A DNA stretch of 64,000 nucleotides from Aquisphaera giovannonii. Its GTDB lineage: Bacteria; Planctomycetota; Planctomycetia; Isosphaerales; Isosphaeraceae. Positions 1 through 64,000 of this stretch are shown here, piece after piece; the first letter of the stretch is position 1; each line of letters starts with the position of its first letter. The notes below the pieces were generated by a model, which saw nothing but the letters and a program-made list of their open reading frames with translations, had not been told where the DNA came from and searched no databases. Location: NCBI RefSeq assembly GCF_008087625.1, contig NZ_CP042997.1, forward strand, positions 558,001 to 622,000, given 5' to 3'. Position numbers and translations under genes: made by a program.

Positions 1-2
1 GG

Positions 3-1703
3 CCGCCTTGGGAGGACGGCCTGCTCTACGAGACGATGCGCGCGGCGTCCGACTTCCTGGCCATCTCCCCCGATCCGGAGCTGGACGCCCGGCTCGACCG
101 CATCATCGCGCTGGTCGCCGCGGCGCAGGCGAAGGGCGGGGACGGGTATATCAACACCTGGACGCAGCTCGAGGTCCCCGATCAGCGCTGGGGCTTCCAC
201 GGCGGCAACGACGTCTGGCAGCACGACCTGTACAACGCCGGCGGGCTCATCGAGGCGGCCGTCCACCACGCCCGCGCCACGGGCAAGGCCTCGCTCCTGG
301 AGGTCGCCCTCAGGCTGATCGACCGGATGAAGGCCGACATCGGCCCTGCGCCGAAGCACCCGCAAATCCCCGGCCATGCGCTCATCGAGATGGCCCTGGT
401 GGAGCTGCACGAGCTGCTCCGCGGCGACCCGGCGCTCGCCAGGAAGGTCGGGATGGAGGGCCGCGCCGACGAGCCGTTGAAGCTGGCCGAGATGCTCATC
501 GACCTCCGGGGCCACCACGAGGGCCGCGTCAATTTCGGAGCCTACGACCAGGACCATGAGCCGGTCGAGCGGCAGTCCACCGCGGAGGGCCACGCGGTCC
601 GCGCGACGCTCTTCTACGCCGGGCTGACCGAGGCCGCACTCGCGGGGGGCCGGCCGGAGTACCTCGGCGCGGCCGACCGGATCTGGGCCAACATGGACGG
701 CCGCAAGACGCACGTCACAGGCGGCGTCGGCGCCCACGCGGACCAGGAGAAGTTCGGCCGCGACGACGAGCTGCCGAATACCGCCTACCTGGAGACCTGC
801 GCGTCGGTCGGCGCCGCGGCCTTCCACCGGGCGATGCTCGAGGCCCACGCCGACGCGAAGTACGCCGACGCCCTCGAGCGGACGCTCTACAACGGCACGC
901 TCGGCGGCGTCGGATTCGACGGAGACTCGTATTTCTACGTGAACCCGCTCCGCGGCGGCAAGGACGTCCGGCGCTGGGACTGGCACGACTGCCCGTGCTG
1001 CCCGCCGATGTTCCTCAAGCAGATGGCCATGCTGCCCTCGGAGATTTATGCGGCCGACCGCTCGACGCTGTACGTCAACCAGTTCATCGGCAATCGCGGC
1101 AGGCTCGACGGCGCCGGCGGGCCCGTCGAGGTGGACATGATCTCGCGCTACCTCCAGGACGGCACGGTCCGGCTGACGATTCGCCCGGACAGCCCCAGGC
1201 GTTTCACGCTGGCCGTCCGCGTGCCGTCCTGGTCCGTCCCGCCGGCCGCGGATGCGCTCTATCGGGTCGAGGCGAAGGCGGGCACAGGCCCGCGGTTCGC
1301 CCTGAACGGCAAGCCGCTCGAGGCACCCCCGATCGTCCACGGTTACGCCCGGATTGACCGCGACTGGGAGGCCGGAAGCGTGCTGGAGGTCGCCTTCCCG
1401 ATGGGGCCCGCCCGCATCCACGCCAACCCCAGGGTGAAGGACCTGGCCGGCCAGGTGGCCCTGGCCCGCGGGCCGATCCTCTACCTGTTCGAGGGGCTCG
1501 ACAACGGCGGCTCGGTCGGCCCGATCACGCTCCCAGCGGAGGCCGCGATCCGCGAGGCCGCCCGCCCGGACCTCCCCGGCGGCCTGCCCGCGCTCGAGGC
1601 CCGCGTCGGCGACCATATCTACACGGCGATTCCGTTCTACGCCCGCGCCAATCGGGCCCCGACGGATTTCACCGTCTGGGTGCCGGAGTCGGGGCTGCGG
1701 TGA
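3..1703 (+). CDS. GH127 beta-L-arabinofuranosidase (5'-truncated by window edge)
   Basis: The gene is already open at the window edge; the first readable codons give WEDGLLYET, so the true start lies upstream. Family members release beta-L-arabinofuranose from arabino-oligosaccharides and use a zinc-bound cysteine nucleophile. The zinc/nucleophile signature is visible: ETC in YLETCASVG at about visible residue 260 and the Cys pair in CPCCPPMF at about residue 330. These correspond to Glu338/Cys340 and Cys417/Cys418 of the characterised bifidobacterial enzyme HypBA1. The C-terminal third is beta-rich and ends in WVPESGLR. A GH51 arabinofuranosidase follows on the same strand after 470 bp, so the pair probably handles arabinan or arabinoxylan side chains. 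Export cannot be judged because the N-terminus is missing. Confidence 0.9.
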   Translation, partial: PPWEDGLLYETMRAASDFLAISPDPELDARLDRIIALVAAAQAKGGDGYINTWTQLEVPDQRWGFHGGNDVWQHDLYNAGGLIEAAVHHARATGKASLLEVALRLIDRMKADIGPAPKHPQIPGHALIEMALVELHELLRGDPALARKVGMEGRADEPLKLAEMLIDLRGHHEGRVNFGAYDQDHEPVERQSTAEGHAVRATLFYAGLTEAALAGGRPEYLGAADRIWANMDGRKTHVTGGVGAHADQEKFGRDDELPNTAYLETCASVGAAAFHRAMLEAHADAKYADALERTLYNGTLGGVGFDGDSYFYVNPLRGGKDVRRWDWHDCPCCPPMFLKQMAMLPSEIYAADRSTLYVNQFIGNRGRLDGAGGPVEVDMISRYLQDGTVRLTIRPDSPRRFTLAVRVPSWSVPPAADALYRVEAKAGTGPRFALNGKPLEAPPIVHGYARIDRDWEAGSVLEVAFPMGPARIHANPRVKDLAGQVALARGPILYLFEGLDNGGSVGPITLPAEAAIREAARPDLPGGLPALEARVGDHIYTAIPFYARANRAPTDFTVWVPESGLR

Positions 1704-1737
1704 GTCCCTGTGCCAGTCGCAGTGGCGAGCTCTCCTG

Positions 1738-1908
1738 TCCCTTCTCCCGCCCGGCGGGAGAGGGCTAGGGTGAGGGTCTCCCGGCCAAGGGCCCCCGGCG
1801 CCGCTCGAACTGGGGGACACCCCGCTCCGAACCCTCCGGGCCCTCCGTCATCCGAGGCAGGATCCGCCCTCACCCCGCCCCTCTCCCGCCGAGCGGGAGA
1901 GGGAGAAG
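1738..1908. repeat. Inverted pair of palindromic intergenic repeats (family C)
   Basis: Copy one (1738-1778) reads CTCCCGCCCGGCGGGAG followed by AGGGCTAGGGTGAGGG. Copy two (1866-1908) is the same element on the other strand (CTCCCGCTCGGCGGGAG then AGGGGCGGGGTGAGGG). Each copy is a stem-loop, and the two copies could pair with each other. The rest of the 470-bp gap between the two glycosidase genes shows no gene. A similar inverted pair lies at 50.8-51.0 kb. Confidence 0.75.
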
Positions 1909-2174
1909 GTTTTTCGCTCCCCGCTCAAGGCCGTGGAGATGTCGACCGGCCGTGGCGTGTGGGTGGAGCATGGGTTACCAAAGGTGGGTCCGGGAGGATC
2001 CCGGGATCCACAACACTGGCCTGCCTGGGCCGGCCCCGCGCCCGCTCCCACTAGGGCATGGATTTGAAAGCAAGCGACGGCGAGAATGGCGGGGCACATA
2101 CGGCCGGCCTCGGCGGAGGAGCTTCCGCCGGGCCGGCCGGCATCCGGCCAGGTCTCGCCGTGGGAGAAGTCGTC

Positions 2175-4214
2175 ATGGGTTCCGGTTCCGCGCCGTCTCG
2201 CGCACGCTCCTGGATCACGCCGGCGCTCGTGCTGGCCGCGTCGCTGTCGCCCGCCCCGGGGGCCTGCCGGGCGTCCCAGGGGACGGCCGCGGACGTCGTC
2301 GTCCGGGCGGATCAGCCGGGCGGGGAGATCAGCCCGATCCTCAACGGGGTCTTCTTCGAGGACATCAACTTCGCCGCCGACGGCGGGCTCTATCCGGAAC
2401 GAATCAAGAACGGCTCGTTCGAGTTCGACGACCCGATGATGGGCTGGCACAGGCCGGCCCTCGTGGCGGGGGGGGCCGTCGGCGGCTTCGGCGTCGCCGG
2501 CGACCGGCCGCTCCACCCCAACAACCCGCACTTCCTCCGCGCCCGGCTGGAGCAGGCCGGCGAGGGCCTGCCGCTGACGAACGAGGGCTACCGCGGGATC
2601 GGCGTGACGAAGGGCGCGAAATTCACCTTCTCCGTCCGCGCCCGGAGCGCACCGGCCGGCGCCATGGCCCTGGGCGTGCAACTCGTCGGCCCCGACGGCA
2701 CCCCGATCGCCGCGGCGCGGCGGCTGGAGGGCTTCACCGGAGACTGGAAGGCGTACTCCTGCGTCGTCGAATCGGCCGCCACCGAGCCGAAGGCGAGGCT
2801 CACCATCGTCGCCCTCGGCAAGGGGACGCTGGACCTGGACATGGTCTCCCTCTTCCCCCAGGAGACCTTCAACCATCGCCCCAACGGCCTGCGGCCGGAC
2901 CTGGCCCAGTTGCTGAAGGACCTGCGGCCGGGCTTCGTCCGCTTCCCCGGCGGCTGCATCGTGGAGGGGCGGGACCTCTCCCAGCGCTATCAGTGGAAGA
3001 CGACGATCGGCGACCGAGCCGAGCGCAAGCTCATCATGAACCGCTGGAACGTCGAGTTCGACCCGCCCCGCAACGCCCGCGACTACTATGAGTCGATGGG
3101 CCTGGGGTTCTTCGAGTATTTCCAGCTCTGCGAGGACATCGGCGCGAAGCCGCTGCCGATCCTCAACTGCGGCATGGCCTGCCAGTTCAACCTCGCGGAG
3201 CTCGTCCCGCTGGAGGATCTCGACCCGTACATCCAGGATGCGCTCGACCTGATCGAGTTCGCCAACGGGCCGGCCACGACGATCTGGGGGGCGAGGCGGG
3301 CCGCGATGGGCCACCCGGGGCCGTTCGGGCTGACGATGATCGGCATCGGCAACGAGCAGTGGGGCCCCCAGTACTTCGCCCGCTTCGAGCGGTTCGCGAA
3401 GGCGATCCGGGCGAAGCACCCGGAGGTCCTCCTGGTCGGCGGCGCGGGGCCGGGGCCGTCCGACGGCCCGGGGGACGACCGCTTCAGCACCGGGTGGGAC
3501 GCCATGCGGAGGCTGAACGCGGACCTCGTGGACGAGCACTTCTACCGGCCGCCGGACTGGTTCTACTCCCAGGTCAACCGCTACGACAATTACGACCGCA
3601 AGGGCCCGAAGGTCTTCGCCGGCGAGTTCGCCTCGCACGTCCGCAACAAGCGCCCGGGATTCGAGGCGAACACCTGGGAGGCCGCGCTCTCGGAGGCGGC
3701 CGTCATGACCGGGCTGGAGCGCAACGGCGACCTCGTCCGGCTGGCCTCCTACGCCCCGTTGCTCGCCCACGTCGACGCCTGGCAGTGGAACCCCAACCTG
3801 ATCTGGTTCGACAACCTCCGCAGCATGGGGACGCCCAGCTACTACGTCCAGCAGGTCTTCGGCACCCACCGCGGGACGACGATCCTCCCGGTGAAGCTCG
3901 GCCCCGCCGCCGAGCGGCTCTTCGCCTGCGCCTCCGCGGACGCGCCGAGCGGCCAGGTCGTCCTGAAGATCGTCAACGCCCGCCCGGAGCCCCGGGACGT
4001 CCGGATCCGCCTGGAGGGCGTCGCCTCGGTCGAGCCGACCGGCGAGCTGCTGACGCTGGCCTCGCCCGACCTGAACGCGGTGAACACCCTGGACGACCCG
4101 AGGCGCGTCGCCCTGGTCGCCGGCGCGGTCACCGGCCTGGTGCCGGAATTCGTCCGACAGGTGCCGGGGTACTCGCTGACCGTGCTGCGGATCAAGGCGG
4201 CGCGGAAGCCGTGA
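2175..4214 (+). CDS. Secreted GH51 alpha-L-arabinofuranosidase
   Basis: The 679-residue product hydrolyses terminal alpha-L-arabinofuranosyl residues by a retaining mechanism. I chose the ATG at 2175, not an in-frame ATG at 2058, because GGGAGAAG sits just upstream and the protein then begins with a signal peptide (basic MGSGSAPSRARSW, then a hydrophobic core ending near residue 35). An N-terminal carbohydrate-binding-like beta domain (about 40-230) precedes the TIM barrel. The acid/base Glu is in GIGNEQWGP (about residue 393) and the nucleophile Glu in FAGEFASH (about residue 485). A C-terminal beta-sandwich follows. It is adjacent to and co-directional with the GH127 gene, which supports a role in arabinan-type polysaccharide use outside the cytoplasm. 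Confidence 0.9.
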   Translation: MGSGSAPSRARSWITPALVLAASLSPAPGACRASQGTAADVVVRADQPGGEISPILNGVFFEDINFAADGGLYPERIKNGSFEFDDPMMGWHRPALVAGGAVGGFGVAGDRPLHPNNPHFLRARLEQAGEGLPLTNEGYRGIGVTKGAKFTFSVRARSAPAGAMALGVQLVGPDGTPIAAARRLEGFTGDWKAYSCVVESAATEPKARLTIVALGKGTLDLDMVSLFPQETFNHRPNGLRPDLAQLLKDLRPGFVRFPGGCIVEGRDLSQRYQWKTTIGDRAERKLIMNRWNVEFDPPRNARDYYESMGLGFFEYFQLCEDIGAKPLPILNCGMACQFNLAELVPLEDLDPYIQDALDLIEFANGPATTIWGARRAAMGHPGPFGLTMIGIGNEQWGPQYFARFERFAKAIRAKHPEVLLVGGAGPGPSDGPGDDRFSTGWDAMRRLNADLVDEHFYRPPDWFYSQVNRYDNYDRKGPKVFAGEFASHVRNKRPGFEANTWEAALSEAAVMTGLERNGDLVRLASYAPLLAHVDAWQWNPNLIWFDNLRSMGTPSYYVQQVFGTHRGTTILPVKLGPAAERLFACASADAPSGQVVLKIVNARPEPRDVRIRLEGVASVEPTGELLTLASPDLNAVNTLDDPRRVALVAGAVTGLVPEFVRQVPGYSLTVLRIKAARKP

Positions 4215-4227
4215 TCCCCGAACGCCG

Positions 4228-4440
4228 TGGGAGCCGCCTCCGTGCGGCGACCGGGTGAGCCTCGTCCCGCGGTCGTGCGGATCGAGGGCCCGCCCGGTCG
4301 CCGCACGGAGGCGGCTCCTACCGGGCGACCGGGCGAGTAGGAGGCGGCTCCTGCCGCCGAATGCGCCTGCCTCGGCTCGCGCTCGGTGGGCGTGGGGATT
4401 GGAGGCCCGCCCGGTCGCCGCGAGGAGGCGCCTCCTACGA
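4228..4440. repeat. Cluster of four family-B palindromic repeats
   Basis: Four copies of a roughly 35-bp element occur at about 4228-4260, 4290-4321, 4321-4360 and 4404-4440, in both orientations. The shared core is CGGTCGCCG, two variable bases, CGGAGGCGGCTCCTAC. The last copy overlaps the end of the zinc-ribbon gene on the minus strand, and that gene's TAG stop (4435-4437) lies inside the repeat's CTCCTACGA end. Further copies are at 20.75, 27.5, 43.0, 59.1 and 61.4 kb. Confidence 0.8.
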
Positions 4441-5208
4441 GGACGGATTGCGCGTGGCCGGGACGAAGCACTCGAGCGGCCGGCCGTTGCGGGCGAGGCC
4501 GGGGAAGCGCTCCAGATAGAGGCGGCCGAGCTGCTCCGCACGCCGCCATTCGGCCTCGGCGATCTCGGCGCGGAGGGCGTGCAGGCGATCGACGTCGGCG
4601 GAGAGGAAGTCGCCGATCAGGGGGCCGAATCCGGTCCACGGGTAGGCCCGGTCCTTCGCGAGGAAGAGGTCGGCGTCGGGCTCGCCTTCCCGCCGATAGC
4701 CGTTGACGGTGATCAGCCGGCTGCCGGGCCTCAGGCGGTGCTCCTCGACGAGCCACGGATCCTCGTCGAACGCGAGCATCGCGATCCGGTCGAAATCGTC
4801 GGAATAGGCCGCGACGCGGAGCGGCCGCGTGGTGATGACGACGGCGGCGCGGGCGTCCGCGTGGAGCAGGTGCTCGGCGATGGACAGCCGCCGCGGATAC
4901 GCCAGCCCGACGGCCTCCAGGAGCCGGTTCAGCGGCCGGTACAGCTCGGGGCAGAACCGCCGCAGCGCCGCGTCGTCCAGCCTCAGGTCGGCGGGATGGC
5001 TCGCGGCGGTGGAATCGTCGCGCGTCCACGACCTGGGCCGGCCCGCCACCTTGGCCCCGGCCTGGCCGACCTTGTTCCCCCAGGCGTCGACCTCCGCCCC
5101 GCACGAGGGGCACGTCCAGCCGCCCCAGAGCGCCTGCCGCCAGCTCGACGGCTTGCGCACGACCGGCAGCCTCCGGCCGCACGCCGGACAATCCGCAATC
5201 GGTCTCAT
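4435..5208 (-). CDS. Zinc-ribbon protein of unknown function
   Basis: I do not recognise a named family for this 257-residue protein. The start is the ATG at 5208, which has AGGGGCC upstream and gives an N-terminus with two CxxC knuckles (CPACG at residues 7-11 and CPSCG at 33-37). This is a classic zinc ribbon separated by a tryptophan-rich stretch. Beyond residue 60 it is a mixed alpha/beta domain without catalytic motifs that I can name. The frame stays open upstream to 5412, but that part runs into the neighbouring insertion sequence, so it is not real coding. The stop codon lies within a dispersed repeat, so the native C-terminus may have been altered. The gene is transcribed away from the insertion sequence. 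Confidence 0.6.
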   Translation of the reverse strand: MRPIADCPACGRRLPVVRKPSSWRQALWGGWTCPSCGAEVDAWGNKVGQAGAKVAGRPRSWTRDDSTAASHPADLRLDDAALRRFCPELYRPLNRLLEAVGLAYPRRLSIAEHLLHADARAAVVITTRPLRVAAYSDDFDRIAMLAFDEDPWLVEEHRLRPGSRLITVNGYRREGEPDADLFLAKDRAYPWTGFGPLIGDFLSADVDRLHALRAEIAEAEWRRAEQLGRLYLERFPGLARNGRPLECFVPATRNPSS

Positions 5209-5301
5209 CGGCCCCTCGCCGCGATCGAGGACTTGATCATGATCGCAGCCAATAATGTACCAGGTGCGCGGCCGCGGTCCAATCGGCCGGCGTAGTTCCT
5301 C

Positions 5302-5310
5302 ATCAGTCCA
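5302..5310. repeat. Target-site duplication, left copy
   Basis: ATCAGTCCA immediately precedes the left end of the insertion sequence and is repeated exactly at 6841-6849 after the right end. Confidence 0.9.
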
Positions 5311-5410
5311 GGGTAAGCGTCTCGAAAGTGGGTGGGAAATTCCGTAGAACAGAGGTCTTCGATGCGTCGCCTCGGAATCAGTAGCCTTCTGTTCACGGAG
5401 GGTCCCCGTC

Positions 5411-6813
5411 ATGTCCTTCGAGCATCTGCCCGAGCGGCAGGCCCGCCTCGCCCAGGATCTCTACGAGGAGCTCCGGGCGGCCTCGGACGCGGACATCCGG
5501 GCCATGGCCGAGCTGCTGGCCACCAAGCCCGACGACGAGCTCTTCGGCGAGGCCGAGTTCCAGCTCCGCGACATGGTCCATCGGGTCGGCGCCAAGGCCC
5601 TCCAGGCCGCTGCCATGCAGCGGAAAAAAGGGGGTATGTAGGGTCCAGCACGAGCTGCCCCCGCTGCTCCGAGGCCGCCCGCTTCAAGGGCTATCGGCCC
5701 AAGGGGCTGGTCTCGGCCCTGGGCCCGCTGCGCATCGAGCGCGGCTACTACCACTGCCCGCGATGCCGCGAGGGCCACTGCCCCGCCGACGCCGCCTTCG
5801 GCCTCGACGGCGGCGACCTGACCTCCGGCGCCGCCGAGCTGGCCTGCCTGGCGGCGGCCCGGGAGAGCTTCGCCAAGGCCGCCGATGTCGCCCTGCCGCG
5901 GATGTGCGGCCTGGACCTCGCCGAGTCCACCGTGGAGCGGGTCGCCGAGGCCGTCGGCGCCGAGGTGGGCCGGGCCATCGAGTCCAAGGTCCCCTTCGAC
6001 GAGGCGGGCCCCTGGGCCTGGCACGTGGACGCCGAGGGGATGACCTGCGCCTACGTGTCGATCGACCTGACGGGCGTCCGCAGGCAGGGGCCCGAGGGGG
6101 CCGCGGCCGAGGGGGAGATGATCGCCGTGGGCATGGTCTACAACCCCATCCCCGAGGGCCGCGAGCGATGGGCGACCCAGGGCCGGCGCCGGCCCCCCCG
6201 GCAGGCGAGGTACGTCGCCAGCGCCGAGGGCCAGGAGGCGGTGGCCGAGCCGCTGCGACACATGGCCGCCCGGGCGGGCATGGGCGAGGCCCGGCGCTGG
6301 ATCGCGGTGTGCGACGGCGGGTCGGGGCTGGAGGACCTGCTGAGGCGGCACTTCGGGCGGATCGACGCGGTGATCCTGGACTTCTACCACGCCAGCGAGC
6401 ACCTGGGGGACCTGGCCAAGGCCTGGCACGCCGACGAGGCCCAGGCGGAGGCGGCGCACGCGGCGTGGTCGCATCGGCTGAAGCACGAGGGGGGCGCCGC
6501 GATGCTGGCCTGGCTGGAGGGCCTGGACGTCGCGGCCGCCCCGCGGGCGCGGGCGACGTGGGAGGCGACGGTGAACTACTTCCGCAACCAGCACCACCGG
6601 ATGGACTACCCGGCCTACCTGGCCAAGGGGTGGCAGATCGGCTCGGGCCCGATGGAGGCCGGCTGCAAGCTGGTGATCAACGAGCGGCTCAACGGCACCG
6701 GGATGCGCTGGGGCCATCAGGGGGCCGACGCCATGGCCCACCTCCGGGCCCTCTACCTCAGCGAGTCCGCCCTCTGGACCGGCTTCTGGGCCAACCGCCG
6801 GAAGGCAGCTTGA
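5411..6813 (+). CDS. ISKra4-family transposase, made by -1 ribosomal frameshifting
   Basis: The upstream frame (5411-5641) encodes 76 residues starting MSFEHLPERQ and ends RKKGGM. Near its end is a run of six A and five G. Slipping back one base at the AAA AAA codons (5624-5629) joins it to the downstream frame as RKKRGYVGSSTSCPRCS, giving about 467 residues. The downstream part has a zinc-binding segment (CPRC and CPRCREGHC), then a DDE nuclease domain with Asp in VCDGGSG, Asp in VILDFYHASEHL and Glu in IGSGPMEAGCK, the typical ISKra4 C-terminal signature. No start codon with a good ribosome-binding site opens the second frame, so frameshifting is the likely route. Programmed frameshifting is known for part of this family. 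Confidence 0.88.
5624..5634 (+). promoter_or_regulatory. Slippery site for -1 frameshift in the transposase
   Basis: The sequence CGGAAAAAAGGGGGT is read as CGG AAA AAA GGG GGT in the first frame. The -1 frame after the A run continues without a stop into the catalytic domain, while the zero frame stops at 5639-5641. The poly-A heptamer is a strong slip signal in bacteria. I did not identify a clear downstream stimulatory structure. Confidence 0.75.
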
Positions 6814-6840
6814 CCTTTACCACTTACAAGACGCTCACCC

Positions 6841-6849
6841 ATCAGTCCA
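6841..6849. repeat. Target-site duplication, right copy
   Basis: ATCAGTCCA, identical to 5302-5310. Removing the element and one copy restores a plausible intergenic site ending CCTCATCAGTCCACGCGG. Confidence 0.9.
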
Positions 6850-7007
6850 CGCGGACTCGGGCCAGCCGGCCGGAGGTCGGCGAAACGCCGATCCCGGCAC
6901 GAAGGCGCCGCTCGCGATCGGCCGCAACGATCGGGTATCATGGCCGTAGTGGGTTTCGGCTCCTGTTGCATTGAGGCGGCCTGGCGTTGCTGGATTGGGA
7001 AGAAACG

Positions 7008-7226
7008 ATGTCACTCACGGAGTTGCTCCCTTCGATCCGCGGCCTGTCTCGGCCGGAGAAGCTTCGGCTCATCCAGGTGCTCGCGGCCGAGCTGGCCGCC
7101 GCGGAGTCGCCGACGCCCGCGCCCCTGGCGGAGGGCGAGACCTATCCCGTGTGGTCCCCGTACGACGCCCACGAGGCGGCCGCGACGCTCCTGAACCTCC
7201 TCGACGAGGAGCGTCCGCGGCCATGA
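7008..7226 (+). CDS. Small acidic helical protein preceding a retropepsin-like gene
   Basis: A 72-residue hypothetical protein. The ATG at 7008 has GGGAAG eight bases upstream. The N-terminal half is a predicted helix-turn segment (SLTELLPSIRGLSRPEKLRL); the C-terminal half is acidic and proline-containing. Its stop overlaps the next start (ATGA at 7223-7226), so the two are translationally coupled. Size, charge and coupling resemble the antitoxin-like small genes that often precede retropepsin-like or PIN genes. That role is inference only. Confidence 0.6.
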   Translation: MSLTELLPSIRGLSRPEKLRLIQVLAAELAAAESPTPAPLAEGETYPVWSPYDAHEAAATLLNLLDEERPRP

Positions 7227-7656
7227 CGCCCGGCGGCGAACGGTACCCCTTCATCCAGCGAGAGCCGGGCCTCGGCGAATCCGGCCTAGTCCCGCTCCTG
7301 CCCCTCACTCTGGCGGCACGGACGAGCCTCCCGATCACGGGACTGCTCGACACAGGTGCCACGGTCAACGTGTTGCCCTATGGGATTGGGCTGCAGCTCG
7401 GCGCGGTCTGGGACAGCAGATCACGAAGGTCACGCTCGGCGGCAACCTCGCTGCGCTCGAAGCCAGGGGCCTGGTCGTGATGGCCCGAGTCGCGACGTTC
7501 CCTCCGACCCGTCTCGTCTTCGCCTGGACCCGGTCCGACACGGTCCCCGTGCTCCTGGGGCAGGTCAACTTCTTCATGGAGTTCGACGTCTGCTTCTTCC
7601 GATCGCGGAGTGAGTTTGAGCTGCGTCCGAGGATCACGGCCTCGGAGAGCTCCTGA
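7223..7656 (+). pseudogene. Retropepsin-like aspartic protease, frameshifted
   Basis: The first frame encodes the aspartic protease signature LLDTGATVNVLPY, typical of bacterial single-domain retropepsin-like proteins. After LGAVWD (about 7414) the frame goes wrong and stops at 7480. The next frame back carries a convincing continuation, from ITKVTLGGNLAALEARGL through VPVLLGQVNFFMEFDVCFF to a stop at 7654-7656. A single lost base near 7414 (GGACAGCAG where GGACCAGCAG would stay in frame) explains it. The protein would be about 144 residues if repaired. It is coupled to the small gene upstream. Real inactivation and sequencing error cannot be separated here, although the site is not a homopolymer. 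Confidence 0.75.
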
Positions 7657-7728
7657 GCCCTCGTACCGTGGCGGTCCGAGAGAACGCCAGTGTGCAGGTG
7701 GGTGGCGGCGACGAATCCATGAGCTGCC

Positions 7729-10380
7729 TCACCTGGCCCCCTGCGACTCCACCCGCTCCGGCGTGATCGTCCCCAGGTCCAGCGGCGGGGCGTCCGGGCC
7801 GGTGGGATGGTCGGGGATGACGACCTCGCGGCGGATCATCGCCAGGGGCACCTGCCCGAAGGGGCCCCGGGACGCGTCGGGCGGCTCGGGGGTCACCTGG
7901 AGGAGGACGTCGTAGGTCCCCGGCGCGAGGCCTTCGATGCTGAACGAGCCGTCGGCCTCGACCGGGAATGCCCCGCCCGTGCCGGGCCGGCTCGGTGCCG
8001 CCGCGGCGCCCGGGCGTGGGCTCACGAAGCCCAGGGCATGCCGCCAACCGCCACTCCGGGCGAGGCCGGGCGGCGGTTGGACCTTGCCGACGACCGGGCG
8101 GCCGGTGCCGCCGAGCGTCACCTCGGTGGTCTCGCCGGACCGGACGGCCGCGACCAGGGCTGGAGTCACCTCGCTGTAGATGCCCTTCCCGGCCTCGACC
8201 TCGACCTGCCGCGACAGCCGGACGTCCCCCGGCACGACGCGATCGAAGGCGAAGCGGCCGTCGGGGTCGGTCTGGGTGCCGTCCCCCCACCAGGCGCCCG
8301 CCGGCCGGTCTTGCGCGTCCGCCCTTGAGATCCGGATCAACTGGCCGGGGGCGGGACGCCCGCCGAGCCGCAATCGGCCTTCGACGCGGCCCCACGGCTG
8401 GAGCTTCAGCGTCGTCGCCGAGGGCGCACCGCCCGCCGCCTCCTGGCGATGCCACGCCAGGCCGCGGGCGTGGAGCGCGAGCACCGTGTACGGCGGCTCC
8501 ATGGGGGGCAGGCCGAACGTCCCATCCGGGCCGGTTGCGGCGATCCGATAGGGGCCGGACTCCATCATCGGCCGGCCGTCAACGATGCTCACGAAGCCGC
8601 GCCCGAACGCGAGGACCCGGACATCGGCCGCGGGGGGACCGTCGGGGAGCCGGACCTCACCCCCGATCCACGCCCGCTTCCGCAGGGGGAAATCGACGAC
8701 CGCCTCGGACGAGGGATCGTCGAGTCGCCTCGAGACGGCCGGGGCGTATCCCCGGGCCTCGACCCGCACCACGGGGTTGGGCCTCTCCGTGCTCAGGTCC
8801 AGTTCGAAGGAGGAGCCGCGCACCTCTCGCACCCGGTCGTTCGCCCAATCGTGGTCGCCGGGACCAGGCCCCGCGTAGCCCGGGACGAGGGAGTACGCGA
8901 GGATCGGCCGGCCGGTCTCTGCGTCGGTCACGCGGCCACGGACGCGGAACGGCCGGCGCATCGGGATCGTCTTCTCGGGCGCATCGGGCGCCGCCTGCCA
9001 GTACCTCTTGCCGCTGTAGCCCAGCGAGCCCAGGTCGATCAGCACCATGTCCGCCGGCGCGTCGTCCCAGCGGTATCGGCCCTCGGCGTCGGTCCGGGCG
9101 TGCCAGCGAAGGGTGTGGTGCCCTCGCCATTCGTCGGCGGCGATCGGGGCGCCGGCGATCGGCTTGTCGTCCGCGTCCACGATCCGGCCGCGGATCGCGT
9201 GGGCCGCCTTCAACTCGAACTCCACCGGCTTCATGCCTGGGGCGGCGGTCGTGGCCAGCAGGTCGGGCGCGTGGCCCTTCCCCTGGACGGTCAGGACGAC
9301 GGGGCCGGCCTTCAGTCCCTTCAGGGCGAACCGGCCTTCGGCGTCGGTCACGGCCTCGGCGTCCGGCTCCTTCTCGCGGAAGTCGGTCCCGGCCGCGACG
9401 GCCGCGCCGGCGACGGGATTGCCCTCGTCGTCCACGACGCGGCCCGTCACGGTGACGTTGCGCCGGTCCGAGGCCTTCGAGGAGCCGTCCTGCCGCGGGG
9501 GCGTCGGCTCGATCGCGACCACCAGCGGGGCGGCGGCCATGGCCAGCACGCCGAGGCCCAGCACGATCGCCGCGGCGGCCGTCAGCCGGGCCGCGATCAT
9601 GCCCCGGACCACCCCCCGCGAGGCCTCCAGGATCCCCGGCGCGATCGCGGCGGAGACCGCCTCGGCCGTCGCCGCCTTCGCGAGCATGGCGACCGTGCCG
9701 CCGAGCAGCGGCGCGGGGACCGCGGCGTTCGCCTCGCCCGCGGCCGAGAGGCTGGTCGCCGCCGCGGCCGGCGCCACGCCGCGGCGGATCAGCCGGCCCT
9801 TCAGCGTGCGACGGGCCTTGTCGAGCCGGCCGCGGACGCTGCCCACGGTGCATCGCAGGCGACGCGCCGTCTCCTCGTGCGAACGGCCTTCGAGCAGGCA
9901 GAGGACGACCGCCCGGCGGTCTCGCTCGGGCAAGCGGGATATCTCCTCGTCGATCGCCGATCGCAGCTCGGCCGACTCGATCCCGAGCGCGGGCGATCCG
10001 GCGAGCCCCTCCGGCCGAGCGGCCCTCGGCTCGTCCTGCCTGCGGCGGGCGGCCTGCGCCCGGATCCGCGACGCCACGCGGCAGGCCACGCCGTGCAGCC
10101 ACGGGCCGAGCCGCTCCGGTCGTCGCAGCGAGCCGGCACGCCGCAGCAGGACGAGGAACGTGGCCTGGAAGGCGTCCTCGGCGTCCTGCTCGTCGCGGAG
10201 CGCCCGGCGGCAGGTCGCCAGCACCATCGGCCCGAGCCGCGCGAGGACCGCCTCGAAGGCCGCCTCGTCGCCGCGGGCGAACCGCCGGAGGACCTCCGCG
10301 TCGTCGAGGCCGGCGAGCGACCCGCCGTCGAAGATCCGGCCGATCTCCCTCGCCGCGTTCCCCGTGCCGTGAGCCGCCAT
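7729..10380 (-). CDS. ECF sigma factor fused to carboxypeptidase-regulatory-like domains
   Basis: An 883-residue protein with three parts. Residues about 20-190 form an ECF sigma factor: region 2 with DAEDAFQATFLVLLRRA and region 4 with LPERDRRAVVLCLLEGRSHEETARRL, the latter split here only by my notation. Residues about 255-285 are a hydrophobic membrane helix. The remaining 600 residues hold several carboxypeptidase-regulatory-like beta-sandwich repeats (GRVVDDEGNPVAGAAV, GRIVDADDKPIAGAPI, GRVTDAETGRPI). The ATG at 10380 is preceded by AGGAGAGG at ideal spacing. Planctomycetes are known for ECF sigma factors with such C-terminal extensions. The topology suggests an outside sensor tethering or activating a sigma domain; activation by release or proteolysis is inference. 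A second gene of this architecture lies at 40.1-42.4 kb. Confidence 0.85.
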   Translation of the reverse strand: MAAHGTGNAAREIGRIFDGGSLAGLDDAEVLRRFARGDEAAFEAVLARLGPMVLATCRRALRDEQDAEDAFQATFLVLLRRAGSLRRPERLGPWLHGVACRVASRIRAQAARRRQDEPRAARPEGLAGSPALGIESAELRSAIDEEISRLPERDRRAVVLCLLEGRSHEETARRLRCTVGSVRGRLDKARRTLKGRLIRRGVAPAAAATSLSAAGEANAAVPAPLLGGTVAMLAKAATAEAVSAAIAPGILEASRGVVRGMIAARLTAAAAIVLGLGVLAMAAAPLVVAIEPTPPRQDGSSKASDRRNVTVTGRVVDDEGNPVAGAAVAAGTDFREKEPDAEAVTDAEGRFALKGLKAGPVVLTVQGKGHAPDLLATTAAPGMKPVEFELKAAHAIRGRIVDADDKPIAGAPIAADEWRGHHTLRWHARTDAEGRYRWDDAPADMVLIDLGSLGYSGKRYWQAAPDAPEKTIPMRRPFRVRGRVTDAETGRPILAYSLVPGYAGPGPGDHDWANDRVREVRGSSFELDLSTERPNPVVRVEARGYAPAVSRRLDDPSSEAVVDFPLRKRAWIGGEVRLPDGPPAADVRVLAFGRGFVSIVDGRPMMESGPYRIAATGPDGTFGLPPMEPPYTVLALHARGLAWHRQEAAGGAPSATTLKLQPWGRVEGRLRLGGRPAPGQLIRISRADAQDRPAGAWWGDGTQTDPDGRFAFDRVVPGDVRLSRQVEVEAGKGIYSEVTPALVAAVRSGETTEVTLGGTGRPVVGKVQPPPGLARSGGWRHALGFVSPRPGAAAAPSRPGTGGAFPVEADGSFSIEGLAPGTYDVLLQVTPEPPDASRGPFGQVPLAMIRREVVIPDHPTGPDAPPLDLGTITPERVESQGAR

Positions 10381-10592
10381 CGCGCCTCTCCTGCGGAATT
10401 CCCATCGTGCCCTGCAGGTATACTGCGGCGAGGCCGGCGGACTCCAGAGGGTTTTCCCGAAGTGGCGTTCGGGGAACGGCTTGGAGGGGCTGTCGGGCCC
10501 CGCCCGCGGGATCGTCCCGAGTGTCCCCGAGCCACGACGCGACCCTCCACCGTCGAACCCATCAACGGGTGACCACCGGCCCACGCCGGTCG

Positions 10593-11087
10593 TCACCCGC
10601 CCGCGGATCTCCCGGCGAAGGGGCGAGTCGCGTCCTCGTCCCGCCAGGCCAGGATCGTCAAGGCCGTGAGCAGCAGGCACCCGGCCCACTGGGCCGTGAT
10701 GGCCATGAGATAGCGGCGGTGCCCGGCGCGGAAGCCCGGCCGATCGAGGATGATCGCCGCGTCCGGGTCCAGCAGCGCGTCGAGCCGGATGTGGAGCCAC
10801 GCCAGCAGGCCGAGGAGCAGCACGAGCGCGGCCCAGATCGCCCAGCGGAACCGACGGCCGCCGGGCGTCTCCCCCCGCCCCGCGGCCAGCTCCCAGCCCC
10901 AGAGGGCCAGGGCGACCGCGCCGGCCAGGTTGAGGTAGTTCGTGACCGAGCGGGTGATGAAGCCCTGCTCCTGGTCCGAGCCGAGCACGGCGGCGCCAAC
11001 GGGCACCACGACGCCGCCGTAGAACATGAACCCGCCCTGCCAGAACATCAGGGCCCAGAGCAGGAACCACCGCCGCACCACGGTCAT
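10593..11087 (-). CDS. Small integral membrane protein, possibly DUF4149-like
   Basis: A 164-residue protein with four likely membrane helices: around residues 5-25 (FLLWALMFWQGGFMFYG), 45-65, 80-100 and 130-150. I use the ATG at 11087, where AAGGGG lies ten bases upstream; a GTG at 11105 would add six residues. The first helices resemble DUF4149/TMEM205-like proteins, but this is a weak resemblance. It lies upstream of the sigma fusion gene on the same strand, separated by 212 bp with no other gene. Confidence 0.65.
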   Translation of the reverse strand: MTVVRRWFLLWALMFWQGGFMFYGGVVVPVGAAVLGSDQEQGFITRSVTNYLNLAGAVALALWGWELAAGRGETPGGRRFRWAIWAALVLLLGLLAWLHIRLDALLDPDAAIILDRPGFRAGHRRYLMAITAQWAGCLLLTALTILAWRDEDATRPFAGRSAGG

Positions 11088-11290
11088 GAACCGCCGCCCC
11101 TTCACCTCGCAGATCGCCGGGCCGCTCGAGCCCGCCGATCGACCCGGAGTCCGATCGACCGCCCTGCACCCGCACCATCGTGGCCGGGCTCGCGGTGCGC
11201 GGCAAGCCCGGCACGGTTACGCCCCCTCGTCGATCCGTCCGATCCGGACGCGACCGCGGACGCGGCGTGATTTGCCGATGGGCCGACGGG

Positions 11291-11537
11291 ATGACGACGG
11301 CGGTCACGTGGGACGGCCTCCGATCGGTCGAGATGCGGACGACGGGCGAGGGGCCGTTCCAGGATGACGTCCATCTGGTGCTCCATGCCGCCGACGGCCG
11401 CTGCGTGATCCCGAAGGGGGCGGACGGATTCGCGGTGCTCCTCGAGCGCCTCCGGCGATTGCCCGGCTTCGACAACCACGCCGTGATCGCCGCCATGAGC
11501 TGCACGGACAACGCGTGCTTCCCGTGCTGGCGGCTAG
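11291..11537 (+). pseudogene. Hypothetical protein whose natural 3' end appears lost
   Basis: From the ATG at 11291 the frame encodes MTTAVTWDGLRSVEMRTTGE, a short alpha/beta protein ending in a Cys-containing segment (AAMSCTDNACFPCW). After that point the frame runs on for 800 bases through two well-supported genes without protein-like sequence. A TAG at 11535-11537 lies one base out of frame just after FPCWR, so a one-base insertion near 11533 would explain a run-on of a roughly 82-residue protein. I do not recognise the family. Confidence 0.4.
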
Positions 11538-11603
11538 TATCGCGTCGCGGCGGTGCCGGCGGCGCGGCACACTGGATGTCCGCGCCGCGTGGGGGGCTTT
11601 CGG

Positions 11604-11987
11604 ATGGAGCAGGCCGTCGAGTGGTTCGTGTTCGTCACGTCGATGGTCGTCGGCCTGTCGCACGCCGTGCGGGCCGACGACTGGGTCGAGGTGTACGCGC
11701 GGCTGCATCGCGCCGGGAGACCCGGGGCGTTCGCCAACGGCGCCCTCAGCCTGATCATCGGGGCGGGCGTGGTCTCCGGGCACGGCGGCTGGTCGTGGCC
11801 CGGTGCGGTGCTGACGGCGTTCGGCTGGCTCATGATCCTCAAAGGCGCGACCTGCTTCCTGGCCCCCGACCGGGCCCTGCGTTCGATGGAGAGGGCCCCG
11901 TCGCGGGCCCGATTCGTCGCCGGGGGGATCGCGCTTCTGGCGATGGCGGCCTGGGCCGGATACTGCCTGTGGCGGGGCGCCGCCTGA
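11604..11987 (+). CDS. Small membrane protein, unknown function
   Basis: A 127-residue protein with an N-terminal hydrophobic segment (VEWFVFVTSMVVGLSHAV), a second pair around residues 45-85 (GALSLIIGAGVV and AVLTAFGWLMILKG) and a C-terminal helix (RFVAGGIALLAMAAWAGYCL). Four membrane passes are likely. The ATG at 11604 is preceded by a weak GGGGG tract. No family name is recognised. It lies between two short cytoplasmic genes on the same strand. Confidence 0.6.
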   Translation: MEQAVEWFVFVTSMVVGLSHAVRADDWVEVYARLHRAGRPGAFANGALSLIIGAGVVSGHGGWSWPGAVLTAFGWLMILKGATCFLAPDRALRSMERAPSRARFVAGGIALLAMAAWAGYCLWRGAA

Positions 11988-12077
11988 GCGCGTGGCGTCG
12001 CGGCTCGTGGGATTGCCGGGCTTCGCCCCGGCGAGATGGTCCGCCGGGAATGGGCCCCGGGGCTCGGGAGGCGCATC

Positions 12078-12587
12078 GTGGACGACGCAGGGTTCTGGAG
12101 GATCGTCGCCGAGGCCTGCGGGGCGGACCCTCGCCGGGCGGACGAGTGGGACGGGCTGCTCCAATCCAGGTTGGAGCAGCTCGCGCCGGACGAGATCGTC
12201 GAATGGAACCGCATCTTCGATCGGCTGGCGGCCTGGGCCTACACGGTCGACCTGTGGGGGGCGGCCTACCTCATCAACGGAGGCGCCTCCGACGACGGCT
12301 TCTACTACTTCCGCTGCTGGCTGATCGGCATGGGGAAGGACGTCTATGAGGCCGCCATCCAGGATCCGGACAGCCTGGCCGACGCGGCGGTGCCCGGGAT
12401 CGACGCCGAGGCCGAGATCTACGCCGCGGCCCACCAGGCGTGGATGGCGGTGACCGGCCGGCCGGACACCGACCCGTACCCGGCCCGAATCGAGAAGGCG
12501 GAGCTTCTTGGCGAGGAATGGGACTACGACGACGACGAGGAGGTCCGTCGCCGCCTGCCCCGCCTCGCGGCGCTCTACCTGGATTAG
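12078..12587 (+). CDS. DUF4240 domain protein
   Basis: A 169-residue protein starting at GTG 12078, which has a strong GGGAGG seven bases upstream and places the family-typical opening (VDDAGFWRIVAEA) at the N-terminus. The core AAYLINGGASDDGFYYFRCWLIGMGKD matches the DUF4240 pattern, divided here: AAYLINGGASDDGF, then YYFRCWLIGMG. The C-terminus is strongly acidic (EEWDYDDDEE). Members are widespread short cytoplasmic proteins of unknown function, often in contact-dependent or accessory loci. The next gene, also short, begins 33 bp downstream. Confidence 0.75.
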   Translation: MDDAGFWRIVAEACGADPRRADEWDGLLQSRLEQLAPDEIVEWNRIFDRLAAWAYTVDLWGAAYLINGGASDDGFYYFRCWLIGMGKDVYEAAIQDPDSLADAAVPGIDAEAEIYAAAHQAWMAVTGRPDTDPYPARIEKAELLGEEWDYDDDEEVRRRLPRLAALYLD

Positions 12588-12620
12588 CGGCCCGCACAGG
12601 GCACGCCTGGAAGGGCAGGC

Positions 12621-12957
12621 ATGACCGGAGACGAGCGATTCGCCCACCTGGAGGCCGCCCGGCCGATGCTGCTCCGGTGGGCGCCCGAGCGCGGCATCCC
12701 GCTCCACCGGGTCGAGTACGTCGTCCCGCTCGCGGAGGCGAATCCCGGCCTCTCCGCCTGGCTCTTCTTCGAGACCGACGAGGATCCCCATCGGGCCTAC
12801 GCCCTGGGCTGGCCCGAACGACTGGCTGCCCGCTTCACGGAGACCCTCAAGGCTCCGTTACGCATCCGATCGGATCCCGGCCATCCGCTTCTTCTTCGAC
12901 ACCCACGAGAATGTCGTGCGGGACTACGAGGGGAGCTACTTCTACCGGCTGCAATGA
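12621..12957 (+). pseudogene. Short conserved protein with a frameshift near its C-terminus
   Basis: The frame from ATG 12621 encodes MTGDERFAHLEAARPMLLRW and an alpha/beta protein up to FTETLK (about 12850). It then loses protein-like sequence and stops at 12974. One base further on, the +1 frame gives a convincing tail (IRFFFDTHENVVRDYEGSYF and then YRLQ) ending in TGA at 12955-12957. One extra base at about 12850-12862 explains this. Repaired, the protein would have about 111 residues. The family is unnamed to me. This is the third frameshifted short gene within 6 kb. Confidence 0.65.
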
Positions 12958-13078
12958 ATCTCCGCCGGGATTGACCCCGTCGCCCCGCGGTCGAGATCTC
13001 GAAGGAGGCCGTTCCGTCCCGATACCGCGTCCGCTAGACTGATGACATGGGCACGTCCATGAATCCGGATCATGCACC

Positions 13079-13666
13079 ATGACCCCGTCCGGCGACGCGG
13101 ACATCACCGACCCGGGCAGCCTGTTCGACCGCTTTCGGGAGCGGCTCCGCCGGACCGTGCGCCTGCGGCTCGACCGCCGCCTCGTCGGCGTCGTCGACTC
13201 GTCCGAGGTCCTCCAGGGCGCCCGCGACGAGGCGGTCCGGCGTGAGGGCGAGATGGGCGACGCGGCCGACCGCTTCCTGTGGTTCCGCGAGGTCGTCGTC
13301 GGGGTCCTGGCGCGGCTGGAGCGGGAGCGATTCGGCGACGACGTCCGTCGCGACGTCTCGCTGTACCGCGGTTCGCTCCCTGAGGCGACGACCGTCTCGC
13401 TGGCCGCCCACCTGATGGGCATTCCCGATGGCGACGACGACCGGGCCGCCGAACGCGCCCGTCACAAGCTCGTACTCCAGGATGCGCTCAACGCCCTGGA
13501 GGTCGGCGACCGCGAGGTGCTCACCCTGCGGCACTGCGAGCAGCTTTCCAATCAGGAGACGGCCGCCGCCCTCGGCCTCTCCGCGGCCCAGGCCAGCGAG
13601 GCCTACATCCGTGCCCTGAAGCGCATCTCCCCCGTGCTGGCCTCGATCAAGCGCCTGCAAGGTTGA
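13079..13666 (+). CDS. ECF RNA polymerase sigma factor paired with a kinase gene
   Basis: A 195-residue sigma factor of the planctomycete ECF type. Region 2 resembles FDRFRERLRRTVRLRLDRRL and SSEVLQGARDEAVRR; region 4 is clear in LEVGDREVLTLRHCEQLSNQ followed by ETAAALGLSAAQASEAYIRALKRI. No membrane helix is present. The start ATG follows CATGCACC; a ribosome-binding site is weak. The giant serine/threonine kinase begins 57 bp downstream in the same direction. Such sigma-kinase pairs are a known planctomycete arrangement in which the kinase is thought to control the sigma factor instead of a classical anti-sigma factor. Confidence 0.88.
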   Translation: MTPSGDADITDPGSLFDRFRERLRRTVRLRLDRRLVGVVDSSEVLQGARDEAVRREGEMGDAADRFLWFREVVVGVLARLERERFGDDVRRDVSLYRGSLPEATTVSLAAHLMGIPDGDDDRAAERARHKLVLQDALNALEVGDREVLTLRHCEQLSNQETAAALGLSAAQASEAYIRALKRISPVLASIKRLQG

Positions 13667-13723
13667 CTCGCCGCCCCAGCGGCCCGGCCGCGAGCGCCCG
13701 GCCCCCGACCCGGAGAGCAAGCG

Positions 13724-16700
13724 ATGGCGACCCCGGAACCGACGGACGACGGGCGCAATCCGGTCGAGGCACTGGCCGAGGAATTCCTCGGGCGCAGGCG
13801 GCGCGGCGAGGAGGCGACCCCGGAGGATTACGCCCGGGACTACCCGGAGCTGGCCGACGAGATCCTCGCGGTCTTCCCGGCGCTGCTGATGATGGAGGAC
13901 CTCGGGGCCAGTTCGGGCGGCCGCACCGGGCCGATCACCTCGGCGGGCGGCGTGGCGCCCGGGGCGACGTCGGGCCGCCTCGGCGAGTTCCGGCTGATCC
14001 GGGAGGTCGGCCGCGGCGGCATGGGGGTGGTGTACGAGGCCGAGCAGGAGAGCCTCGGCCGCCGCGTGGCGCTGAAGGTGCTGCCCGCCGGGGCCCTGGC
14101 CGACTCGAAGCAGGTCCGCCGGTTCGAGCGCGAGGCCCGCTCCGCGGCGCGCCTGCATCACACGCACATCGTCCCGGTGTTCGGCGTCGGCCGGCACGAC
14201 GGGACGCACTTCTACGTGATGCAGTTCATCCAGGGCCAGGGGCTCGACGCGGTCCTCGGCGAGCTGAAGAGGCTCCGCGCCCCGGGGCGCGGCGAGGGCC
14301 CCGGCCGGCCCGCGACGCGCCCGACGGCCGAGGTCGACGGGCGCCGGCGCGCCGCGGCCGACATCGCGCAGTCCCTGGTGACCGGCCGGTTCGACCGGGC
14401 CGCGGGGGCCGGGGCCGGGAGCGCGGCCGGTGCGCCGGCCGCCACCGCGGCGTGGTCCAGCATCCCCGGGGCCTCGCCCCCCGCCGCGACGGCGCCGCCG
14501 GGCCCCTCGGCCTCGGGGATCTCGACCCTCTCGGGGGGCGCCTCGGCCGTCTCCGAGACCGACCGCAACTACGCGCGGGGCGTGGCCCGCGTCGGGCTGC
14601 AGGTGGCCGAGGCGCTGGCGTACGCCCACGGGCAGGGGATCCTGCACCGCGACATCAAGCCGGGCAACCTGCTGCTGGACCGCGACGGCAACGTGTGGGT
14701 GGCGGACTTCGGGCTCGCGAAGGCCGTGGGCGTCGACGACCTGACGCACACCGGCGACATCGTCGGCACCGTGCGCTACATGGCCCCGGAGCGGTTCCGC
14801 GGCGAGGGCGACGCCCGGGCCGACGTCTACGCCCTGGGGCTGACCCTCTACGAGCTGCTGGCCCTCCGCCCGGCGTTCGACGAGTCCGACCGCGCCAGCC
14901 TGATGCGCCAGGTGACCCAGGAGGACCCGCCGCGGCTTCGGCGGCTGAACCGGGCGGTGCCTCCGGACCTGGAGACGATCATCCACAAGGCGATGTCGCG
15001 CGACCCGGGGGCCCGCTACCGCGGCGCGGCCGAGATGGCCGACGACCTTCAGCGGTTCCTCGACGGCCGGCCGATCCGGGCGCGGAGGGTCTCGCCGTCG
15101 GAGCGGCTCTACCGCTGGGCCCGCCGCAACCCGGCGCTGGCCGCGTCGCTGGGCCTGGCGGCTGTCCTGCTGGTGGGGACGACGATCGGCGCGGTCGTCG
15201 GCATGGCCCGCTTCCGAACCATCGCCCGGGAGGCCCGCGACGCCGCGTCGGCCGCCGATTCCGCCCGCGCCGAGGCCGTCGCCGCGGGCCGACTGGCCGA
15301 GTCGCGGAGGATCGAGGCCGAGGCCCAGCGCCGGCGTGCCGAGGCGAGCCTGGCCGAGTCGCAGGCCAGCCTGGTGCTGGCCCGCAAGGCGGTGGACGAC
15401 TCCTTCACGAAGGTGAGCGAGAGCACCCTGCTGGACGTGCCCGGCCTGCGACCGCTCCGCCGGCAGCTGCTGGAGTCCTCGCTGCCGTTCTACGAGGAGT
15501 TCCTCCGGCGCCACGGCGGCAACGACCCCACCGGCCTGGCCGAGCTGGCCGCCACGCAGTATCGCGTCGCCCGGGTGCTGTCCGAGACCGGCCGGGGCGA
15601 GCAGGCGGAGGAGCGGTTCCGCCGGGCGATCGCGCTCTACGACCAGGCGCTGGCCGCCCGCCCCGGGGACGCCTCCCTCCGCGAGGCACAGGCCGAGGCC
15701 TGGCATCGGTACGCCGACCACTTCTTCCTCGGGGGCCGGATGGAGCGGTCCGGGGAGCCCTACGCGAAGGCCGTGGCGCTCCGCGAGCAGCTCTCCGCCC
15801 AGCATCCCGGGGAGCCCCGGTACCGCCTCGGCCTCTCGCGCTCGCTCAACGGGGTCGGGATCTCGACCCGGGACCGGGACACCCGCTACTCCGCGTTCCG
15901 CCGCTCGCTCGAGCTGCGACTCGACCTCGCCCGCGAGATCCCCGACGACCCGGACCTCCTCCACGGGCTCTGCGAGTCGTTCCTCAACATGGGGAACTTC
16001 CTGGCCGATCTCGGTCGGCGCGAGCAGGCGCTGGAACTGGCCCGCCGCGCCATCGACTACGGGATGGCCGCCTGTGCCCTCCGGCCGCACGACGTCGAGT
16101 TCGCCGCGGACCTGAGCGGGGCCTTCGCGGCGGCCGAGTCCAGCAGCGGGGTCCTCGGCCGGGCCGGGGACGCGCTCCGGCATGCGACGGAGCGGGTCGC
16201 GTTCGCCCGCAGGCTCGTCGCGGAGAACCCGGAGGTGCCGACCTACCGCACCCACCTGCACGACGCGCTGAACGCCCAGGCGCACCGGCTGGCCCAGCAG
16301 AACCGGCCGGACGGGGCGCGGGAGGCCCGCGAGGCCGCCGCGGCGGTCCACGAGACCGCCCCGTCCCCCGCCGGCATCAACCTGGCCCGGGCGGCCGCCG
16401 CCCGCCTCCATGCGGCGAAGCTCCTGGCGGGCGACCGGGCCGAGGGGCCCCCCGAGGCGCCATGGCCCGAGGCCGCGCGGCGGCAGCTCGACGCCGCGGT
16501 CGAGGACCTCGCCCGCGCCGCGGCCCTGGGCTACCCGGTCGCCGGGTTCGGCAAGACGTTCCCGGAGGTCGCCCCCCAGGCCCGGCGGATCGACCTCGAC
16601 GCGGTCGCCGAGCGGGCGGCCGCCCTGAGGAAGACGGCGGGGGCGGGCGCCCCGACGCCCTCCACGCCCGCGGGGTACGAGTCGCCGTTGCACCAGCCGG

Positions 16701-19700
16701 GCCGCTTCGAGCTCGACCGCCTGATCGCCGAGGTGGCCGCCGACAGCTACGCCAGGCCGGGGGCCGAGGCCGAGAACCTCGACCGGCTCCGCTCGCTGCT
16801 GGCGAGGCTGGACGCGCGGCGGGCCGCCGCAGCCGATTCGCCCGGGCTGGATGCGGCCGCGGCGTCGCTCCGGATGCGACAGGGCTCGCTCCTCTGGGCC
16901 TCGGCCGACTACGCCGGGGCCGAGCGGGCGTGGCGCGCGGTCTTCGATCCGATCGAGCGGCTGCCGCGGGACGACCCCCGCCGGGCCGCGGCCCTCAGGG
17001 CTCTCTCGTCCGACGCCCTCGCCGTCTACTCCAAGTACCTCGACGTCGGCCTCTGGGAGATCGCCGCGAGGTACCACCGGCTCGGCCGCGAGGGCCGGGC
17101 CGCCCTCGACCCCGTGCTGGCGCAGGAGGGGGCCACGCTGGAGATGCTGGCGGGCGACGCCGCGGCGGCCCGCAGGATCGCCGCCGACGCCCTCGACCGA
17201 TTCGAGCGCGACGGCGGCTGGGACGCCATCCACGACCTGAACGCCTCGATGGTCGATCCGCGGCCGCCGGATCCCGGCCGGCTCCTGGCCTATGCCCAGC
17301 GACTCCGCGGGACGCAGCCCGACAACGAATGGTCGCGCATCATCCCCGGGCTGGCGCTGATTCGGGCCGGCCATTTCGACCAGGTCCCGGAGGCCGTCGG
17401 CCGCGAGACGTCCTGGGAGAAGGGCAAGGTCGTGGTCGCCCTGGCCGCCGCGCGGGCCGGGCAGGTCGATCGGGCCCGCCGCTGGCTCCGCGCGGTGGAC
17501 GTCCGCCTGGAGGAGCTCTGCCGGGAGGGCGCCTCCGCGCAGGGGACGATCGGCCGGCCGGTCGCGTACGCCCTCGACGTCCTCCGCGCCGACCTGCTGC
17601 GCCGCGAGGCGTACGGCGTGCTCAAGGTGCCCGCCCCCGAGATCGCCCCGCTCCGCCTGCTGCGCGGGACGTCCCTCTGGCGATTGGGGCGGCGCGAGGA
17701 GGCCGAGGCCGAGTTCGCCACCGCCGCCTCGGATGCCGCGGCCGACGGCCGTGCGCTCGCCGACCGGGCGCGGGCGTTCGAATCGCTCGGACTTCGCGAC
17801 CGGGCGGAGGCCGACCTCGAGGCGGCCGCCCGCCTCGACCCCGGGGATCCGCATCCCTGGATCGCCCGCGCCCGGCTGATGGAAGCGCGGGGTGATCGCG
17901 CCGAGGCCGACGCCGCCTACGCCCGCGCCGCGGAACGGACCGGGGGCCGCATCGACCCGTTCCTGGAGGCCGGCTGGTGGGCCGCCGGGCCCTTCCCCGA
18001 CGACATGGACCGGAGCGAACCCCCCGAGAAGGAGGCCGACCCCTCGCGGCCGGCCTCCACCTCGGGGGGCGAGGCCCGGGCGTGGAGGCCGTTGCCGACG
18101 GCGGGCGACCATGGGACCTACTTCACGGCCTTCCAGGGCCAGGCGTCGTCGGTCTACGCGCTGACCTACCTCTACGCGGACCGCGAGCGCACTGCGCTGC
18201 TCTGCTGCAACGGCAGCGCCCGGCTCAGGATCTGGGTCAACGGTCGCCTGGTGTACTCTCCGGAGGCCCCCCCCGCGTATCGCCCCGGCCCGGAGCGGCT
18301 GGTGCCGATCGCGCTCGGCAAGGGCCGCAATACGCTGCTGCTGCGGGTGGCCGAGCCGGCCGCGCTCGCCTTCGTCATCATCAAGGGGGGGGATTGCCCC
18401 CTGAACCAGGGCTACCTGCTGGCCGAGTGCGGCCGCTGGGGGGAGGCCGCCGACGCGATCGCCGGGGCCGTCGCGCGGGGCGAGTCCCGGCATCCCTGGC
18501 CCCTCGCCAAGGCGGCCCATCTGCTGCTCGCGGAGGGCCGGCGGGAGGAGCGTGCCGCGCTGCTGGCCCGCCTGGTCGACTTCGAGGGGATGGCCCCGGT
18601 CGAGGCCACGGAGGTCGGCGAGGCCCTCGCGGCCGGCCCGCAGGACGTCGTTTCCACCGAGCGGGTCGTCGAGCTCGCCCGGCGGGGCGTCTCGGAGCAC
18701 CCCCTGGAGACTTGGCGGCTGCTCCCGCTGGGCATCGCGCTCTACCGCGACGGGCGGCACCGCGAGGCGATCGAGGCGTTCGACCGCCACACCCCGCAGG
18801 GCGACCCGCTCGACGCGGCGGTGCGGGCGATGGCCCACTGGAAGCTCGGCGAGGCCGGCCGCGCCCGCGAGTGCCTGGCCCGGGCCGACCGCGAGTTCGA
18901 GGCCTGGTGCGCCGACCGCGCCGACGGCAAGGGGTCGGCCGCCTGGACGTCGTGGTGGTACGACGGCCCGCTCCGCTACGCGTTGCGTCGCGAGGCGCAT
19001 GACCTGATCGACGGCCGGGCCCCCGACGATCGCGCCGCGCTGGACGGCGTCCGCGCCGCGATGGCCGGCCTGCTGGAAGACCGGGATTCCCCGACCTGGG
19101 CCTTCGAGCTGGCATACCGCCTCGATCCCGAGAGCGGCGCCTACCGCCAGGGGTACGCCTCGCGGCTGCTCGTCGCGGGCCGGTCGGCCGGGGCCGAGCC
19201 GTTCCTGGCCGCCATGGTCCATGGGAAGGAGGGCGACCCGGACGCCTGGACGCTGCGGGGTGAGTTGCTCGCCCGCGCGGGCAGGACCGACCAGGCGGCG
19301 GAGGACTTCGAGCGGGCCGTCGCCCTGGTGCCGCCGGACCTGGCGGTTTACTCGAGTCGCTCGAAAGCCCTCGCGAATCTGAACCGATTCCCCCAGGTCC
19401 TCGACCGGCTGATCGAGCGCCGGCCCGGGGACGCGGGGCTCTGGTACGCCCGGGCCTGCCACCGGCTGATCCGGGGCGATGCCCCCGGGGCGGTCGGCGA
19501 CTTCGCCCGGGGCGGCCCGCCGCCGGCCTCCACCGAGTTCGCCCTCGCCTACGCCGGGGCCCTGCTCATGGCGGGCGACGAGCCCGGCTACCGGCGGTAC
19601 GTCGCCGAGCAGGCCGGGCGGTTCGGCGGCTCGTCGGACGCGTTCGCCTGGTTCGTCCTGGCGCGAATGGCGTCGCTCTCGGCCCGGACGCCCCTGCCCC

Positions 19701-20083
19701 CGGAGCGGCCGCTGGACTGGGCGCGGCGTTTTTTCGAGAAGGACCCCACGCCCTGGTCGGCGCACGTCCTGGCCCTCGCGGCCTTCCGGGCCGGCGACCT
19801 CGTCGAGACGCGCCGCGCCCTGGCCGAGTCGCGGCAGCGGGGCTGGGACGCCCAGCATCTCAATGACCTGATCGAAGCCGCCATCGACCTCCGGGGAGGG
19901 TCCTCCGTCGCCGCCGCCCGGACGTTCGCCTCGGTCCGGCCGTGGATGGCGGGTCCGCCGGGCTACGGCCCCGTCGTCGGCCGCGGTTCCATCACCGACT
20001 GGGTGGAGCTCCGGGTGCTCGGCCCGCAGGTTGAGCTCCCCTTGCTCGATCGATCGTTCCCCACCCATCCGTTCGCCCGCTGA
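13724..20083 (+). CDS. Giant membrane-bound serine/threonine kinase with TPR repeats
   Basis: A 2119-residue kinase. The glycine loop (GRGGMGVVYEAE) is at about residue 92, the VALK lysine near 115, HRDIKPGNLLL near 308 and DFGLAKAV near 328. The HRD motif comes later than usual because a proline/alanine/glycine-rich insert of about 100 residues interrupts the middle of the kinase lobe (about 185-285). A membrane helix at 470-493 is followed by a coiled coil, then about 1500 residues of TPR-like helical repeats. A beta-rich PA14/galactose-binding-like segment sits near residues 1450-1560 (ARLRIWVNGRLVYSPEAPP). The last residues are FPTHPFAR. The gene follows its ECF sigma partner by 57 bp. 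The likely role is to sense through the repeat region and phosphorylate the sigma factor or other targets; the signal is unknown. Confidence 0.9.
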   Translation: MATPEPTDDGRNPVEALAEEFLGRRRRGEEATPEDYARDYPELADEILAVFPALLMMEDLGASSGGRTGPITSAGGVAPGATSGRLGEFRLIREVGRGGMGVVYEAEQESLGRRVALKVLPAGALADSKQVRRFEREARSAARLHHTHIVPVFGVGRHDGTHFYVMQFIQGQGLDAVLGELKRLRAPGRGEGPGRPATRPTAEVDGRRRAAADIAQSLVTGRFDRAAGAGAGSAAGAPAATAAWSSIPGASPPAATAPPGPSASGISTLSGGASAVSETDRNYARGVARVGLQVAEALAYAHGQGILHRDIKPGNLLLDRDGNVWVADFGLAKAVGVDDLTHTGDIVGTVRYMAPERFRGEGDARADVYALGLTLYELLALRPAFDESDRASLMRQVTQEDPPRLRRLNRAVPPDLETIIHKAMSRDPGARYRGAAEMADDLQRFLDGRPIRARRVSPSERLYRWARRNPALAASLGLAAVLLVGTTIGAVVGMARFRTIAREARDAASAADSARAEAVAAGRLAESRRIEAEAQRRRAEASLAESQASLVLARKAVDDSFTKVSESTLLDVPGLRPLRRQLLESSLPFYEEFLRRHGGNDPTGLAELAATQYRVARVLSETGRGEQAEERFRRAIALYDQALAARPGDASLREAQAEAWHRYADHFFLGGRMERSGEPYAKAVALREQLSAQHPGEPRYRLGLSRSLNGVGISTRDRDTRYSAFRRSLELRLDLAREIPDDPDLLHGLCESFLNMGNFLADLGRREQALELARRAIDYGMAACALRPHDVEFAADLSGAFAAAESSSGVLGRAGDALRHATERVAFARRLVAENPEVPTYRTHLHDALNAQAHRLAQQNRPDGAREAREAAAAVHETAPSPAGINLARAAAARLHAAKLLAGDRAEGPPEAPWPEAARRQLDAAVEDLARAAALGYPVAGFGKTFPEVAPQARRIDLDAVAERAAALRKTAGAGAPTPSTPAGYESPLHQPGRFELDRLIAEVAADSYARPGAEAENLDRLRSLLARLDARRAAAADSPGLDAAAASLRMRQGSLLWASADYAGAERAWRAVFDPIERLPRDDPRRAAALRALSSDALAVYSKYLDVGLWEIAARYHRLGREGRAALDPVLAQEGATLEMLAGDAAAARRIAADALDRFERDGGWDAIHDLNASMVDPRPPDPGRLLAYAQRLRGTQPDNEWSRIIPGLALIRAGHFDQVPEAVGRETSWEKGKVVVALAAARAGQVDRARRWLRAVDVRLEELCREGASAQGTIGRPVAYALDVLRADLLRREAYGVLKVPAPEIAPLRLLRGTSLWRLGRREEAEAEFATAASDAAADGRALADRARAFESLGLRDRAEADLEAAARLDPGDPHPWIARARLMEARGDRAEADAAYARAAERTGGRIDPFLEAGWWAAGPFPDDMDRSEPPEKEADPSRPASTSGGEARAWRPLPTAGDHGTYFTAFQGQASSVYALTYLYADRERTALLCCNGSARLRIWVNGRLVYSPEAPPAYRPGPERLVPIALGKGRNTLLLRVAEPAALAFVIIKGGDCPLNQGYLLAECGRWGEAADAIAGAVARGESRHPWPLAKAAHLLLAEGRREERAALLARLVDFEGMAPVEATEVGEALAAGPQDVVSTERVVELARRGVSEHPLETWRLLPLGIALYRDGRHREAIEAFDRHTPQGDPLDAAVRAMAHWKLGEAGRARECLARADREFEAWCADRADGKGSAAWTSWWYDGPLRYALRREAHDLIDGRAPDDRAALDGVRAAMAGLLEDRDSPTWAFELAYRLDPESGAYRQGYASRLLVAGRSAGAEPFLAAMVHGKEGDPDAWTLRGELLARAGRTDQAAEDFERAVALVPPDLAVYSSRSKALANLNRFPQVLDRLIERRPGDAGLWYARACHRLIRGDAPGAVGDFARGGPPPASTEFALAYAGALLMAGDEPGYRRYVAEQAGRFGGSSDAFAWFVLARMASLSARTPLPPERPLDWARRFFEKDPTPWSAHVLALAAFRAGDLVETRRALAESRQRGWDAQHLNDLIEAAIDLRGGSSVAAARTFASVRPWMAGPPGYGPVVGRGSITDWVELRVLGPQVELPLLDRSFPTHPFAR

Positions 20084-20122
20084 GCGGGCCGTTGCGAAGG
20101 TTGGGGCCTCGTCCGCAATCGG

Positions 20123-20338
20123 CAGCGATCCCGTGGCATCGCCTTCGGCTCTGCAACAGCCACGCGGAGGGCACGCCTCGCCGCTCTCACGATCCCGCAG
20201 GCAGCCGCCGGGTGGCTGTGGCGGAAGCGCAGCGACGCCACGGGACCGCCCCGGCCGGAGCGCGGGCGTCGGCTCGCCCACACGCCCCAGCGATCCCGTG
20301 AAATCGCTTTCGGCTCTGCCACAGCCACCCGGAGGGCC
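20123..20338. repeat. Three copies of a palindromic repeat (family E)
   Basis: Copies at about 20123-20172 (plus), 20203-20244 (minus) and 20289-20338 (plus). Shared parts are GATCCCGTG, then ATCGCTTTCGGCTCTGC, then ACAGCCACCCGGAGGGC, with small changes. The 445-bp stretch from the kinase stop to the next small gene holds these copies and nothing else I recognise. Confidence 0.75.
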
Positions 20339-20528
20339 GGCGATCTCGCCCCTGACGGCCCCTTCTCACGGCCGGCGCGCTTCGGCCGGAGGAGCCATGA
20401 CTGCCGGTGGCCCGGCCTCGCGTGCTATCCTCGTCGTCTCGGCGGGATGGACCGCCGGGCATGGCTATCGGCTCGTGCTCCGTCATCGATCGATGATCAG
20501 GAGCACGAGGCTCCCCGGGAGCTGTCGC

Positions 20529-20717
20529 GTGACCATGGCCGTACGTCGTCGCCTCGCGAGGGTCATCATCCCGGGCCTGTGTGCCGGCGGGGCGTGCGGC
20601 GCGGGCGTCGGCCTGGGCCTCTACCCGCCGGCCGTCGGCATCGCCGGGAGCGTCGCGGTCGCCGTGCTCGTCGGGCTCGCGGTCCGTCGGCTCCGCATCT
20701 CGCGACCGGGGTCCTGA
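20529..20717 (+). CDS. Small hydrophobic protein
   Basis: A 62-residue frame from GTG 20529, with GGGAG seven bases upstream (an ATG at 20535 is the alternative). It has a basic N-terminus (MAVRRRLARV), two short hydrophobic segments separated by glycine and proline (IIPGLCAGGACGAG and GIAGSVAVAVLVGLAV) and a basic end. It looks like a small two-pass membrane protein. No family is recognised and the frame is short, so it could be chance. Confidence 0.4.
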   Translation: MTMAVRRRLARVIIPGLCAGGACGAGVGLGLYPPAVGIAGSVAVAVLVGLAVRRLRISRPGS

Positions 20718-20739
20718 GCATGCGACGCGGAAGAATCGG

Positions 20740-20800
20740 GACTGCCCGCCGGCGTCGGCTGGCGCATTCGGCGGCGGGAGCCTCCTTGGACCACCGTGCG
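20740..20800 (-). repeat. Family-B-related palindromic repeat
   Basis: On the minus strand it reads GGAGGCTCCCGCCGCCGAAT followed by GCGCC, closely matching the segment at 4335-4372 (GGAGGCGGCTCCTGCCGCCG then AATGCGCC). The remaining bases to 20981 show no gene. Confidence 0.55.
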
Positions 20801-20981
20801 CGGCGTGCGATGGCGGCTTTCGGTGAGTGCCAGTGCCGGCCGATGGCGATGAGGCTCCACCGCGGCCACCCGGCTGCAAGCTCGTGCCGACCGTCAATCG
20901 CCGTCGAGGCCGAGGCTTTCATCCCGGGACGACCCCGGCGAAGCCGATTTGGCTCCTGATGAAATCCTTGATGCGTGGCGG

Positions 20982-21941
20982 TTACGGGTGAGATCTCGCC
21001 GACGGCCGCTTGCGACGACCGAAGACACCGTCGGGCACCGGGGGCGGCCATGAGGGGATGAGCGAGCGGCCGAGGCCGGGGACGGAGGCACGCACGAAGC
21101 GGGCGTCGCCGCCGGCTCGCCAGCGGATCCAGGCCACGAGGGTCGGCCGCCGCGGGACCTCGTCGCCGGGCTGGCCGGCGAGGAGGGCGGGGATCAGGGC
21201 GTCGGGGCGATATCGGAGCAAGGTGATGACCAGGCGGCGAGAGGGGTCGCGGGCCTGGAGGGCGGCGGACTCGAAGGCGGCGGCGTCGGCGAGCCAGGGA
21301 GGGACGTCGGGGAGCAGCTCGCCCCGGGCGAGGCGGCCCGCGAAGGTGATCGCGTCGTCGCGGTGCCGCTTCGGGCCGGCCGGCCAGGAGTCGGCGGCGT
21401 GACGCCGGAAGAGGTCCGCGAGGAGGCGCGGGCCGAGGGCCCGGGTCGTCGCCGGGAGGCAGTTCGCCACGGCGCCTCGACGCTTGTGGATGAGGCCCTC
21501 GGCGTAGTGCCGGAGCTGCTCCGGCGGGACCGAGGCCAGGATGAGGAGGGGCTCGTCGGGGAGGCTGGTTCCGGTGCTCCGGCGCTCGGCGTCTGCTTCA
21601 GAGATCCCCCTGGACGCTGCACTTCGGGGGAGGCCGAATTTCGTTCTCCCCCTTACGAAGGGGGAGTCAGAGGGGGTAGTTGGCGCAGGCAAAGGCGATC
21701 GAATCCACCCCCCTGTACCCCCCTTTCGTAAGGGAGAAATCGAGAGGGGCCTCTCCCCTTCTTCCGGGGGGAGGCTGAACTCCACAACCCGATCTTCCCC
21801 GGACGGATTCTCCATCCAATCCCGGGCGCCCGGGGCATCCCCCCTGCCCTCGTCCTCGGCCGCCGCGGCGAGGAACCGCTCGCGGAGCGAGGGGTCGGTG
21901 AGGATCCGCGTCAGCTCGCGCTGGAGCTCGGACAGGGCCAT
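20982..21941 (-). CDS. Partner protein of the DUF692 enzyme (SCO6045-like), with a repeat-derived insert
   Basis: A 319-residue protein and last gene of a three-gene operon; its first 31 bp overlap the end of the DUF692 gene. The ATG at 21941 has GGGAGG eight bases upstream. The N-terminus (MALSELQRELTRILTDPSLR) is a helical leader like that of DUF2063/SCO6045-type proteins. The C-terminal part (about 115-319) is helical with RHYAEGLIHKRRGAVANCLP and a region ending at the stop. Residues about 52-110 are not family-like: they translate a palindromic intergenic repeat (LRKGGTGG, SPFVRG). In related operons the partner helps the MNIO enzyme bind its substrate. Here that role is inferred from position. 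Whether the insert disables the protein is unknown. Confidence 0.7.
   Translation of the reverse strand: MALSELQRELTRILTDPSLRERFLAAAAEDEGRGDAPGARDWMENPSGEDRVVEFSLPPEEGERPLSISPLRKGGTGGWIRSPLPAPTTPSDSPFVRGRTKFGLPRSAASRGISEADAERRSTGTSLPDEPLLILASVPPEQLRHYAEGLIHKRRGAVANCLPATTRALGPRLLADLFRRHAADSWPAGPKRHRDDAITFAGRLARGELLPDVPPWLADAAAFESAALQARDPSRRLVITLLRYRPDALIPALLAGQPGDEVPRRPTLVAWIRWRAGGDARFVRASVPGLGRSLIPSWPPPVPDGVFGRRKRPSARSHP
21625..21785. repeat. Palindromic repeat embedded in frame in a coding gene
   Basis: Two facing half-elements, TTCTCCCCCTTACGAAGGGG (near 21643) and CCCCTTTCGTAAGGGAGAAA (near 21720), can pair across about 60 bp. A third stem, CCCTTCTTCCGGGGGGAGG, follows near 21756. The whole insert is read through by the partner gene without a stop. 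The sequence type is that of dispersed intergenic palindromes. Confidence 0.8.
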
Positions 21942-22792
21942 CGGCCGTGCCTCCCGGCGATCGCCCGGGCCCGGTCGAGCTCGCCCAGGAGCTCGGCGAA
22001 CGGGGGCAGGTCCTCGTCGCGCTCGAGGATCAGGCCCCGCACCGGGGCCCGCTCGAGCACGTAATCCATCAGGTCCCACACCGCCGAGGGCGTGGGGGCG
22101 GAGTGGCTGTCGATCAGGCGGCCGCCGCCCTCGTCATGGCCGCCGACGAAGTGGAGCTGGACGATCCGGTCGGGCGGCAGGCGGTCGATGAACGCCCGCG
22201 GGTCGCCGCCGTGATTCATCGAGTTCGTATATAAATTGGTGACGTCCAGCAGGAGCCCGCAGCCGGTCCGCCCGGCGAGCTCGGCCAGGAAGTCGGCCTC
22301 GTCGAGCTCCGCGCCCGGGACGCGGAAGTCGTACGTGATGTTCTCCAGGATCAGGGGAACATCAATGAGCGCCTGGACCTCGGCGATGTTCGCCGACAGC
22401 ACGTCCAGGGCCCCGTTCGAGAACGGCAAGGGGGCCAGGTGCCCCAGCTCGATCCCGCCGGCCCGGGTGAAGGCGACGTGCTCGCTCCACCAGGGGGGAT
22501 CGAGGCTCCGGACCAGGCCCAGGAGGGTGTCGCGATAGTCCGGGTCCAGCCCCTCTGCGCTGCCGAGGGAGAGGCTCAGCCCGTGCGGGATCAGCGTGAA
22601 GTGGCCGGCCAGCAGCTCCAGCTCGCGGAGCTTCGCCGCGGGGGCGTCCATGTAGTGGTCGGCCGTGATCTCGAGGAAGTCCACCTGCTCCCGGTGGAGC
22701 AGGACATCCGCCCGGTACGGCTCGCGGAAGCCGAGACCGACGCCGAGCGACGGTAGGGCCTCGATCGGTGACCTCGTTCGTTCGCGATTCAT
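21911..22792 (-). CDS. DUF692 multinuclear non-heme iron oxidative enzyme (MNIO)
   Basis: A 293-residue TIM-barrel enzyme of the DUF692/UPF0276 family (relatives MbnB, TglH, ChrH). These modify cysteines of ribosomally made peptides with the help of two or three iron ions. Metal-ligand blocks are present in order: HGLSLSLG, WSEHVAFT, LENITYDF, LLLDVTNLYTNSMNHGGDP, LHFVGGHDEGGG, IDSHSAP and LERDEDLPPF. The gene begins 3 bp after the stop of the Cys-rich-tailed TIGR04222 gene and overlaps the partner gene, so all three are one transcript. The probable substrate is the Cys/Gly tail of the first gene product; that is inference from context. The N-terminal extension MNRERTRSPIEALP is slightly longer than usual. 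Confidence 0.9.
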   Translation of the reverse strand: MNRERTRSPIEALPSLGVGLGFREPYRADVLLHREQVDFLEITADHYMDAPAAKLRELELLAGHFTLIPHGLSLSLGSAEGLDPDYRDTLLGLVRSLDPPWWSEHVAFTRAGGIELGHLAPLPFSNGALDVLSANIAEVQALIDVPLILENITYDFRVPGAELDEADFLAELAGRTGCGLLLDVTNLYTNSMNHGGDPRAFIDRLPPDRIVQLHFVGGHDEGGGRLIDSHSAPTPSAVWDLMDYVLERAPVRGLILERDEDLPPFAELLGELDRARAIAGRHGRWPCPSSSAS

Positions 22793-22795
22793 GGA

Positions 22796-23737
22796 TCAGC
22801 CTCCACACCCGCCGCAACCGCCGCAACCCCCGCCGCAGCCTCCGCCGCCCGAGCAGCCCCCGGCCCCTCCGCAGGCGGCACACCCGCAGCCGGTGGTCTC
22901 GGGCCGCGGCATGAGAGGCTTCCAGGTGTTCTCCAGCTCCGTGCCGACGAGCGCGGGGATGCCGAGCACGGCGACTGCCATGACGGCGGCCGGGCTCTTC
23001 ACGGCCTCCGGCCGCGTGGCCACGGCGGGCCAGTCGTCGAAGGTGGTCTTCAGCCGGGCCAGGTAGTCTTTGCCCATCCTCGTCAGCCGGGACGGCCGGC
23101 CGAGCATGAGGATGGCGTTGACCCCGAAGAAACCGAGGGCCACGAGTAAGCCGACGTTGTGGCGGCCGTGGTCCAGGGCGAGGAAGAGCTTGTAGCCGCC
23201 GAGCAGGGCGAAGCACGACGCGGCCGGCAGCGTGAACTCCCGGGCCGCGGCGCGGCAGCCGGCGGGCATCAGCAGGAGGTCCTCCTCCAGGGGCTCGCGG
23301 AGCGATTCGCCGTGGGCCTCCGCCAGGCGGAGCAGGCGGCGATCCGTGCGGAGCTTGGGCACCTCGACGGGGGTCTTCAGCTCCTCGAGCAGCTCGCGCT
23401 CGAATTCCGGCAGGGAGCGGCAATCGGGGAGCTCGTCGGCCCGGCCGATCCGCAGTTGGCCGCCGGTCGTGGCGGGGAGGTGGGTCTTGAGGAAGCCGCG
23501 ACGCTCGAGGTCGAACACGGAGACGGCCAGCAGGCGGGGGGTGTCTCCCCGCAGGAAGGCGATCTCGTGGGCGTCCAGCTTGCCGGGCACGATCGGCGGC
23601 TCGCGGCCGAGGGTCGGGTCCAGCAGCCGTGAGCGGATCCGGACGACGAGGCACGCGACGGCGAGGACGGCCAGGTAGAACGCCAGGAAGCTCGGCCCGC
23701 GCATGTCGGCGATCGGGTTATGGAGCAGCCATTGCAT
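22796..23737 (-). CDS. TIGR04222-like membrane protein with C-terminal Cys/Gly-rich tail
   Basis: A 313-residue protein. I chose the ATG at 23737 (CGGAG six bases upstream) because it places a membrane helix at the N-terminus (FLAFYLAVLAVACLVVRI). Central conserved blocks (HEIAFLRGD, VFDLERRGFL) match the TIGR04222 pattern. Two helices follow around residues 180-225 and another near 270. The tail after residue about 283 is almost only Gly, Ala and Cys: GCGCAACGGAGGC, then SGGGGCGGGC and GGCGGCGG, with eight cysteines. The tail is where an MNIO enzyme could act. It is the first gene of the operon and is separated from the MNIO gene by 3 bp. No leader-cleavage signal is evident. Confidence 0.8.
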   Translation of the reverse strand: MQWLLHNPIADMRGPSFLAFYLAVLAVACLVVRIRSRLLDPTLGREPPIVPGKLDAHEIAFLRGDTPRLLAVSVFDLERRGFLKTHLPATTGGQLRIGRADELPDCRSLPEFERELLEELKTPVEVPKLRTDRRLLRLAEAHGESLREPLEEDLLLMPAGCRAAAREFTLPAASCFALLGGYKLFLALDHGRHNVGLLVALGFFGVNAILMLGRPSRLTRMGKDYLARLKTTFDDWPAVATRPEAVKSPAAVMAVAVLGIPALVGTELENTWKPLMPRPETTGCGCAACGGAGGCSGGGGCGGGCGGCGGCGG

Positions 23738-24051
23738 ACCGCACTCCGATCCGGGATCGAGGGTGGGCGGGCCCGATGCCCATCGGGCCTCGTACGCCCT
23801 CCCTGCCATCCAGCCGCAGGAGCCGCCGGGATCGGGCGCGATTTTTTTGGATTCCTGCGGGGTGTCGCCGCGGACGCCGCCCGGGTCGCCGCCGGGATCC
23901 CGGCCTTCTTGGCCGTCGCCGGACTTCCACGCCCGTGATCGGGTGTCGGGGGGGCGGCCGGACGTGATACGATCGGGCCGTCGGCGCGCGGCGGAGGCCT
24001 CCATCCTTTCTGGACGTCCATCAAGCCAATCGGAAGGATCAGTCGGAACCC
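23738..24051. other. Divergent intergenic region
   Basis: This 314-bp region separates the minus-strand MNIO operon from the plus-strand PHA-type gene and should hold both promoters. I see no repeat or small gene. A possible -10 for the plus strand is TGATACGAT at about 23965, without a convincing -35. Confidence 0.4.
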
Positions 24052-24360
24052 ATGGCGGAGTTGAACGTGGCGATCAAGCATGGGCAGGCCCTGGAGGCCG
24101 CGCGGGTCAATTTCGAACGGGCGATCCTGAAGGCGAAGGCCGATCATTCGCGATGGATCCACAAGGTGGACTGGGCGGACGACCGGAAGTCGGCCGTGCT
24201 CCACGGGCCGTCGTACGCGGTGACGCTCAGCTTCGACGACCAGCACGTCTACGCGAAGGGCAAGATCCCGCTGGCCCTCAAGCTCTTCGAGGGGCCGGTG
24301 CGGCGGTACGTCGAGCACATGCTGGCCGACATGGCCGCGAAGCCGGACGGCCCGGCCTGA
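24052..24360 (+). CDS. Putative PHA-system (PHA_gran_rgn) family protein
   Basis: A 102-residue protein with pattern RWIHKVDWADDRKSAVLHGP then SYAVTLSFDDQHVYAKGKIP and LALKLFEGPVRRYVEHML. This one-domain alpha/beta layout (short helix, beta hairpin with a tryptophan, final long helix) matches the family linked to polyhydroxyalkanoate granules, whose members are about 90-110 residues. The granule role is not supported by any neighbour, so the assignment rests on fold pattern alone. Gluconokinase follows 73 bp downstream. Confidence 0.5.
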   Translation: MAELNVAIKHGQALEAARVNFERAILKAKADHSRWIHKVDWADDRKSAVLHGPSYAVTLSFDDQHVYAKGKIPLALKLFEGPVRRYVEHMLADMAAKPDGPA

Positions 24361-24433
24361 TCGGGCCGAGCGACGGCGGCGGGAGGGCCGGCATGCGGAC
24401 GGTCCGGATCCGGGGCGGGAGCGGGGGCGGCCG

Positions 24434-24919
24434 ATGATCGTGGTGCTGATGGGCGTGACGGGCTCGGGGAAGACGACGGTGGGACGGGCCCTGGCGGGTC
24501 AGCTTGGGTGGACCTTCTGCGACGCCGACGACTACCACCCGGCGGCCAACGTCGAGAAGATGCATCGGGGAATCCCCCTGACGGACGAGGACCGCAAGCC
24601 CTGGCTCGAGCGGCTCTCGCGGGTCCTCGACGACGCGACGGCCCGCGGCGAGAGCCTCGTCCTGGCCTGCTCGGCGCTCAAGCACGTCTACCAGGAATAC
24701 CTCCGCCACCACGGGGATGCCGTGCGGTACGCCTGCCTCTGCGGCTCGCCGGAGCTGATCGCGGCCCGGCTGTCCGCCCGCCACGGCCATTTCATGAACC
24801 CGTCCCTCCTGGCCAGCCAGCTTGAGATCCTCGACCCGCCGGACGACGCGATCCGGGTGGACGTCACCGGCACGCCGGGGGAAATCGCCCGGGAGATCCG
24901 CGGGAAGCTGGGGTTGTGA
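24434..24919 (+). CDS. gntK: Gluconokinase
   Basis: A 161-residue kinase that phosphorylates D-gluconate to 6-phosphogluconate, feeding the pentose phosphate pathway. The P-loop is MGVTGSGKTTVGRALA at residues 5-20. Family-typical features follow: FCDADDYHPAANVEKM with the substrate-binding aspartates, GIPLTDEDRKPWLERL, and LVLACSALKHVYQEYLR. The lid/Arg region is RLSARHGHFMNPSLLASQ. Length matches the family. It ends just before a stretch of MITE-like repeats and converges with the asparagine synthetase gene. Confidence 0.93.
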   Translation: MIVVLMGVTGSGKTTVGRALAGQLGWTFCDADDYHPAANVEKMHRGIPLTDEDRKPWLERLSRVLDDATARGESLVLACSALKHVYQEYLRHHGDAVRYACLCGSPELIAARLSARHGHFMNPSLLASQLEILDPPDDAIRVDVTGTPGEIAREIRGKLGL

Positions 24920-24942
24920 AATGAATTGTTGGTTGTATTGGA

Positions 24943-25078
24943 ATTTGTAAGGTGCTTCAAGCGGGGCGCGGACGCACCGGATCGGCGCGTCATCGCGGGG
25001 GCCCGGCCCGGCGATTCGAGGCCCGCGTCACTCTTCATCCTTGCTCCTCCCGCATGATGAGGCGGTCGCTACAAAAGA
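24943..25078. repeat. Family-A terminal-inverted-repeat element (degenerate)
   Basis: The left arm is TTTGTAAGGTGCTTCAAG, then GCGGACGCACCGGATC. The right arm (GATGAGGCGGTCGCTACAAA) matches the ends of other family-A copies but lacks about 21 bp of the GTGCGTCGAGACGCAC segment. The element has no coding capacity and is immediately followed by a second copy. Confidence 0.6.
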
Positions 25079-25151
25079 GAGGGCCTCCGAGCCCAGCCCG
25101 GGGATGAGTCGTCGCGGTCGGCCCCGCTCCCCCGAGTCATGATGCGGTCCC

Positions 25152-25297
25152 TTGTAGGGCGCGTCTCGACGCACCGGATCGGCGCGTACTTTGGACGGCC
25201 CCGGGCCCGCCGATCGGGGCCCTCGCCCTCCACTTCGCCCCCGCTCCGCCACGTGACGAGGCGGTCGCGGTGCGTCGAGACGCACCCTAAGAGATGG
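25152..25297. repeat. Family-A terminal-inverted-repeat element
   Basis: The left arm TTGTAGGGCGCGTCTCGACG (continuing CACCGGATC) and the right arm, read on the other strand as CTTAGGGTGCGTCTCGACGC (continuing ACCGCGACC), bracket about 145 bp without a gene. Together with the preceding copy this fills most of the 411-bp gap between gluconokinase and asparagine synthetase. Confidence 0.75.
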
Positions 25298-25330
25298 GGG
25301 AGTGCGGCCATGGCCGGGGGAGGTGGTGCC

Positions 25331-27256
25331 TCAACCGCCGTAATTCCGGAACCAGAGCTCGAGCATCAGCAGGGCCCACAACCGGTGCCCGTGCTCGCGG
25401 CGGCCCTCGACGTGCTCGGCGACGAGGGAGCGGATGGCCTCGGGGCGGAAGAGGCCGCGATCGAGCGAGGAGCGGTCCAGCAGGATGCCCTGGAGCTCGT
25501 CCTTCAGCTCGTGCTTGAACCAGCGGCCGACGGGCACGCCGAACCCCATCTTGCGCCGACCGGCGATCTCCGCGGGGAGGAGGTCGGCGAAGGCCCGCTT
25601 GAGCACCACCTTGGACCGGCCGGGACGGACGCGGAGCTTGCGGTCCAGCGGCATGGCGGCGGCGAGCTCCACGACCCGGTGGTCCAGGAACGGCCCGCGG
25701 CATTCCAGGCTGTGCGCCATGCTCGCCATGTCCACCTTGAACAGGAGGTCGCCGGGGAGATACGTGAGGATGTCCCCGACCATCGCCTGCGTCACCGTGT
25801 CCCGCTTCCCGGCCCGGGCGCAGGACTCCGCCAGGATGCCAGCCGGGTCGCCAGGGCCGCCGTCGTCGGCGTGCGCGGAGGCCTCGGCGAGGAGGTCGAG
25901 CTGGGCGTCGGAATAGAGCCGCAGCCGCGACGGCTCGTCGAACGTCACCATCCAGCCGAGGTAGCGGGCTCCGGCCGGGTCGTTGATCCGCTCGAAGAGC
26001 CGCTCGAGCGCCCGCAGCCGCGACTTCGACCGGCCGGAGCGGGGCAGCACCCGGCGCATCGTCTTGCCGATCCAGCGCCGGGGCGTGGCCGGCAGGCGGT
26101 GGAACAGCTCCGTGAGCGCGAGCGCCCTGTAGCGGTCGTAGCCGCCGAAGAGCTCGTCGCCGGCGTCGCCCGTGAGGGCCACGGTGACCTCGCGCCGGGT
26201 CTCGCGGGCGACGTGCCAGGTCGGCAGGGCGGAGCTGTCGGCGAACGGCTCGTCGAACTGCCTCGCCAGGGCCGGCAAGGTCTCCCAGGCCTTCGGCTCG
26301 ACCATGAACGTGTGGTGCTCGGTCCCCAGGCGTTGGGCCGCGAGCTCCGCGTAGCGGGTCTCGTCGTACGCCGCGTCCGGGAAGCCGATCGCGAAGGTCT
26401 TCACCGGGCGGCCCGAGGCCCGCTGCATCAGGCCGGCGATGATCGTGGAGTCGATCCCGCCGGACAGGAAGGCGCCGAGCGGCACGTCGGCCACCATCTG
26501 CTCGCGGACCGCGTCGGTGAGCGTCTCGCGGAGTGCCTCCGCGTCCTCCCCGGCCGGCCGCCGGCGCTCGAGGTTCCAGTCGGGCTGCCAATACGGCTCG
26601 ACCTTCAGCACGCCGTCGTGCCACGTCGCGAAGTGGCCCGGCGGGAGCTTGTGCACGCCCCGGAGGATGGTCCGCGGCTGCGGCACGTATCCATACGTCA
26701 AATACTCGTCCAGGCTTCGAGGGTCGACGGCCCGAGGGCAGTCGGCCTCGGGCAGGGCGAGGAGGGCCTTGAGCTCGCTCGCGAAGACCAGCCGGCGCCC
26801 GTCGTGGCGGTAGACGAGCGGCTTCTGGCCCAGCCGGTCGCGGCCCAGGATGAGCGTCCGCCGGGGGGCGTCCCAGATGGCCATCGCGAACATGCCCCGG
26901 AGGAGGCCGAAGAGGCCGGTCCCCTCGTCCTCGTAGAGGTGGACGAGGGTCTCCGTGTCGCCCGACGACCGCAGCGTGTGCCCGCGAGCCTCCAGCCGGT
27001 GGCGGAGGGCCTGATAATTGTAGATCTCGCCGTTGAAGGCGACCCACACCGAGCCGTCCTCATTCGAAAGCGGCTGGTGCCCGCCCGCCAGGTCGATGAT
27101 CGACAGCCGCCGGAATCCGAGCGCGGCGTGGCCGTCGCGGTACGTGCCGGCGTCGTCCGGCCCGCGATGCACGATCCGGTCCATCATCGAGGCCAGCCGG
27201 TCGCCGTCGAGGGCGTCCCGCGGGTCGCCCCACGCCGCGCCGCAGATGCCGCACAT
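25331..27256 (-). CDS. asnB: Asparagine synthetase (glutamine-hydrolysing)
   Basis: A 641-residue protein. The start is the ATG at 27256 so that the catalytic Cys2 of the class II glutamine amidotransferase domain is exposed (MCGICGAAWG). GPDDAGTY and FNGEIYNYQALR mark the amidotransferase half. The synthetase half has the PP-loop LSGGIDSTIIAGL near residue 263, then TFAIGFPDAAYDE, ALTGDAGDELFGGYDRY and the C-terminal KMGFGVPVGRWFK. It converts aspartate and glutamine to asparagine, or amidates a cell-envelope or other substrate as in several paralogues; no neighbour decides between these. The upstream 433-bp gap separates it from divergent lon. Confidence 0.9.
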   Translation of the reverse strand: MCGICGAAWGDPRDALDGDRLASMMDRIVHRGPDDAGTYRDGHAALGFRRLSIIDLAGGHQPLSNEDGSVWVAFNGEIYNYQALRHRLEARGHTLRSSGDTETLVHLYEDEGTGLFGLLRGMFAMAIWDAPRRTLILGRDRLGQKPLVYRHDGRRLVFASELKALLALPEADCPRAVDPRSLDEYLTYGYVPQPRTILRGVHKLPPGHFATWHDGVLKVEPYWQPDWNLERRRPAGEDAEALRETLTDAVREQMVADVPLGAFLSGGIDSTIIAGLMQRASGRPVKTFAIGFPDAAYDETRYAELAAQRLGTEHHTFMVEPKAWETLPALARQFDEPFADSSALPTWHVARETRREVTVALTGDAGDELFGGYDRYRALALTELFHRLPATPRRWIGKTMRRVLPRSGRSKSRLRALERLFERINDPAGARYLGWMVTFDEPSRLRLYSDAQLDLLAEASAHADDGGPGDPAGILAESCARAGKRDTVTQAMVGDILTYLPGDLLFKVDMASMAHSLECRGPFLDHRVVELAAAMPLDRKLRVRPGRSKVVLKRAFADLLPAEIAGRRKMGFGVPVGRWFKHELKDELQGILLDRSSLDRGLFRPEAIRSLVAEHVEGRREHGHRLWALLMLELWFRNYGG

Positions 27257-27620
27257 GCCCCCCGCCCTTCGTGACGACTGCCCTGGATGTCGTGGTGGAA
27301 ATCCCACCGGCCTCGATTCTCGCCGCGGCGCGATCGCGACGCCAGGCCAGCGGGCCGCTCGATGGCACAGTCCGCCGCACCGCTCGCGCCTGCCAGGGCC
27401 AGGCCGATCCGGCTCTCCTCATTGCGACGGAAGGGTCGCAGGAGCGGCCGGTCCAGCCCGAGGTGAGTGGAACGTCGCGACGGCCGGGGCTTTGCGTGCT
27501 TGACCTGGGCTCGCCCGGTCGCCGGGCGGAGGCGGCTCCCACAGGGGAGGCCCCAGCCGCCTCGACGCGACCTGTCGTGATGCATGGCCTATTCATTCCA
27601 GGGTGCCATCCCGCGATTCA
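27257..27620. other. Intergenic region with a family-B repeat
   Basis: The gap between divergent asnB and lon. A family-B copy (CGCCCGGTCGCCGGGCGGAG then GCGGCTCCCAC) lies at about 27511-27548. The remainder shows no gene. Confidence 0.5.
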
Positions 27621-27660
27621 AGGCCCCGCCCTTGATTCGCCCCTTGACGGGGTCCCATAG
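27618..27660 (+). promoter_or_regulatory. Candidate promoter/operator of lon
   Basis: CTTGATT at 27631 and TCCCATA at about 27653, spaced 15 bases, resemble a heat-shock sigma-32 promoter (CTTGAAA and CCCCATNT). The first box lies in an imperfect inverted repeat (GATTCAAGG, CCCTTGATTC), and CCCCTTGACGGGG lies between the boxes. This would suit a heat-inducible protease gene but is only a pattern match. Confidence 0.35.
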
Positions 27661-27689
27661 TTAATGTGAAGGAAGGGAGGACGGACAAG

Positions 27690-30242
<2,553 letters not shown>

Positions 30243-30298
30243 GCCCCGCCGCGGACGGGGGACATCCACGGACAGAAGAATTAGATAAATACGTAATT

Positions 30299-30457
30299 TA
30301 ACCACGGAAGGCACGGAAAGCACGGAAGGTAAGAAAGAGAGGGAGAGCACTTGGGGTTGTTTGATCCCTCGACGCGAAGGTCGATTGCCCGGCCCGCAGC
30401 CGGCCTGTATCGAGCTCTCCCTGTCCCCTTCCGTGCTTTCCGTGCTTTCCGTGGTTG
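30299..30457. repeat. Inverted pair of family-D repeats
   Basis: Copy one (30299-30329) reads AACCACGGAAGGCACGGAAA then GCACGGAAGG. Copy two (30426-30457) is its complement (CTTCCGTGCTTTCCGTGCTT then TCCGTGGTT). The pair spans the 439-bp gap between lon and the protease gene and could form a long hairpin. A third copy is at 55561-55594. No gene is seen in this gap. Confidence 0.8.
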
Positions 30458-30681
30458 AAGTCCCCCCGTCCCCCGTCCCCCCGTCCGGGATCGTCTTCCG
30501 TCCCTGTCCGTGGTCGATCCCGGGGCCCGCCGCCCGGGCGAGCTCCGGCCGGATTCTGCATGGATCCTGGCCGTCGTGGTGGTAAGATCCTGCGGCGTCG
30601 CGGCCGGTTCTCCGGGTCGGGCCGATCCGAGGTGGGCGTGGTCCGTCCCTTCCGAGCCGGGACCGGGCGAAGGGGGATGCC

Positions 30682-31836
30682 GTGCCGTATCACATCGACG
30701 GGCCGGAGTCCGGCAAGCTGTCGGCCGCGATCGCCGACGCGGTGCGGGCGCCGACGAAGCTCGACCAGGTGCTCACCACCAAGCTCGACGACAGCGTCTG
30801 GAACTATGCCGGGTTGGGCAGCGACTACACCGACATCCGCTTCGAGCTGGTGAAGGCGTACAACTCGCAGTGGCACATCGACAAGTTGATGGCCGCCCTG
30901 CTGGAAGTGGCGCCGGACAACGGCCTGCTGCTCGACTTCGCGTGGCGGCACCGGCTGGTGCAGCGGCCGCCGGACCGGCCGTCGGACCCGGCCCTGGGCC
31001 GGGATTCCCTGGAGCGGATGCTCGACCCGGCGCGGGGCTTCGCGGACCCGGTCGCCTTCCTGAAGCGGTTCGGCGAGATCATGAACCGCGTCTGCCGGAT
31101 CTCGGTGCCCCACGACAAGGGCACGATGTACGGCACGGGCTTCCTGATCGGGGACGAGACCATCCTCACGAACTACCACGTGATGGAGCCGCTGGTCACG
31201 AAGGTCCCCGGCGCCGACCGGAAGAACGTGGACCTCCTGTTCGACTTCCGCACCGCGCCCGACGGCGTGGCGACCTCGCCGGGCGTCTCCTTCAAGCTGT
31301 TCGACCACGACACGGACTGGCTGATCGACGAGAGCCGATACGCCGACGCCGACCTCGCCGTGAAGCCCGTGGACGAGGTGCTGAAGGCCGACCGGCCGGA
31401 GGACCGCCTCGATTACGCCGTGCTCCGCGTGGCCGGGAGCCCGGGCGGCAACCCGATCGGCGTGAAGCCCGTGGCGGGCTCGCCCCCGCGCGGCTCGCTG
31501 CCGCTGCTCGATCGGGATGACGGCCCCGACCTGGAGCCCTCCGCCGCGATCTTCATCTTCCAGCACCCCAAGGCCGCCGCGCTCCGGCTGGACTGGGAGA
31601 AGCCGGCGGTCCTAGGCGTGAACACCAACCGGACGCGCGTGCTCTACAACGTGAACACGGAGGGTGGCTCGTCCGGCTCGCCCTGCTTCAACGCGAAGCT
31701 GGACCTCGTGGCCCTGCACCACGTGGGCGGCAAGGACTGGCCCGCGCAGGTCCCGTTCCTCTACAACCAGGGGATCCCGGTCTCGGCGATCCGCCGGCTC
31801 CTGGAGAAGCGAGGCAAGCTGGCGCTCGTGAAATAG
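30682..31836 (+). CDS. EAD1-trypsin-like serine protease (conflict-system effector)
   Basis: A 384-residue protein starting at GTG 30682, with AGGGGG just upstream. Residues about 12-95 form a helical domain matching effector-associated domain 1: KLSAAIADAVRAPTKLDQVL and later DKLMAALLEVAPDNGLL. EAD domains bring effectors to partner proteins in NTPase-based bacterial conflict systems by homotypic contact. A trypsin-like fold follows, with catalytic His in ILTNYHVMEPL (about 166), Asp in DRLDYAVLRV (about 244) and Ser in TEGGSSGSPCFN (about 332). No signal peptide is present, so it acts in the cytoplasm. No STAND NTPase is adjacent. A second EAD1-like frame faces it at 31903-32163. Function as a triggered protease is family-based inference. 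Confidence 0.82.
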   Translation: MPYHIDGPESGKLSAAIADAVRAPTKLDQVLTTKLDDSVWNYAGLGSDYTDIRFELVKAYNSQWHIDKLMAALLEVAPDNGLLLDFAWRHRLVQRPPDRPSDPALGRDSLERMLDPARGFADPVAFLKRFGEIMNRVCRISVPHDKGTMYGTGFLIGDETILTNYHVMEPLVTKVPGADRKNVDLLFDFRTAPDGVATSPGVSFKLFDHDTDWLIDESRYADADLAVKPVDEVLKADRPEDRLDYAVLRVAGSPGGNPIGVKPVAGSPPRGSLPLLDRDDGPDLEPSAAIFIFQHPKAAALRLDWEKPAVLGVNTNRTRVLYNVNTEGGSSGSPCFNAKLDLVALHHVGGKDWPAQVPFLYNQGIPVSAIRRLLEKRGKLALVK

Positions 31837-31902
31837 CGAGGATCGGGCCGCGTCAGGCGGCGGGCCCCGCCGGCGCCCCGGGGGCCGCGGGCGACGTCGT
31901 GC

Positions 31903-32163
31903 TCACGGTCGCCGCCCCCCCAAACGCTGGCGGCAGGCCAGGAGGAGGGGATTCTGGGGGCGCACCCAGAAGGCGGCGGCGACCAACTGCGCGACGCCCT
32001 GCGGGCCCCGGGATTCGGCGTGCTGGATGACCCGCAGCGTGGTCACCCGCAGGTTGGCCGGCTCGGAGATCTCCTCCAGCTTCCAGTCGAGCTCGAGCGA
32101 GAGCATCTGCTCCAGCCCCGACCGGCTCGGGAACGCGTCCAGAAGGGCGTCGAACAGGGGCCG
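31903..32163 (-). CDS. EAD1-like domain, start uncertain
   Basis: The minus-strand frame encodes LFDALLDAFPSRSGLEQMLS, then LELDWKLEEISEPANLRVTT and a tail HAESRGPQGVAQLVAAAFWV with NPLLLACRQRL. It aligns by eye with the N-terminal EAD1 of the neighbouring protease. The only ATG is at 32106, inside the domain; the domain itself begins near 32163, and an upstream start codon is not clear (a TTG exists further up). It may be a stand-alone adaptor or the remnant of a longer EAD1 protein. It is transcribed from downstream of the amine oxidase gene and converges with the protease gene. Confidence 0.5.
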   Translation of the reverse strand, partial: RPLFDALLDAFPSRSGLEQMLSLELDWKLEEISEPANLRVTTLRVIQHAESRGPQGVAQLVAAAFWVRPQNPLLLACRQRLGGRRP

Positions 32164-32256
32164 ACGACCCTCGTCGCGCCAGGGCCGCCGGCTCGGCCTG
32201 ACGCGGCGACGAAGAGAGCAACTTCCGGCCGCCGGTCCGATCGGCCCGCCCCGCGG

Positions 32257-34215
32257 TCAATGGCAGCAGCTCATGCCGCCCTTCTTCGGCGAAGGCGGCA
32301 CGTCGACGGCCGGGTTCCGCGTGAAGAAGCCGGCGGGCTTGAGGGTGAAGCCGATGTAGGCGGTGGGCATGACGGGGTAGTCCTCCGGGCGCGGGATGTG
32401 GGTGTGGCCGAAGGTGTACCAGAGGACCACGTCCGTGTCCTCGACGGGCCGGTCGGCCTCGGTCCACCTCTTGAGGCCGTCGTCGCCGCGGGACTGGTTG
32501 GGGTAGTCCCCGGCGCCGTACTTCTCGCCGGGGTGGTACGGCGTGACCCAGACGTGGTTCTCCACGAACCCCGCCCGCCTGCGCCACCAGGCGTCGGGCG
32601 AGGCGAACGGCACGGAGTTGTCCCCCGGCAGGAAGCGGTAGCCGACGGGCTCGCCGACGTGGTTCAGGACGTTCGGATTGACGACCTTCCACGTCCGGGC
32701 CGTCTCCAGGCTCAGGTTGCCCCTGGCGGCCTTCTCGGTGGACAGCGGCGTGGCCCTCTCGCGGAAGGCGTTCTCGAACGGGTTGGCGTCGTCGATCGGG
32801 TCGGCCGCGACGTCCACGCGCTGGACGGTGTTGGCCACGCCGTCCAGGTCGAAGTCCAGCCGCATGTTGAAGAAGTGCTGATGATTGGGCGCGTACACCT
32901 GGGGCGCGACGAGCACGCCGTGCGGCGGCGACTCTCCGGGCATCGCGGCGCCCAGGGAGAGGATGCCCGTGAGCTTGACCTCGAACTGGATCGTGCCGTC
33001 CTGGTAGAGGTACCAGAAGAAGCCGTACTCGTAGTTCTCCACGGTGGAGACCGACGAGACGACCAGCCGCCGCGACCGGCGGACTTCCGGGGCGTCCGGC
33101 AGGCGGCGGTCGGTGTGCTTCCAGAGGATGCCGTAGTCCTCCTCGTGCATGCAGACCGCGTTCTTCAGGACGAACGGCTCCCCGCGGCTGTCGCAGAGGT
33201 GGGCGTCGAAGTAGCGGATCAGGCCCAGGCAGTCGCAGCCGAGCACCAGGCTGTTCGCGCACATCCCCATGCCGTACTCGCCCACGTCGAAGGCGTTCTT
33301 CCGCCGCTGCGTCGGCCGGGGGTCGCCGTAGGGGACGACCATCTCCGTCAGCGAGGCGCGATAGAGGATGGATCGCTCGCGGCCCTCGTCGTCGTAGCGG
33401 AGGTGGTGCAGCGTCAGGCCCTCGCGGGCGTTGAAGCCGATCACGAACTTCCACTTCTGCCAGGCCACCCGGTAGCCGTCGACCTGGAAGCTAGGCCCAT
33501 CGGGCTGGGCGATTTCCAGGGATTTGATGTCGTCGCGGAAGCGATCCGCCCGCGACGCTGCGTAATTGGACTCGCCGGGCGGCACGGGCCAACGCCCGTG
33601 GTCCTCCACGCGGACGACCTCCATGGTGTTCAGGTCCACCACCGGCCGCAGGCCCTCGAGCGGCCGGGCGTAGCCGTTGTCCGTCGGGTCCGACCGCAGG
33701 AAGCAGAGCGGCCGCGCGAGACGTCTCGTGCCGTCCTCCGGGTCGCCGTAGTTCCCCGCGCTCCAGATGTCCACCATGACCAGGCTCGTGTCGTCGGTCC
33801 CGGCGTGCTCCTTCAGCTTCGCCCGGAACTCCGGGCTGTTCAGCACGGCCTGCTCGCACTCGACCTGCTCGTCGATCGTCATCGTCGGCTGCACGCCCGG
33901 GATGTGCTCCCACGACAGGAGCGTCCCGCTCGCCAGCGAGACGCTCGCCTCGTAGCAGGCGTTCGCCGCGTTGTCGAAGAGGACCGCGAACGCCTCGCGC
34001 GCGACGTCCGCCGCCGCGATCCCCTCGTGGACCGTCGCCTTGTCCGGCTCCTTGAGCGCGACCGAGACGAACCGCGTCGTGGCCGCGACCTTCCCCGCCC
34101 GGCGCAGGACGTCGACGGCCGCTCGCACCTCCTCGCGCGAGAGCGGCTCCAGCGGGTGCCGCCGGGCTCCGGGCACCGCCCCGTCTAGCGACCCGATCTG
34201 GACGAGTGTGGACAT
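32257..34215 (-). CDS. Copper amine oxidase
   Basis: A 652-residue enzyme that oxidises primary amines to aldehydes, ammonia and hydrogen peroxide. Its topaquinone cofactor is made from a tyrosine in the NY(D/E)Y motif, here TVENYEYG near residue 393. The catalytic base Asp lies in RYFDAHLCDSRG near 338. Copper ligands are HQHFF near 443 and HTHIPRPEDYP near 605. No clear signal peptide is seen (MSTLVQIGSLDGAVPG), so a cytoplasmic location is likely. The C-terminus (KKGGMSCCH) has a vicinal cysteine pair that I do not know from relatives. The gene is monocistronic or followed by the EAD1-like frame. Confidence 0.93.
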   Translation of the reverse strand: MSTLVQIGSLDGAVPGARRHPLEPLSREEVRAAVDVLRRAGKVAATTRFVSVALKEPDKATVHEGIAAADVAREAFAVLFDNAANACYEASVSLASGTLLSWEHIPGVQPTMTIDEQVECEQAVLNSPEFRAKLKEHAGTDDTSLVMVDIWSAGNYGDPEDGTRRLARPLCFLRSDPTDNGYARPLEGLRPVVDLNTMEVVRVEDHGRWPVPPGESNYAASRADRFRDDIKSLEIAQPDGPSFQVDGYRVAWQKWKFVIGFNAREGLTLHHLRYDDEGRERSILYRASLTEMVVPYGDPRPTQRRKNAFDVGEYGMGMCANSLVLGCDCLGLIRYFDAHLCDSRGEPFVLKNAVCMHEEDYGILWKHTDRRLPDAPEVRRSRRLVVSSVSTVENYEYGFFWYLYQDGTIQFEVKLTGILSLGAAMPGESPPHGVLVAPQVYAPNHQHFFNMRLDFDLDGVANTVQRVDVAADPIDDANPFENAFRERATPLSTEKAARGNLSLETARTWKVVNPNVLNHVGEPVGYRFLPGDNSVPFASPDAWWRRRAGFVENHVWVTPYHPGEKYGAGDYPNQSRGDDGLKRWTEADRPVEDTDVVLWYTFGHTHIPRPEDYPVMPTAYIGFTLKPAGFFTRNPAVDVPPSPKKGGMSCCH

Positions 34216-34532
34216 GATCCCTCCGGATTGATCGATGGCCTGGTGAAGGGTCGGGACGGGGCGCGCCGCGTCGGGAGAGAGGCGACGCGGGCGACCGACG
34301 ACCTTACGCGGAGCCGGCCGCCCCGGTCAAGCGCCCCGGCGCCCCGGCCGGGACGCCGGCCGCCTTGAGGCCCGGCGGGCCGCCCTTCGGGCGATTGGGG
34401 CGACTCTGTCGGCCGTGCGGATCGTGTCGGCCGGGGTCGGGAGTCGGGGCCGGTTCGGCGGCATTCCGTTTGCCAGGATGGGGTATCCTGAGGACGTCCC
34501 CGCTTCGCCGGCCTTACAGGGAGCCCACCACC
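34216..34532. other. Divergent intergenic region
   Basis: 317 bp between amine oxidase (minus) and a small gene (plus). It is very GC-rich, with several short inverted repeats such as GGCCCGGCGGGCC. No gene is seen. Confidence 0.4.
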
Positions 34533-34793
34533 GTGCCCATCCTGGAGCGTCTCTACAACCTCGAGGTCGAATTCCACCGCCAGTTCCGCGCCGCCTCGGT
34601 CGACCCCGCCGAGGCCTGGAGCATCCACACGAGCTACGCGCTGCAGAACGGCTACGAGCCGCTCATCCGGTCGGTCGGCATCGTCGACGCGGCGATGCTC
34701 AACAGCCTCAAGGAGCGGATGGTCCGCGGCCACGACCCTCGCGACGTCCACGCCGCGTACCAGTCCCTCCGCCGGCTCATCGCCGTGGCGTGA
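34533..34793 (+). CDS. Short conserved hypothetical protein
   Basis: An 86-residue, mainly helical protein starting at GTG 34533, with AGGGAG upstream. The sequence has MPILERLYNLEVEFHRQFRA, then EAWSIHTSYALQNGYEPLIR, and ends in SLRRLIAVA. It has no membrane helix, Cys cluster or catalytic motif. I do not recognise the family. It ends 30 bp before a family-A repeat element. Confidence 0.6.
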   Translation: MPILERLYNLEVEFHRQFRAASVDPAEAWSIHTSYALQNGYEPLIRSVGIVDAAMLNSLKERMVRGHDPRDVHAAYQSLRRLIAVA

Positions 34794-34824
34794 ATGGATG
34801 GGTTAATATCCCTGCGTATTTGCA

Positions 34825-34980
34825 TTTGTAGGGTGCGTCAAGCGCGACGCGGACGCACCGGACCGGCTCGTCATCGAGGTGAGCGAGGGCACGCCTCGCA
34901 TGCGAGTCCCGCACCCCTGCCCGCCCCGGAGAACAGGGCGGTCCGGTGCGTCCGCGCCGAGATTGACGCGCCCTACAAAG
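34825..34980. repeat. Family-A terminal-inverted-repeat element
   Basis: The left arm is TTTGTAGGGTGCGTCAAGCG, then a block ending GCGGACGCACCGGACCGG. The right arm, on the other strand, starts TTTGTAGGGCGCGTCAATCT and ends GCGGACGCACCGGACCGC. The element is 156 bp and has no gene. Confidence 0.8.
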
Positions 34981-35000
34981 GTTGATTTGTACATCCATCG

Positions 35001-35777
35001 TCAGCCCGCGTCGACCTCGATCCACGTCGGGGCGTGGTCGCTCGTCTTCTCCAGGGCCCGCACGTCGCGGTCCACTCCGGCGGCCTTCAGGCCGGGCGCG
35101 AGGGCGGGGCTGACGAGCAGGTGGTCGATGCGGATGCCCGCGTCCCGGGCGAAGGCATTCCGGAAGTAATCCCAGTAGGTGTAGATCTTCGCATGGGGAT
35201 GGACGGCGCGCAGGGAGTCGGTCCAGCCCTGGGATAGCAAGACGCGGTAGGCCTCGCGCGTCTCCGGGAGGAAGAGCGCGTCGCGGACCCATCGCTCGGG
35301 CCTGTAGGCGTCCGCGTCGGTCGGGATGACGTTGAAGTCCCCGGCGAGGACCACGGGCCCGCCCTTCGCCAGCAGGCCCGCCGCGTGGTCGTTGAGGCGC
35401 CGGAACCACCCCAGCTTGTAGTCGAACTTGGGGCCCGGCGCGGGGTTGCCGTTGGGCAGATACAGGCAGCCGATGGTGACCCCGTTCACGACCGCCTCGA
35501 TGTATCGGCTGTGCGCGTCGTCCGGGTCCCCGGGCAGCCCCCGGCGCGTCTCCCGGGGCTCCTCGCCGCGGGCGAGGATCGCCACGCCGTTCCAGCTCTT
35601 CTGCCCGTGCCAGACGGCCCGATAGCCCGCTTCGCGGACGGCGTCCGCCGGGAACTTCTCGTCCGGGGCCTTCAGCTCCTGGAGGCACGCCACGTCCGGC
35701 CTCGTCCGCGCGAGCCAGTCCAGCAGGACGGGGAGGCGGGCCCCCACGCCGTTGACGTTGTATGTGGCTATCTTCAT
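35001..35777 (-). CDS. xth: Exodeoxyribonuclease III
   Basis: A 258-residue AP endonuclease/3'-exonuclease of base-excision repair. Conserved blocks: MKIATYNVNGVGAR with catalytic Asn, CLQELKAPDEKFP with the metal-binding Glu, GVAILARGE, YLPNGN, LAGDFNVIPTDADAY with Asp and Asn, and the C-terminal GIRIDHLLVSP, then EKTSDHAPTWIEV with Asp and His. Length matches the family. It is transcribed divergently from the acyltransferase. Confidence 0.95.
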   Translation of the reverse strand: MKIATYNVNGVGARLPVLLDWLARTRPDVACLQELKAPDEKFPADAVREAGYRAVWHGQKSWNGVAILARGEEPRETRRGLPGDPDDAHSRYIEAVVNGVTIGCLYLPNGNPAPGPKFDYKLGWFRRLNDHAAGLLAKGGPVVLAGDFNVIPTDADAYRPERWVRDALFLPETREAYRVLLSQGWTDSLRAVHPHAKIYTYWDYFRNAFARDAGIRIDHLLVSPALAPGLKAAGVDRDVRALEKTSDHAPTWIEVDAG

Positions 35778-35896
35778 GCAGCCGTCCCGAGAAGAGATCG
35801 CCGCGAGGCCGCCCGCCCTCGCCGGGCGGGCCCGGTCGGCCGGCCCGACATACTACCGCACACGCCGACCCGACGAAATTCCACCCCGGCGCGCGG

Positions 35897-35925
35897 TTTA
35901 CGAGGTCGAAAACGAATGTTATAAG
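35897..35925 (+). promoter_or_regulatory. Candidate sigma-70-type promoter
   Basis: TTTACG (35897-35902) and TATAAG (35920-35925) are separated by 17 bases, in the only AT-rich part of this gap. It lies 72 bp before the acyltransferase start. It would read toward that gene. Confidence 0.45.
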
Positions 35926-35997
35926 ACCCTTCGTGTAAGGAAATTGCTGGCGAATGCAAAATAGCTGGCGCATGCGTGCCTCCAGGGAAGGAAGGCC

Positions 35998-37188
35998 ATG
36001 CACCCGATCAAGGACGAGCCACTCGGGAGCGCCACCTCGGCCCGGGGCGTCGCGATGCGACGCGACCCGGCGGGGCGGCCCGGCGACACGCCGAGGGTCC
36101 CGGAACTGGACGCGTTACGCGGGCTGGCGGCGATGGCCGTGGTGGTCTTCCACGCGGACGCCCGCTGGTTCCGCTGCGGCTGGGCCGCGGTGGACCTGTT
36201 CTTCGTGCTGTCCGGGTACCTGATCACGACGATCATCCTCAGGCACCGGGCCAATCGCGGGTTCCTGGCGAGCTTCTACGCACGCCGGGCGCTGCGGATC
36301 TGGCCGCTCTATTACGTGGTCGTCGGCCTGGTGGCGGCGATCTCGCCGTGGCTGAAGTATCCGCCGGACTGGTCGGCGCTGCCGGCCGTCCTGACGTTCA
36401 CGCAGGACCTGTCCGAGATGTGGACCGGGCATCCGGCGGCGGTGTTCAGCCCCTATCTGGGGCACCTGTGGACGCTCGCGGTCGAGGAGCAGTTCTACCT
36501 GATCTGGCCGGCGCTCGTGCTGCTGGCGGGGCGTGGCCGGGTCGCCCGGCTCGCGGTCGCCGTCGCGGCGGCGTCCGTCGCGGCGCGATGGTCGGGCTTG
36601 AACTATGCCCTGCTGATCGCCCGGGCCGACGGCCTGGCGATGGGGGCCCTGCTGGCCGCCCTGGCGATGCGGGCCGGGGACGATCCGGGGCGCCGGCGGG
36701 GTCTGGCGCGGGGATCCCTGGCGGCCCTGCTCGGCGGGGCCGCGGCCGTCTGGCTCCTGGGAGGCCTCACGTTCCTGAAGCGCGTGCCGAGCCCCGGGCC
36801 GGTGATGCTCGCCTATAACGTGACGTTCCTCGGTGCGGTCGGGCTCATCGTCACCGGTGCCGGCCGGCCGGCGCTGGCCTTCCTCCGCTGGCGGCCGCTC
36901 GTCCGGCTCGGCTCGGCGAGCTACGGGCTCTACCTGATCCACCAGCCGGTCCTCCAGGCACTCGTCGAGATGGCGAATTCCCGCGGCATACCCGGCCGGC
37001 CGGCCAGGGTGCTCATCCCGGGGATCCTCGCGAGCGTGGCCCTCGCCGCCCTCTCCTATCACCGATTCGAAGCCCCGCTCCTCGCCCTGAAGGCCCGGTT
37101 CGGTTACGCGGATGCCGAGGGACGCCGGTCCGAACCGGGACCGACCCGCCGGCGCCAGCGTGACGGGACCCCGAGCGTCCGCCTATAA
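35998..37188 (+). CDS. Membrane acyltransferase, acyltransferase-3 (OafA/YrhL) family
   Basis: A 396-residue, multi-pass membrane enzyme that transfers acyl groups, commonly acetyl, to surface sugars. Start ATG 35998 has GGAAGGA immediately upstream. The signature is PELDALRGLAAMAVVVFHAD with the conserved Arg and His, followed by DLFFVLSGYLIT and FYARRALRIWPLYY. HLWTLAVEEQFYLIWP is the second signature. About ten hydrophobic segments follow. No soluble SGNH domain is attached. The substrate is unknown; no polysaccharide genes are adjacent. Confidence 0.9.
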   Translation: MHPIKDEPLGSATSARGVAMRRDPAGRPGDTPRVPELDALRGLAAMAVVVFHADARWFRCGWAAVDLFFVLSGYLITTIILRHRANRGFLASFYARRALRIWPLYYVVVGLVAAISPWLKYPPDWSALPAVLTFTQDLSEMWTGHPAAVFSPYLGHLWTLAVEEQFYLIWPALVLLAGRGRVARLAVAVAAASVAARWSGLNYALLIARADGLAMGALLAALAMRAGDDPGRRRGLARGSLAALLGGAAAVWLLGGLTFLKRVPSPGPVMLAYNVTFLGAVGLIVTGAGRPALAFLRWRPLVRLGSASYGLYLIHQPVLQALVEMANSRGIPGRPARVLIPGILASVALAALSYHRFEAPLLALKARFGYADAEGRRSEPGPTRRRQRDGTPSVRL

Positions 37189-37242
37189 TGCGATGGATGA
37201 AAGCTCCGCAGGAGGGAGACCCTGGCGATTCCATCAGCAACC

Positions 37243-37839
37243 ATGAGCACCCTGCCTGTCGAGCAGGACTGGAAAGAGATGCTCGAAGAGCTCCTCCCTC
37301 CCCAGGGGCTGTGGAGTGAAGAGGAATACCTCGTCTTGACCGAGCACCGAAGCCGGCTGGTCGAGTACACGGACGGGTTCCTGGAAGTGCTTCCGACGCC
37401 GACGGACAGACATCAGAGGATTCTTAAGTTCCTGCTGTTTGCCATCGCCGCGTTCGCGGAGCCTCGCGGCGCCGTCCAGTTCGCCCCGCTGAGGCTGCGG
37501 ATCCGGCCGGGAAAGTTCCGTGAGCCGGACCTGCTATTGCTCCTCTCCGCGACCGACCCCCGCCGGCAGGACCGCTTCTGGCGGGGCGCCGACCTCGCCC
37601 TGGAGGTGGTCAGCCCGGAGAAGCCGGGGCGCGACCTCGTCGAGAAGCGGCACGACTACGCCGAGGGCGGCGTCCTGGAATACTGGATCGTCAACCCGAT
37701 GGATGAGACGATCACGGTGCTGGCCCTGCGTGAGGGCTCCTACCGCGAGGACGGCGTCTACCGCCGCGGCGAGTCGGCCGCCTCGGCCATCCTGCCGGGC
37801 TTCTCGGTGGCCGTCGCGGCGGTCTTCGACGTGCCCTGA
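37243..37839 (+). CDS. Uma2 family (DUF820) PD-(D/E)XK endonuclease
   Basis: A 198-residue protein with the Uma2 pattern: LTEHRSRLVEYTDGFLEVLP, then TDRHQRILKFLLFAI, KFREPDLLLLLSATDPR with the metal-binding acid, and LALEVVSPEKPGRDLVEKRHD with the Glu and Lys. The C-terminal VLEYWIVNPMDETITVL is typical. This nuclease-like family is greatly expanded in planctomycetes and cyanobacteria; the natural role is unknown. It stands alone, 54 bp after the acyltransferase. Confidence 0.88.
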   Translation: MSTLPVEQDWKEMLEELLPPQGLWSEEEYLVLTEHRSRLVEYTDGFLEVLPTPTDRHQRILKFLLFAIAAFAEPRGAVQFAPLRLRIRPGKFREPDLLLLLSATDPRRQDRFWRGADLALEVVSPEKPGRDLVEKRHDYAEGGVLEYWIVNPMDETITVLALREGSYREDGVYRRGESAASAILPGFSVAVAAVFDVP

Positions 37840-37880
37840 GCGGGCCGGGCCCGCGTCCAAGGCGCACGGTCATCCCGGCC

Positions 37881-39149
37881 TCACTCCGTCAGATTCAGCC
37901 CCGACTGGACGCGGCCGCGGGCGGGCTCGGCGATGAGGAAGCGCTCGCCCCCCTGGAGGCGGCAGCCGCTGATCGTCGCGCCGGCGGCCCTGGGCCCGAC
38001 CCTGAGCTGCGGCTTGTCGGATTTGAAGAAGTCGCACGCCTGGATCAGCGCGACGCCGCCCCGGACGTCGATGCAGGGGGCGTCGGAGCCGTCGGCGGCC
38101 CAGCCGGCGAAGTGGCAGGCCTGGAAGATCGTCGTGCCCTTGCCCTCGAGGACGGCCTGGCTCCCGGTCTTCGGGATCGGCCAGAAGCCGCAGTTGCTGA
38201 ACTTGACCGGGCCCGAGTTCTCGGGCCCGACCTCGACCGTGGCCATGACCTGGCAGTTCGTGAAGGCGAGCCCGGCGTGCGGCTGGCTGGCGTCCACCCG
38301 GATGCCGATCGGCCCGATGTCGGAGCCGCACTGGGTCAGCACGACGTTGGGCGTCCCGCGGTCGGTCTTCACGAAGTGCAGCCCGGTCTTCGCCAGGATC
38401 ACGAAGCAGCCGCTCATGTACTCCCAATCCGTCTGGCCGATGCGGAAGCCTTCGAGGTTCGCCTCCAGGTACGCCCAGAGCGCCTTCCAGCCGGCCTCCG
38501 TCCGGGCCTTACCGCCGAGGCTGCATCGCTGCCATGAATGAGGATTGAAGTGGACGTTCTCGATCCGGCCGATGTCCGTCGTACCGTCCACGTAGACGCC
38601 CAGCTTCAGCGGGCAGCCGAAGACGTTGCGGATGTAGTGGAGCTCGTTCTTGTGGGTCCCGAAGTCGATCCCCATGTACGGGTTGACCAGCGTCACGTCC
38701 TCGACGGTCCCGTGCATCCCCTCGGCCCGGATGGCCCACGGGTACGGCTTCACGGCGGTGGGATCCTGGTCGGGGTAGAAGACGGTGATCCCCTTCACCG
38801 CCGAGCTCTGGTGGAGCATGATCAGCGGCGGCCCGTCCTCCTTCCCGGCGTTCCCGGTGGCGAGGAGGACCGTGCCGTGCTCCGTGTTCGCGTGGTGCGG
38901 CGCCTGCCACTCCCCGGCCAGGCAGACCCCCGGCGGGACGTCCAGCGAGCCGTCGATCCGATACATCCCCTTGGGCAATTCCACCACCCCGCCCCGATCC
39001 GCCGCCGCGGCCGCCAGCGCCCTCTGCACGGCGGCCGTGTCATCCGCCTTCCCATCCCCCTTCGCCCCGAAATCCCGGGCATTCACCCTGGCGAACGCCA
39101 CCCCCGGCATCGCCACCAGCGCGGCCACCAAAGCAACGTGACGCAACAT
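37881..39149 (-). CDS. Secreted right-handed beta-helix protein (pectate-lyase-superfamily-like)
   Basis: A 422-residue protein with a signal peptide (MLRHVALVAALVAMPGVAFA) when started at ATG 39149; a GTG at 39158 would add three residues. The mature start RVNARDFGAKGDGKADDTAA is the glycosidase-like pectate lyase superfamily opening. GGVVELPKGMYRI and repeated short beta-strand motifs follow. No lyase active-site residues can be assigned by eye, so the substrate is unknown. It sits alone between Uma2 and the VapC gene and would act outside the cytoplasm. Confidence 0.75.
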   Translation of the reverse strand: MLRHVALVAALVAMPGVAFARVNARDFGAKGDGKADDTAAVQRALAAAAADRGGVVELPKGMYRIDGSLDVPPGVCLAGEWQAPHHANTEHGTVLLATGNAGKEDGPPLIMLHQSSAVKGITVFYPDQDPTAVKPYPWAIRAEGMHGTVEDVTLVNPYMGIDFGTHKNELHYIRNVFGCPLKLGVYVDGTTDIGRIENVHFNPHSWQRCSLGGKARTEAGWKALWAYLEANLEGFRIGQTDWEYMSGCFVILAKTGLHFVKTDRGTPNVVLTQCGSDIGPIGIRVDASQPHAGLAFTNCQVMATVEVGPENSGPVKFSNCGFWPIPKTGSQAVLEGKGTTIFQACHFAGWAADGSDAPCIDVRGGVALIQACDFFKSDKPQLRVGPRAAGATISGCRLQGGERFLIAEPARGRVQSGLNLTE

Positions 39150-39294
39150 GACGATCACCCATCTCGCGGACTTCGAACGACCCGGATCCCCGCGCGACGC
39201 GGCGAGGTCCCTACCTCAATCCGCGAGTATGGGGGCGATAGGGATGCGGATCAACCGGGCATCGGCCGATGCGACCGCTCCCGCCGAGGCGGTG

Positions 39295-39762
39295 TCATGG
39301 CTTCCGCAAGTCGGAGAGGAGCAGCACGCGACTCGTCGGGAAAGCGGGAGGGACGGAGTCTCGGATTCTCCCGTCGGCCGTGCAGAAGAGACAATCCAGC
39401 TCGATAGCCAGGTGTAGATAGGACATGTCCTTGAAGGTTTTCGAGAAGGAAATGCACTTCTCGAGCGTAGCTGCTGCGGCGGCCTCGGTCTCGTCGCTCA
39501 GGGGGATGCCCAACTGGAATAGCTGCTTCACGGCTTGCTGGCCGTCGTCTTTCGACAGCCGGCGGTTACCTGAAGCTGTCTTCGACCCACAGGCCTTCGC
39601 CAGCAGGGCGCAGACCTCATAGCGGAAGACGCGAGGGGCGCGGAGCTCCAGGCTGCCCTGGAGGAACCGCAGGAGGATCTCTTCTGCCAGGTCCACGTCC
39701 TGCTCGTCGTCGAGGAACCACTTGGCCGCGACGCTCGCGTCGATGACCAGCCGGTCAGCCAT
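39295..39762 (-). CDS. VapC-like PIN-domain toxin
   Basis: A 155-residue PIN-domain ribonuclease. Acidic residues are DASVAAKWFLDDE at the N-terminus, FRYEVCALL in the middle and FKDMSYLHLAIELDCLFCTA with TADGRIRD near the end. Such toxins cleave tRNA or rRNA when free of their antitoxin. The start overlaps the upstream antitoxin gene by 8 bp, so the pair is coupled. Target specificity cannot be read from the sequence. Confidence 0.85.
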   Translation of the reverse strand: MADRLVIDASVAAKWFLDDEQDVDLAEEILLRFLQGSLELRAPRVFRYEVCALLAKACGSKTASGNRRLSKDDGQQAVKQLFQLGIPLSDETEAAAAATLEKCISFSKTFKDMSYLHLAIELDCLFCTADGRIRDSVPPAFPTSRVLLLSDLRKP

Positions 39763-39997
39763 CCTCCCGGAGCTCCCGGAGAGCGTTCACGACATCGAAC
39801 GCGACCGGGCCAATCTTCCTCCGCAGGCTCGCGATACTCTCGAACAGGGCCCGCTTCTCCGGGGTCAGGCTACGAATCAAGGCGTCATGATCGGCCGCGC
39901 CGAGCGGAGGGGATGCCTCGATGGCCCCCGCCGCCTCAGGATCCAGGCCGACGATTCGGTCTCCCAGGGCGTGCCCTTGCTCGTTCGCTATGCTCAT
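39755..39997 (-). CDS. VapB-like antitoxin
   Basis: An 80-residue acidic protein overlapping the PIN toxin start by 8 bp. N-terminal MSIANEQGHALGDRIVGLDP is not a clear AbrB or RHH motif. The C-terminal helix (LFESIASLRRKIGPVAFDVV) probably wraps the toxin. The assignment is mainly by position. A ribosome-binding site is not obvious. Confidence 0.65.
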   Translation of the reverse strand: MSIANEQGHALGDRIVGLDPEAAGAIEASPPLGAADHDALIRSLTPEKRALFESIASLRRKIGPVAFDVVNALRELREDG

Positions 39998-40136
39998 GGC
40001 AAGCCCCTCCTATCCCGTGGGATGCCTTCGAATCAGGACGTTTCCCCTCATCTCAGGATACCGCCTCTCCCGTTATCGGGCGAGGCCGTTCCCGAACTGG
40101 CCAGCCTCCTCAGCCTCCTGAAGTCTCGGGACAAGG

Positions 40137-42368
40137 TCAAGGGCCGACCCTCCGCAGCTCGAAGCGGACGGTCACGGTATCGCCGGGGCGGAGGGTGACG
40201 CTCTTCGGCTGCCCGACGGGCTGGTAGGGCGAGGATGGCGGGAGCTGGAGGATTGAGAATGTCTGCTCGCCCGGACACAGGGCGGCGCGGAGGCGGCCGC
40301 GGGCATCGGTGACGGGGTCGTCCACGGTGCCGGTGCGACTCTGCACCCTTCCACGGTTGATGTCGCACCCCTCGATGCACCGGAGGCTAACGCCCGGGAC
40401 GCCCTGCCGGGTCTCGGCGTCGACGACCTCAAAATTCACGATGCTGCCGGACCTGACCGGGAACTCGAAGGGCAGCTCGGCAGGCTCGGCGGCCACCCGC
40501 AACGTACCCCCTGTCCGCACGCAATCCGATCCGTCGGCCGTGGCAGTGGCGTAGAGGTCGTACTGGCCGGGCGGGAGTCGGAGCTCGAGCCGGCCGTCGG
40601 CATCCGATGTGCCAGAGGCCTGGATGGCATAGGCGCCTCGAGAGGCACTGACCCCGACCCCGGATGCGGGCTGCCTCGTCTCGGCCAGAACCGTTCGGAC
40701 GGCGACCCGGCGGACCGCGTCCAAAACGATGAGGAGCGGGCCGGTTTGCGCGGGCGGGGGATCGATCCAGGTATGGACCGAGTCTCGGGGATAGTTGAAC
40801 GAGGTCGGAGACTGTTCGGTCGTCGCGGCGAAGAGGGTCTGTAGCGCATGGTCGGGATGCTTGACGTGGACCCAGAAGCCGCATTCTACCGGGAGCCCGT
40901 CGATTCGGAATCGCCCCTCCTCGTCCGTCCGGGTCGTCGTCATCGACGCGGGCGCGAGGGAAATCGACGCGAACTGGCGTATGTTGACGTTGGTGGCCCT
41001 GCCCGAGATGTCGAGGTGGTCACACTGCCGGAGTCGCACCTCCGCGCCGGGGATGGGGCGTCTCGACTCGTCGACGATGCGTCCGGCGAGGAAGGATCGC
41101 CGCGGAAACCTTAAATCCATGACGACGGGCTTCCCGTCGAAGCTGACATTCGTGATCGCCAATGTGTTCCGCTCGGCCGGCCGGCGCCTGGGGTAGTATT
41201 GCCATGCTTCGTGCCAGGCGAAACCGTGGCCTGGGGCGGTCCCGTAGACCTGAAAAGTCCCCCAAGGCGGGGCATCGCGTTCTTTCACAATCGGCAGCCG
41301 AGCATTGTCGAACCGATAGGAGCCGTCGACTCCGGTCGTCGCGGCCCCGAGCGGGGCGTCGATGCCATTGATCGAGATGCCCCTCGTCGACGCCAGATAG
41401 ACCGTCGCACCGACGACGGGCCTGCCCTGCTCGTCGGTCGCCTTGCCGGTGACGGTGATCGGGGCCGTTTCCAGCCCGTGTTGCTCCGCGATGCCCCCGG
41501 TCGCCTCTGAAGCCCTCGCCCACCGGGCCGGCAACGCGGTGACGCCCGCCCAGGCTACCAGTGCGACCGCCGCCAGGCCAACGGCCGCGAATGTGACCAT
41601 GCGAGAGACCCCGTCGTCGATCGCGGAGCCCGCCAGGGCCCGCGCGGAAGCCGTCGCCGCGGCCTGGCCGAGGGCGGCCCGGATCACGGCGTCCGACCAG
41701 GAGGGCGGGACGACGGTCGCGGCATCGCGGGATCGGAAGGCGAGGAGGGCTGCCTCGAAGGCCAGTCCCTGGTGAGTGAGTCGGTCTTTCAAGCGGTCGC
41801 GGGCCCGGGCGAGGCGTCTGCGCAAGGTACGCTCGCTGGTCTTCAGGGCGAGGGCGGCGTCGCGCTGGGGGATCTCGCGGAGGTCGCAGAGGAGGATGGC
41901 CGAGCGGAGGGATTCGGGCAGCCTGGCGATGGCCTCGTGGAGGGACGGGGCGAGGTCGTCGGGAGGCGCCGGATCGTTCGAGGAGGTCATGGCCGTCATC
42001 CGGGCTGCGGCCTGTTCCTTCGCCCGTCGCCGGGCGGCGACGGCGTTGGCTCGCAGGCAGACGCGGTGGGCGACGCGGAAGAGCCAGCCGCCGAGGTCGG
42101 GCCGGCCGCGGAGGGATCTGGCCCGCCTGACCAGGATCAGGAACGTGGCCTGGAAGACGTCCTCGGCGTCGCTCGCATTGGCTAGCGTGGCCAGGCCGAC
42201 GCGGAGGACCATCGGGCCGTGGCGGGCGACGAGCGCGGCGAAGGCGTCGCCGTCGCGGTCGGCGAGGAAGCGGTCCAGGAGCCTGTCGTCGGGCAGGCCG
42301 GTCAGGACGCCGTGGGCGAAGATCCGATCGAGCGGCCCCGGGGCGATCGCGGGAGATTCCATGGCCAT
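40137..42368 (-). CDS. ECF sigma factor fused to carboxypeptidase-regulatory-like domains (second copy)
   Basis: A 743-residue protein with the same architecture as the gene at 7.7-10.4 kb. The sigma part (about 15-190) has DAEDVFQATFLILVRRARSL and LPESLRSAILLCDLREIPQR; region 4 follows with LALKTSERTLRRRLARARDR. A membrane helix lies at about 258-285 (VTFAAVGLAAVALVAWAGVT). The outside part has repeated beta-sandwiches beginning TGKATDEQGRPVVGATVYLA. I chose ATG 42368 because AGGAGG lies at good spacing; upstream in-frame ATGs have poorer sites. A signal-transducing sigma factor is inferred. Its target genes are unknown. Confidence 0.85.
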   Translation of the reverse strand: MAMESPAIAPGPLDRIFAHGVLTGLPDDRLLDRFLADRDGDAFAALVARHGPMVLRVGLATLANASDAEDVFQATFLILVRRARSLRGRPDLGGWLFRVAHRVCLRANAVAARRRAKEQAAARMTAMTSSNDPAPPDDLAPSLHEAIARLPESLRSAILLCDLREIPQRDAALALKTSERTLRRRLARARDRLKDRLTHQGLAFEAALLAFRSRDAATVVPPSWSDAVIRAALGQAAATASARALAGSAIDDGVSRMVTFAAVGLAAVALVAWAGVTALPARWARASEATGGIAEQHGLETAPITVTGKATDEQGRPVVGATVYLASTRGISINGIDAPLGAATTGVDGSYRFDNARLPIVKERDAPPWGTFQVYGTAPGHGFAWHEAWQYYPRRRPAERNTLAITNVSFDGKPVVMDLRFPRRSFLAGRIVDESRRPIPGAEVRLRQCDHLDISGRATNVNIRQFASISLAPASMTTTRTDEEGRFRIDGLPVECGFWVHVKHPDHALQTLFAATTEQSPTSFNYPRDSVHTWIDPPPAQTGPLLIVLDAVRRVAVRTVLAETRQPASGVGVSASRGAYAIQASGTSDADGRLELRLPPGQYDLYATATADGSDCVRTGGTLRVAAEPAELPFEFPVRSGSIVNFEVVDAETRQGVPGVSLRCIEGCDINRGRVQSRTGTVDDPVTDARGRLRAALCPGEQTFSILQLPPSSPYQPVGQPKSVTLRPGDTVTVRFELRRVGP

Positions 42369-42537
42369 CGGCCGAATTCCTCCTACGGGAATCATGTCAC
42401 GCTCCAGAGTAGGCGCGCGGCCGACCCGGACGGCCATTTTTCTCGGCGGGGGCGTCGAATTGAGGGCCCGCGGTCGTGGGTCGTCGCGAAGCCCGTTAAA
42501 GATCCTCAGGGCGCGGTCCCGTCGCCCGGGCGATCCG

Positions 42538-42711
42538 TCAGAGAATGCGCGGCCCGATCTCCTCGCCGTCGTGGTAGGCGAAGACGACGTCCGCCCAGCC
42601 TTCCCGCTCGAGGACCCGGTGGGATGAGCCGACCTGTCGCTTGACGCGCCACCCGATCCGCAGGAGGGCGGCGAGGACTCGGCGGGCAGTCGTGGACGGC
42701 CAGGTGCTCAA
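42538..42711 (-). CDS. hicA: HicA-like mRNA interferase toxin
   Basis: A 57-residue protein beginning with TTG at 42711, which overlaps the HicB stop as TTGA. The double-stranded-RNA-binding-like HicA fold is visible: TARRVLAALLRIGWRVKRQV, GSSHRVLEREGWADVV with the catalytic His, then FAYHDGEEIGPRIL. The toxin cleaves mRNA and blocks translation. TTG start plus stop/start overlap keep toxin translation dependent on antitoxin translation. Confidence 0.85.
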   Translation of the reverse strand: MSTWPSTTARRVLAALLRIGWRVKRQVGSSHRVLEREGWADVVFAYHDGEEIGPRIL

Positions 42712-42917
42712 GCCGGCACCGCGAAGAGCACATCCAGGCCGGGGGGGATGGGCTCCCCATGCGCGATCCGATCTGCCGGTGTGCGCAGGCCGAGCACCTG
42801 CACCCGGGCGATCGCCTCCTCCGGCGTGGCCCCGTAAGCCATGACGCCGGGCAGGTTGCGGATCTCGGCCAGCCGGCGGCCGTCGTCTCCCTGTTCCACC
42901 TCGATCGGCAATGGCAT
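42708..42917 (-). CDS. hicB: HicB-like antitoxin
   Basis: A 69-residue protein with GGAGGG six bases before ATG 42917. The partial RNase-H-like fold of HicB is visible: MPLPIEVEQGDDGRRLAEIR, NLPGVMAYGATPEEAIARV. The C-terminus (HGEPIPPGLDVLFAVPA) is short; no DNA-binding domain is attached, so autoregulation may need the toxin complex or be absent. The 349-bp gap upstream holds two family-B repeats. Confidence 0.85.
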   Translation of the reverse strand: MPLPIEVEQGDDGRRLAEIRNLPGVMAYGATPEEAIARVQVLGLRTPADRIAHGEPIPPGLDVLFAVPA

Positions 42918-43014
42918 GAGGCACCCTCCGGGAAGGGGAGATCCCACGACGCCCAGCGTATAAACATCCTCCGCCGGGGGGCAACTCGCGAGGGGCGACC
43001 ACGCGAGCCCAGCT

Positions 43015-43106
43015 TCGCCCGGTCGCCGGACGGAGCCGGCTCCCACGGGGCAACGCGACGGCCGGGGCCCGCCCGGTCGCCGGGCGGAGCCGGCTCCCGC
43101 GGGGCA
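43015..43106 (+). repeat. Two direct copies of family-B repeat
   Basis: Copies at 43015-43050 and 43071-43106 read CGCCCGGTCGCCGGACGGAG and CGCCCGGTCGCCGGGCGGAG, each followed by CCGGCTCCC and a GCGGGG-type end. They occupy the 349-bp gap between hicB and metY. I found no SAM-riboswitch-like structure in the rest of the gap. Confidence 0.8.
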
Positions 43107-43266
43107 GGTGTGCGAGCCGCGGCGAGCGGAGACCGGCCCGGGCCCTCCCGCCGCGATCCGCACTGGCATCCGGCCGCTCGATTGGCTCTAATTCAAGGTC
43201 CTGGCGGACGCCGGCGGAGCGCGCCGGCACGAGATGCGACTCTCCACACACGATGACGGCGGCACC

Positions 43267-44571
43267 ATGAAGCTCGAGACCCTCTGCCTGCACGGCGGCA
43301 CCCAGCCGGATCCGACGACGCTCTCCCGCGGCGTGCCCGTCTACCGGACCAGCTCGTACGTGTTCAAGAACGCCGAGCACGCGGCCAACCTGTTCGCGCT
43401 CCGGGAGCTGGGGAACATCTACACCCGGCTCATGAACCCGACGACCGATGTGCTGGAGAAGCGCGTGGCGCTGCTCGAGGGGGGCCCGGAGCTCGGCGGC
43501 CTGGCGGTGGCCTCGGGGACCAGCGGCATCTTCTACTCGATCATCAACGTCGCCCAGGCCGGGGACAACATCGTCTCGGCCCGCAACCTCTACGGCGGCA
43601 CCTACACCCAGTTCAAGGACATCCTCCCGGCCCTCGGGATCAAGGCGAAGTTCGTCGACTCCCACGACCCGAAGAACTTCGCCGCCGCGATCGACGAGAA
43701 GACCCGTGCCCTGTTCTGCGAGACCGTGTCCAACCCGGCGCTCGACGTCACGGACCTGGAGGCGGTCGCGAAGGTGGCGAAGGAGCACGGGCTCCCGCTG
43801 ATCGTGGACTCGACCTTCTCCACGCCCTACCTGACGCGGCCCCTGGACCACGGGGCGGACGTCGTGGTGCACTCGCTGACGAAGTGGTTCGGCGGGCACG
43901 GGACGGGGATCGGCGGCGTCGTCGTGGACAGCGGCAAGTTCAACTGGGCCGCGGGCAAGCACCCGCTCTACACGACGCCCGACGAGAGCTACCACGGCCT
44001 GCGGTGGGGCATCGACCTCCCCGACATGCTGCGGCCGCTGGCCTTCATCCTGCGGATGCGGACCGGGCCGCTCCGGAACCTCGGGGCGTGCATCGCGCCG
44101 GACAACGCCTGGATGTTCCTCCAGGGGATCGAGACCCTCCCGCTGCGGATGGACCGCCACTGCGAGAACTCCCTGGCCGTGGCGAAGTTCCTGAAGTCCA
44201 GCCCGCACGTCGAGTGGGTGCGCTACCCCGGCCTGGAGGGCGACCCGATGTACGACCTGAACCGCAAGTACCTCCGCGGCAAGGGCGGCTCGATGGTCGT
44301 CTTCGGCATCAAGGGGGGCGCCGCGGCGGGATCCAAGTTCATCGACTCGCTCAAGATGTTCTCCCACCTGGCCAACGTCGGCGACGCCAAGAGCCTGGCG
44401 ATCCACCCGGCCACGACCACGCACTCGCAGCTCGAGGAGCAGCAGCAGCGCGAGGGCGGCATCACGCCGGAGCTCGTGCGGCTGAGCATCGGCCTCGAGC
44501 ACATCGACGACATCCTCGACGACCTCGGCCAGGCGCTGAAGGCGTCGGCCCTGGCCGCCGTCGCGGTCTGA
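43267..44571 (+). CDS. metY: O-acetylhomoserine sulfhydrylase
   Basis: A 434-residue PLP enzyme that makes homocysteine from O-acetylhomoserine and sulfide. Features: CLHGGTQPDPTTLSRGVPVY, YTRLMNPTTDVLEKRVALLE, SGTSGIFYSIINVAQAGDNI, ETVSNPALDVTDLEAVA, and the PLP Lys in VVHSLTKWFGGHGTGIGG. The C-terminal SIGLEHIDDILDDLGQAL is typical. ATG 43267 is used since MKLETLCLHGGT is the family start; the ribosome-binding site is weak. metX follows 139 bp downstream on the same strand, making a direct-sulfhydrylation module for methionine synthesis. Confidence 0.92.
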   Translation: MKLETLCLHGGTQPDPTTLSRGVPVYRTSSYVFKNAEHAANLFALRELGNIYTRLMNPTTDVLEKRVALLEGGPELGGLAVASGTSGIFYSIINVAQAGDNIVSARNLYGGTYTQFKDILPALGIKAKFVDSHDPKNFAAAIDEKTRALFCETVSNPALDVTDLEAVAKVAKEHGLPLIVDSTFSTPYLTRPLDHGADVVVHSLTKWFGGHGTGIGGVVVDSGKFNWAAGKHPLYTTPDESYHGLRWGIDLPDMLRPLAFILRMRTGPLRNLGACIAPDNAWMFLQGIETLPLRMDRHCENSLAVAKFLKSSPHVEWVRYPGLEGDPMYDLNRKYLRGKGGSMVVFGIKGGAAAGSKFIDSLKMFSHLANVGDAKSLAIHPATTTHSQLEEQQQREGGITPELVRLSIGLEHIDDILDDLGQALKASALAAVAV

Positions 44572-44710
44572 CGCGCGGGCGACCCTCGACCCCGCCCCGC
44601 CCCGCCTCGCCCCACGCCGCGTCCCCGGCGCATGCCGCCGCGCAGGGGGCGGGACGCGGGGCGGATCGATTTCCTCCTCCATCGGCCGATCCTCCTGACT
44701 TCGCGGTTTC

Positions 44711-45898
44711 ATGAACGATTCCATCGGCGAGACGCGGACGCAGTTCTTCGAGTACAACGACCCGGCGCATCCCCTGCTGCTGAGGGTCGGGCCGCCGCTG
44801 CCGGCGTTCACCCTGGCGTACGAGGTGTACGGGGAGATGAACGCCGACCGCTCGAACGTGATCCTGCTCTACCACGCCATGACCGGCAACCAGCACGCCG
44901 CCGGCTTCAACCCGGAGGTGCCCGGCCTGGACGGGCGCTGGACCGAGGAGAACCACGAGGGCTGGTGGGACGGGTTCATCGGGCCCGGCAAGGCGCTGGA
45001 CACCGACCGCTTCTGCGTCGTCTGCGCCAACTACCTGGGGGGCTGCTACGGCTCGACCGGGCCGGCGACGGCCCACCCGGCGACGGGCCGGCCGTGGGGG
45101 CCGTCGTTCCCGGTGCTCCGGATGAGCGACATCGTGGACTCGCAGATGAAGCTGCTGGACCACCTGGGCGTCCAGCGGCTGCACGCCGTGGTCGGCGCGT
45201 CGATCGGCGGGTTCCTCGCCCTGCTGACCTCCGCCCGCTACCCCGGCCGGGTGCGGATCGTCTTGCCGATCGGCACCGGGGTGGAGACCTCGATCTATCA
45301 GCGGATCATCAATTTCGAGCAGGTGAACGCGGTCGAGTCGGACCCGAACTTCCGCGGCGGCGACTACTACGACGGGGCGCCGCCCGACCAGGGCCTGGCC
45401 CTGGCGCGGCGGATCGCGCACAAGACGTTCGTGTCCCTGGACACGCTCCGCGAGCGGGCCCGCACCGAGCTGGTCTCCACCAAGCCGCCATACGGCTGGT
45501 ACGAGATGAACCACCCGGTGGAGTCGTACATGCTCCACCAGGGCAAGAAGTTCGTGCGCCGGTTCGACGCGAATAGCTACCTGCGGATCCTCGACGCCTG
45601 GCAGTGGTTCGACCTGGTGTCGGAGGCCGGCGCGACGAGCTTCAAGGACCTCTTCTCCCGCTGCCGCCACCAGGAGTTCCTGGTCTTCAGCATCGACTCC
45701 GACCTGTCGTTCCCGCCCCGCGACCAGGCCAAGCTCGTCCGGCTCCTGAAGCGGGCGGGCGTGCCGGTCATGTGGATCACCGTGCACTCGGAGAAGGGCC
45801 ACGACGCCTTCCTCCTGGAGCCCCGGTCGTTCGCGCCGCATATCCACCAGCTCCTCGAGGACACGAGGACGCCGGCCACGGTGTTCCCGTCGAGCTGA
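44711..45898 (+). CDS. metX: Homoserine O-acetyltransferase
   Basis: A 395-residue alpha/beta-hydrolase-fold enzyme that activates homoserine by acetylation (or succinylation; MetX proteins vary). LLYHAMTGNQHAAG gives the oxyanion region. CANYLGGCYGSTGPAT and GRPWGPSFPVL are family-typical. The nucleophile Ser is in VVGASIGGFLALL near residue 163; many relatives have GGSMGGMQ instead. The catalytic His is in HSEKGHDAFLLE at the end, and Asp is in FSIDSDLSFPP. It pairs with metY immediately upstream. Confidence 0.9.
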   Translation: MNDSIGETRTQFFEYNDPAHPLLLRVGPPLPAFTLAYEVYGEMNADRSNVILLYHAMTGNQHAAGFNPEVPGLDGRWTEENHEGWWDGFIGPGKALDTDRFCVVCANYLGGCYGSTGPATAHPATGRPWGPSFPVLRMSDIVDSQMKLLDHLGVQRLHAVVGASIGGFLALLTSARYPGRVRIVLPIGTGVETSIYQRIINFEQVNAVESDPNFRGGDYYDGAPPDQGLALARRIAHKTFVSLDTLRERARTELVSTKPPYGWYEMNHPVESYMLHQGKKFVRRFDANSYLRILDAWQWFDLVSEAGATSFKDLFSRCRHQEFLVFSIDSDLSFPPRDQAKLVRLLKRAGVPVMWITVHSEKGHDAFLLEPRSFAPHIHQLLEDTRTPATVFPSS

Positions 45899-45919
45899 CG
45901 ATCCGATCAACGGATCGTC
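45897..45919 (+). terminator. Stem-loop after metX
   Basis: GACGATCCG and CGGATCGTC form a perfect 9-bp stem with a 5-base loop (ATCAA), beginning inside the metX stop codon. It has only a weak T-rich tail (TATTGT). Confidence 0.45.
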
Positions 45920-45921
45920 TA

Positions 45922-46097
45922 TTGTAGGGTGCGTCTCGACGCACCGCGACCGCCCCGTCCCATGAGGCCAGCCTCGGCCTCCCGCACCTCTCGGGGAGGG
46001 CGAGGCCCTGCCGCCCGGCATCCCGTGCGACGGTACGGGGGGCGTGGTGCGGTTGGCGTGACGGGGCGGTCGCGGTGCGTCGAGACGCACCCTACAA
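45922..46097. repeat. Family-A element with perfect 38-bp terminal inverted repeats
   Basis: Both ends read TTGTAGGGTGCGTCTCGACG followed by CACCGCGACCGCCCCGTC, in opposite orientation, exact over 38 bp. The element is 176 bp without a gene. This is the best-preserved member in the window and resembles a MITE. I did not find a convincing target duplication. Confidence 0.85.
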
Positions 46098-46118
46098 ATG
46101 AGGGTGGAAGGACGTCGA

Positions 46119-46682
46119 TCATTCCCGGCCGATGCCCAGGGAGTCGGCGACGCGGTTGATGTAGTTGAACCAGGAGGCGATGAGGGTGATCTGGAGCCTC
46201 GCCGTGTCGTCGAAGCCGGCGGCGGCGAGCCGCTCGTGGTCGGCGGGGGAGACCTTCGTGGCGTCCTTGGTGAGCTTGACGACGTAGTCCACCATGACCC
46301 TCTCGGCCTCGGTGATCGGCGCCGTCCGGTAGTCCTCGCGAAGCGCCCGGACGAGATCGTCGTCCAGGGTGACCCGACGCAGAAACTCTGCGTGCGAGAC
46401 GATTCAGTAGTGGCACGCGTTCGTCAGCGAGACCATCGTGGCGATCATCTCGTGCTGCCGGCGGCCCAGCGGAAGCGAGGGGGACATCAGCGCCCCGAAG
46501 GTGGAGAATGCGTGGTAGAGCGCGTCCGGGATCAGGGTGTGCGAGGCGACGATGCCGGGAAGGCCCTCCTCGAGCTGGTGGACCGGCTCGGCGTACTCGG
46601 CGGGGTAGAGCACTCGCTGGCGGCCCATCGCGTCGCCCACGCGCGGGTCGTCCTCGGGCAAGACTGTGCGGATCCAGGGCAT
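46119..46682 (-). CDS. AhpD-like peroxidase-related protein, probable selenoprotein (in-frame TGA)
   Basis: The full frame from ATG 46682 (GGGAG eight bases upstream) to TGA 46119-46121 encodes 187 residues, the usual length of the peroxidase-related/carboxymuconolactone-decarboxylase-like group. Residue 93 is encoded by TGA (46404-46406), at the second Cys of the AhpD-type redox motif: [12 protein letters not shown], then the TGA residue, then [10 protein letters not shown]. The expected pattern is ACxxCxxxH, so TGA replaces exactly the catalytic Cys. The sequence after it is fully family-like ([36 protein letters not shown]). A SECIS-like hairpin follows. The protein probably reduces hydroperoxides or carries thiols. 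A nonsense mutation of TGC is the alternative. It follows an APC permease gene by 62 bp. Confidence 0.8.
46377..46406 (-). promoter_or_regulatory. Candidate bacterial SECIS element with selenocysteine TGA
   Basis: After the TGA (46404-46406) come 10 bases, then ACGCAG, the loop AGTTT and CTGCGT: a perfect 6-bp stem (7 bp if the outer loop A and T pair). The loop starts 16 bases after the TGA and has G as second base. That fits the usual bacterial SECIS rules and closely resembles the spacing in E. coli fdhF. Confidence 0.65.
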
Positions 46683-46744
46683 CGGCGGAAGCTCCCGATA
46701 GAGGGTGAAGATATCGACGCTTGAAAAGGCAAGGGGCGGCGTCG

Positions 46745-48190
46745 CTAGGCCGCGGCGTCTACCTCGGCCGGCTTGCCCTTGCCCCCGCGCCCGGCGAAGA
46801 GGAGCTCGTACGCCGGGATGCCCAGGAGGACCACGCCCAGGCCGATGCCCGTGTGCCGCGGGTTGCCCATCGCCAGCAGGGCCAGTACGGCGGCGGTGGG
46901 CACGAGGAAGAGGACCGGCGAGAGCGGGTACCAGGGCACGGGGAACGCCCCCGCGCCGTCGCGGCGGCGGAAGACGAAGACGGAGGCCACGGCCATCCCC
47001 AGGAAGAGGACCGTCGGCACGACGAAGTAGCCGAGGATCAGGTCGAAGTCCCCCACGACCACCGCCAGCAGGCTGGCGAGCGTGGCCTGGATGAGCGTGG
47101 CCCTCGCCGGCGTGCCGAACCGCGGGTGGATCTCGGCGATCGGCCGGAAGAAGAGGCCGTCGGCGGCCAGGGCGTGATACACGCGGGGCATCGCCATCAG
47201 CAGCGCGGCCAGGCTGCCGAGCACCGCGACCACGACGATCAGGGACAGGACCACGCCCCCGGCGCGGCCGAAGAGGACCTCGCCGGCCTGCGTGGCGAAC
47301 ATCGCGTCGCCGTCGATCGCCCGCGGGTCCACCAGGTAGAGGAAAACCGCGCTGACCAGGATGTAGACGACCGTGACGGCGCCCACCCCCAGGACCATGG
47401 CTCGGGGCAGCGTCCGCCTCGGGTCGCGGACCTCGCCGGCGATCTTGCTCACGTCCCACCAGCCGCTCACCGAGAAGAAGGCCTTGATCATGCCGCCGAT
47501 GAGCGCCGCCGCCAGCGGCCCCGAGCCCGGGCGGCGCTCGACGAGCGGGGCGAAGTGCGACCAGTCGCCGCGAAGCGAGCCGAACCCCCAGACGATCAGG
47601 AAGCCGAGGACGCCGATCTTGATCGCGGCGAGGGCCTTCACCACGCCGGAGCCGAACCGCACGCCCGCGATGTTCACGCCGGCCAGCGCCAGGATCGCCG
47701 CCACGGCGGCCCCGCGGCGGGCCCAGGCGGTCATGGGCACGAGGTAGGCCAGGTGGGTCGCCAGGCCGACCGCCACCGCCGCGGTGATCCCCGGGTCGGT
47801 CACCAGCATGGACAGCCAGCCGTACAGGAAGGCGACCCGCCGGCCGTAGGCCTCCTTCAGGTAGACGTAGATGCCCCCCTCGCGGGGCATCCGGGCCGCC
47901 AGGGCCCCGCAGCAGAGGGCGCCCCCGATCGCCGCGATGCCCATCACGAGCCAGACCGCGAGGATCCAGGCCGGCGAGCCCAGGGCCTTCACCATCCCGG
48001 CCGTGGTGAGGAAGATCCCCACGCCGATCACCTCGGCCACGATCACCGCGGCGGCGGTGGCGAGGCCGAGCTGCCTGGGCAATGCGGCTGCAGGGGCGAG
48101 GATGGAGGCGGACGCGGGATCCGCGCCGGCAACGAAAGCGGGGGCCGTCGCGTCCTCCGCGGCCCCCGGGTCGCTCGAGAGATTCGCCAT
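46745..48190 (-). CDS. APC-family amino acid permease
   Basis: A 481-residue transporter with about twelve hydrophobic segments. The first is the APC signature region (VIVAEVIGVGIFLTTAGMVK). MPREGGIYVYLKEAYGRRVA and KIAGEVRDPRRTLPRAMVLG are typical of amino acid/polyamine/organocation carriers. ATG 48190 was chosen over upstream in-frame codons because it begins the conserved N-terminal region (MANLSS); the N-terminal 40 residues are soluble and acidic. The substrate is unknown. The selenoprotein-like gene follows on the same strand, so co-transcription is possible. Confidence 0.9.
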   Translation of the reverse strand: MANLSSDPGAAEDATAPAFVAGADPASASILAPAAALPRQLGLATAAAVIVAEVIGVGIFLTTAGMVKALGSPAWILAVWLVMGIAAIGGALCCGALAARMPREGGIYVYLKEAYGRRVAFLYGWLSMLVTDPGITAAVAVGLATHLAYLVPMTAWARRGAAVAAILALAGVNIAGVRFGSGVVKALAAIKIGVLGFLIVWGFGSLRGDWSHFAPLVERRPGSGPLAAALIGGMIKAFFSVSGWWDVSKIAGEVRDPRRTLPRAMVLGVGAVTVVYILVSAVFLYLVDPRAIDGDAMFATQAGEVLFGRAGGVVLSLIVVVAVLGSLAALLMAMPRVYHALAADGLFFRPIAEIHPRFGTPARATLIQATLASLLAVVVGDFDLILGYFVVPTVLFLGMAVASVFVFRRRDGAGAFPVPWYPLSPVLFLVPTAAVLALLAMGNPRHTGIGLGVVLLGIPAYELLFAGRGGKGKPAEVDAAA

Positions 48191-48536
48191 TCGCCGATCT
48201 CGCCTCAGCCGCGGTTCATTGCCTGTCCCCGGAGCCGGCCGGATCTCCCGTAGCCCGGCGCTCTTCCGACATCGCGAATCGGAGGGCTCCTCTCCGCTCC
48301 CCCCGTCGCGAGGGCGGGCCGAGAGGGGGGTGACCTCCTCGCATCGGTGAGGGAGGCCCGGATCGCCCGCGAGGCCCGCTGCCATTCGCAGGCCAGCCCG
48401 GCATCCCGAGGCCACTCGGATCCCCCTCCGGGCGTCGGGACGGCGCGGAAGGCGTGATCCCGCTCTTGCGAGGAGGAACACGCCCTTACCGGAGGGAACG
48501 CCGGGCTCCGGGCCGCCTGCCCCTTGCGATCGATCG
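48191..48536. other. Intergenic region
   Basis: 346 bp between the permease start and a small membrane protein. A palindrome-like segment near 48285-48335 (CTCCCCCCGTCGCGAGGGCG) resembles family C weakly. No gene is seen. Confidence 0.35.
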
Positions 48537-48668
48537 TCAGAGGGCGAAGACCACCAGGGCCATCAGGCCGGCGGCGATGACGCCCAGGCTGCCCATCCGG
48601 GCGAAGGTCTGCTCGGCCAGGGAGGCGGGGGCGTCGAAGGGGCGAAGGATATTGGTGGGGGAAAGCAT
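48537..48668 (-). CDS. Small single-pass membrane protein
   Basis: A 43-residue frame from ATG 48668 with GAGGAG nine bases upstream. It has a short polar part (MLSPTNILRPFDAPASLAEQ) then one hydrophobic helix (SLGVIAAGLMALVVFAL) running to the C-terminus. Good ribosome-binding site and clear amphipathic-to-hydrophobic layout suggest a real small protein. No family is recognised. Confidence 0.5.
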   Translation of the reverse strand: MLSPTNILRPFDAPASLAEQTFARMGSLGVIAAGLMALVVFAL

Positions 48669-48875
48669 CGATACGATCTCCTCGATCCGGTCCGGGAATT
48701 TGCCGTGAACGCGTTGGATTGGCGGTGCTCCCCGCCCGGGGCGATGTTGCGTCATGAGAGGGGCTTTCGATCCGGCGGGCAAGGCCCGGGCCGGATGAGG
48801 TCGCCCACACGCATTCACGCGCGTCCTATGCGGTCGGACGCACACCGCTTCCTACGAACGGGAGGAGCAAAACGT

Positions 48876-49307
48876 TCAGGCGAACGATCGGGGAGGATGG
48901 AAGATTCCCGAGGAGAGGATCGCGGGGAGGGGCAGGCTTTCCTCCTGCCGGTCGCCATGGGTGGCCCTCGACGAGGGAGGGGCCTGGGAGTCCAGGACGC
49001 CCCAATGGTCGAGGCTCGGCGGAGTGACGACGGCCGTCGACCCGGCCGGTGGGGGGACATGGCCGGAGCACCCGGGCCCCGAGCACGGGGGCGGGGTCTT
49101 CGGGGCGAGATCCTGGCCGGCCGCCGCGCCGCCGGTGATCAGGTCGTCGAGATGGGAGATGGAGGCGACGAATCGGTCGTACGCGTGCGAGCTCACGCCG
49201 TGGCTGCATCCGGCCTTCGCCGCCGGCGCGAGCAGGCCCTGGGCCAGGACGAGCAGGCTCGCCCCCGCCAGGAACCGCATCAGCTTGCCGGAGGATGTTG
49301 GCCTCAT
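48876..49307 (-). CDS. Secreted proline-rich hypothetical protein
   Basis: A 143-residue protein. ATG 49307 has GAGG just upstream and is followed by a signal peptide (MRPTSSGKLMRFLAGASLLV, then LAQGLLAPAAKA). The mature part has GCSHGVSSHAYDRFVASISH and a CSGPGCSGHVPPPAG motif with three cysteines, then low-complexity Pro/Ser. No enzyme signature is present. The upstream frame extends to 49439 but adds no protein-like sequence. Confidence 0.55.
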   Translation of the reverse strand: MRPTSSGKLMRFLAGASLLVLAQGLLAPAAKAGCSHGVSSHAYDRFVASISHLDDLITGGAAAGQDLAPKTPPPCSGPGCSGHVPPPAGSTAVVTPPSLDHWGVLDSQAPPSSRATHGDRQEESLPLPAILSSGIFHPPRSFA

Positions 49308-49478
49308 CACACCTCGATTGCCCGGAAAGGTGGAACGGGGGGAATCGGGTTTCGTACGACCGGCCGCGACTTGAGCGACGAGAATGGCGGCTGTGCGCCA
49401 GTGCCGAGAAGAATACCTCACCACCATCGGTCGCCGCAAGAAGATCCCGGAGGAAAAAAGTATAAAATTACCGAGAGC

Positions 49479-49509
49479 CCGGGACGGCCCTGCGTAAAGG
49501 CCATCCCGG
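49479..49509 (-). terminator. Probable Rho-independent terminator
   Basis: Arms CCGGGACGGCC (49479-49489) and GGCCATCCCGG (49499-49509) pair with one wobble. On the minus strand a T-rich tract (TTTTATACTTTTTTC) follows after about ten bases. It ends transcription of the coiled-coil gene at 49523. Confidence 0.5.
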
Positions 49510-49522
49510 ACGCCGGATCCCC

Positions 49523-50560
49523 TCAGATCGACGAGTCGTCCTCATCATCCGGCCCGTCCTTCGAAGGTTTCTCCTGCTTCAGCTCCTTCAGCTCCTTGAG
49601 GAGCTGGTCCATCTTGCCCTCGAGCTCGCGGAGCCGGCGCTGGGCCTCCGGCCCGGGGGGCGAATGGGGGGCCGGCGGGCGAGGCGGGACGGGCGGCATG
49701 GGCCTCGCGTCCGGGCCGCGGCGGGGGATTCGCTGCGGCCGCATCTCGCGGGCGTCGCGGCGATGCCGCATGGCGGCCTCGTTGAGCCGACGGGTCGCCT
49801 CGCGGAGCTCCTGCTGGAGCCGCATCACCTCGCGGCGGGCCTGCTCGACGTCGCCGCCGGGGCCGGCGGGCGGGGCCTCGGCGGCGGGCCTATCGCCCTT
49901 CTCCGGCGTCGGCGTCGGCGTGCGGAGGCCCTGGCGGGCGGGGTCGCGGGCCTGGTCGAGCCGGTCGCCGACGGCGCCATGCAGCTCCTGCCGGGCCTTC
50001 TCGACGGCCTCCTGCACGTCCTTGCTCGCCTTCTCGGCGGCCTCACGCGAGCGAAGATCGAGGGGGCCGCCTTCCTTGAATGCCTCGCAGAGCTCGTCCC
50101 CGGACCGCTCCAGGGCCTTGCGGAAGTCCTCCGAGAGCACCCCGTCCTTCTCGAGCGCCTTGCTGACGTCCTCGGCGGCCCTGCTCAGCCTGTCGAGCAA
50201 CTGGCCGGCGACCGGGCTGAGGTCGTCGGAGAGCCGGTTGCCCAGCTCCTTGATGCGTCGCTCCAGGATCTCGCCGACGTCCTTGCCGGCCTCGCCGGCC
50301 TGGTCCTTGAGCCTGTCGGCCGCGTCCTTCAGGTCCTTCTCGGCGTCGCGCCGGCCCTCCGCTTCCTTCCTCGCCGCCTGGTCGCGGAGAGACTGGAGCT
50401 CGCGGATCGCCTCCCGCAGCTCGTCCTCCTTCGCACGCCGCTCCGGCTCCTGGGCCCCGGCCCTGGCGGCGGTCGTGGCCGGGATCGCGGCGGCCAGGCC
50501 GAGCGCGCCGATGCACGCCGCCCGGCGGAGGCGGCGGAAACTCCTGGCGTCGGTGATCAT
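49523..50560 (-). CDS. Secreted coiled-coil protein
   Basis: A 345-residue protein. ATG 50560 has GGGGAGG six bases upstream (another ATG five codons earlier is possible). A signal peptide with a basic start (RSFRRLRRAACIGALGLAAA) ends near residue 37. Then come long charged helices (EPERRAKEDELREAIRELQS, KDAADRLKDQAGEAG), several predicted coiled coils, a proline-rich linker (PMPPVPPRPPAPHSPPGPE) and a C-terminal coiled coil with acidic end GPDDEDDSSI. There is one cysteine in the mature part. No family name is recognised; it may be structural in the periplasm. Confidence 0.65.
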   Translation of the reverse strand: MITDARSFRRLRRAACIGALGLAAAIPATTAARAGAQEPERRAKEDELREAIRELQSLRDQAARKEAEGRRDAEKDLKDAADRLKDQAGEAGKDVGEILERRIKELGNRLSDDLSPVAGQLLDRLSRAAEDVSKALEKDGVLSEDFRKALERSGDELCEAFKEGGPLDLRSREAAEKASKDVQEAVEKARQELHGAVGDRLDQARDPARQGLRTPTPTPEKGDRPAAEAPPAGPGGDVEQARREVMRLQQELREATRRLNEAAMRHRRDAREMRPQRIPRRGPDARPMPPVPPRPPAPHSPPGPEAQRRLRELEGKMDQLLKELKELKQEKPSKDGPDDEDDSSI

Positions 50561-50826
50561 CCTCGTCCTCCCCATGATGGCCGATCAAGATGCAAAGCGG
50601 GGCGCAGGCGGCGCCCCCGGGGCATTCGCCCCCCATCCGTCATTATTGGGCGTCGCGGCCGGCGACGCCGAGAGCATCGGGCGGGTCCCCGATTGTCCAG
50701 GGCAAGCCGGATCGGTCCCCCTCTCACTGGGCCAAGCCTCGCGCACAACGCAGGCCCGGAGGACGTTTCATCCCCTCCCCCTGGTGCTTGTCGTCACCCA
50801 CAACTCGAGCCGAGCGGTCTCTTCTA

Positions 50827-51003
50827 TCCCCTCCCCCCCGGTGGGGGAGGGTTAGGGAGAGGGGGGCCGGAAAACCTTAGAAGGCCCGGCGAGCCGGTAT
50901 TTAGGAGCGGCCCTCGACGAATCCTCCAGAGTCTTCTGCCCATGTCCGAGGCGGTCGCCCCCTCTCCCTAACCCTCCCCCACCGGGGGGGAGGGGATGGG
51001 AAG
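50827..51003. repeat. Inverted pair of family-C repeats
   Basis: Copy one (50827-50867) reads CCCCTCCCCCCCGGTGGGGG followed by AGGGTTAGGGAGAGGGG. Copy two (50958-51003) is the complement (CCCTCTCCCTAACCCTCCCC then CACCGGGGGGGAGGGG). The pair lies in the 538-bp gap from 50561 to 51098, which otherwise shows no gene. Confidence 0.75.
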
Positions 51004-51098
51004 GGCGAGGTTCCGCTATTGGGTCGCGACGACGCCTTGCCGACGCGGTATAGGAGTCGGCCTCGCGATCCATGGCATCGGCCCCATCCGGCGGGCCC

Positions 51099-52043
51099 TC
51101 AGGGCCGGCCCGCCTCGGCCGTCGGCACGGGCTCCAGGGTGATCTCGCCGTTGCTCGTCTCCAGCTTGACGTCGATCGCGTCCTCGGCCTCGGCGTTCAC
51201 GGCGGGGGCCGTGCTCGCCCGCGTGACGGCGCCGCTCGGCGACGATCCGGGCGTCCCGTTCAGCCGACCGACCAGGTGGTTCGAGCCCGGCTTGCCGTCC
51301 TCGACGGCGAGGCCCGCGAGCCGGCTGGTGACGCGGCCGTTGGAGGTGCGGGCGGAGACGCGGAACCGGGCGGAGCCGGGCACGGCCAGGATGACGCGGC
51401 CGTTGGAGGTCGTCAGCGAGTGCTCGCCCGCGGCCAGGCTCCCGGCGAAGCGGACCTCGCCGTTGGAGCTCCTCGCCGAGACGACCGCGTCGGCGGCCTC
51501 GGCGTCGATCCGGCCGTTGCTCGTCTCCAGGTCGAGGACCCCGCGGCCCCCCCGCACGTCGATCTCGCCGTTGGACGTGTGGGCGACGACCGGCGCGTGG
51601 ACGCCGTCGGCGACGATCCGGCCGTTCCGGGACGTCAGCGTCAGGGAGGCGTCGGCGGGGACCTGCATCTCGATGTCCGCGCCCGAGGATCCCGCGGACC
51701 TCGGGCCGATCCGCGTGGCCACGACGCGGACCGTGTCCCCCTCGAGCTTGCATTCCACCTGCACGTTCGCGAGGTCCGCCTCCGCGGCCGCCTGGTGCCT
51801 GCCGCTGCCGATCTTCGTCACCGTCGCCTTCACCTCCCGCCCGGAGGTCCCGGCGACTTTGACGGCGCCGTTGAAGGTCTCGACGACCACGGAGGGCCTC
51901 CCCTGCCCCCCGAGCGCGAACGTCGTCACCTCGGTCCTCCTGGCCTGGGCCAGGTTCGCCAGCAGGGCCGAGCAGCCTGGCGAGGCGAGGAGCGCGAGGG
52001 GGATCAGCGGCAGGATCGTACGCGGGTTCATCGACGCGATCAT
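51099..52043 (-). CDS. DUF4097 beta-strand-repeat protein, exported
   Basis: A 314-residue protein. ATG 52043 has GGAGG six bases upstream. A signal sequence ends in LALLASPGCSALLANLA; the Cys could be lipidated but SPGC is an imperfect lipobox. The mature part is a right-handed beta-helix-like repeat, with about eight copies of TSNGRI, TSNGEI, SSNGEV and similar, characteristic of DUF4097 (adhesin-like) proteins. It is a surface or periplasmic protein of unknown role. Confidence 0.85.
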   Translation of the reverse strand: MIASMNPRTILPLIPLALLASPGCSALLANLAQARRTEVTTFALGGQGRPSVVVETFNGAVKVAGTSGREVKATVTKIGSGRHQAAAEADLANVQVECKLEGDTVRVVATRIGPRSAGSSGADIEMQVPADASLTLTSRNGRIVADGVHAPVVAHTSNGEIDVRGGRGVLDLETSNGRIDAEAADAVVSARSSNGEVRFAGSLAAGEHSLTTSNGRVILAVPGSARFRVSARTSNGRVTSRLAGLAVEDGKPGSNHLVGRLNGTPGSSPSGAVTRASTAPAVNAEAEDAIDVKLETSNGEITLEPVPTAEAGRP

Positions 52044-52208
52044 GGGCGGCCTCCGGATTCCAGGGCGACGGCAACAACGCGGCTCGCCCTCCCGTCGGAC
52101 TTCGCCACGCGGGCGCCATTATTGGCGCCGCCCGCCCGACGGCCGGGGATTCGCCGGGCCGGCCCGCGTGCTCGGGCCGTCCCGGCCTGCGGGGCCCGCC
52201 CGCCGCGG

Positions 52209-52778
52209 TCACTTCCGCTTGGTGTACTCGATCTCCATCATCTTCGCCTCCTTGCCGCCGGTCGGCGTGCCGGTCGCGTACAGGGTGAACACGCGCCGGC
52301 CGTCCTCCTTCGCGACCGTCACCATCCGCATCCCCAGCTTCGAGTTGTCGATGGGGCAGACCCCGTCCCCGGCGTAGGACAGGGTCTTCGTCGCGGCGTC
52401 GTAGGTGCCTTCCAGGACGATGAGCGACGGGCTCATGGAATCCACCCACGTGCCGACGTACTTCTTCTTGTACGGGTCGTAGCCGTACTGGCCGCGGCCC
52501 TCGAACGTCATCCCGCCGAAGTCGCCCTTGAAGCTCGAGGCGACCCACAGGCCGCCCGCCATCACCGTGTTGACCTCGACCCCCTTCGAGACCGTGGGCG
52601 CGGACTCGGGCCCGGCCTCGAAGGACTTGATCGTGGCGTCCCAGGTCCCCTCCTCGGCCGCCAGGATCTTGTGCTCGGCGGTCGGCCTGGGGATCGGCGG
52701 ATCCTCGGCCCTCGCGGCGGTGGCCAGGGCGGACGCCACGACGCAGAAGCAGGCGAAACAGGTCATGATCTTCATCAT
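52209..52778 (-). CDS. DUF1579 family secreted protein
   Basis: A 189-residue protein starting MMKIMTCFACFCVVASALAT with a signal peptide ending ATAARA. ATG 52778 has GAGGAG close upstream. The mature domain (HKILAAEEGTWDATIKSFEA, GLWVASSFKGDFGGMTFEGR, GQYGYDPYKKKYVGTWVDSM) is a lipocalin-like beta-barrel typical of DUF1579. Ligand and role are unknown. The 165-bp gap to DUF4097 has no feature. Confidence 0.85.
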   Translation of the reverse strand: MMKIMTCFACFCVVASALATAARAEDPPIPRPTAEHKILAAEEGTWDATIKSFEAGPESAPTVSKGVEVNTVMAGGLWVASSFKGDFGGMTFEGRGQYGYDPYKKKYVGTWVDSMSPSLIVLEGTYDAATKTLSYAGDGVCPIDNSKLGMRMVTVAKEDGRRVFTLYATGTPTGGKEAKMMEIEYTKRK

Positions 52779-53008
52779 TCGTCTCCTCGGTCCGACGTGG
52801 TGGTATGGGACGCGAGAGGGAATATGAACGCGCGTCCAGTGTTTGTCAAGGAATTTTCGCCTCGTTCCTTCCGGGGACGTCGCGGATGCGTGCCCTGGCG
52901 TCGCGGGAACGGATGCGGCCCTCGTCGGGTGGCGCGTGGAAGCCGGGGCCGCAGGTGCCGGCCCCATCGCGGCTTCCGCCCGTCGTCCGTCGTCCGCCTG
53001 GGCGCGGG

Positions 53009-53959
53009 TCAATGGCTCCCGGGCCGTTCCCGCAGTCGCCTCGCCTCGTAGGCCTTGAGGGCCAGGTACGCCGTCCGCAGCGGGCTCGACGCCCCGGCGC
53101 CGGGGCCGCCCGGTGCCCTGCGGAGGAGGTCGCCCAGGATGTGGTCGGCCTCGGTCGGCGCCCCGCGCTCGACGTCGCCCAGCATGGAGGCCGTCATCGG
53201 CGAGCCCTGGGCCGTGAGGATGCCCCGGGCCCAGGCGAGGTATTTCTCACGGGGCGGCCGGCCCGCGGAGGCCGCGATCGCGACGCACTCGTCCAGCAGG
53301 GCGAGCGGCAGGTCGGGGCCGCCCGCGGCGGCGATGTCCCCGATCGAGGCCCTCATGAGGCAGGTCGCGCCCGCCAGCGCCGCCAGGAAGGCCCACTTCT
53401 CCCACATGTCGAGCAGGACGTCGTCGCTCGCCCTGGCGTTGAACCTGACGCCTTCCATCGCGGCCGAGATCGCCCCCACCGAGGCCCGCTGGCCGTCCGC
53501 CCTCGCCCCGTAGACCAGGCCGTGGACGTCGTTGCGGTGGAGGATGCGGCCCTCGTCGTCGAGCGCCGCCGAGATGAAGCACGCCCCGCCCAGCACCCGC
53601 TCCACGCCGAACCGGGCGTCGAGCGCGTCCAGGTGCCTCATGCCGTTGAGCATCGGCAGGACGACCGTCCGGGCCCCGACCGCCGGCGCGAACGCCTCGA
53701 TCGCCGCATCCAGGTCGTACGCCTTGCAGCTCAGCAGCACCGCGTCGAACGGCCCCCGACCGCCCAGGTCCTCGGCCAGCACCGTCGGCGGCGAGGGCAA
53801 GGCCGCATCGCCGTGGACGCTCCGGATCACCAGGCCCGTCGCCGCCAGGCGTTCCGCCCGGGCCGGGCGCACCAGGAACGTGACGTCCCGCCCCGCCTCC
53901 AGCAATCGGCCGCCGAAATATCCGCCGGTCGCCCCGGCGCCCACGACGAGGATCCTCAT
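53009..53959 (-). CDS. panE: 2-dehydropantoate 2-reductase (ketopantoate reductase family)
   Basis: A 316-residue NADPH enzyme of pantothenate synthesis. The Rossmann loop is MRILVVGAGATGGYFGGRLL. The catalytic Lys is in VLLSCKAYDLDAAI. PMLNGMRHLD and the C-terminal helical domain (DVLLDMWEKWAFLAALAGAT then CLMRASIGDI) match the family. Paralogues reduce other keto acids, so the exact substrate is not certain. It is divergent from the thioredoxin gene. Confidence 0.85.
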   Translation of the reverse strand: MRILVVGAGATGGYFGGRLLEAGRDVTFLVRPARAERLAATGLVIRSVHGDAALPSPPTVLAEDLGGRGPFDAVLLSCKAYDLDAAIEAFAPAVGARTVVLPMLNGMRHLDALDARFGVERVLGGACFISAALDDEGRILHRNDVHGLVYGARADGQRASVGAISAAMEGVRFNARASDDVLLDMWEKWAFLAALAGATCLMRASIGDIAAAGGPDLPLALLDECVAIAASAGRPPREKYLAWARGILTAQGSPMTASMLGDVERGAPTEADHILGDLLRRAPGGPGAGASSPLRTAYLALKAYEARRLRERPGSH

Positions 53960-54107
53960 GAGCGTCTCCCCTCCCCCTCGATGGATTCGATCCGGCCTTC
54001 AGCATACAAGGCCCGCCCCCATTTCGGGCGGGGTCCGCGCGACGGCCCGCGATTCGCTACGATTGACACGGGGGCCGGGGAATGCCGGCCTGGGAGGGAG
54101 CACCGAG

Positions 54108-54434
54108 ATGACCTTGGCTCGCGACGCGGATGGGCCTCAGTTGAGCCGGGACGAGGTCGATCGCCTGGAGGGGCCGGTCCTGCTGGAATTCGGCGCGAGC
54201 TGGTGCGGCCACTGCCAGTCGCTCGCCCCGGGGCTGGCCCGGCTCGTCGACGAGCACACCGAGGTCCGATTCATCTGGGTCGAGGACGGGCCCGGCAGGC
54301 CGCTCGGCCGCTCGTTCCGGGTCAAGCTCTGGCCAACGCTCGTCTTCCTCAAGGGCGGGAAGGTCGTCGAGCAGCTCGCCCGCCCCTCGCTGGAGCAGGC
54401 CCGCCGCGGCTTCGAGGCCCTGGGCGAGGCCTGA
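54108..54434 (+). CDS. Thioredoxin-fold protein
   Basis: A 108-residue protein with the redox motif ASWCGHCQSLAP near residue 32. The cis-proline loop is LWPTLVFLKGGKVV. ATG 54108 has GGGAGGGAG upstream. No signal peptide, so cytoplasmic. It probably exchanges disulfides with protein partners; WCGHC (not WCGPC) is less common in thioredoxins and nearer PDI-like members. The bestrophin-like gene follows 101 bp downstream. Confidence 0.85.
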   Translation: MTLARDADGPQLSRDEVDRLEGPVLLEFGASWCGHCQSLAPGLARLVDEHTEVRFIWVEDGPGRPLGRSFRVKLWPTLVFLKGGKVVEQLARPSLEQARRGFEALGEA

Positions 54435-54535
54435 GCCCGGGCATCACCGGGGCGCCGGGGCGGCCCTGTGGTAGACTCCCCACTCGCGGCGAGGCGAGCC
54501 TCCGTCGCCGCCGGGGGACACGCAGGGGACGCCCC

Positions 54536-55465
54536 ATGATCGAGTACGATCCCAACCGCCACTGGCTCCGCGACATCCGGCACCTGGGGACGAGCTGGAT
54601 CCTCCGGAGGCTCGTCCGGGCCACGGCGATCACCGGCGTCTACTCCGTGGCCGTCAGCGTCGCCCTCATCCGCCTGGACCTGGAGGGGCGTCGCGCCATC
54701 TCGGGGACGTTCTCGCTCCTCGGCGTGATCCTCGGCATCATCCTGGTCTTCCGGACGAACTCCGCGTACGACCGCTGGTGGGAGGGCCGCAAGCTGTGGG
54801 GCTCCCTGGCCAATCACTCCCGCAACCTGGCGATCCAGCTCGACGCCCTGCTGCCGGGCGACGACGTCGAGCTCCGCGAGTGGTTCTCCCGCCTCCTCGC
54901 CGACTTCGCCCTCGCCCTCAGCGGCCACCTGCGGGGCAGGGTCGATCCGTCGATCCTCGCGGGGCCCTGGATGGCCGAGGCCCGCGTGCCTCCGGGCTCG
55001 CCCCCGCCGCACGTCCCCGCGCACCTCGCCCGGGTCCTCGTCCGCCGCGTCTGGGCGCTCCGCGATGCGGGGACGATCGACGGCTTCGGCCTCCTGGCCA
55101 CCCAGCCGCACACCCAGGCGCTCCTCGAGGTCGCGGGGGCCTGCGACCGCATCCGCAGGACGCCGATCCCGTTCTCCTACAGCGTCTTCATCCGGCTGTT
55201 CCTCCTCGCCTACGCCGCGATCCTGCCCGTCGGCCTGGTCCCCGAGTACGGGTACCTGGCGGTCCCCCTGGTGATGCTCCTGGTCTTCGCCCTGCTCGGC
55301 CTGGAGCTGATGGCCGCGGAGATCGAGGACCCGTTCGGCCTCGACTGCAACGACCTCCCGACCCACGCCATCGCCGACGCCATCCGCGCCGACACCCGCC
55401 AGCTCCTGGGCCTCGCCTGCAACCCCGCCGCCGCCGCCCCCCCGCCCTACAGCAAGGTGTTCTGA
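54536..55465 (+). CDS. Bestrophin-like (UPF0187) membrane channel protein
   Basis: A 309-residue protein with conserved blocks: YDPNRHWLRDIRHLGTSWIL, then RLVRATAITGVYSVAVSVAL, SLLGVILGIILVFRTNSAYD with RWWEGRKLWGSL, and PIPFSYSVFIRLFLLAYAA. Four membrane helices are likely. The acidic C-terminal stretch EIEDPFGLDCNDLP is the family's channel-closing region. Members conduct anions or cations in the inner membrane. The start is ATG 54536; GGGGA upstream is weak. Confidence 0.9.
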   Translation: MIEYDPNRHWLRDIRHLGTSWILRRLVRATAITGVYSVAVSVALIRLDLEGRRAISGTFSLLGVILGIILVFRTNSAYDRWWEGRKLWGSLANHSRNLAIQLDALLPGDDVELREWFSRLLADFALALSGHLRGRVDPSILAGPWMAEARVPPGSPPPHVPAHLARVLVRRVWALRDAGTIDGFGLLATQPHTQALLEVAGACDRIRRTPIPFSYSVFIRLFLLAYAAILPVGLVPEYGYLAVPLVMLLVFALLGLELMAAEIEDPFGLDCNDLPTHAIADAIRADTRQLLGLACNPAAAAPPPYSKVF

Positions 55466-55560
55466 CCCGCCGGCCCGTCGCCGGCGAGCCACTCCACCCT
55501 CTCCCTCTCCGCCCGATCGCTCATGCCCCCGGCCCGCCTCCCACCTCTCGGGACCCTCTC

Positions 55561-55594
55561 CCCTTCCGTGCCTTTCCGTGTTTTCCGTGGTTGG
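55561..55594 (-). repeat. Family-D repeat copy
   Basis: CCCTTCCGTGCCTTTCCGTG followed by TTTTCCGTGGTTGG is the same sequence type as the pair at 30.3-30.5 kb. A partial second unit (CCCTTCCGTGGATCC) lies near 55640. The 187-bp gap between bestrophin and glgC contains nothing else. Confidence 0.7.
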
Positions 55595-55652
55595 ATGTAT
55601 TTAAATTCCCTTGTTTTTCTGTCTTTCCCCTCCCTCCCCTTCCGTGGATCCC

Positions 55653-56885
55653 TCACGTGAAGCGTTCCAGCTCCTCCCCCTTGGCGACGACCGTGATGCC
55701 GTCCCCGGTGATCGTGAAGCCGCGGGCCTCGTCGAGGTCGCGGTTCCAGCCGATCTCGAACCCGGCGGGGATCTTGACGTCCTTGTCGACGATCGCGAGG
55801 CGGACCCGGGCCCGGCGGCCGACGTCGACGTTGTCCAGGAGGATGGAGTCCTCCACGAGGGCGAAGCTGTTCACGCGGACGTTCGGCGAGAGGATGCTCC
55901 GGTAGACCTGGCCGCCGGAGACGATGCAGCCCTGGCAGGCGATCGAGTTGAACGCGGCGCCGCGGCGGTCCGGGTCCGAGTGGACGAACTTGGGGGGCGG
56001 GTAGGGGCGCTGGAACGTGTGGATGGGCCAGTCGCGGTCGTAGAGGTTGAGGATCGGGTCCACGGAGATCAGGTCCATGTTCGCCTGGTAGTAGGCGTCC
56101 AGGGTGCCGACGTCGCGCCAGTAGGCGGCGGTCTTGCGGTTCTCGTCGCGGAACGGGTGGGCGAAGACCCGCAGGCCCTCGGCGAGCATGGCGGGGATGA
56201 TGTCGCGGCCGAAGTCGTGGCGGCTGGCCTCCTTCCTGGCGGCGTCCTTGAAGAGCTGCTCGTACATAGCGGCGGTGTGGAAGACGTAGATGCCCATCGA
56301 GGCGAGCGCCTGGCCCGGGTTCCCGGGCATCGGCGGCGGGTCGGCCGGCTTCTCCACGAACGCCGAGATCCGCCCGGAGTCGTCGGCGTCGAGGACGCCG
56401 AACTCCGTGGCCTCCTCGCGCGGGACGGGGAGGCAGGCGACGGTGAGGTCGGCCCGGTTGTCGCGGTGGAAATCGATCATGCGGGCATAATTCATCTTGT
56501 AGATGTGATCGCCCGCCAGGATGATCGTGTCGCGGGGGGCGGCGGTCTCGATGGTGTAGACGTTCTGGTAGATGGCGTCGGCGGTCCCCTGGTACCACGT
56601 GTCGGCCAGCCGCTGCTGGGGCGGGATGACCTCGACGTACTCGCCCAGCTCGCGGCAGAGGAACTTCCAGCCCTGGTCGATGTGGCGGTTCAGGGACGAG
56701 GCCTTGTACTGGGTGAGCACCAGGACCTTGCGGAGCTCCGAGTTGATGCAGTTGGACAGGGTGAAGTCGATGATGCGGTAGATGCCGCCGAAGGGGACCG
56801 CCGGCTTGGCGCGGTCCCTCGTCAGCGGCTCGAGCCGCGTCCCCTTCCCCCCCGCCAGGACGATCGCCAGCACATCCCGATACAC
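55653..56885 (-). CDS. glgC: Glucose-1-phosphate adenylyltransferase
   Basis: A 410-residue enzyme that makes ADP-glucose from ATP and glucose-1-phosphate for glycogen synthesis. The pyrophosphorylase signature is AIVLAGGKGTRLEPLTRDRA with KPAVPFGG, then ILAGDHIYKMNYARM and FVEKP. The C-terminal part (SIACQGCIVSGGQVYRSILS) is the left-handed beta-helix typical of GlgC. It converges with the bestrophin gene and no other glycogen genes lie in the window. Promoter signals were not found. Confidence 0.95.
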   Translation of the reverse strand: MYRDVLAIVLAGGKGTRLEPLTRDRAKPAVPFGGIYRIIDFTLSNCINSELRKVLVLTQYKASSLNRHIDQGWKFLCRELGEYVEVIPPQQRLADTWYQGTADAIYQNVYTIETAAPRDTIILAGDHIYKMNYARMIDFHRDNRADLTVACLPVPREEATEFGVLDADDSGRISAFVEKPADPPPMPGNPGQALASMGIYVFHTAAMYEQLFKDAARKEASRHDFGRDIIPAMLAEGLRVFAHPFRDENRKTAAYWRDVGTLDAYYQANMDLISVDPILNLYDRDWPIHTFQRPYPPPKFVHSDPDRRGAAFNSIACQGCIVSGGQVYRSILSPNVRVNSFALVEDSILLDNVDVGRRARVRLAIVDKDVKIPAGFEIGWNRDLDEARGFTITGDGITVVAKGEELERFT

Positions 56886-57234
56886 CGGACCGCCTCCGCT
56901 CTCCCCGCCCGGCCGCGGAGAGGCCGCAGGCCCGGGTGGGGCTACCTCCCATTGTGGCCCGCCCGCGCCCCGGAATCCAACGGGGGCGCGGCCCGGGCGT
57001 GGCGGGGCGGGGCGGCCTGGCCCGCCGGGCCGCCCGCCCTTACAATCGGGGGGCGCACCGGCCCCGCCCCGTCGCCGTCCGGCCGACGGAACTCTTCACG
57101 CGACCTTGATGCGATCCTCGCGCGCCGGGGCGAGGATGGGCGTCCGGCCCCCGCCGGGCGCCGCGGCCCCCCGACGATCGCGGCGGGCGGCGGCCGTCGC
57201 CATCCCCAACCGACCGACCCCGAGAGCGAACCCC
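56886..57234. other. Divergent intergenic region
   Basis: 349 bp between glgC (minus) and the phosphatase gene (plus). Strongly GC-rich; no repeat family member or small gene seen. Confidence 0.35.
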
Positions 57235-59004
57235 ATGCCCCAACCACTCCCGTCCGACCGCCCCAAGGTTGGCCCCCTCGCGGCCCTCGCGGCGACCGTC
57301 CTGCTGGCAGCCTGCGCCGCCGGAGCGGCCGCGCAGGAGGTCCCGGGCGTGGAGGGCAAGGACCGCCTCAGGGAGCTCCAGGCCCGCTACGCGGCCTCCG
57401 CCAATGAGAAGCTGCCGCGGGCCTACCACTTCGGCTCGCAGGGCCCCGGCGACGTCTTCTCGAACCACCGCAGCCACAGCAATCGCCAGGTCGCCGTCTA
57501 CACCTTCGGCCGCAGGATCGACCTCTCCGCGGTGACCGGCTCGAACAGCCGCTACCGCGACGCCGGGCGGATCGAGGAGGTGTATGGCCGCCTCCCCGAG
57601 AACACCCTCAACCCCGAGGCCGACTACGCCGACCAGAGCGACCTCTACCGGGTGCTGAAGGACGCCGCCGGTCGCGGGGTCAAGCACCTGTTCCTCGTCT
57701 GGTTCGACGGCATGGACTGGCCGACCACCCGGGCCGCGGCGATCGTCAAGTCGGGCAAGGTCTACGACGAGGGCCGCGGCTCCGGCCTCTTCTTCCAGGA
57801 TTACACCGCGGGGGGCTCCACGCAGTACGGCTACGTGGTCACCAGCCCGACCCACGACTTCACCGTCCAGGACGTGGACCGCCAGGTCGTGACGGTGCCG
57901 GGCAACAGCCTCCCGGGCGGCTACGACGCCCAGATCGCCGGGCCCAACCCCTGGACGCTCGGCCCGCTCGGGCCGAAGGCGCCGGGCTACTTCAAGGGCC
58001 AGAACGCCAACGCCGTCGACAAGGCGGGCGTCCTGGACGCCGGCCGGATCCTCCACGCCTACACCGACTCCTCGCAGAGCGCCGCGGAGATCGTCAGCGG
58101 GGTGAAGTCGTACAACAGCGGCCTCAACGTCGCGGACGACAGCCGGATCGTGCCGACCCTCTTCCATCAGCTCCAGGAGCAGGGCTGGAAGACCGGGACC
58201 GTCACCAGCGTCCCCTTCAACCACGCCTCGCCGGCCGGCATGTACGCCCAGAACGTGGAGCGGGACGACTACCAGGACCTCGCCCGCAACATGCTCGGCC
58301 TGCCGAGCATCATCCAGGAGGTCCGCGGGAGCAAGCTCTATCCCGGCCTGGACGTGGTCATGGGCACGGGGTACGGCATCGTCACCACGAGCTCGAGCCT
58401 GAAGATGCAGGGCAAGAACGGGGTCGCGGGCCCGCTGTTCATCACCGACGCCGACCGCGCGGCCGTCGACGTCCGCAACGGCGGCAAGTACGTCTGCGTG
58501 CACACCGAGCCGAACGCCGAAGGCGGGAAGGTCCTGAGGGCCGCCGCGGCCGAGGCCGCCCGGTCGAAGGCCCGCCTCTTCGGCCTCTTCGGGGCGAAGG
58601 GGCTGGACCACCTCCCCTACCGGACCGCCGACGGCCGCTTCGACCCCGCCCCCAGCCTGAACAGCAAGGGCCTGCCCGCCCCGGCCGAGGCCTACTCGCC
58701 GACCGAGGTCCTCGCCCAGCCGACCCTCGTGGACATGGCCGAGGCCGCCATCGAGGTGCTCACCGCCGAGCCCGAGAAGCCGTTCATCCTCTTCGTCGAG
58801 GCCGGCGACGTGGACTTCGCGCTGCACGCCAACAACCTGGACAACGCCGTGGGCGCCGTGCACAGCGGCGACGCCACCGTCCGCGCGATCGCGAGCTGGG
58901 TGGAGGCCCACAGCAACTGGGACGAGTCCGCCATGCTCGTCTCCTCCGACCACGGCCATTACCTGGTCCTCGACGACCCGAAGGCCCTCATCGACGGCAA
59001 GTGA
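57235..59004 (+). CDS. Alkaline phosphatase (PhoA superfamily), probable lipoprotein
   Basis: A 589-residue protein from ATG 57235 (GAGAGCGAACCCC upstream). The signal sequence ends at a perfect lipobox (VLLAACAAG), so it is probably membrane anchored by lipid. Metal-ligand and fold blocks: VWFDGMDWPTTRAA near residue 157, FVEAGDVDFALHANNLDN near 520, and SSDHGHYLV near the C-terminus with Asp and His ligands. The nucleophile is not clear by eye: a Ser/Thr in the DGMDWPTT or SPTHDF segment. It releases phosphate from organic esters outside the cytoplasm. No phosphate-transport genes are adjacent. Confidence 0.85.
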   Translation: MPQPLPSDRPKVGPLAALAATVLLAACAAGAAAQEVPGVEGKDRLRELQARYAASANEKLPRAYHFGSQGPGDVFSNHRSHSNRQVAVYTFGRRIDLSAVTGSNSRYRDAGRIEEVYGRLPENTLNPEADYADQSDLYRVLKDAAGRGVKHLFLVWFDGMDWPTTRAAAIVKSGKVYDEGRGSGLFFQDYTAGGSTQYGYVVTSPTHDFTVQDVDRQVVTVPGNSLPGGYDAQIAGPNPWTLGPLGPKAPGYFKGQNANAVDKAGVLDAGRILHAYTDSSQSAAEIVSGVKSYNSGLNVADDSRIVPTLFHQLQEQGWKTGTVTSVPFNHASPAGMYAQNVERDDYQDLARNMLGLPSIIQEVRGSKLYPGLDVVMGTGYGIVTTSSSLKMQGKNGVAGPLFITDADRAAVDVRNGGKYVCVHTEPNAEGGKVLRAAAAEAARSKARLFGLFGAKGLDHLPYRTADGRFDPAPSLNSKGLPAPAEAYSPTEVLAQPTLVDMAEAAIEVLTAEPEKPFILFVEAGDVDFALHANNLDNAVGAVHSGDATVRAIASWVEAHSNWDESAMLVSSDHGHYLVLDDPKALIDGK

Positions 59005-59074
59005 CCCGCGCCGAGCGACGCCGTCGCCGTCCCGCCCGGGGCGGCAAGCCAGATCCATTGGAGCCTTCTCGTCC

Positions 59075-59109
59075 GTAGGAGCCGGCTCCGTCCGGCGACC
59101 GGGTGAGCC
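59075..59109 (-). repeat. Family-B repeat copy
   Basis: GTAGGAGCCGGCTCCGTCCG then GCGACCGGGTGAGCC, in the orientation opposite to the metY-upstream copies. It lies in the 354-bp gap between the phosphatase and ATPase genes, otherwise empty. Confidence 0.75.
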
Positions 59110-59358
59110 CCGGCCGGTGCGCCGCGCCTGGTCGGGCAGGCTACTCCGACGATCCGGGGCGTCGCCTTGAGCCTTGCCCCAGGCGCCGGCCGGTTTCAAG
59201 GGCTGGGAAGAACCCCGGAAGGCCGCGAGAGCCCGGAGCGAGCCCGACGTCCGGACTTGCGGCGGGGCTATACTTCCGTGACTGATGTCGTCGGGGTAGC
59301 CTTGGAATGGCCGGTGTCCGCTCGGACAGGTCGCGCTCGAAGGCCGGAGGGGACGGTC

Positions 59359-60564
59359 ATGATCCGGAAGGTCCGCGTCCAGAACTACAAGTCGTTGCGG
59401 GACGTCTCCGTCGACCTGGAGCGGTTCACCGTCTTCGTGGGCGCGAACGGCAGCGGGAAGACGAGCATCCTTCAAGCGGTGCACAACACGATGCGAGCGG
59501 CGTCCCGTAGCGACGCGGACAAGGTATTCGTGTATGCGTGGTACGGCGACTGGATCTACACGCGGGGAGGCCAAGGCGAATGGTCCATTGAGTGCGAGAT
59601 GGCTGAGGGCCGAATCGCAGTCCGCGGACAGCCCCCTCTCATCTATCCGCCTCCGCCGGATTTCATATGGATCTACACGCGGGGAGGCCAAGGCGAATGG
59701 TCCATTGAGTGCGAGATGGCTGAGGGCCGAATCGCAGTCCGCGGACAGCCCCCTCTCATCTATCCGCCTCCGCCGGATTTCATAGGGAAGTCCAAGTGGA
59801 GGTTCCCGCTGGTCATACACAGACATGGAGCCTTGGACGACGTCTACGGATTGGTCTTGGTTCGGCTGGATGCGTCGCTCATGGCTAGGCCGTCGTATTC
59901 TCAAGACGACCCGCCGCGGATGGCCTCCAGCGGCAGGGGGCTTGCCTCGGTCTTAGCCTTTATGGCTCTCAATGATCCTCAGGGCTTCGCGCGGCTCGTG
60001 GAAATGGCCAGGATCCTGATTCCTCGACTTCGTCGCATCCGGTTCCGAAAGGAGCCGGTCTACCGGACCGAAAGCGAGCTCGTTCGGTTCGGGCAGGATG
60101 CGGTCAAACGGCGAGATCGTCGGAAATACCAGGGAGAGCTGATCCTTTTCGATTTCGACCACGCCGAGAACGTCTCCGCTCGACACGCCAGCGAGGGAAC
60201 GATACTGATGCTGGGGCTGCTCACCATCCTGCTCGGTCCGAGTCGGCCGCGGGTCATGCTGCTGGATGACCTGGAACACGGCCTGCACCCACTGGCCCAG
60301 AAGCAGATGGTCGAGGTCATCGGGCAGATCCTCCAGCAGTATCCCGACCTTCAGATCCTTGCCACGGCCCATTCGCCGTACTTGCTGAACTTCCTGAGCC
60401 CCGAGCAGGTGCGGATCGTCGCCCTCGGCGAGGACGGCCACACCCGCTGCGGGCGGCTCAGCGATCATCCGGAATTCGAGACGTGGAAGGAGGAGATGGC
60501 CCCGGGCGAGATGTGGAGCCTGTTCGGGGAGAAATGGCTCGCGGAGCAGGAGCCCGCGAGGTGA
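59359..60564 (+). CDS. AAA (AAA_21/OLD-like) ATPase with internal tandem duplication
   Basis: A 401-residue protein. ATG 59359 has GGAGGGGACGG upstream. The SMC/OLD-type start MIRKVRVQNYKSLRDVSVDL leads to Walker A VGANGSGKTSILQA near residue 31. Walker B is VMLLDDLEHGLHPL and the switch His is in LATAHSPYLLN. The ABC-type ATPase is like those in two-gene phage-defence modules. Residues 65-142 are two exact copies of a 39-residue unit (WIYTRGGQGEWSIE and on), so the N-terminal lobe is altered. The stop overlaps the next start by GTGA. Activity is doubtful because of the duplication. Confidence 0.8.
   Translation: MIRKVRVQNYKSLRDVSVDLERFTVFVGANGSGKTSILQAVHNTMRAASRSDADKVFVYAWYGDWIYTRGGQGEWSIECEMAEGRIAVRGQPPLIYPPPPDFIWIYTRGGQGEWSIECEMAEGRIAVRGQPPLIYPPPPDFIGKSKWRFPLVIHRHGALDDVYGLVLVRLDASLMARPSYSQDDPPRMASSGRGLASVLAFMALNDPQGFARLVEMARILIPRLRRIRFRKEPVYRTESELVRFGQDAVKRRDRRKYQGELILFDFDHAENVSARHASEGTILMLGLLTILLGPSRPRVMLLDDLEHGLHPLAQKQMVEVIGQILQQYPDLQILATAHSPYLLNFLSPEQVRIVALGEDGHTRCGRLSDHPEFETWKEEMAPGEMWSLFGEKWLAEQEPAR
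59551..59784 (+). repeat. Perfect 117-bp tandem duplication within the ATPase gene
   Basis: Positions 59551-59667 and 59668-59784 are identical, unit TGGATCTACACGCGGGGAGG to GCCTCCGCCGGATTTCATA. The length is a multiple of three, so the frame is kept and 39 residues are doubled. Confidence 0.97.
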
Positions 60565-61302
60565 GCCTCCGCTTCGCCGTCGTGTACGAGGCCCTCGCCG
60601 ACTTCCGGACCGCATCCGAGCTCGCTGATCGCCTCCTGGTGGAGTCCATCGACTGGCTGGCGGAGGCCGATATCGAGCACCAACGATCCTGGGTCCATGA
60701 GACGGACGACGGGCCTCTGACTTGGGGACGCATCGGGGCTCTGGCTTCAGCGGCCAACATCCGGGCGATGGGCCATTTCGACGGCCGGCCGGGGGCGCCG
60801 GATGCTGCGGTCGCCCGACGCGCGATCCTCTACCTGCGCAGGACTTTCCTCGACCTGGCCGGGATCCTGCTCATCCGCCACCGGGACCACCAACCCGAAC
60901 GCCGGACAGGGCTGGAGCAGGCCCGTTAAGATCACAGGAAGGAAGAGCAGCCTCCCCGTGGTCATCGGCCTGGCCATCGTCGAGCGCGAGAGCTGGGTCG
61001 TGAGCGGGTTCGATCCCCGGAACGAGGACGAGACCGCTCGCCTGGAGGCGGAGCGGCAAAGGCTCGGGTTCGATCCTCGCCTGCGGAGCCACGAGCTGAC
61101 GGCCTGCAAGGACGACCGGGCCCCCCGCAGCCCGAAACGCGTCCTCCACGAGCTCTGCTCGAGGGATTGGGACCGCGAACGGATCTGCTGGTACGAGACC
61201 CGGTTGGATGCCCTCCGCATCCGCGGCCGGGAGAACGGTCTGGCCGCATTCCTGGACGAGGTTCGTGATCATCTCGCCGTCCTGATCGGCGACATCGATT
61301 GA
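60561..61302 (+). pseudogene. Partner of the AAA ATPase, frameshifted (DUF4276/TOPRIM-like)
   Basis: Begins with GTG 60561 overlapping the ATPase stop. The first frame encodes MSLRFAVVYEALADFRTASE and continues to LLIRHRDHQPERRTGLEQAR before TAA at 60927-60929. The +1 frame continues naturally: SSLPVVIGLAIVERESWVVS, then FDPRNEDETARLEAERQRLG, to a stop at 61300-61302. One extra T in CGTTAAG (about 60926) would explain it; repaired length is about 246 residues. The central part resembles TOPRIM/DUF4276-like proteins that accompany such ATPases, but an expected DxD is HRD here. With the upstream duplication this suggests a decaying two-gene defence module. Confidence 0.65.
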
Positions 61303-62048
61303 CGGAGCCGAGCTGAACCGAGTCATCCCGGCGGGGTAAGGCGAGGCGGATTCGTCGGCATGGGAAGCGAGAAGGGCGACGTCGTCGCGATCGGAGGTCG
61401 CGGCACGGGGAAGTCGAAGCCGGCGCGGTCGCCGCGCGGGGGCGGCTCCTATGGGGCTGGATCACGGGGGCTCGACTTGATGACATTGTGCCCGCGCCGC
61501 GTCCGGCGTGGCGCACGAGAGCGGGCGAAACGCATCGCGATTTGTCGAACCATCGTGTCGGCCCGTCCCCGGCCCCGCCCGCTCGCCACCTCCGCGGATA
61601 AGCGACTTCACGTCCGCCGCGTGCGACGTCCGGCCCCGTGGCGTGCTTGACATACGAGGCGCCACCATGCGGCCCGCACCGCGGGCACAGCGATCGGGCG
61701 TGCCCCGGTGCGGCACCCCGACCAACTCGTTAAGAGACCTCGAGGCCTCCCGCCGCGCCGGCCCGATCGGCCCGCCACAACTCGAATCCGGCCATCACGC
61801 CGTCGTGTCCGAAAGCATTCGTTCAATGCCGATGAAAAGCGTGGGTTGAAGACTGCATCTATTGAAAAAAGACGTTTGTCATGCGACCCTGTTGGGCATG
61901 CTTGAAACGGTCTAGATTGTGCTGATTGCCCATCTTCTTGAATTTGCAGTCACGCAATGTTTCAAGCATGAACGAGCAAGGGCGGCTCGGCGTCTCGTCG
62001 ACTGTGGGCAGTGATGGGGCAACTCGAGGCAGCATCTGAGGGGCGAAC
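61303..62048. other. Long intergenic region before the surface protein gene
   Basis: 746 bp. A family-B-like repeat (GCGCGGTCGCCGCGCGGGGG then CGGCTCCTATGGGG) is at 61424-61458. The last 180 bp (61850-61990) are much richer in A and T than the surroundings and probably contain the promoter of the surface protein. No credible gene seen. Confidence 0.5.
61897..61970 (+). promoter_or_regulatory. 12-bp inverted repeat in the AT-rich upstream region
   Basis: CATGCTTGAAAC (61897-61908) and GTTTCAAGCATG (61959-61970) are exact complements, 50 bp apart. They flank an AT-rich part and lie about 80-150 bp before the surface protein start. This is a candidate operator pair or looping site; no clear -35/-10 pair was found. 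Confidence 0.45.
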
Positions 62049-64000
62049 ATGTTCGAGAGTCACCGCGGTCTGATCCGCCGTCGTCCTTCGTCCGCGCGGG
62101 GCCGTCGCCGGGGTGTGGCGGTGGAGCGGCTGGAGCGTCGCGAGTTGCTGGCGACGTTCCTGGTCCAGAACGTCAACGACGACCTGAACTCCGGGTCGCT
62201 GCGGTGGGCGCTGACGCAGGCGCAGGCGGATTCCGACCCGACGAGCCTCATCAAGTTCCAGATCGGCGGCGCCGGGGTGAAGACGATCCCGCTGGGGTCC
62301 CCCCTGCCGACGGTCTCGCACCCGACGACGATCGACGGGACCAGCCAGGGGGCCTACGCCGGGACGCCGCTGGTCGAGCTCGACGCCTCGGCCCTGAAGT
62401 CGACCGACGCGGCGCTGACGGTCACGGCCGGGGGCTCCACGGTCAAGGCCCTGGCTATCAACGGCTGCCCGGGGACGGCGATCCTGCTGGACCAGGGGGG
62501 CGGCAACGTCGTCGCCGCCTGCACCATCGGGACCACGGCCGACGGGTCCGCGGCCAAGGCCAACGGCGTGGGCATCGCGATCGCGAACAGCTCGAACAAC
62601 ACCATCGGCGGCACCGCGGCGGGCGCCGGCAACGTCATCGCCGGCAACACGGGCGACGGCATCCGGGCGACCGCCGCCGGGGCGACGGGCGAGGTGATCC
62701 AGGGGAACCTCATCGGCGTCAGCCGCGTCGCCGCCCAGGCGGGGCTGAGCCTCGGCGCGGGCTTCGACGGGCTGCAATTCAACGACACGATCGGCTGGGT
62801 CCCGCCGGAGCCCCGCGTCGCCGTCGGGAATTCCCTGGTCATGGAGACGGTCAACACGACCCTCCGGATCAGCAACCGGGACGGGACGACGGTCTCCACC
62901 ACGGACATGAGCGCCTTCTTCCCCAACGCCGTGGCCGATGACCTGATCCCCCAGGGGGTCTTCTACGACGAGATCGCCGGCCGATTCGTCGTGTTCGCCA
63001 TGGAGACCAACAGCAGCGCGTCGACCTCGTTCCTCGACGTGGCCTTCTCGGACGCGGGCAACGAGTCGAGCTTCTCGGCGAAGTATCGCATCAGCGTGAA
63101 GTCGGGCAGCGACCTGGCCTTCGAGCCCAAATTCGGCTACAACGCGGACGCCGTGGCCCTCTCGTTCAACATGTACACCGGCGGCACGACCTACGCGGGC
63201 GTCCAGCTCCTGTCGATCGCGACCTCGTCGATCGGGGCGGCCTCGCTCACCACGGCGACGGTCAGCCGGCCCGACGACTACACGCTCATCCCGGCCTCGA
63301 TGCACGGGGCGACGGCCGGCCAGCCGATGTACTTCGTCGAGGCCGATCCCCAGACGTCGAGCTCCAACAAGGTCCACGTCCTCGCCTGGGCGAACCCGCT
63401 CAACGCCTCGTCGGCGTTCACGGACAGCGTCGTCACGGTGGCCGCCTACAGCAGCCCGCCGGACGCGAGCCAGGCCGGGAGCGGCAGCCTGATCTACACC
63501 AGCGACGCCTACATCCAGAGCGTCGCATGGAGGGACAACCGGCTGGTGGCGACCCAGACGATCGCCAGCGGGGGCGTCGCGGCCGCCCGCTGGTACGAGT
63601 TCTCCACCGACGCGAGCACCCCCTCGGCCACGCCGACCCTGGCGCAGTCGGGGACGGTCACCCGGCCGGGAGGTGCCGCCGTCTACTACCCGGCGATGGA
63701 TATCGACGCCGCGGGCGACCTCGGCATGACGTTCATGTCGTCGTCCTCGACGGAGTACATGTCCATGTACGTGACCGGCCAGGTCGTCGGGGCCACCGCC
63801 GGGTCGATGCTCGCGCCGACGCTGGCGCGGGCCGGGCAGGCCCCGTACACGCCGTTCGACCCCGCGCCCTACGCCGCCGGCTACAACTCGTCGATCACGC
63901 TGGACCCGGCCGGCGGCACGTTCTGGGCGGCGAGCGAGTACGCCGTCCCGGCCCAGGACGGCGCCAACTGGGGGACCTGGATCCAGGGCTTCAGCCTGAG
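62049..64000 (+). CDS. Giant surface protein with LERRELLA motif, 3' end outside window
   Basis: Starts at ATG 62049 (GAGGGG upstream) and is open at the window edge (650 codons seen). The N-terminus MFESHRGLIRRRPSSARGRR is basic, followed by VERLERRELLATFLVQNVN. The ERLERRELLA stretch (about 25-34) is the LEPR-XLL type motif found at the start of large planctomycete extracellular proteins. Then come a CSLREA/beta-helix-like part (DDLNSGSLRWALTQAQADSD, NTIGGTAAGAGNVIAGNTGD, GIRATAAGATGEVIQGNLIG), and a beta-propeller-like domain from about residue 240 (EPRVAVGNSLVMETVNTTLR and on). It is probably a secreted adhesin or surface-layer-associated protein. The function is not readable. Confidence 0.85.
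   Translation, partial: MFESHRGLIRRRPSSARGRRRGVAVERLERRELLATFLVQNVNDDLNSGSLRWALTQAQADSDPTSLIKFQIGGAGVKTIPLGSPLPTVSHPTTIDGTSQGAYAGTPLVELDASALKSTDAALTVTAGGSTVKALAINGCPGTAILLDQGGGNVVAACTIGTTADGSAAKANGVGIAIANSSNNTIGGTAAGAGNVIAGNTGDGIRATAAGATGEVIQGNLIGVSRVAAQAGLSLGAGFDGLQFNDTIGWVPPEPRVAVGNSLVMETVNTTLRISNRDGTTVSTTDMSAFFPNAVADDLIPQGVFYDEIAGRFVVFAMETNSSASTSFLDVAFSDAGNESSFSAKYRISVKSGSDLAFEPKFGYNADAVALSFNMYTGGTTYAGVQLLSIATSSIGAASLTTATVSRPDDYTLIPASMHGATAGQPMYFVEADPQTSSSNKVHVLAWANPLNASSAFTDSVVTVAAYSSPPDASQAGSGSLIYTSDAYIQSVAWRDNRLVATQTIASGGVAAARWYEFSTDASTPSATPTLAQSGTVTRPGGAAVYYPAMDIDAAGDLGMTFMSSSSTEYMSMYVTGQVVGATAGSMLAPTLARAGQAPYTPFDPAPYAAGYNSSITLDPAGGTFWAASEYAVPAQDGANWGTWIQGFSL

Follow-up and report, generated by a model that had tools for sequence, protein, structure and literature searches.

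This locus raises the question of what an MNIO (DUF692) enzyme acts on when its gene directly follows that of a membrane protein with a tail of cysteines and glycines, and how far such a tail can be taken as a sign of an MNIO substrate. The trio in question occupies positions 20982-23737 of the 64-kb stretch of Aquisphaera giovannonii DNA that was analysed (the whole stretch is called the window). All three genes are packed on the minus strand:

22796-23737, minus strand: TIGR04222 membrane protein, 313 aa (NCBIfam TIGR04222, E 1.4e-26)
22799-22888, minus strand: Cys/Gly tail of this protein, residues 284-313, 8 Cys, predicted outside the membrane (from the sequence)
21911-22792, minus strand: MNIO (DUF692) enzyme, 293 aa (PF05114, E 1.8e-83)
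20982-21941, minus strand: partner protein, 319 aa, PME-type 2-like (weak DUF2063 and Nif11 matches; alignment with the post-MNIO proteins of relatives)
21626-21779, no strand assigned: MITE-like stretch within the partner gene (repeat search)

Re-reading the coordinates on the minus strand gave the same packing as the original prediction had described, with 3 bp (22793-22795) between the TIGR04222 and MNIO genes and an overlap of 31 bp (21911-21941) between the MNIO and partner genes. Because the neighbouring genes are a convergent protein kinase gene (13724-20083, plus strand) and a divergent gene (24052-24360, plus strand), the operon appears to be limited to these three genes. The whole 10.5-Mb genome, which groups with Aquisphaera, holds one PF05114 match and one TIGR04222 match, and the two adjoin. 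Aquisphaera insulae has the same trio, with 77% identity for the membrane protein and 88% for the MNIO. A 2403-aa open frame at 13070-20281 of the window runs antisense to the 2119-aa protein kinase/TPR gene and is taken as a by-product of the high G+C content.

The first gene product had been described as a TIGR04222-like membrane protein ending in eight cysteines among glycines. It scores 93.6 bits against a TIGR04222 cut-off of 43 (NCBIfam), and eight cysteines were counted in its last 30 residues, CGCAACGGAGGCSGGGGCGGGCGGCGGCGG. Hydropathy predicts four transmembrane helices (residues 16-34, 170-188, 195-213 and 250-268). The 135-aa loop carries 22 K/R and the 36-aa loop 8 K/R versus 4 D/E, and because these charges fit the positive-inside rule both loops would lie inside and the tail outside. 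The outer position of the tail is thus a prediction calculated from hydropathy and charge only. The proteins of A. insulae and other relatives have the same tail. Its length and its number of Cys change fast among the tails compared, and no cleavage motif common to the positions before the tail was found among them. CGGCGG-coding DNA elsewhere in the genome revealed no further clear C-terminal tails. AlphaFold models of the partner and the membrane protein, for which the window and A. insulae sequences were the only input, reached a mean pLDDT of 38.8 and 36.5, respectively, and were excluded from fold searches.

The MNIO matches PF05114 with 280 bits (cut-off 25) and aligns with the solved MNIOs 3bww, 8hci/8hi7 and MbnB (7dz9 among the alignments) through the conserved His/Glu/Asp/Asn blocks, in agreement with the metal-ligand blocks of the original prediction. 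It stays under the cut-off of each of the NCBIfam models BufB, HvfB, ApyH, ChrH and MbnB, and does not reach equivalog status for BufB (233 vs 310 bits) or HvfB (198 vs 360 bits). Maximum likelihood placed the bufferin-type MNIOs in a single group with full support, from which the tail-linked MNIOs are separate. Judged by its sequence, the window MNIO belongs to a subfamily distinct from the bufferin-type enzymes.

The partner, encoded behind the MNIO, matches only DUF2063 and Nif11, both below threshold, and a PDB profile search with it gave no credible match. In a profile alignment it aligns with the post-MNIO proteins of relatives, among which the L-x-x-K-R and D/F positions are invariant. 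The partners are ~60 to 320 residues long and share an N-terminal helical part that ends in L-x-x-K-R; this spread of lengths around a common N-terminal part would fit the heterogeneous PME-type 2 group. The window partner gene carries an insert bounded by direct repeats of 13 bp, which lie 141 bp (47 codons) from each other and so keep the frame, and these enclose imperfect inverted arms of 37 bp. The extra residues encoded by this MITE-like stretch are missing from the A. insulae partner, and its core is present as a single copy within the 64-kb window. The in-frame insert could harm the window partner.

The window trio is a kind of locus that is already published. Antoine et al. (2025) described TIGR04222-MNIO-PME2 clusters and put forward the tail as MNIO substrate (PMC12452194), and the trio and substrate idea of the original prediction is therefore a rediscovery. 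According to the same study, TIGR04222 proteins make up 40% of the Cys proteins that have no signal peptide and whose genes precede MNIO genes; their C-termini, rich in Gly/Ser and containing Cys, are probably on the periplasmic side, and a subset of them are probably MNIO substrates; PME-type 2 partners are present in some of the clusters, and MNIO is absent from a third of the genomes with TIGR04222 (PMC12452194). The window trio resembles these clusters in its families, the partner being a probable PME-type 2 member, in its short packed operon and in its Gly/Ser-rich, Cys-containing C-terminus, predicted outside. The GRDP-like domain, to which we come below, is not mentioned there. The planctomycete example of that study, a Pirellula staleyi protein of 516 aa (ADB18956), agrees in length with the GRDP-fused and not with the MNIO-linked proteins. 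With the bufferin and oxazolin systems (BufB/BufC, HvfB/HvfC) the window system shares an MNIO with a DUF2063-like partner and repeated Cys-Gly units near the C-terminus. However, these systems act on a small peptide that is secreted by way of a Sec signal peptide, and their partner is of PME-type 1, whereas the window system has a four-helix membrane protein as substrate candidate, a type 2-like partner and an MNIO under the BufB and HvfB cut-offs. HvfB converts KCG motifs, and 5-thiooxazole is formed in HvfA, for which the partner is required too (PMC13419390). These motifs can be likened to the MNIO-linked tails, in which Cys is nearly always followed by Gly.

For the neighbourhood comparison in planctomycetes that had been proposed with the original prediction, TIGR04222 and PF05114 were searched in the same genome sets (relatives, phylum, class; ~670 different planctomycete genomes), and ~80 loci were retrieved and scored with profiles made from the window proteins. 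Since a few TIGR04222 genes over the cut-off were not retrieved and loci near an MNIO were taken first, proportions of loci are not population frequencies. The comparison bore the trio out: an MNIO lies directly downstream of TIGR04222 at 21 planctomycete loci, all 21 membrane proteins are tailed (2-9 Cys each), and the profile detects the partner behind the MNIO at 20 of them. At the one locus left, L054, a short ORF resembles the N-terminal part of the partner. A single pattern scan of named genomes gave a match in A. insulae only. That the trio recurs in many genomes argues for more than chance. One apparent long form with MNIO (L057) was rejected and assigned to the short form, its N-terminal extension being an out-of-gene reading frame. 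On a Streptomyces plasmid (L130:5956-8254) an MNIO and a partner are followed by a TIGR04222 protein without Cys tail, and the substrate is not evident.

The tail also stays beside the MNIO when the carrier protein is a different one. At ten loci with an MNIO of the same subfamily and no TIGR04222, the product of the gene just upstream passes a strict tail test in five cases (e.g. L198, ...CGSSCGGGCGGGGCGGCGGD), is rich in Gly at its C-terminus and has one Cys or more there in four further cases, and shows none in one. Among the bufferin-type MNIOs in the tree only one of 44 upstream proteins passes the tail test, by a bufferin-like CKG repeat. Gly follows 120 of the 127 tail Cys of MNIO-linked proteins. 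No other observation speaks as strongly for the tail as MNIO substrate: the carrier proteins vary while the tail is retained. At four loci (L168, L169, L170, L172) MNIO and partner genes lie behind those of small membrane proteins that contain stretches of YYYY or rich in D/K and whose tails, of the GGGGCGGGGD kind, have few Cys. At L196:1485-2193 (reverse strand) the tailed protein and the MNIO are immediately preceded by a second Cys/Gly-tailed protein.

Tails of the same kind were found at 49 further TIGR04222 loci with no MNIO nearby, and by our own count 34 of these 49 genomes have no PF05114 match. MNIO-linked and non-MNIO tails have a median of 6 Cys in each group (Mann-Whitney p 0.18), and Cys is mostly followed by Gly in both. 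A tail difference between MNIO-linked and GRDP-linked TIGR04222 proteins was rejected, as Cys number and spacing are alike. Because 34 genomes that lack MNIO altogether have the same tails, a Cys/Gly tail does not by itself mean that an MNIO modifies it and should not be read as a mark of an MNIO substrate.

All 49 loci have instead a GRDP-like (DUF1399) domain, fused N-terminally in 47 and encoded by the next gene in two; at L166 the GRDP-type frame is split. The domain comprises ~150 residues with the motif PSExVDQAWHLHLTYTxSYWxxxCxxVLxxPLHHxPTxGG, and a set of 30 sequences shows no variation at W, H, H, Y, C and the HH pair. Its closest Pfam relative is PF07173 (GRDP-like, DUF1399), which matches 12 of 30 fused domains weakly (best E 0.006). 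Two stand-alone homologues, L213 and L223, exceed the PF07173 cut-off (30.3 and 29.5 bits vs 22.7) and match the profile of the fused domain at 6e-21 and 1e-19, respectively. No solved structure matched credibly in a PDB profile search with the domain; nitrile hydratase matches (E 0.04-0.1) in the PDB profile searches with domain and partner cover only ~30 residues and were taken as chance. The GRDP-fused proteins are open frames of 474-630 aa, and in 44 of the 47 one more helix, preceded by a positively charged stretch, joins the GRDP-like domain to the TIGR04222 part. This arrangement would place the GRDP-like domain in the cytoplasm and the tail once more on the outside. Calculated in this way, both handlers are predicted to be cytoplasmic, while the tail itself would finish outside.

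At the TIGR04222 loci the two handlers exclude each other: an MNIO adjoins at 21 loci, a GRDP-like domain at 49, and both at none. Four tailed loci have neither, of which two stop at a contig end (L069, L167) and one comes from a 66%-complete genome (L055); L157 (G526), with a tail and no handler found, is a real exception. Neither handler is present at six TIGR04222 loci without Gly/Cys tail (one a fragment); that the short-form TIGR04222 proteins without such a tail, five in number, are near neither an MNIO nor a GRDP-like domain speaks for the tail as substrate. Simple Fisher tests give p about 1e-6 and 3e-13, values which overstate the evidence because the rows are related by descent. Both handler types occur inside each of four families (f1, f2, f3, f94). 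The best TIGR04222 tree requires 4 changes of the handler label; repeated independent swaps were considered but are not claimed, since a single split is not rejected (p-AU 0.288). Searched with the GRDP-like profile, 34 whole genomes showed the domain in only two of those that have the MNIO trio, and the window genome gave no match. From these sequence comparisons the tail seems to have two alternative cytoplasmic handlers, either MNIO and partner or the GRDP-like domain. In many relatives the GRDP-like domain stands in for the MNIO on the same tail, so it is the tail that is constant and the handler that can be exchanged; the same tail with a GRDP-like domain in place of MNIO appears to be new. 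This exchange offers a direct handle on what both do, and the comparison raises the interest of the trio, with one tail and two exclusive handlers, one of them a domain of unknown function that plants share. One protein (L222:1474-2166, plus strand) consists of a GRDP-like domain, a helix and a GGGCGGGSGCGG tail, with the TIGR04222 part absent, and its genome also holds an MNIO trio.

What the MNIO does at the tail can be judged against these data. In the reading that we prefer, and to which we give an even chance, a dedicated MNIO and its PME-type 2-like partner oxidise Cys of the C-terminal Cys/Gly tail. Members of the MNIO superfamily are defined as binding two or three iron ions and oxidising a ribosomal peptide or protein; by analogy, the window MNIO is probably an iron enzyme that oxidises the tail Cys. 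Partner and MNIO would act in the cytoplasm on the tail while it is nascent or still awaits insertion together with the last helix, and the Cys-Gly units would be turned into oxidised heterocycles, for which the 5-thiooxazoles of oxazolin and bufferin are the likeliest model. The four helices would then keep the tail anchored outside the cytoplasmic membrane, where it may bind a soft metal, with copper as the precedent. We infer the chemistry, the order of modification and export, and the metal. As the tail stands behind four helices, the enzyme must act before the last one is inserted, which is unusual and counts against this explanation, as do the untailed TIGR04222 protein beside MNIO and partner at L130, the tail without handler at L157 and the possibly harmful insert in the window partner gene. 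The substrate claim of the original prediction thus stands in part: the conserved trio, the tail that remains beside the MNIO across carriers and its predicted outer position speak for it, but indistinguishable tails occur in 34 MNIO-less genomes, with the GRDP-like domain there instead.

These genomes are at the same time the main point for a tail that needs no modification and serves as a flexible brush of thiols, as a metal-binding brush or as a disulfide reservoir, with the MNIO acting on another target or tuning a minority of sites. The equal number and spacing of Cys in both types would agree with such a brush. However, an MNIO or a GRDP-like domain adjoins all tailed loci but four, and MNIOs of the same subfamily stay behind tailed proteins despite the change of carrier; we consider an unmodified tail rather unlikely. 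The tail could also be a core peptide, for which the membrane protein serves as leader and export platform until a protease frees the modified tail as a metallophore. This would follow the RiPP logic of methanobactin and bufferin and suit the fast change in tail length and Cys number, but the operon, bounded by convergent and divergent genes, has no protease or exporter gene and the tails compared share no cleavage motif, which makes a released peptide improbable in our view. We regard it as very improbable that TIGR04222 and MNIO are neighbours by chance or through a shared regulon, with no enzyme-substrate relation. Both families are common in planctomycetes and a third of the TIGR04222 genomes are without MNIO (PMC12452194), but the 3-bp gap, the 31-bp overlap, the 21 conserved trios with a tail in every one of them and the separate MNIO clade all stand against it. 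If the tail is modified as in the preferred reading, MNIO chemistry would extend beyond small peptides to a large membrane protein, with a membrane-tethered metal ligand as the outcome.

GRDP-like proteins are also found beyond TIGR04222. A search of 294 genomes of the phylum showed that those without TIGR04222 mostly end in Cys tails on varied carriers, with layouts such as GRDP-helix-...CGGGCGGGCGGGD (L233), GRDP-zinc-ribbon-like-GGCGGCGGCGG... (L246) and GRDP-helix-...GCGGCSGCGGCGGCGGCGG (L237). Small soluble members finish in ...AGCGMCDAH, ...DAECGSCNS or RRCGR repeats, and L238 is a clear exception to the Cys-tail rule. In Arabidopsis, GRDP2 has an N-terminal DUF1399 and a C-terminal Gly-rich region with interspersed Cys, with the consensus [CG]GGGCGG[GC] (PMC4299439). 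The bacterial GRDP-like handler appears related to PF07173 (DUF1399), the domain of AtGRDP1/2, which join an N-terminal DUF1399 to a Cys-interspersed Gly-rich C-terminus; the plant proteins are not known to reside in membranes or to be linked to MNIO. Our literature search found no paper joining the GRDP-like domain, Cys tails, TIGR04222 and MNIO. We propose, tentatively and at somewhat less than even confidence, that the Cys/Gly tail is a widespread functional module from planctomycetes to plants with two mutually exclusive, unrelated cytoplasmic handlers, of which the GRDP-like domain, with its invariant W-H-x-H...C...H-H cluster, may be a metal-dependent enzyme or metal loader for the tail of the protein to which it belongs. 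If true, this would be a first biochemical hypothesis for DUF1399, and the comparison ties the plant DUF1399 proteins, with their growth and stress phenotypes, to a bacterial system. In L235 and L246, two neighbouring GRDP-like proteins, a CxxC...CxxC zinc-ribbon-like part lies between the helices and the Cys/Gly tail. The stand-alone proteins L223 and L213 end in RRCGR repeats or CSGRCGRRCRR and not in Cys/Gly.

Follow-up and report, generated by a model that had tools for sequence, protein, structure and literature searches.

The minus strand of the 64,000-nucleotide stretch of Aquisphaera giovannonii DNA that we analysed (the window) carries, from position 46682 to 46119, a gene that almost certainly encodes a selenoprotein of the TIGR01926 branch, in which SelB and a SECIS hairpin would insert selenocysteine (Sec) at the UGA of codon 93. 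The gene is real and its kind of selenoprotein has already been described, so that no new class is involved; less expected were its frozen SECIS element and the recurrence, in several phyla, of an amino-acid permease gene next to it. The gene has the following features.

46119–46682, minus strand: predicted coding sequence of a TIGR01926 peroxidase-related (AhpD/CMD fold) selenoprotein of 187 residues, from translation and profile matches
46682–46680, minus strand: start codon ATG
46121–46119, minus strand: stop codon TGA
46404–46406, minus strand: putative UGA selenocysteine codon (Sec93) at the second Cys position of CxxC, from orthologue comparison
46392–46451, minus strand: AhpD-type active-site stretch from Glu78 to His97, including Cys90 and Sec93, from motif spacing

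Translation from 46682 to 46119 gave MPWIRTV...NACHY-U-IVSH...GIGRE, 187 residues followed by a stop, and the sole in-frame interruption was the TGA of codon 93, between ACHY and IVSH. An earlier note on this DNA, which named no strand, had described a family-length frame with a single TGA at the second catalytic Cys; this was what the minus strand contained, with the TGA at the second Cys of an E-x11-C-x2-[C/U]-x3-H motif. The E-x11-C-x2-C-x3-H spacing is that of the AhpD active site. The 187-residue protein shares it with AhpD of the Mycobacterium type (CxxC) and exceeded the curated cut-off of the AhpD core domain TIGR00778, but it belongs to a longer peroxidase-related branch and would have Sec for the second Cys. 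It scored 103.5 bits against TIGR01926 (cut-off 81.8) and matched Pfam CMD. Relatives of solved structure, found by sequence, were 2pfx, 3c1l and 2oyo in the PDB, of which 2pfx has Cys at position 93, and E78, C90, position 93 (Cys or Sec) and H97 were invariant in the alignment of relatives (A1). The AlphaFold model was helical, with low confidence (pLDDT 65). The terminal TGA is a true stop, as orthologues end at this position or close to it, with TAG, TAA or TGA. Gene calling on the window listed no frame for the full-length protein; genes of this kind are split or truncated by standard callers, and a redox enzyme that is widespread among planctomycetes and acidobacteria of soil is therefore probably misannotated in many genomes.

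One TGA in an otherwise intact frame is also what a nonsense mutation or a sequencing error would give in a single genome, leaving a pseudogene or an artefactual codon. In a sample of 45 genomes of the planctomycete family, the window's own included, 15 carried the gene in a form with a single in-frame TGA, in every case at codon 93; the other 14 encoded proteins with 70–93% identity to that of the window. The remaining three of the 18 family orthologues had TGC; all came from one genus (g17), at 63–65% identity, although G027, a sister genome within the genus, had the TGA form. Both selA and selB were missing from two of these three Cys-form genomes. The third, G030 (L035, L066), had the Cys form despite retaining both genes, so Sec is not indispensable at position 93. 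Past the TGA, dN/dS was approximately 0.1–0.3, and constraint was about equal to that on the upstream part.

Relatives in other phyla were collected from genome contigs with two peptide patterns lying away from the TGA, which makes the scan unbiased towards TGA. All 80 of the best loci, those that were kept, had TGA: 77 were read by script and three (L092, L100 and L104), missed by the motif search, by hand. They came mostly from Acidobacteriota, and also from Planctomycetota, Gemmatimonadota, Latescibacterota, KSB1 and one bin labelled Betaproteobacteria; dozens of soil-dwelling bacteria from several phyla thus share the CxxU gene. Within the phylum but outside the family the gene was rare, being found at E ≤ 1e-45 in 3 of 293 other sampled genomes (two with TGA, one with Cys). 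Because of this rarity, gene transfer between Acidobacteriota and Isosphaeraceae is plausible; the tree leaves its direction unsettled. The same TGA in 15 family genomes and 80 multi-phylum relatives, in independent assemblies, together with purifying selection on the frame beyond it and a frozen hairpin (below), excludes a pseudogene or sequencing error. The earlier note had taken the TGA for a genuine Sec codon and not a nonsense mutation, and had proposed to look for Cys or Sec in homologues; the relatives, which keep the TGA and its hairpin or have Cys at codon 93, bear this out.

The second element of the proposed recoding signal lies immediately past the TGA.

46377–46393, minus strand: predicted bacterial SECIS upper stem-loop ACGCAGA-GUU-UCUGCGU, from the fold, a pair table and codon-conservation ranking

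Read as ACGCAG-AGUUU-CUGCGU, the hairpin begins 10 nt past the TGA and its 5-nt loop begins after 16 nt, exactly the geometry reported earlier (a 6-bp stem and a 5-base loop with G); an alternative reading of the same hairpin gives 7 bp and a GUU triloop after 17 nt. The published limits for bacterial SECIS elements, as given in PMC13188914, are a loop of 3–9 nt, a stem of 4–16 bp, a minimum free energy of −7.5 kcal/mol or lower, a G in loop position 1 or 2, and a loop 16–37 nt past the UGA. When these limits were applied by hand, the hairpin lay within them, with a stem of 6–7 bp, a stem-alone folding energy of −8.2 kcal/mol, a loop after 16–17 nt, and the G second in the 5-nt loop AGUUU or first in the triloop GUU. 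Within this one sequence, the hairpin is weak evidence and only moderately unusual: against shuffles, z was −3.0 for a 39-nt stretch but only −1.2 for a 49-nt stretch, and when the sequence was recoded synonymously with local codon usage, 6.6% of the variants formed a similar stem with a G-containing loop. An Rfam scan of the window returned no family match, which is uninformative for such an element.

Conservation across species, in contrast, puts the predicted hairpin beyond chance. The triloop GUU was unchanged in all 82 distinct Sec-form sequences, across phyla, and the seven pairs showed only 7 departures in total in these sequences: four A-U to G-U, one C-G to U-G, one G-C to G-U, and one A-C mismatch in the outermost pair. 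Hairpin codons +4 to +9 occupied ranks 1–6 for codon conservation among 84 protein-conserved positions, with a top-codon fraction of 0.95–1.00 against a median of 0.60. Synonymous variation in 15 family sequences reached its minimum at the hairpin codons (0.10–0.13 vs 0.40 overall), and the codons TTT, GCA and CGT used there are rare in neighbouring genes. The three Cys orthologues lacked the hairpin and had TTC, GCC/GCG/CGG and CGC/AAC at these codons. Thus, the scoring of the hairpin proposed in the earlier note came out in its favour, and the element is kept in Sec forms and lost in Cys forms.

Five of the seven pairs join a wobble base to a second-position base, and the other two join first-position bases. 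This codon phase suggests that the hairpin is frozen because the protein fixes one side of a pair and the pairing fixes the other. Pairing fixed by coding in this way predicts an absence of double compensatory changes, and none was found among the 82 distinct sequences; the support therefore consists of suppressed synonymous variation and single changes that preserve pairing. The case shows why a SECIS can freeze, almost no synonymous change being allowed.

The Sec machinery is complete. The genes selA, selB, selC and selD, for which the earlier note had suggested a search, are all present in the same 10.5 Mb genome: selA matched at 475 bits, selB at 331 bits (370 with a neighbouring part) and selD at 350 bits, and selC is a tRNA-SeC with anticodon tca. 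The selD gene is itself a selenoprotein gene.

L048:1501–2430, minus strand: selD, with an in-frame TGA in NCAG-U-AGK

This TGA is at the usual Sec site of SelD. Together with the CxxU gene, it brings the selenoprotein genes of the genome to at least two.

A second CxxU clade (CPYUTGSH and similar; L036–L046), with approximately 35% identity to the first, was found in 12 family genomes. It has Sec at the same site, the TGA having been read directly in 11 genomes and deduced in the twelfth (G033) from stop count and score, and L038 scored above the TIGR01926 cut-off. Most members carry a hairpin of their own, CCUGC-AGUU-GCAGG, so that SECIS sequence and position differ from those of the first clade. 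The two clades never occurred in one genome among the 45 of the family. Of the 32 family genomes that have selA or selB, 27 carried a TGA gene of one clade or the other, compared with none of the 13 that lack both (Fisher p = 1e-7, phylogeny ignored). Comparison across genomes shows that UGA93 is translated and that its recoding goes together with the hairpin and the Sec machinery.

Some bacteria reassign UGA to Trp or Gly, and UGA93 might accordingly be read as another amino acid, through a reassigned code or through near-cognate readthrough to Trp or Cys. However, TGA serves as the terminal stop of window genes and of orthologues of the selenoprotein gene, a dedicated tRNA-SeC and SelB are present, and the alternative residue at the site is Cys; moreover, near-cognate readthrough has no need of a hairpin frozen across phyla. 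We consider such a reading extremely unlikely. A further alternative is that UGA93 serves chiefly for regulated termination, as a switch that responds to selenium and yields a 92-residue product when selenium is scarce. Sec insertion and termination do compete at UGA codons in general, but the 92-residue product would lack half of the protein, including His97 and the second catalytic residue, and constraint on the frame is about equal on either side of the UGA, which makes this role very improbable for UGA93.

In the preferred reading, Sec insertion, a complex of SelB with Sec-tRNA(Sec) and the downstream SECIS hairpin would insert selenocysteine at UGA93, where Sec93 would occupy the place of the second CxxC Cys of other members. 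By analogy with AhpD, Glu78 and His97 may help to activate the Sec/Cys pair; a peroxide or other electrophilic oxidant would be attacked by the Sec93 selenolate, Cys90 would then form a selenenylsulfide with Sec93, and a thiol reductant would reset it. The enzyme would thus use a selenenylsulfide redox centre against peroxides or oxidants like them.

AhpD-like CxxU selenoproteins were first reported from the Sargasso Sea (PMC1088965), with reports in 2005 and 2008, and a TIGR01926 CxxU AhpD-like selenoprotein is a table entry in a 2026 review (PMC13188914). The window protein matches the same NCBIfam model, has Sec as the second residue of CxxC and has its SECIS immediately downstream, and no mechanistic difference from these proteins was found. 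It is also related to the AhpD_rel_CFYUT (seleno)protein NF041238 and the YciW-related (seleno)protein NF053654, with weak matches of 55.8 bits (cut-off 175) and 29.5 bits (cut-off 310), respectively. The examined passages of the papers on CxxU selenoproteins mention neither the Isosphaeraceae/Acidobacteriota clade nor its near-invariant SECIS nor the neighbouring permease.

That neighbour lies directly upstream of the selenoprotein gene.

46748–48190, minus strand: APC-superfamily, L-type-like amino-acid permease, from NCBIfam matches below curated cut-offs; inferred start ATG at 48190

The two genes are possibly co-transcribed. The loci compared for a permease neighbour were the window, L053–L063, L067 and L078–L147. 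Of the 12 other Sec-form family loci with long flanks, 11 had a permease immediately upstream in the same orientation, the exception being L062 (G009). A permease was likewise upstream in 16 loci of other phyla and downstream in three more. Many acidobacterial loci had none in their flanks, and the link is therefore common without being universal. Adjacency across phyla suggests that the permease and the selenoprotein form a functional pair, which, speculatively, deals with an amino acid taken up by the cell or with an oxidised derivative of it. Going further, the permease and the CxxU gene might make up a transferable module of two genes whose selenoenzyme has one particular imported amino acid, or an oxidised or seleno form of it, as its substrate and does not serve general peroxide defence; this we hold to be rather doubtful. 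The permease neighbour offers a testable lead to the substrate of TIGR01926 selenoproteins.

On its other side, the selenoprotein gene is met by metY-metX of the window (43234–45898, plus strand), which converges on it. metY/metX are near the gene in all three Cys-form genomes; in G028 and G030 the gene is followed by a PLP gene that is MetY-like (approximately 33% identical; L064:8816–9913 and L066:8801–9913, respectively). Between metX and the selenoprotein gene lies a perfect 38-nt inverted repeat at 45922–46097, with arms at 45922–45959 and 46060–46097, 100 nt apart. Its 23-nt end occurs in 14 copies in the genome, including five facing pairs 114–151 nt apart, and the repeat is a MITE-like or REP-like element.
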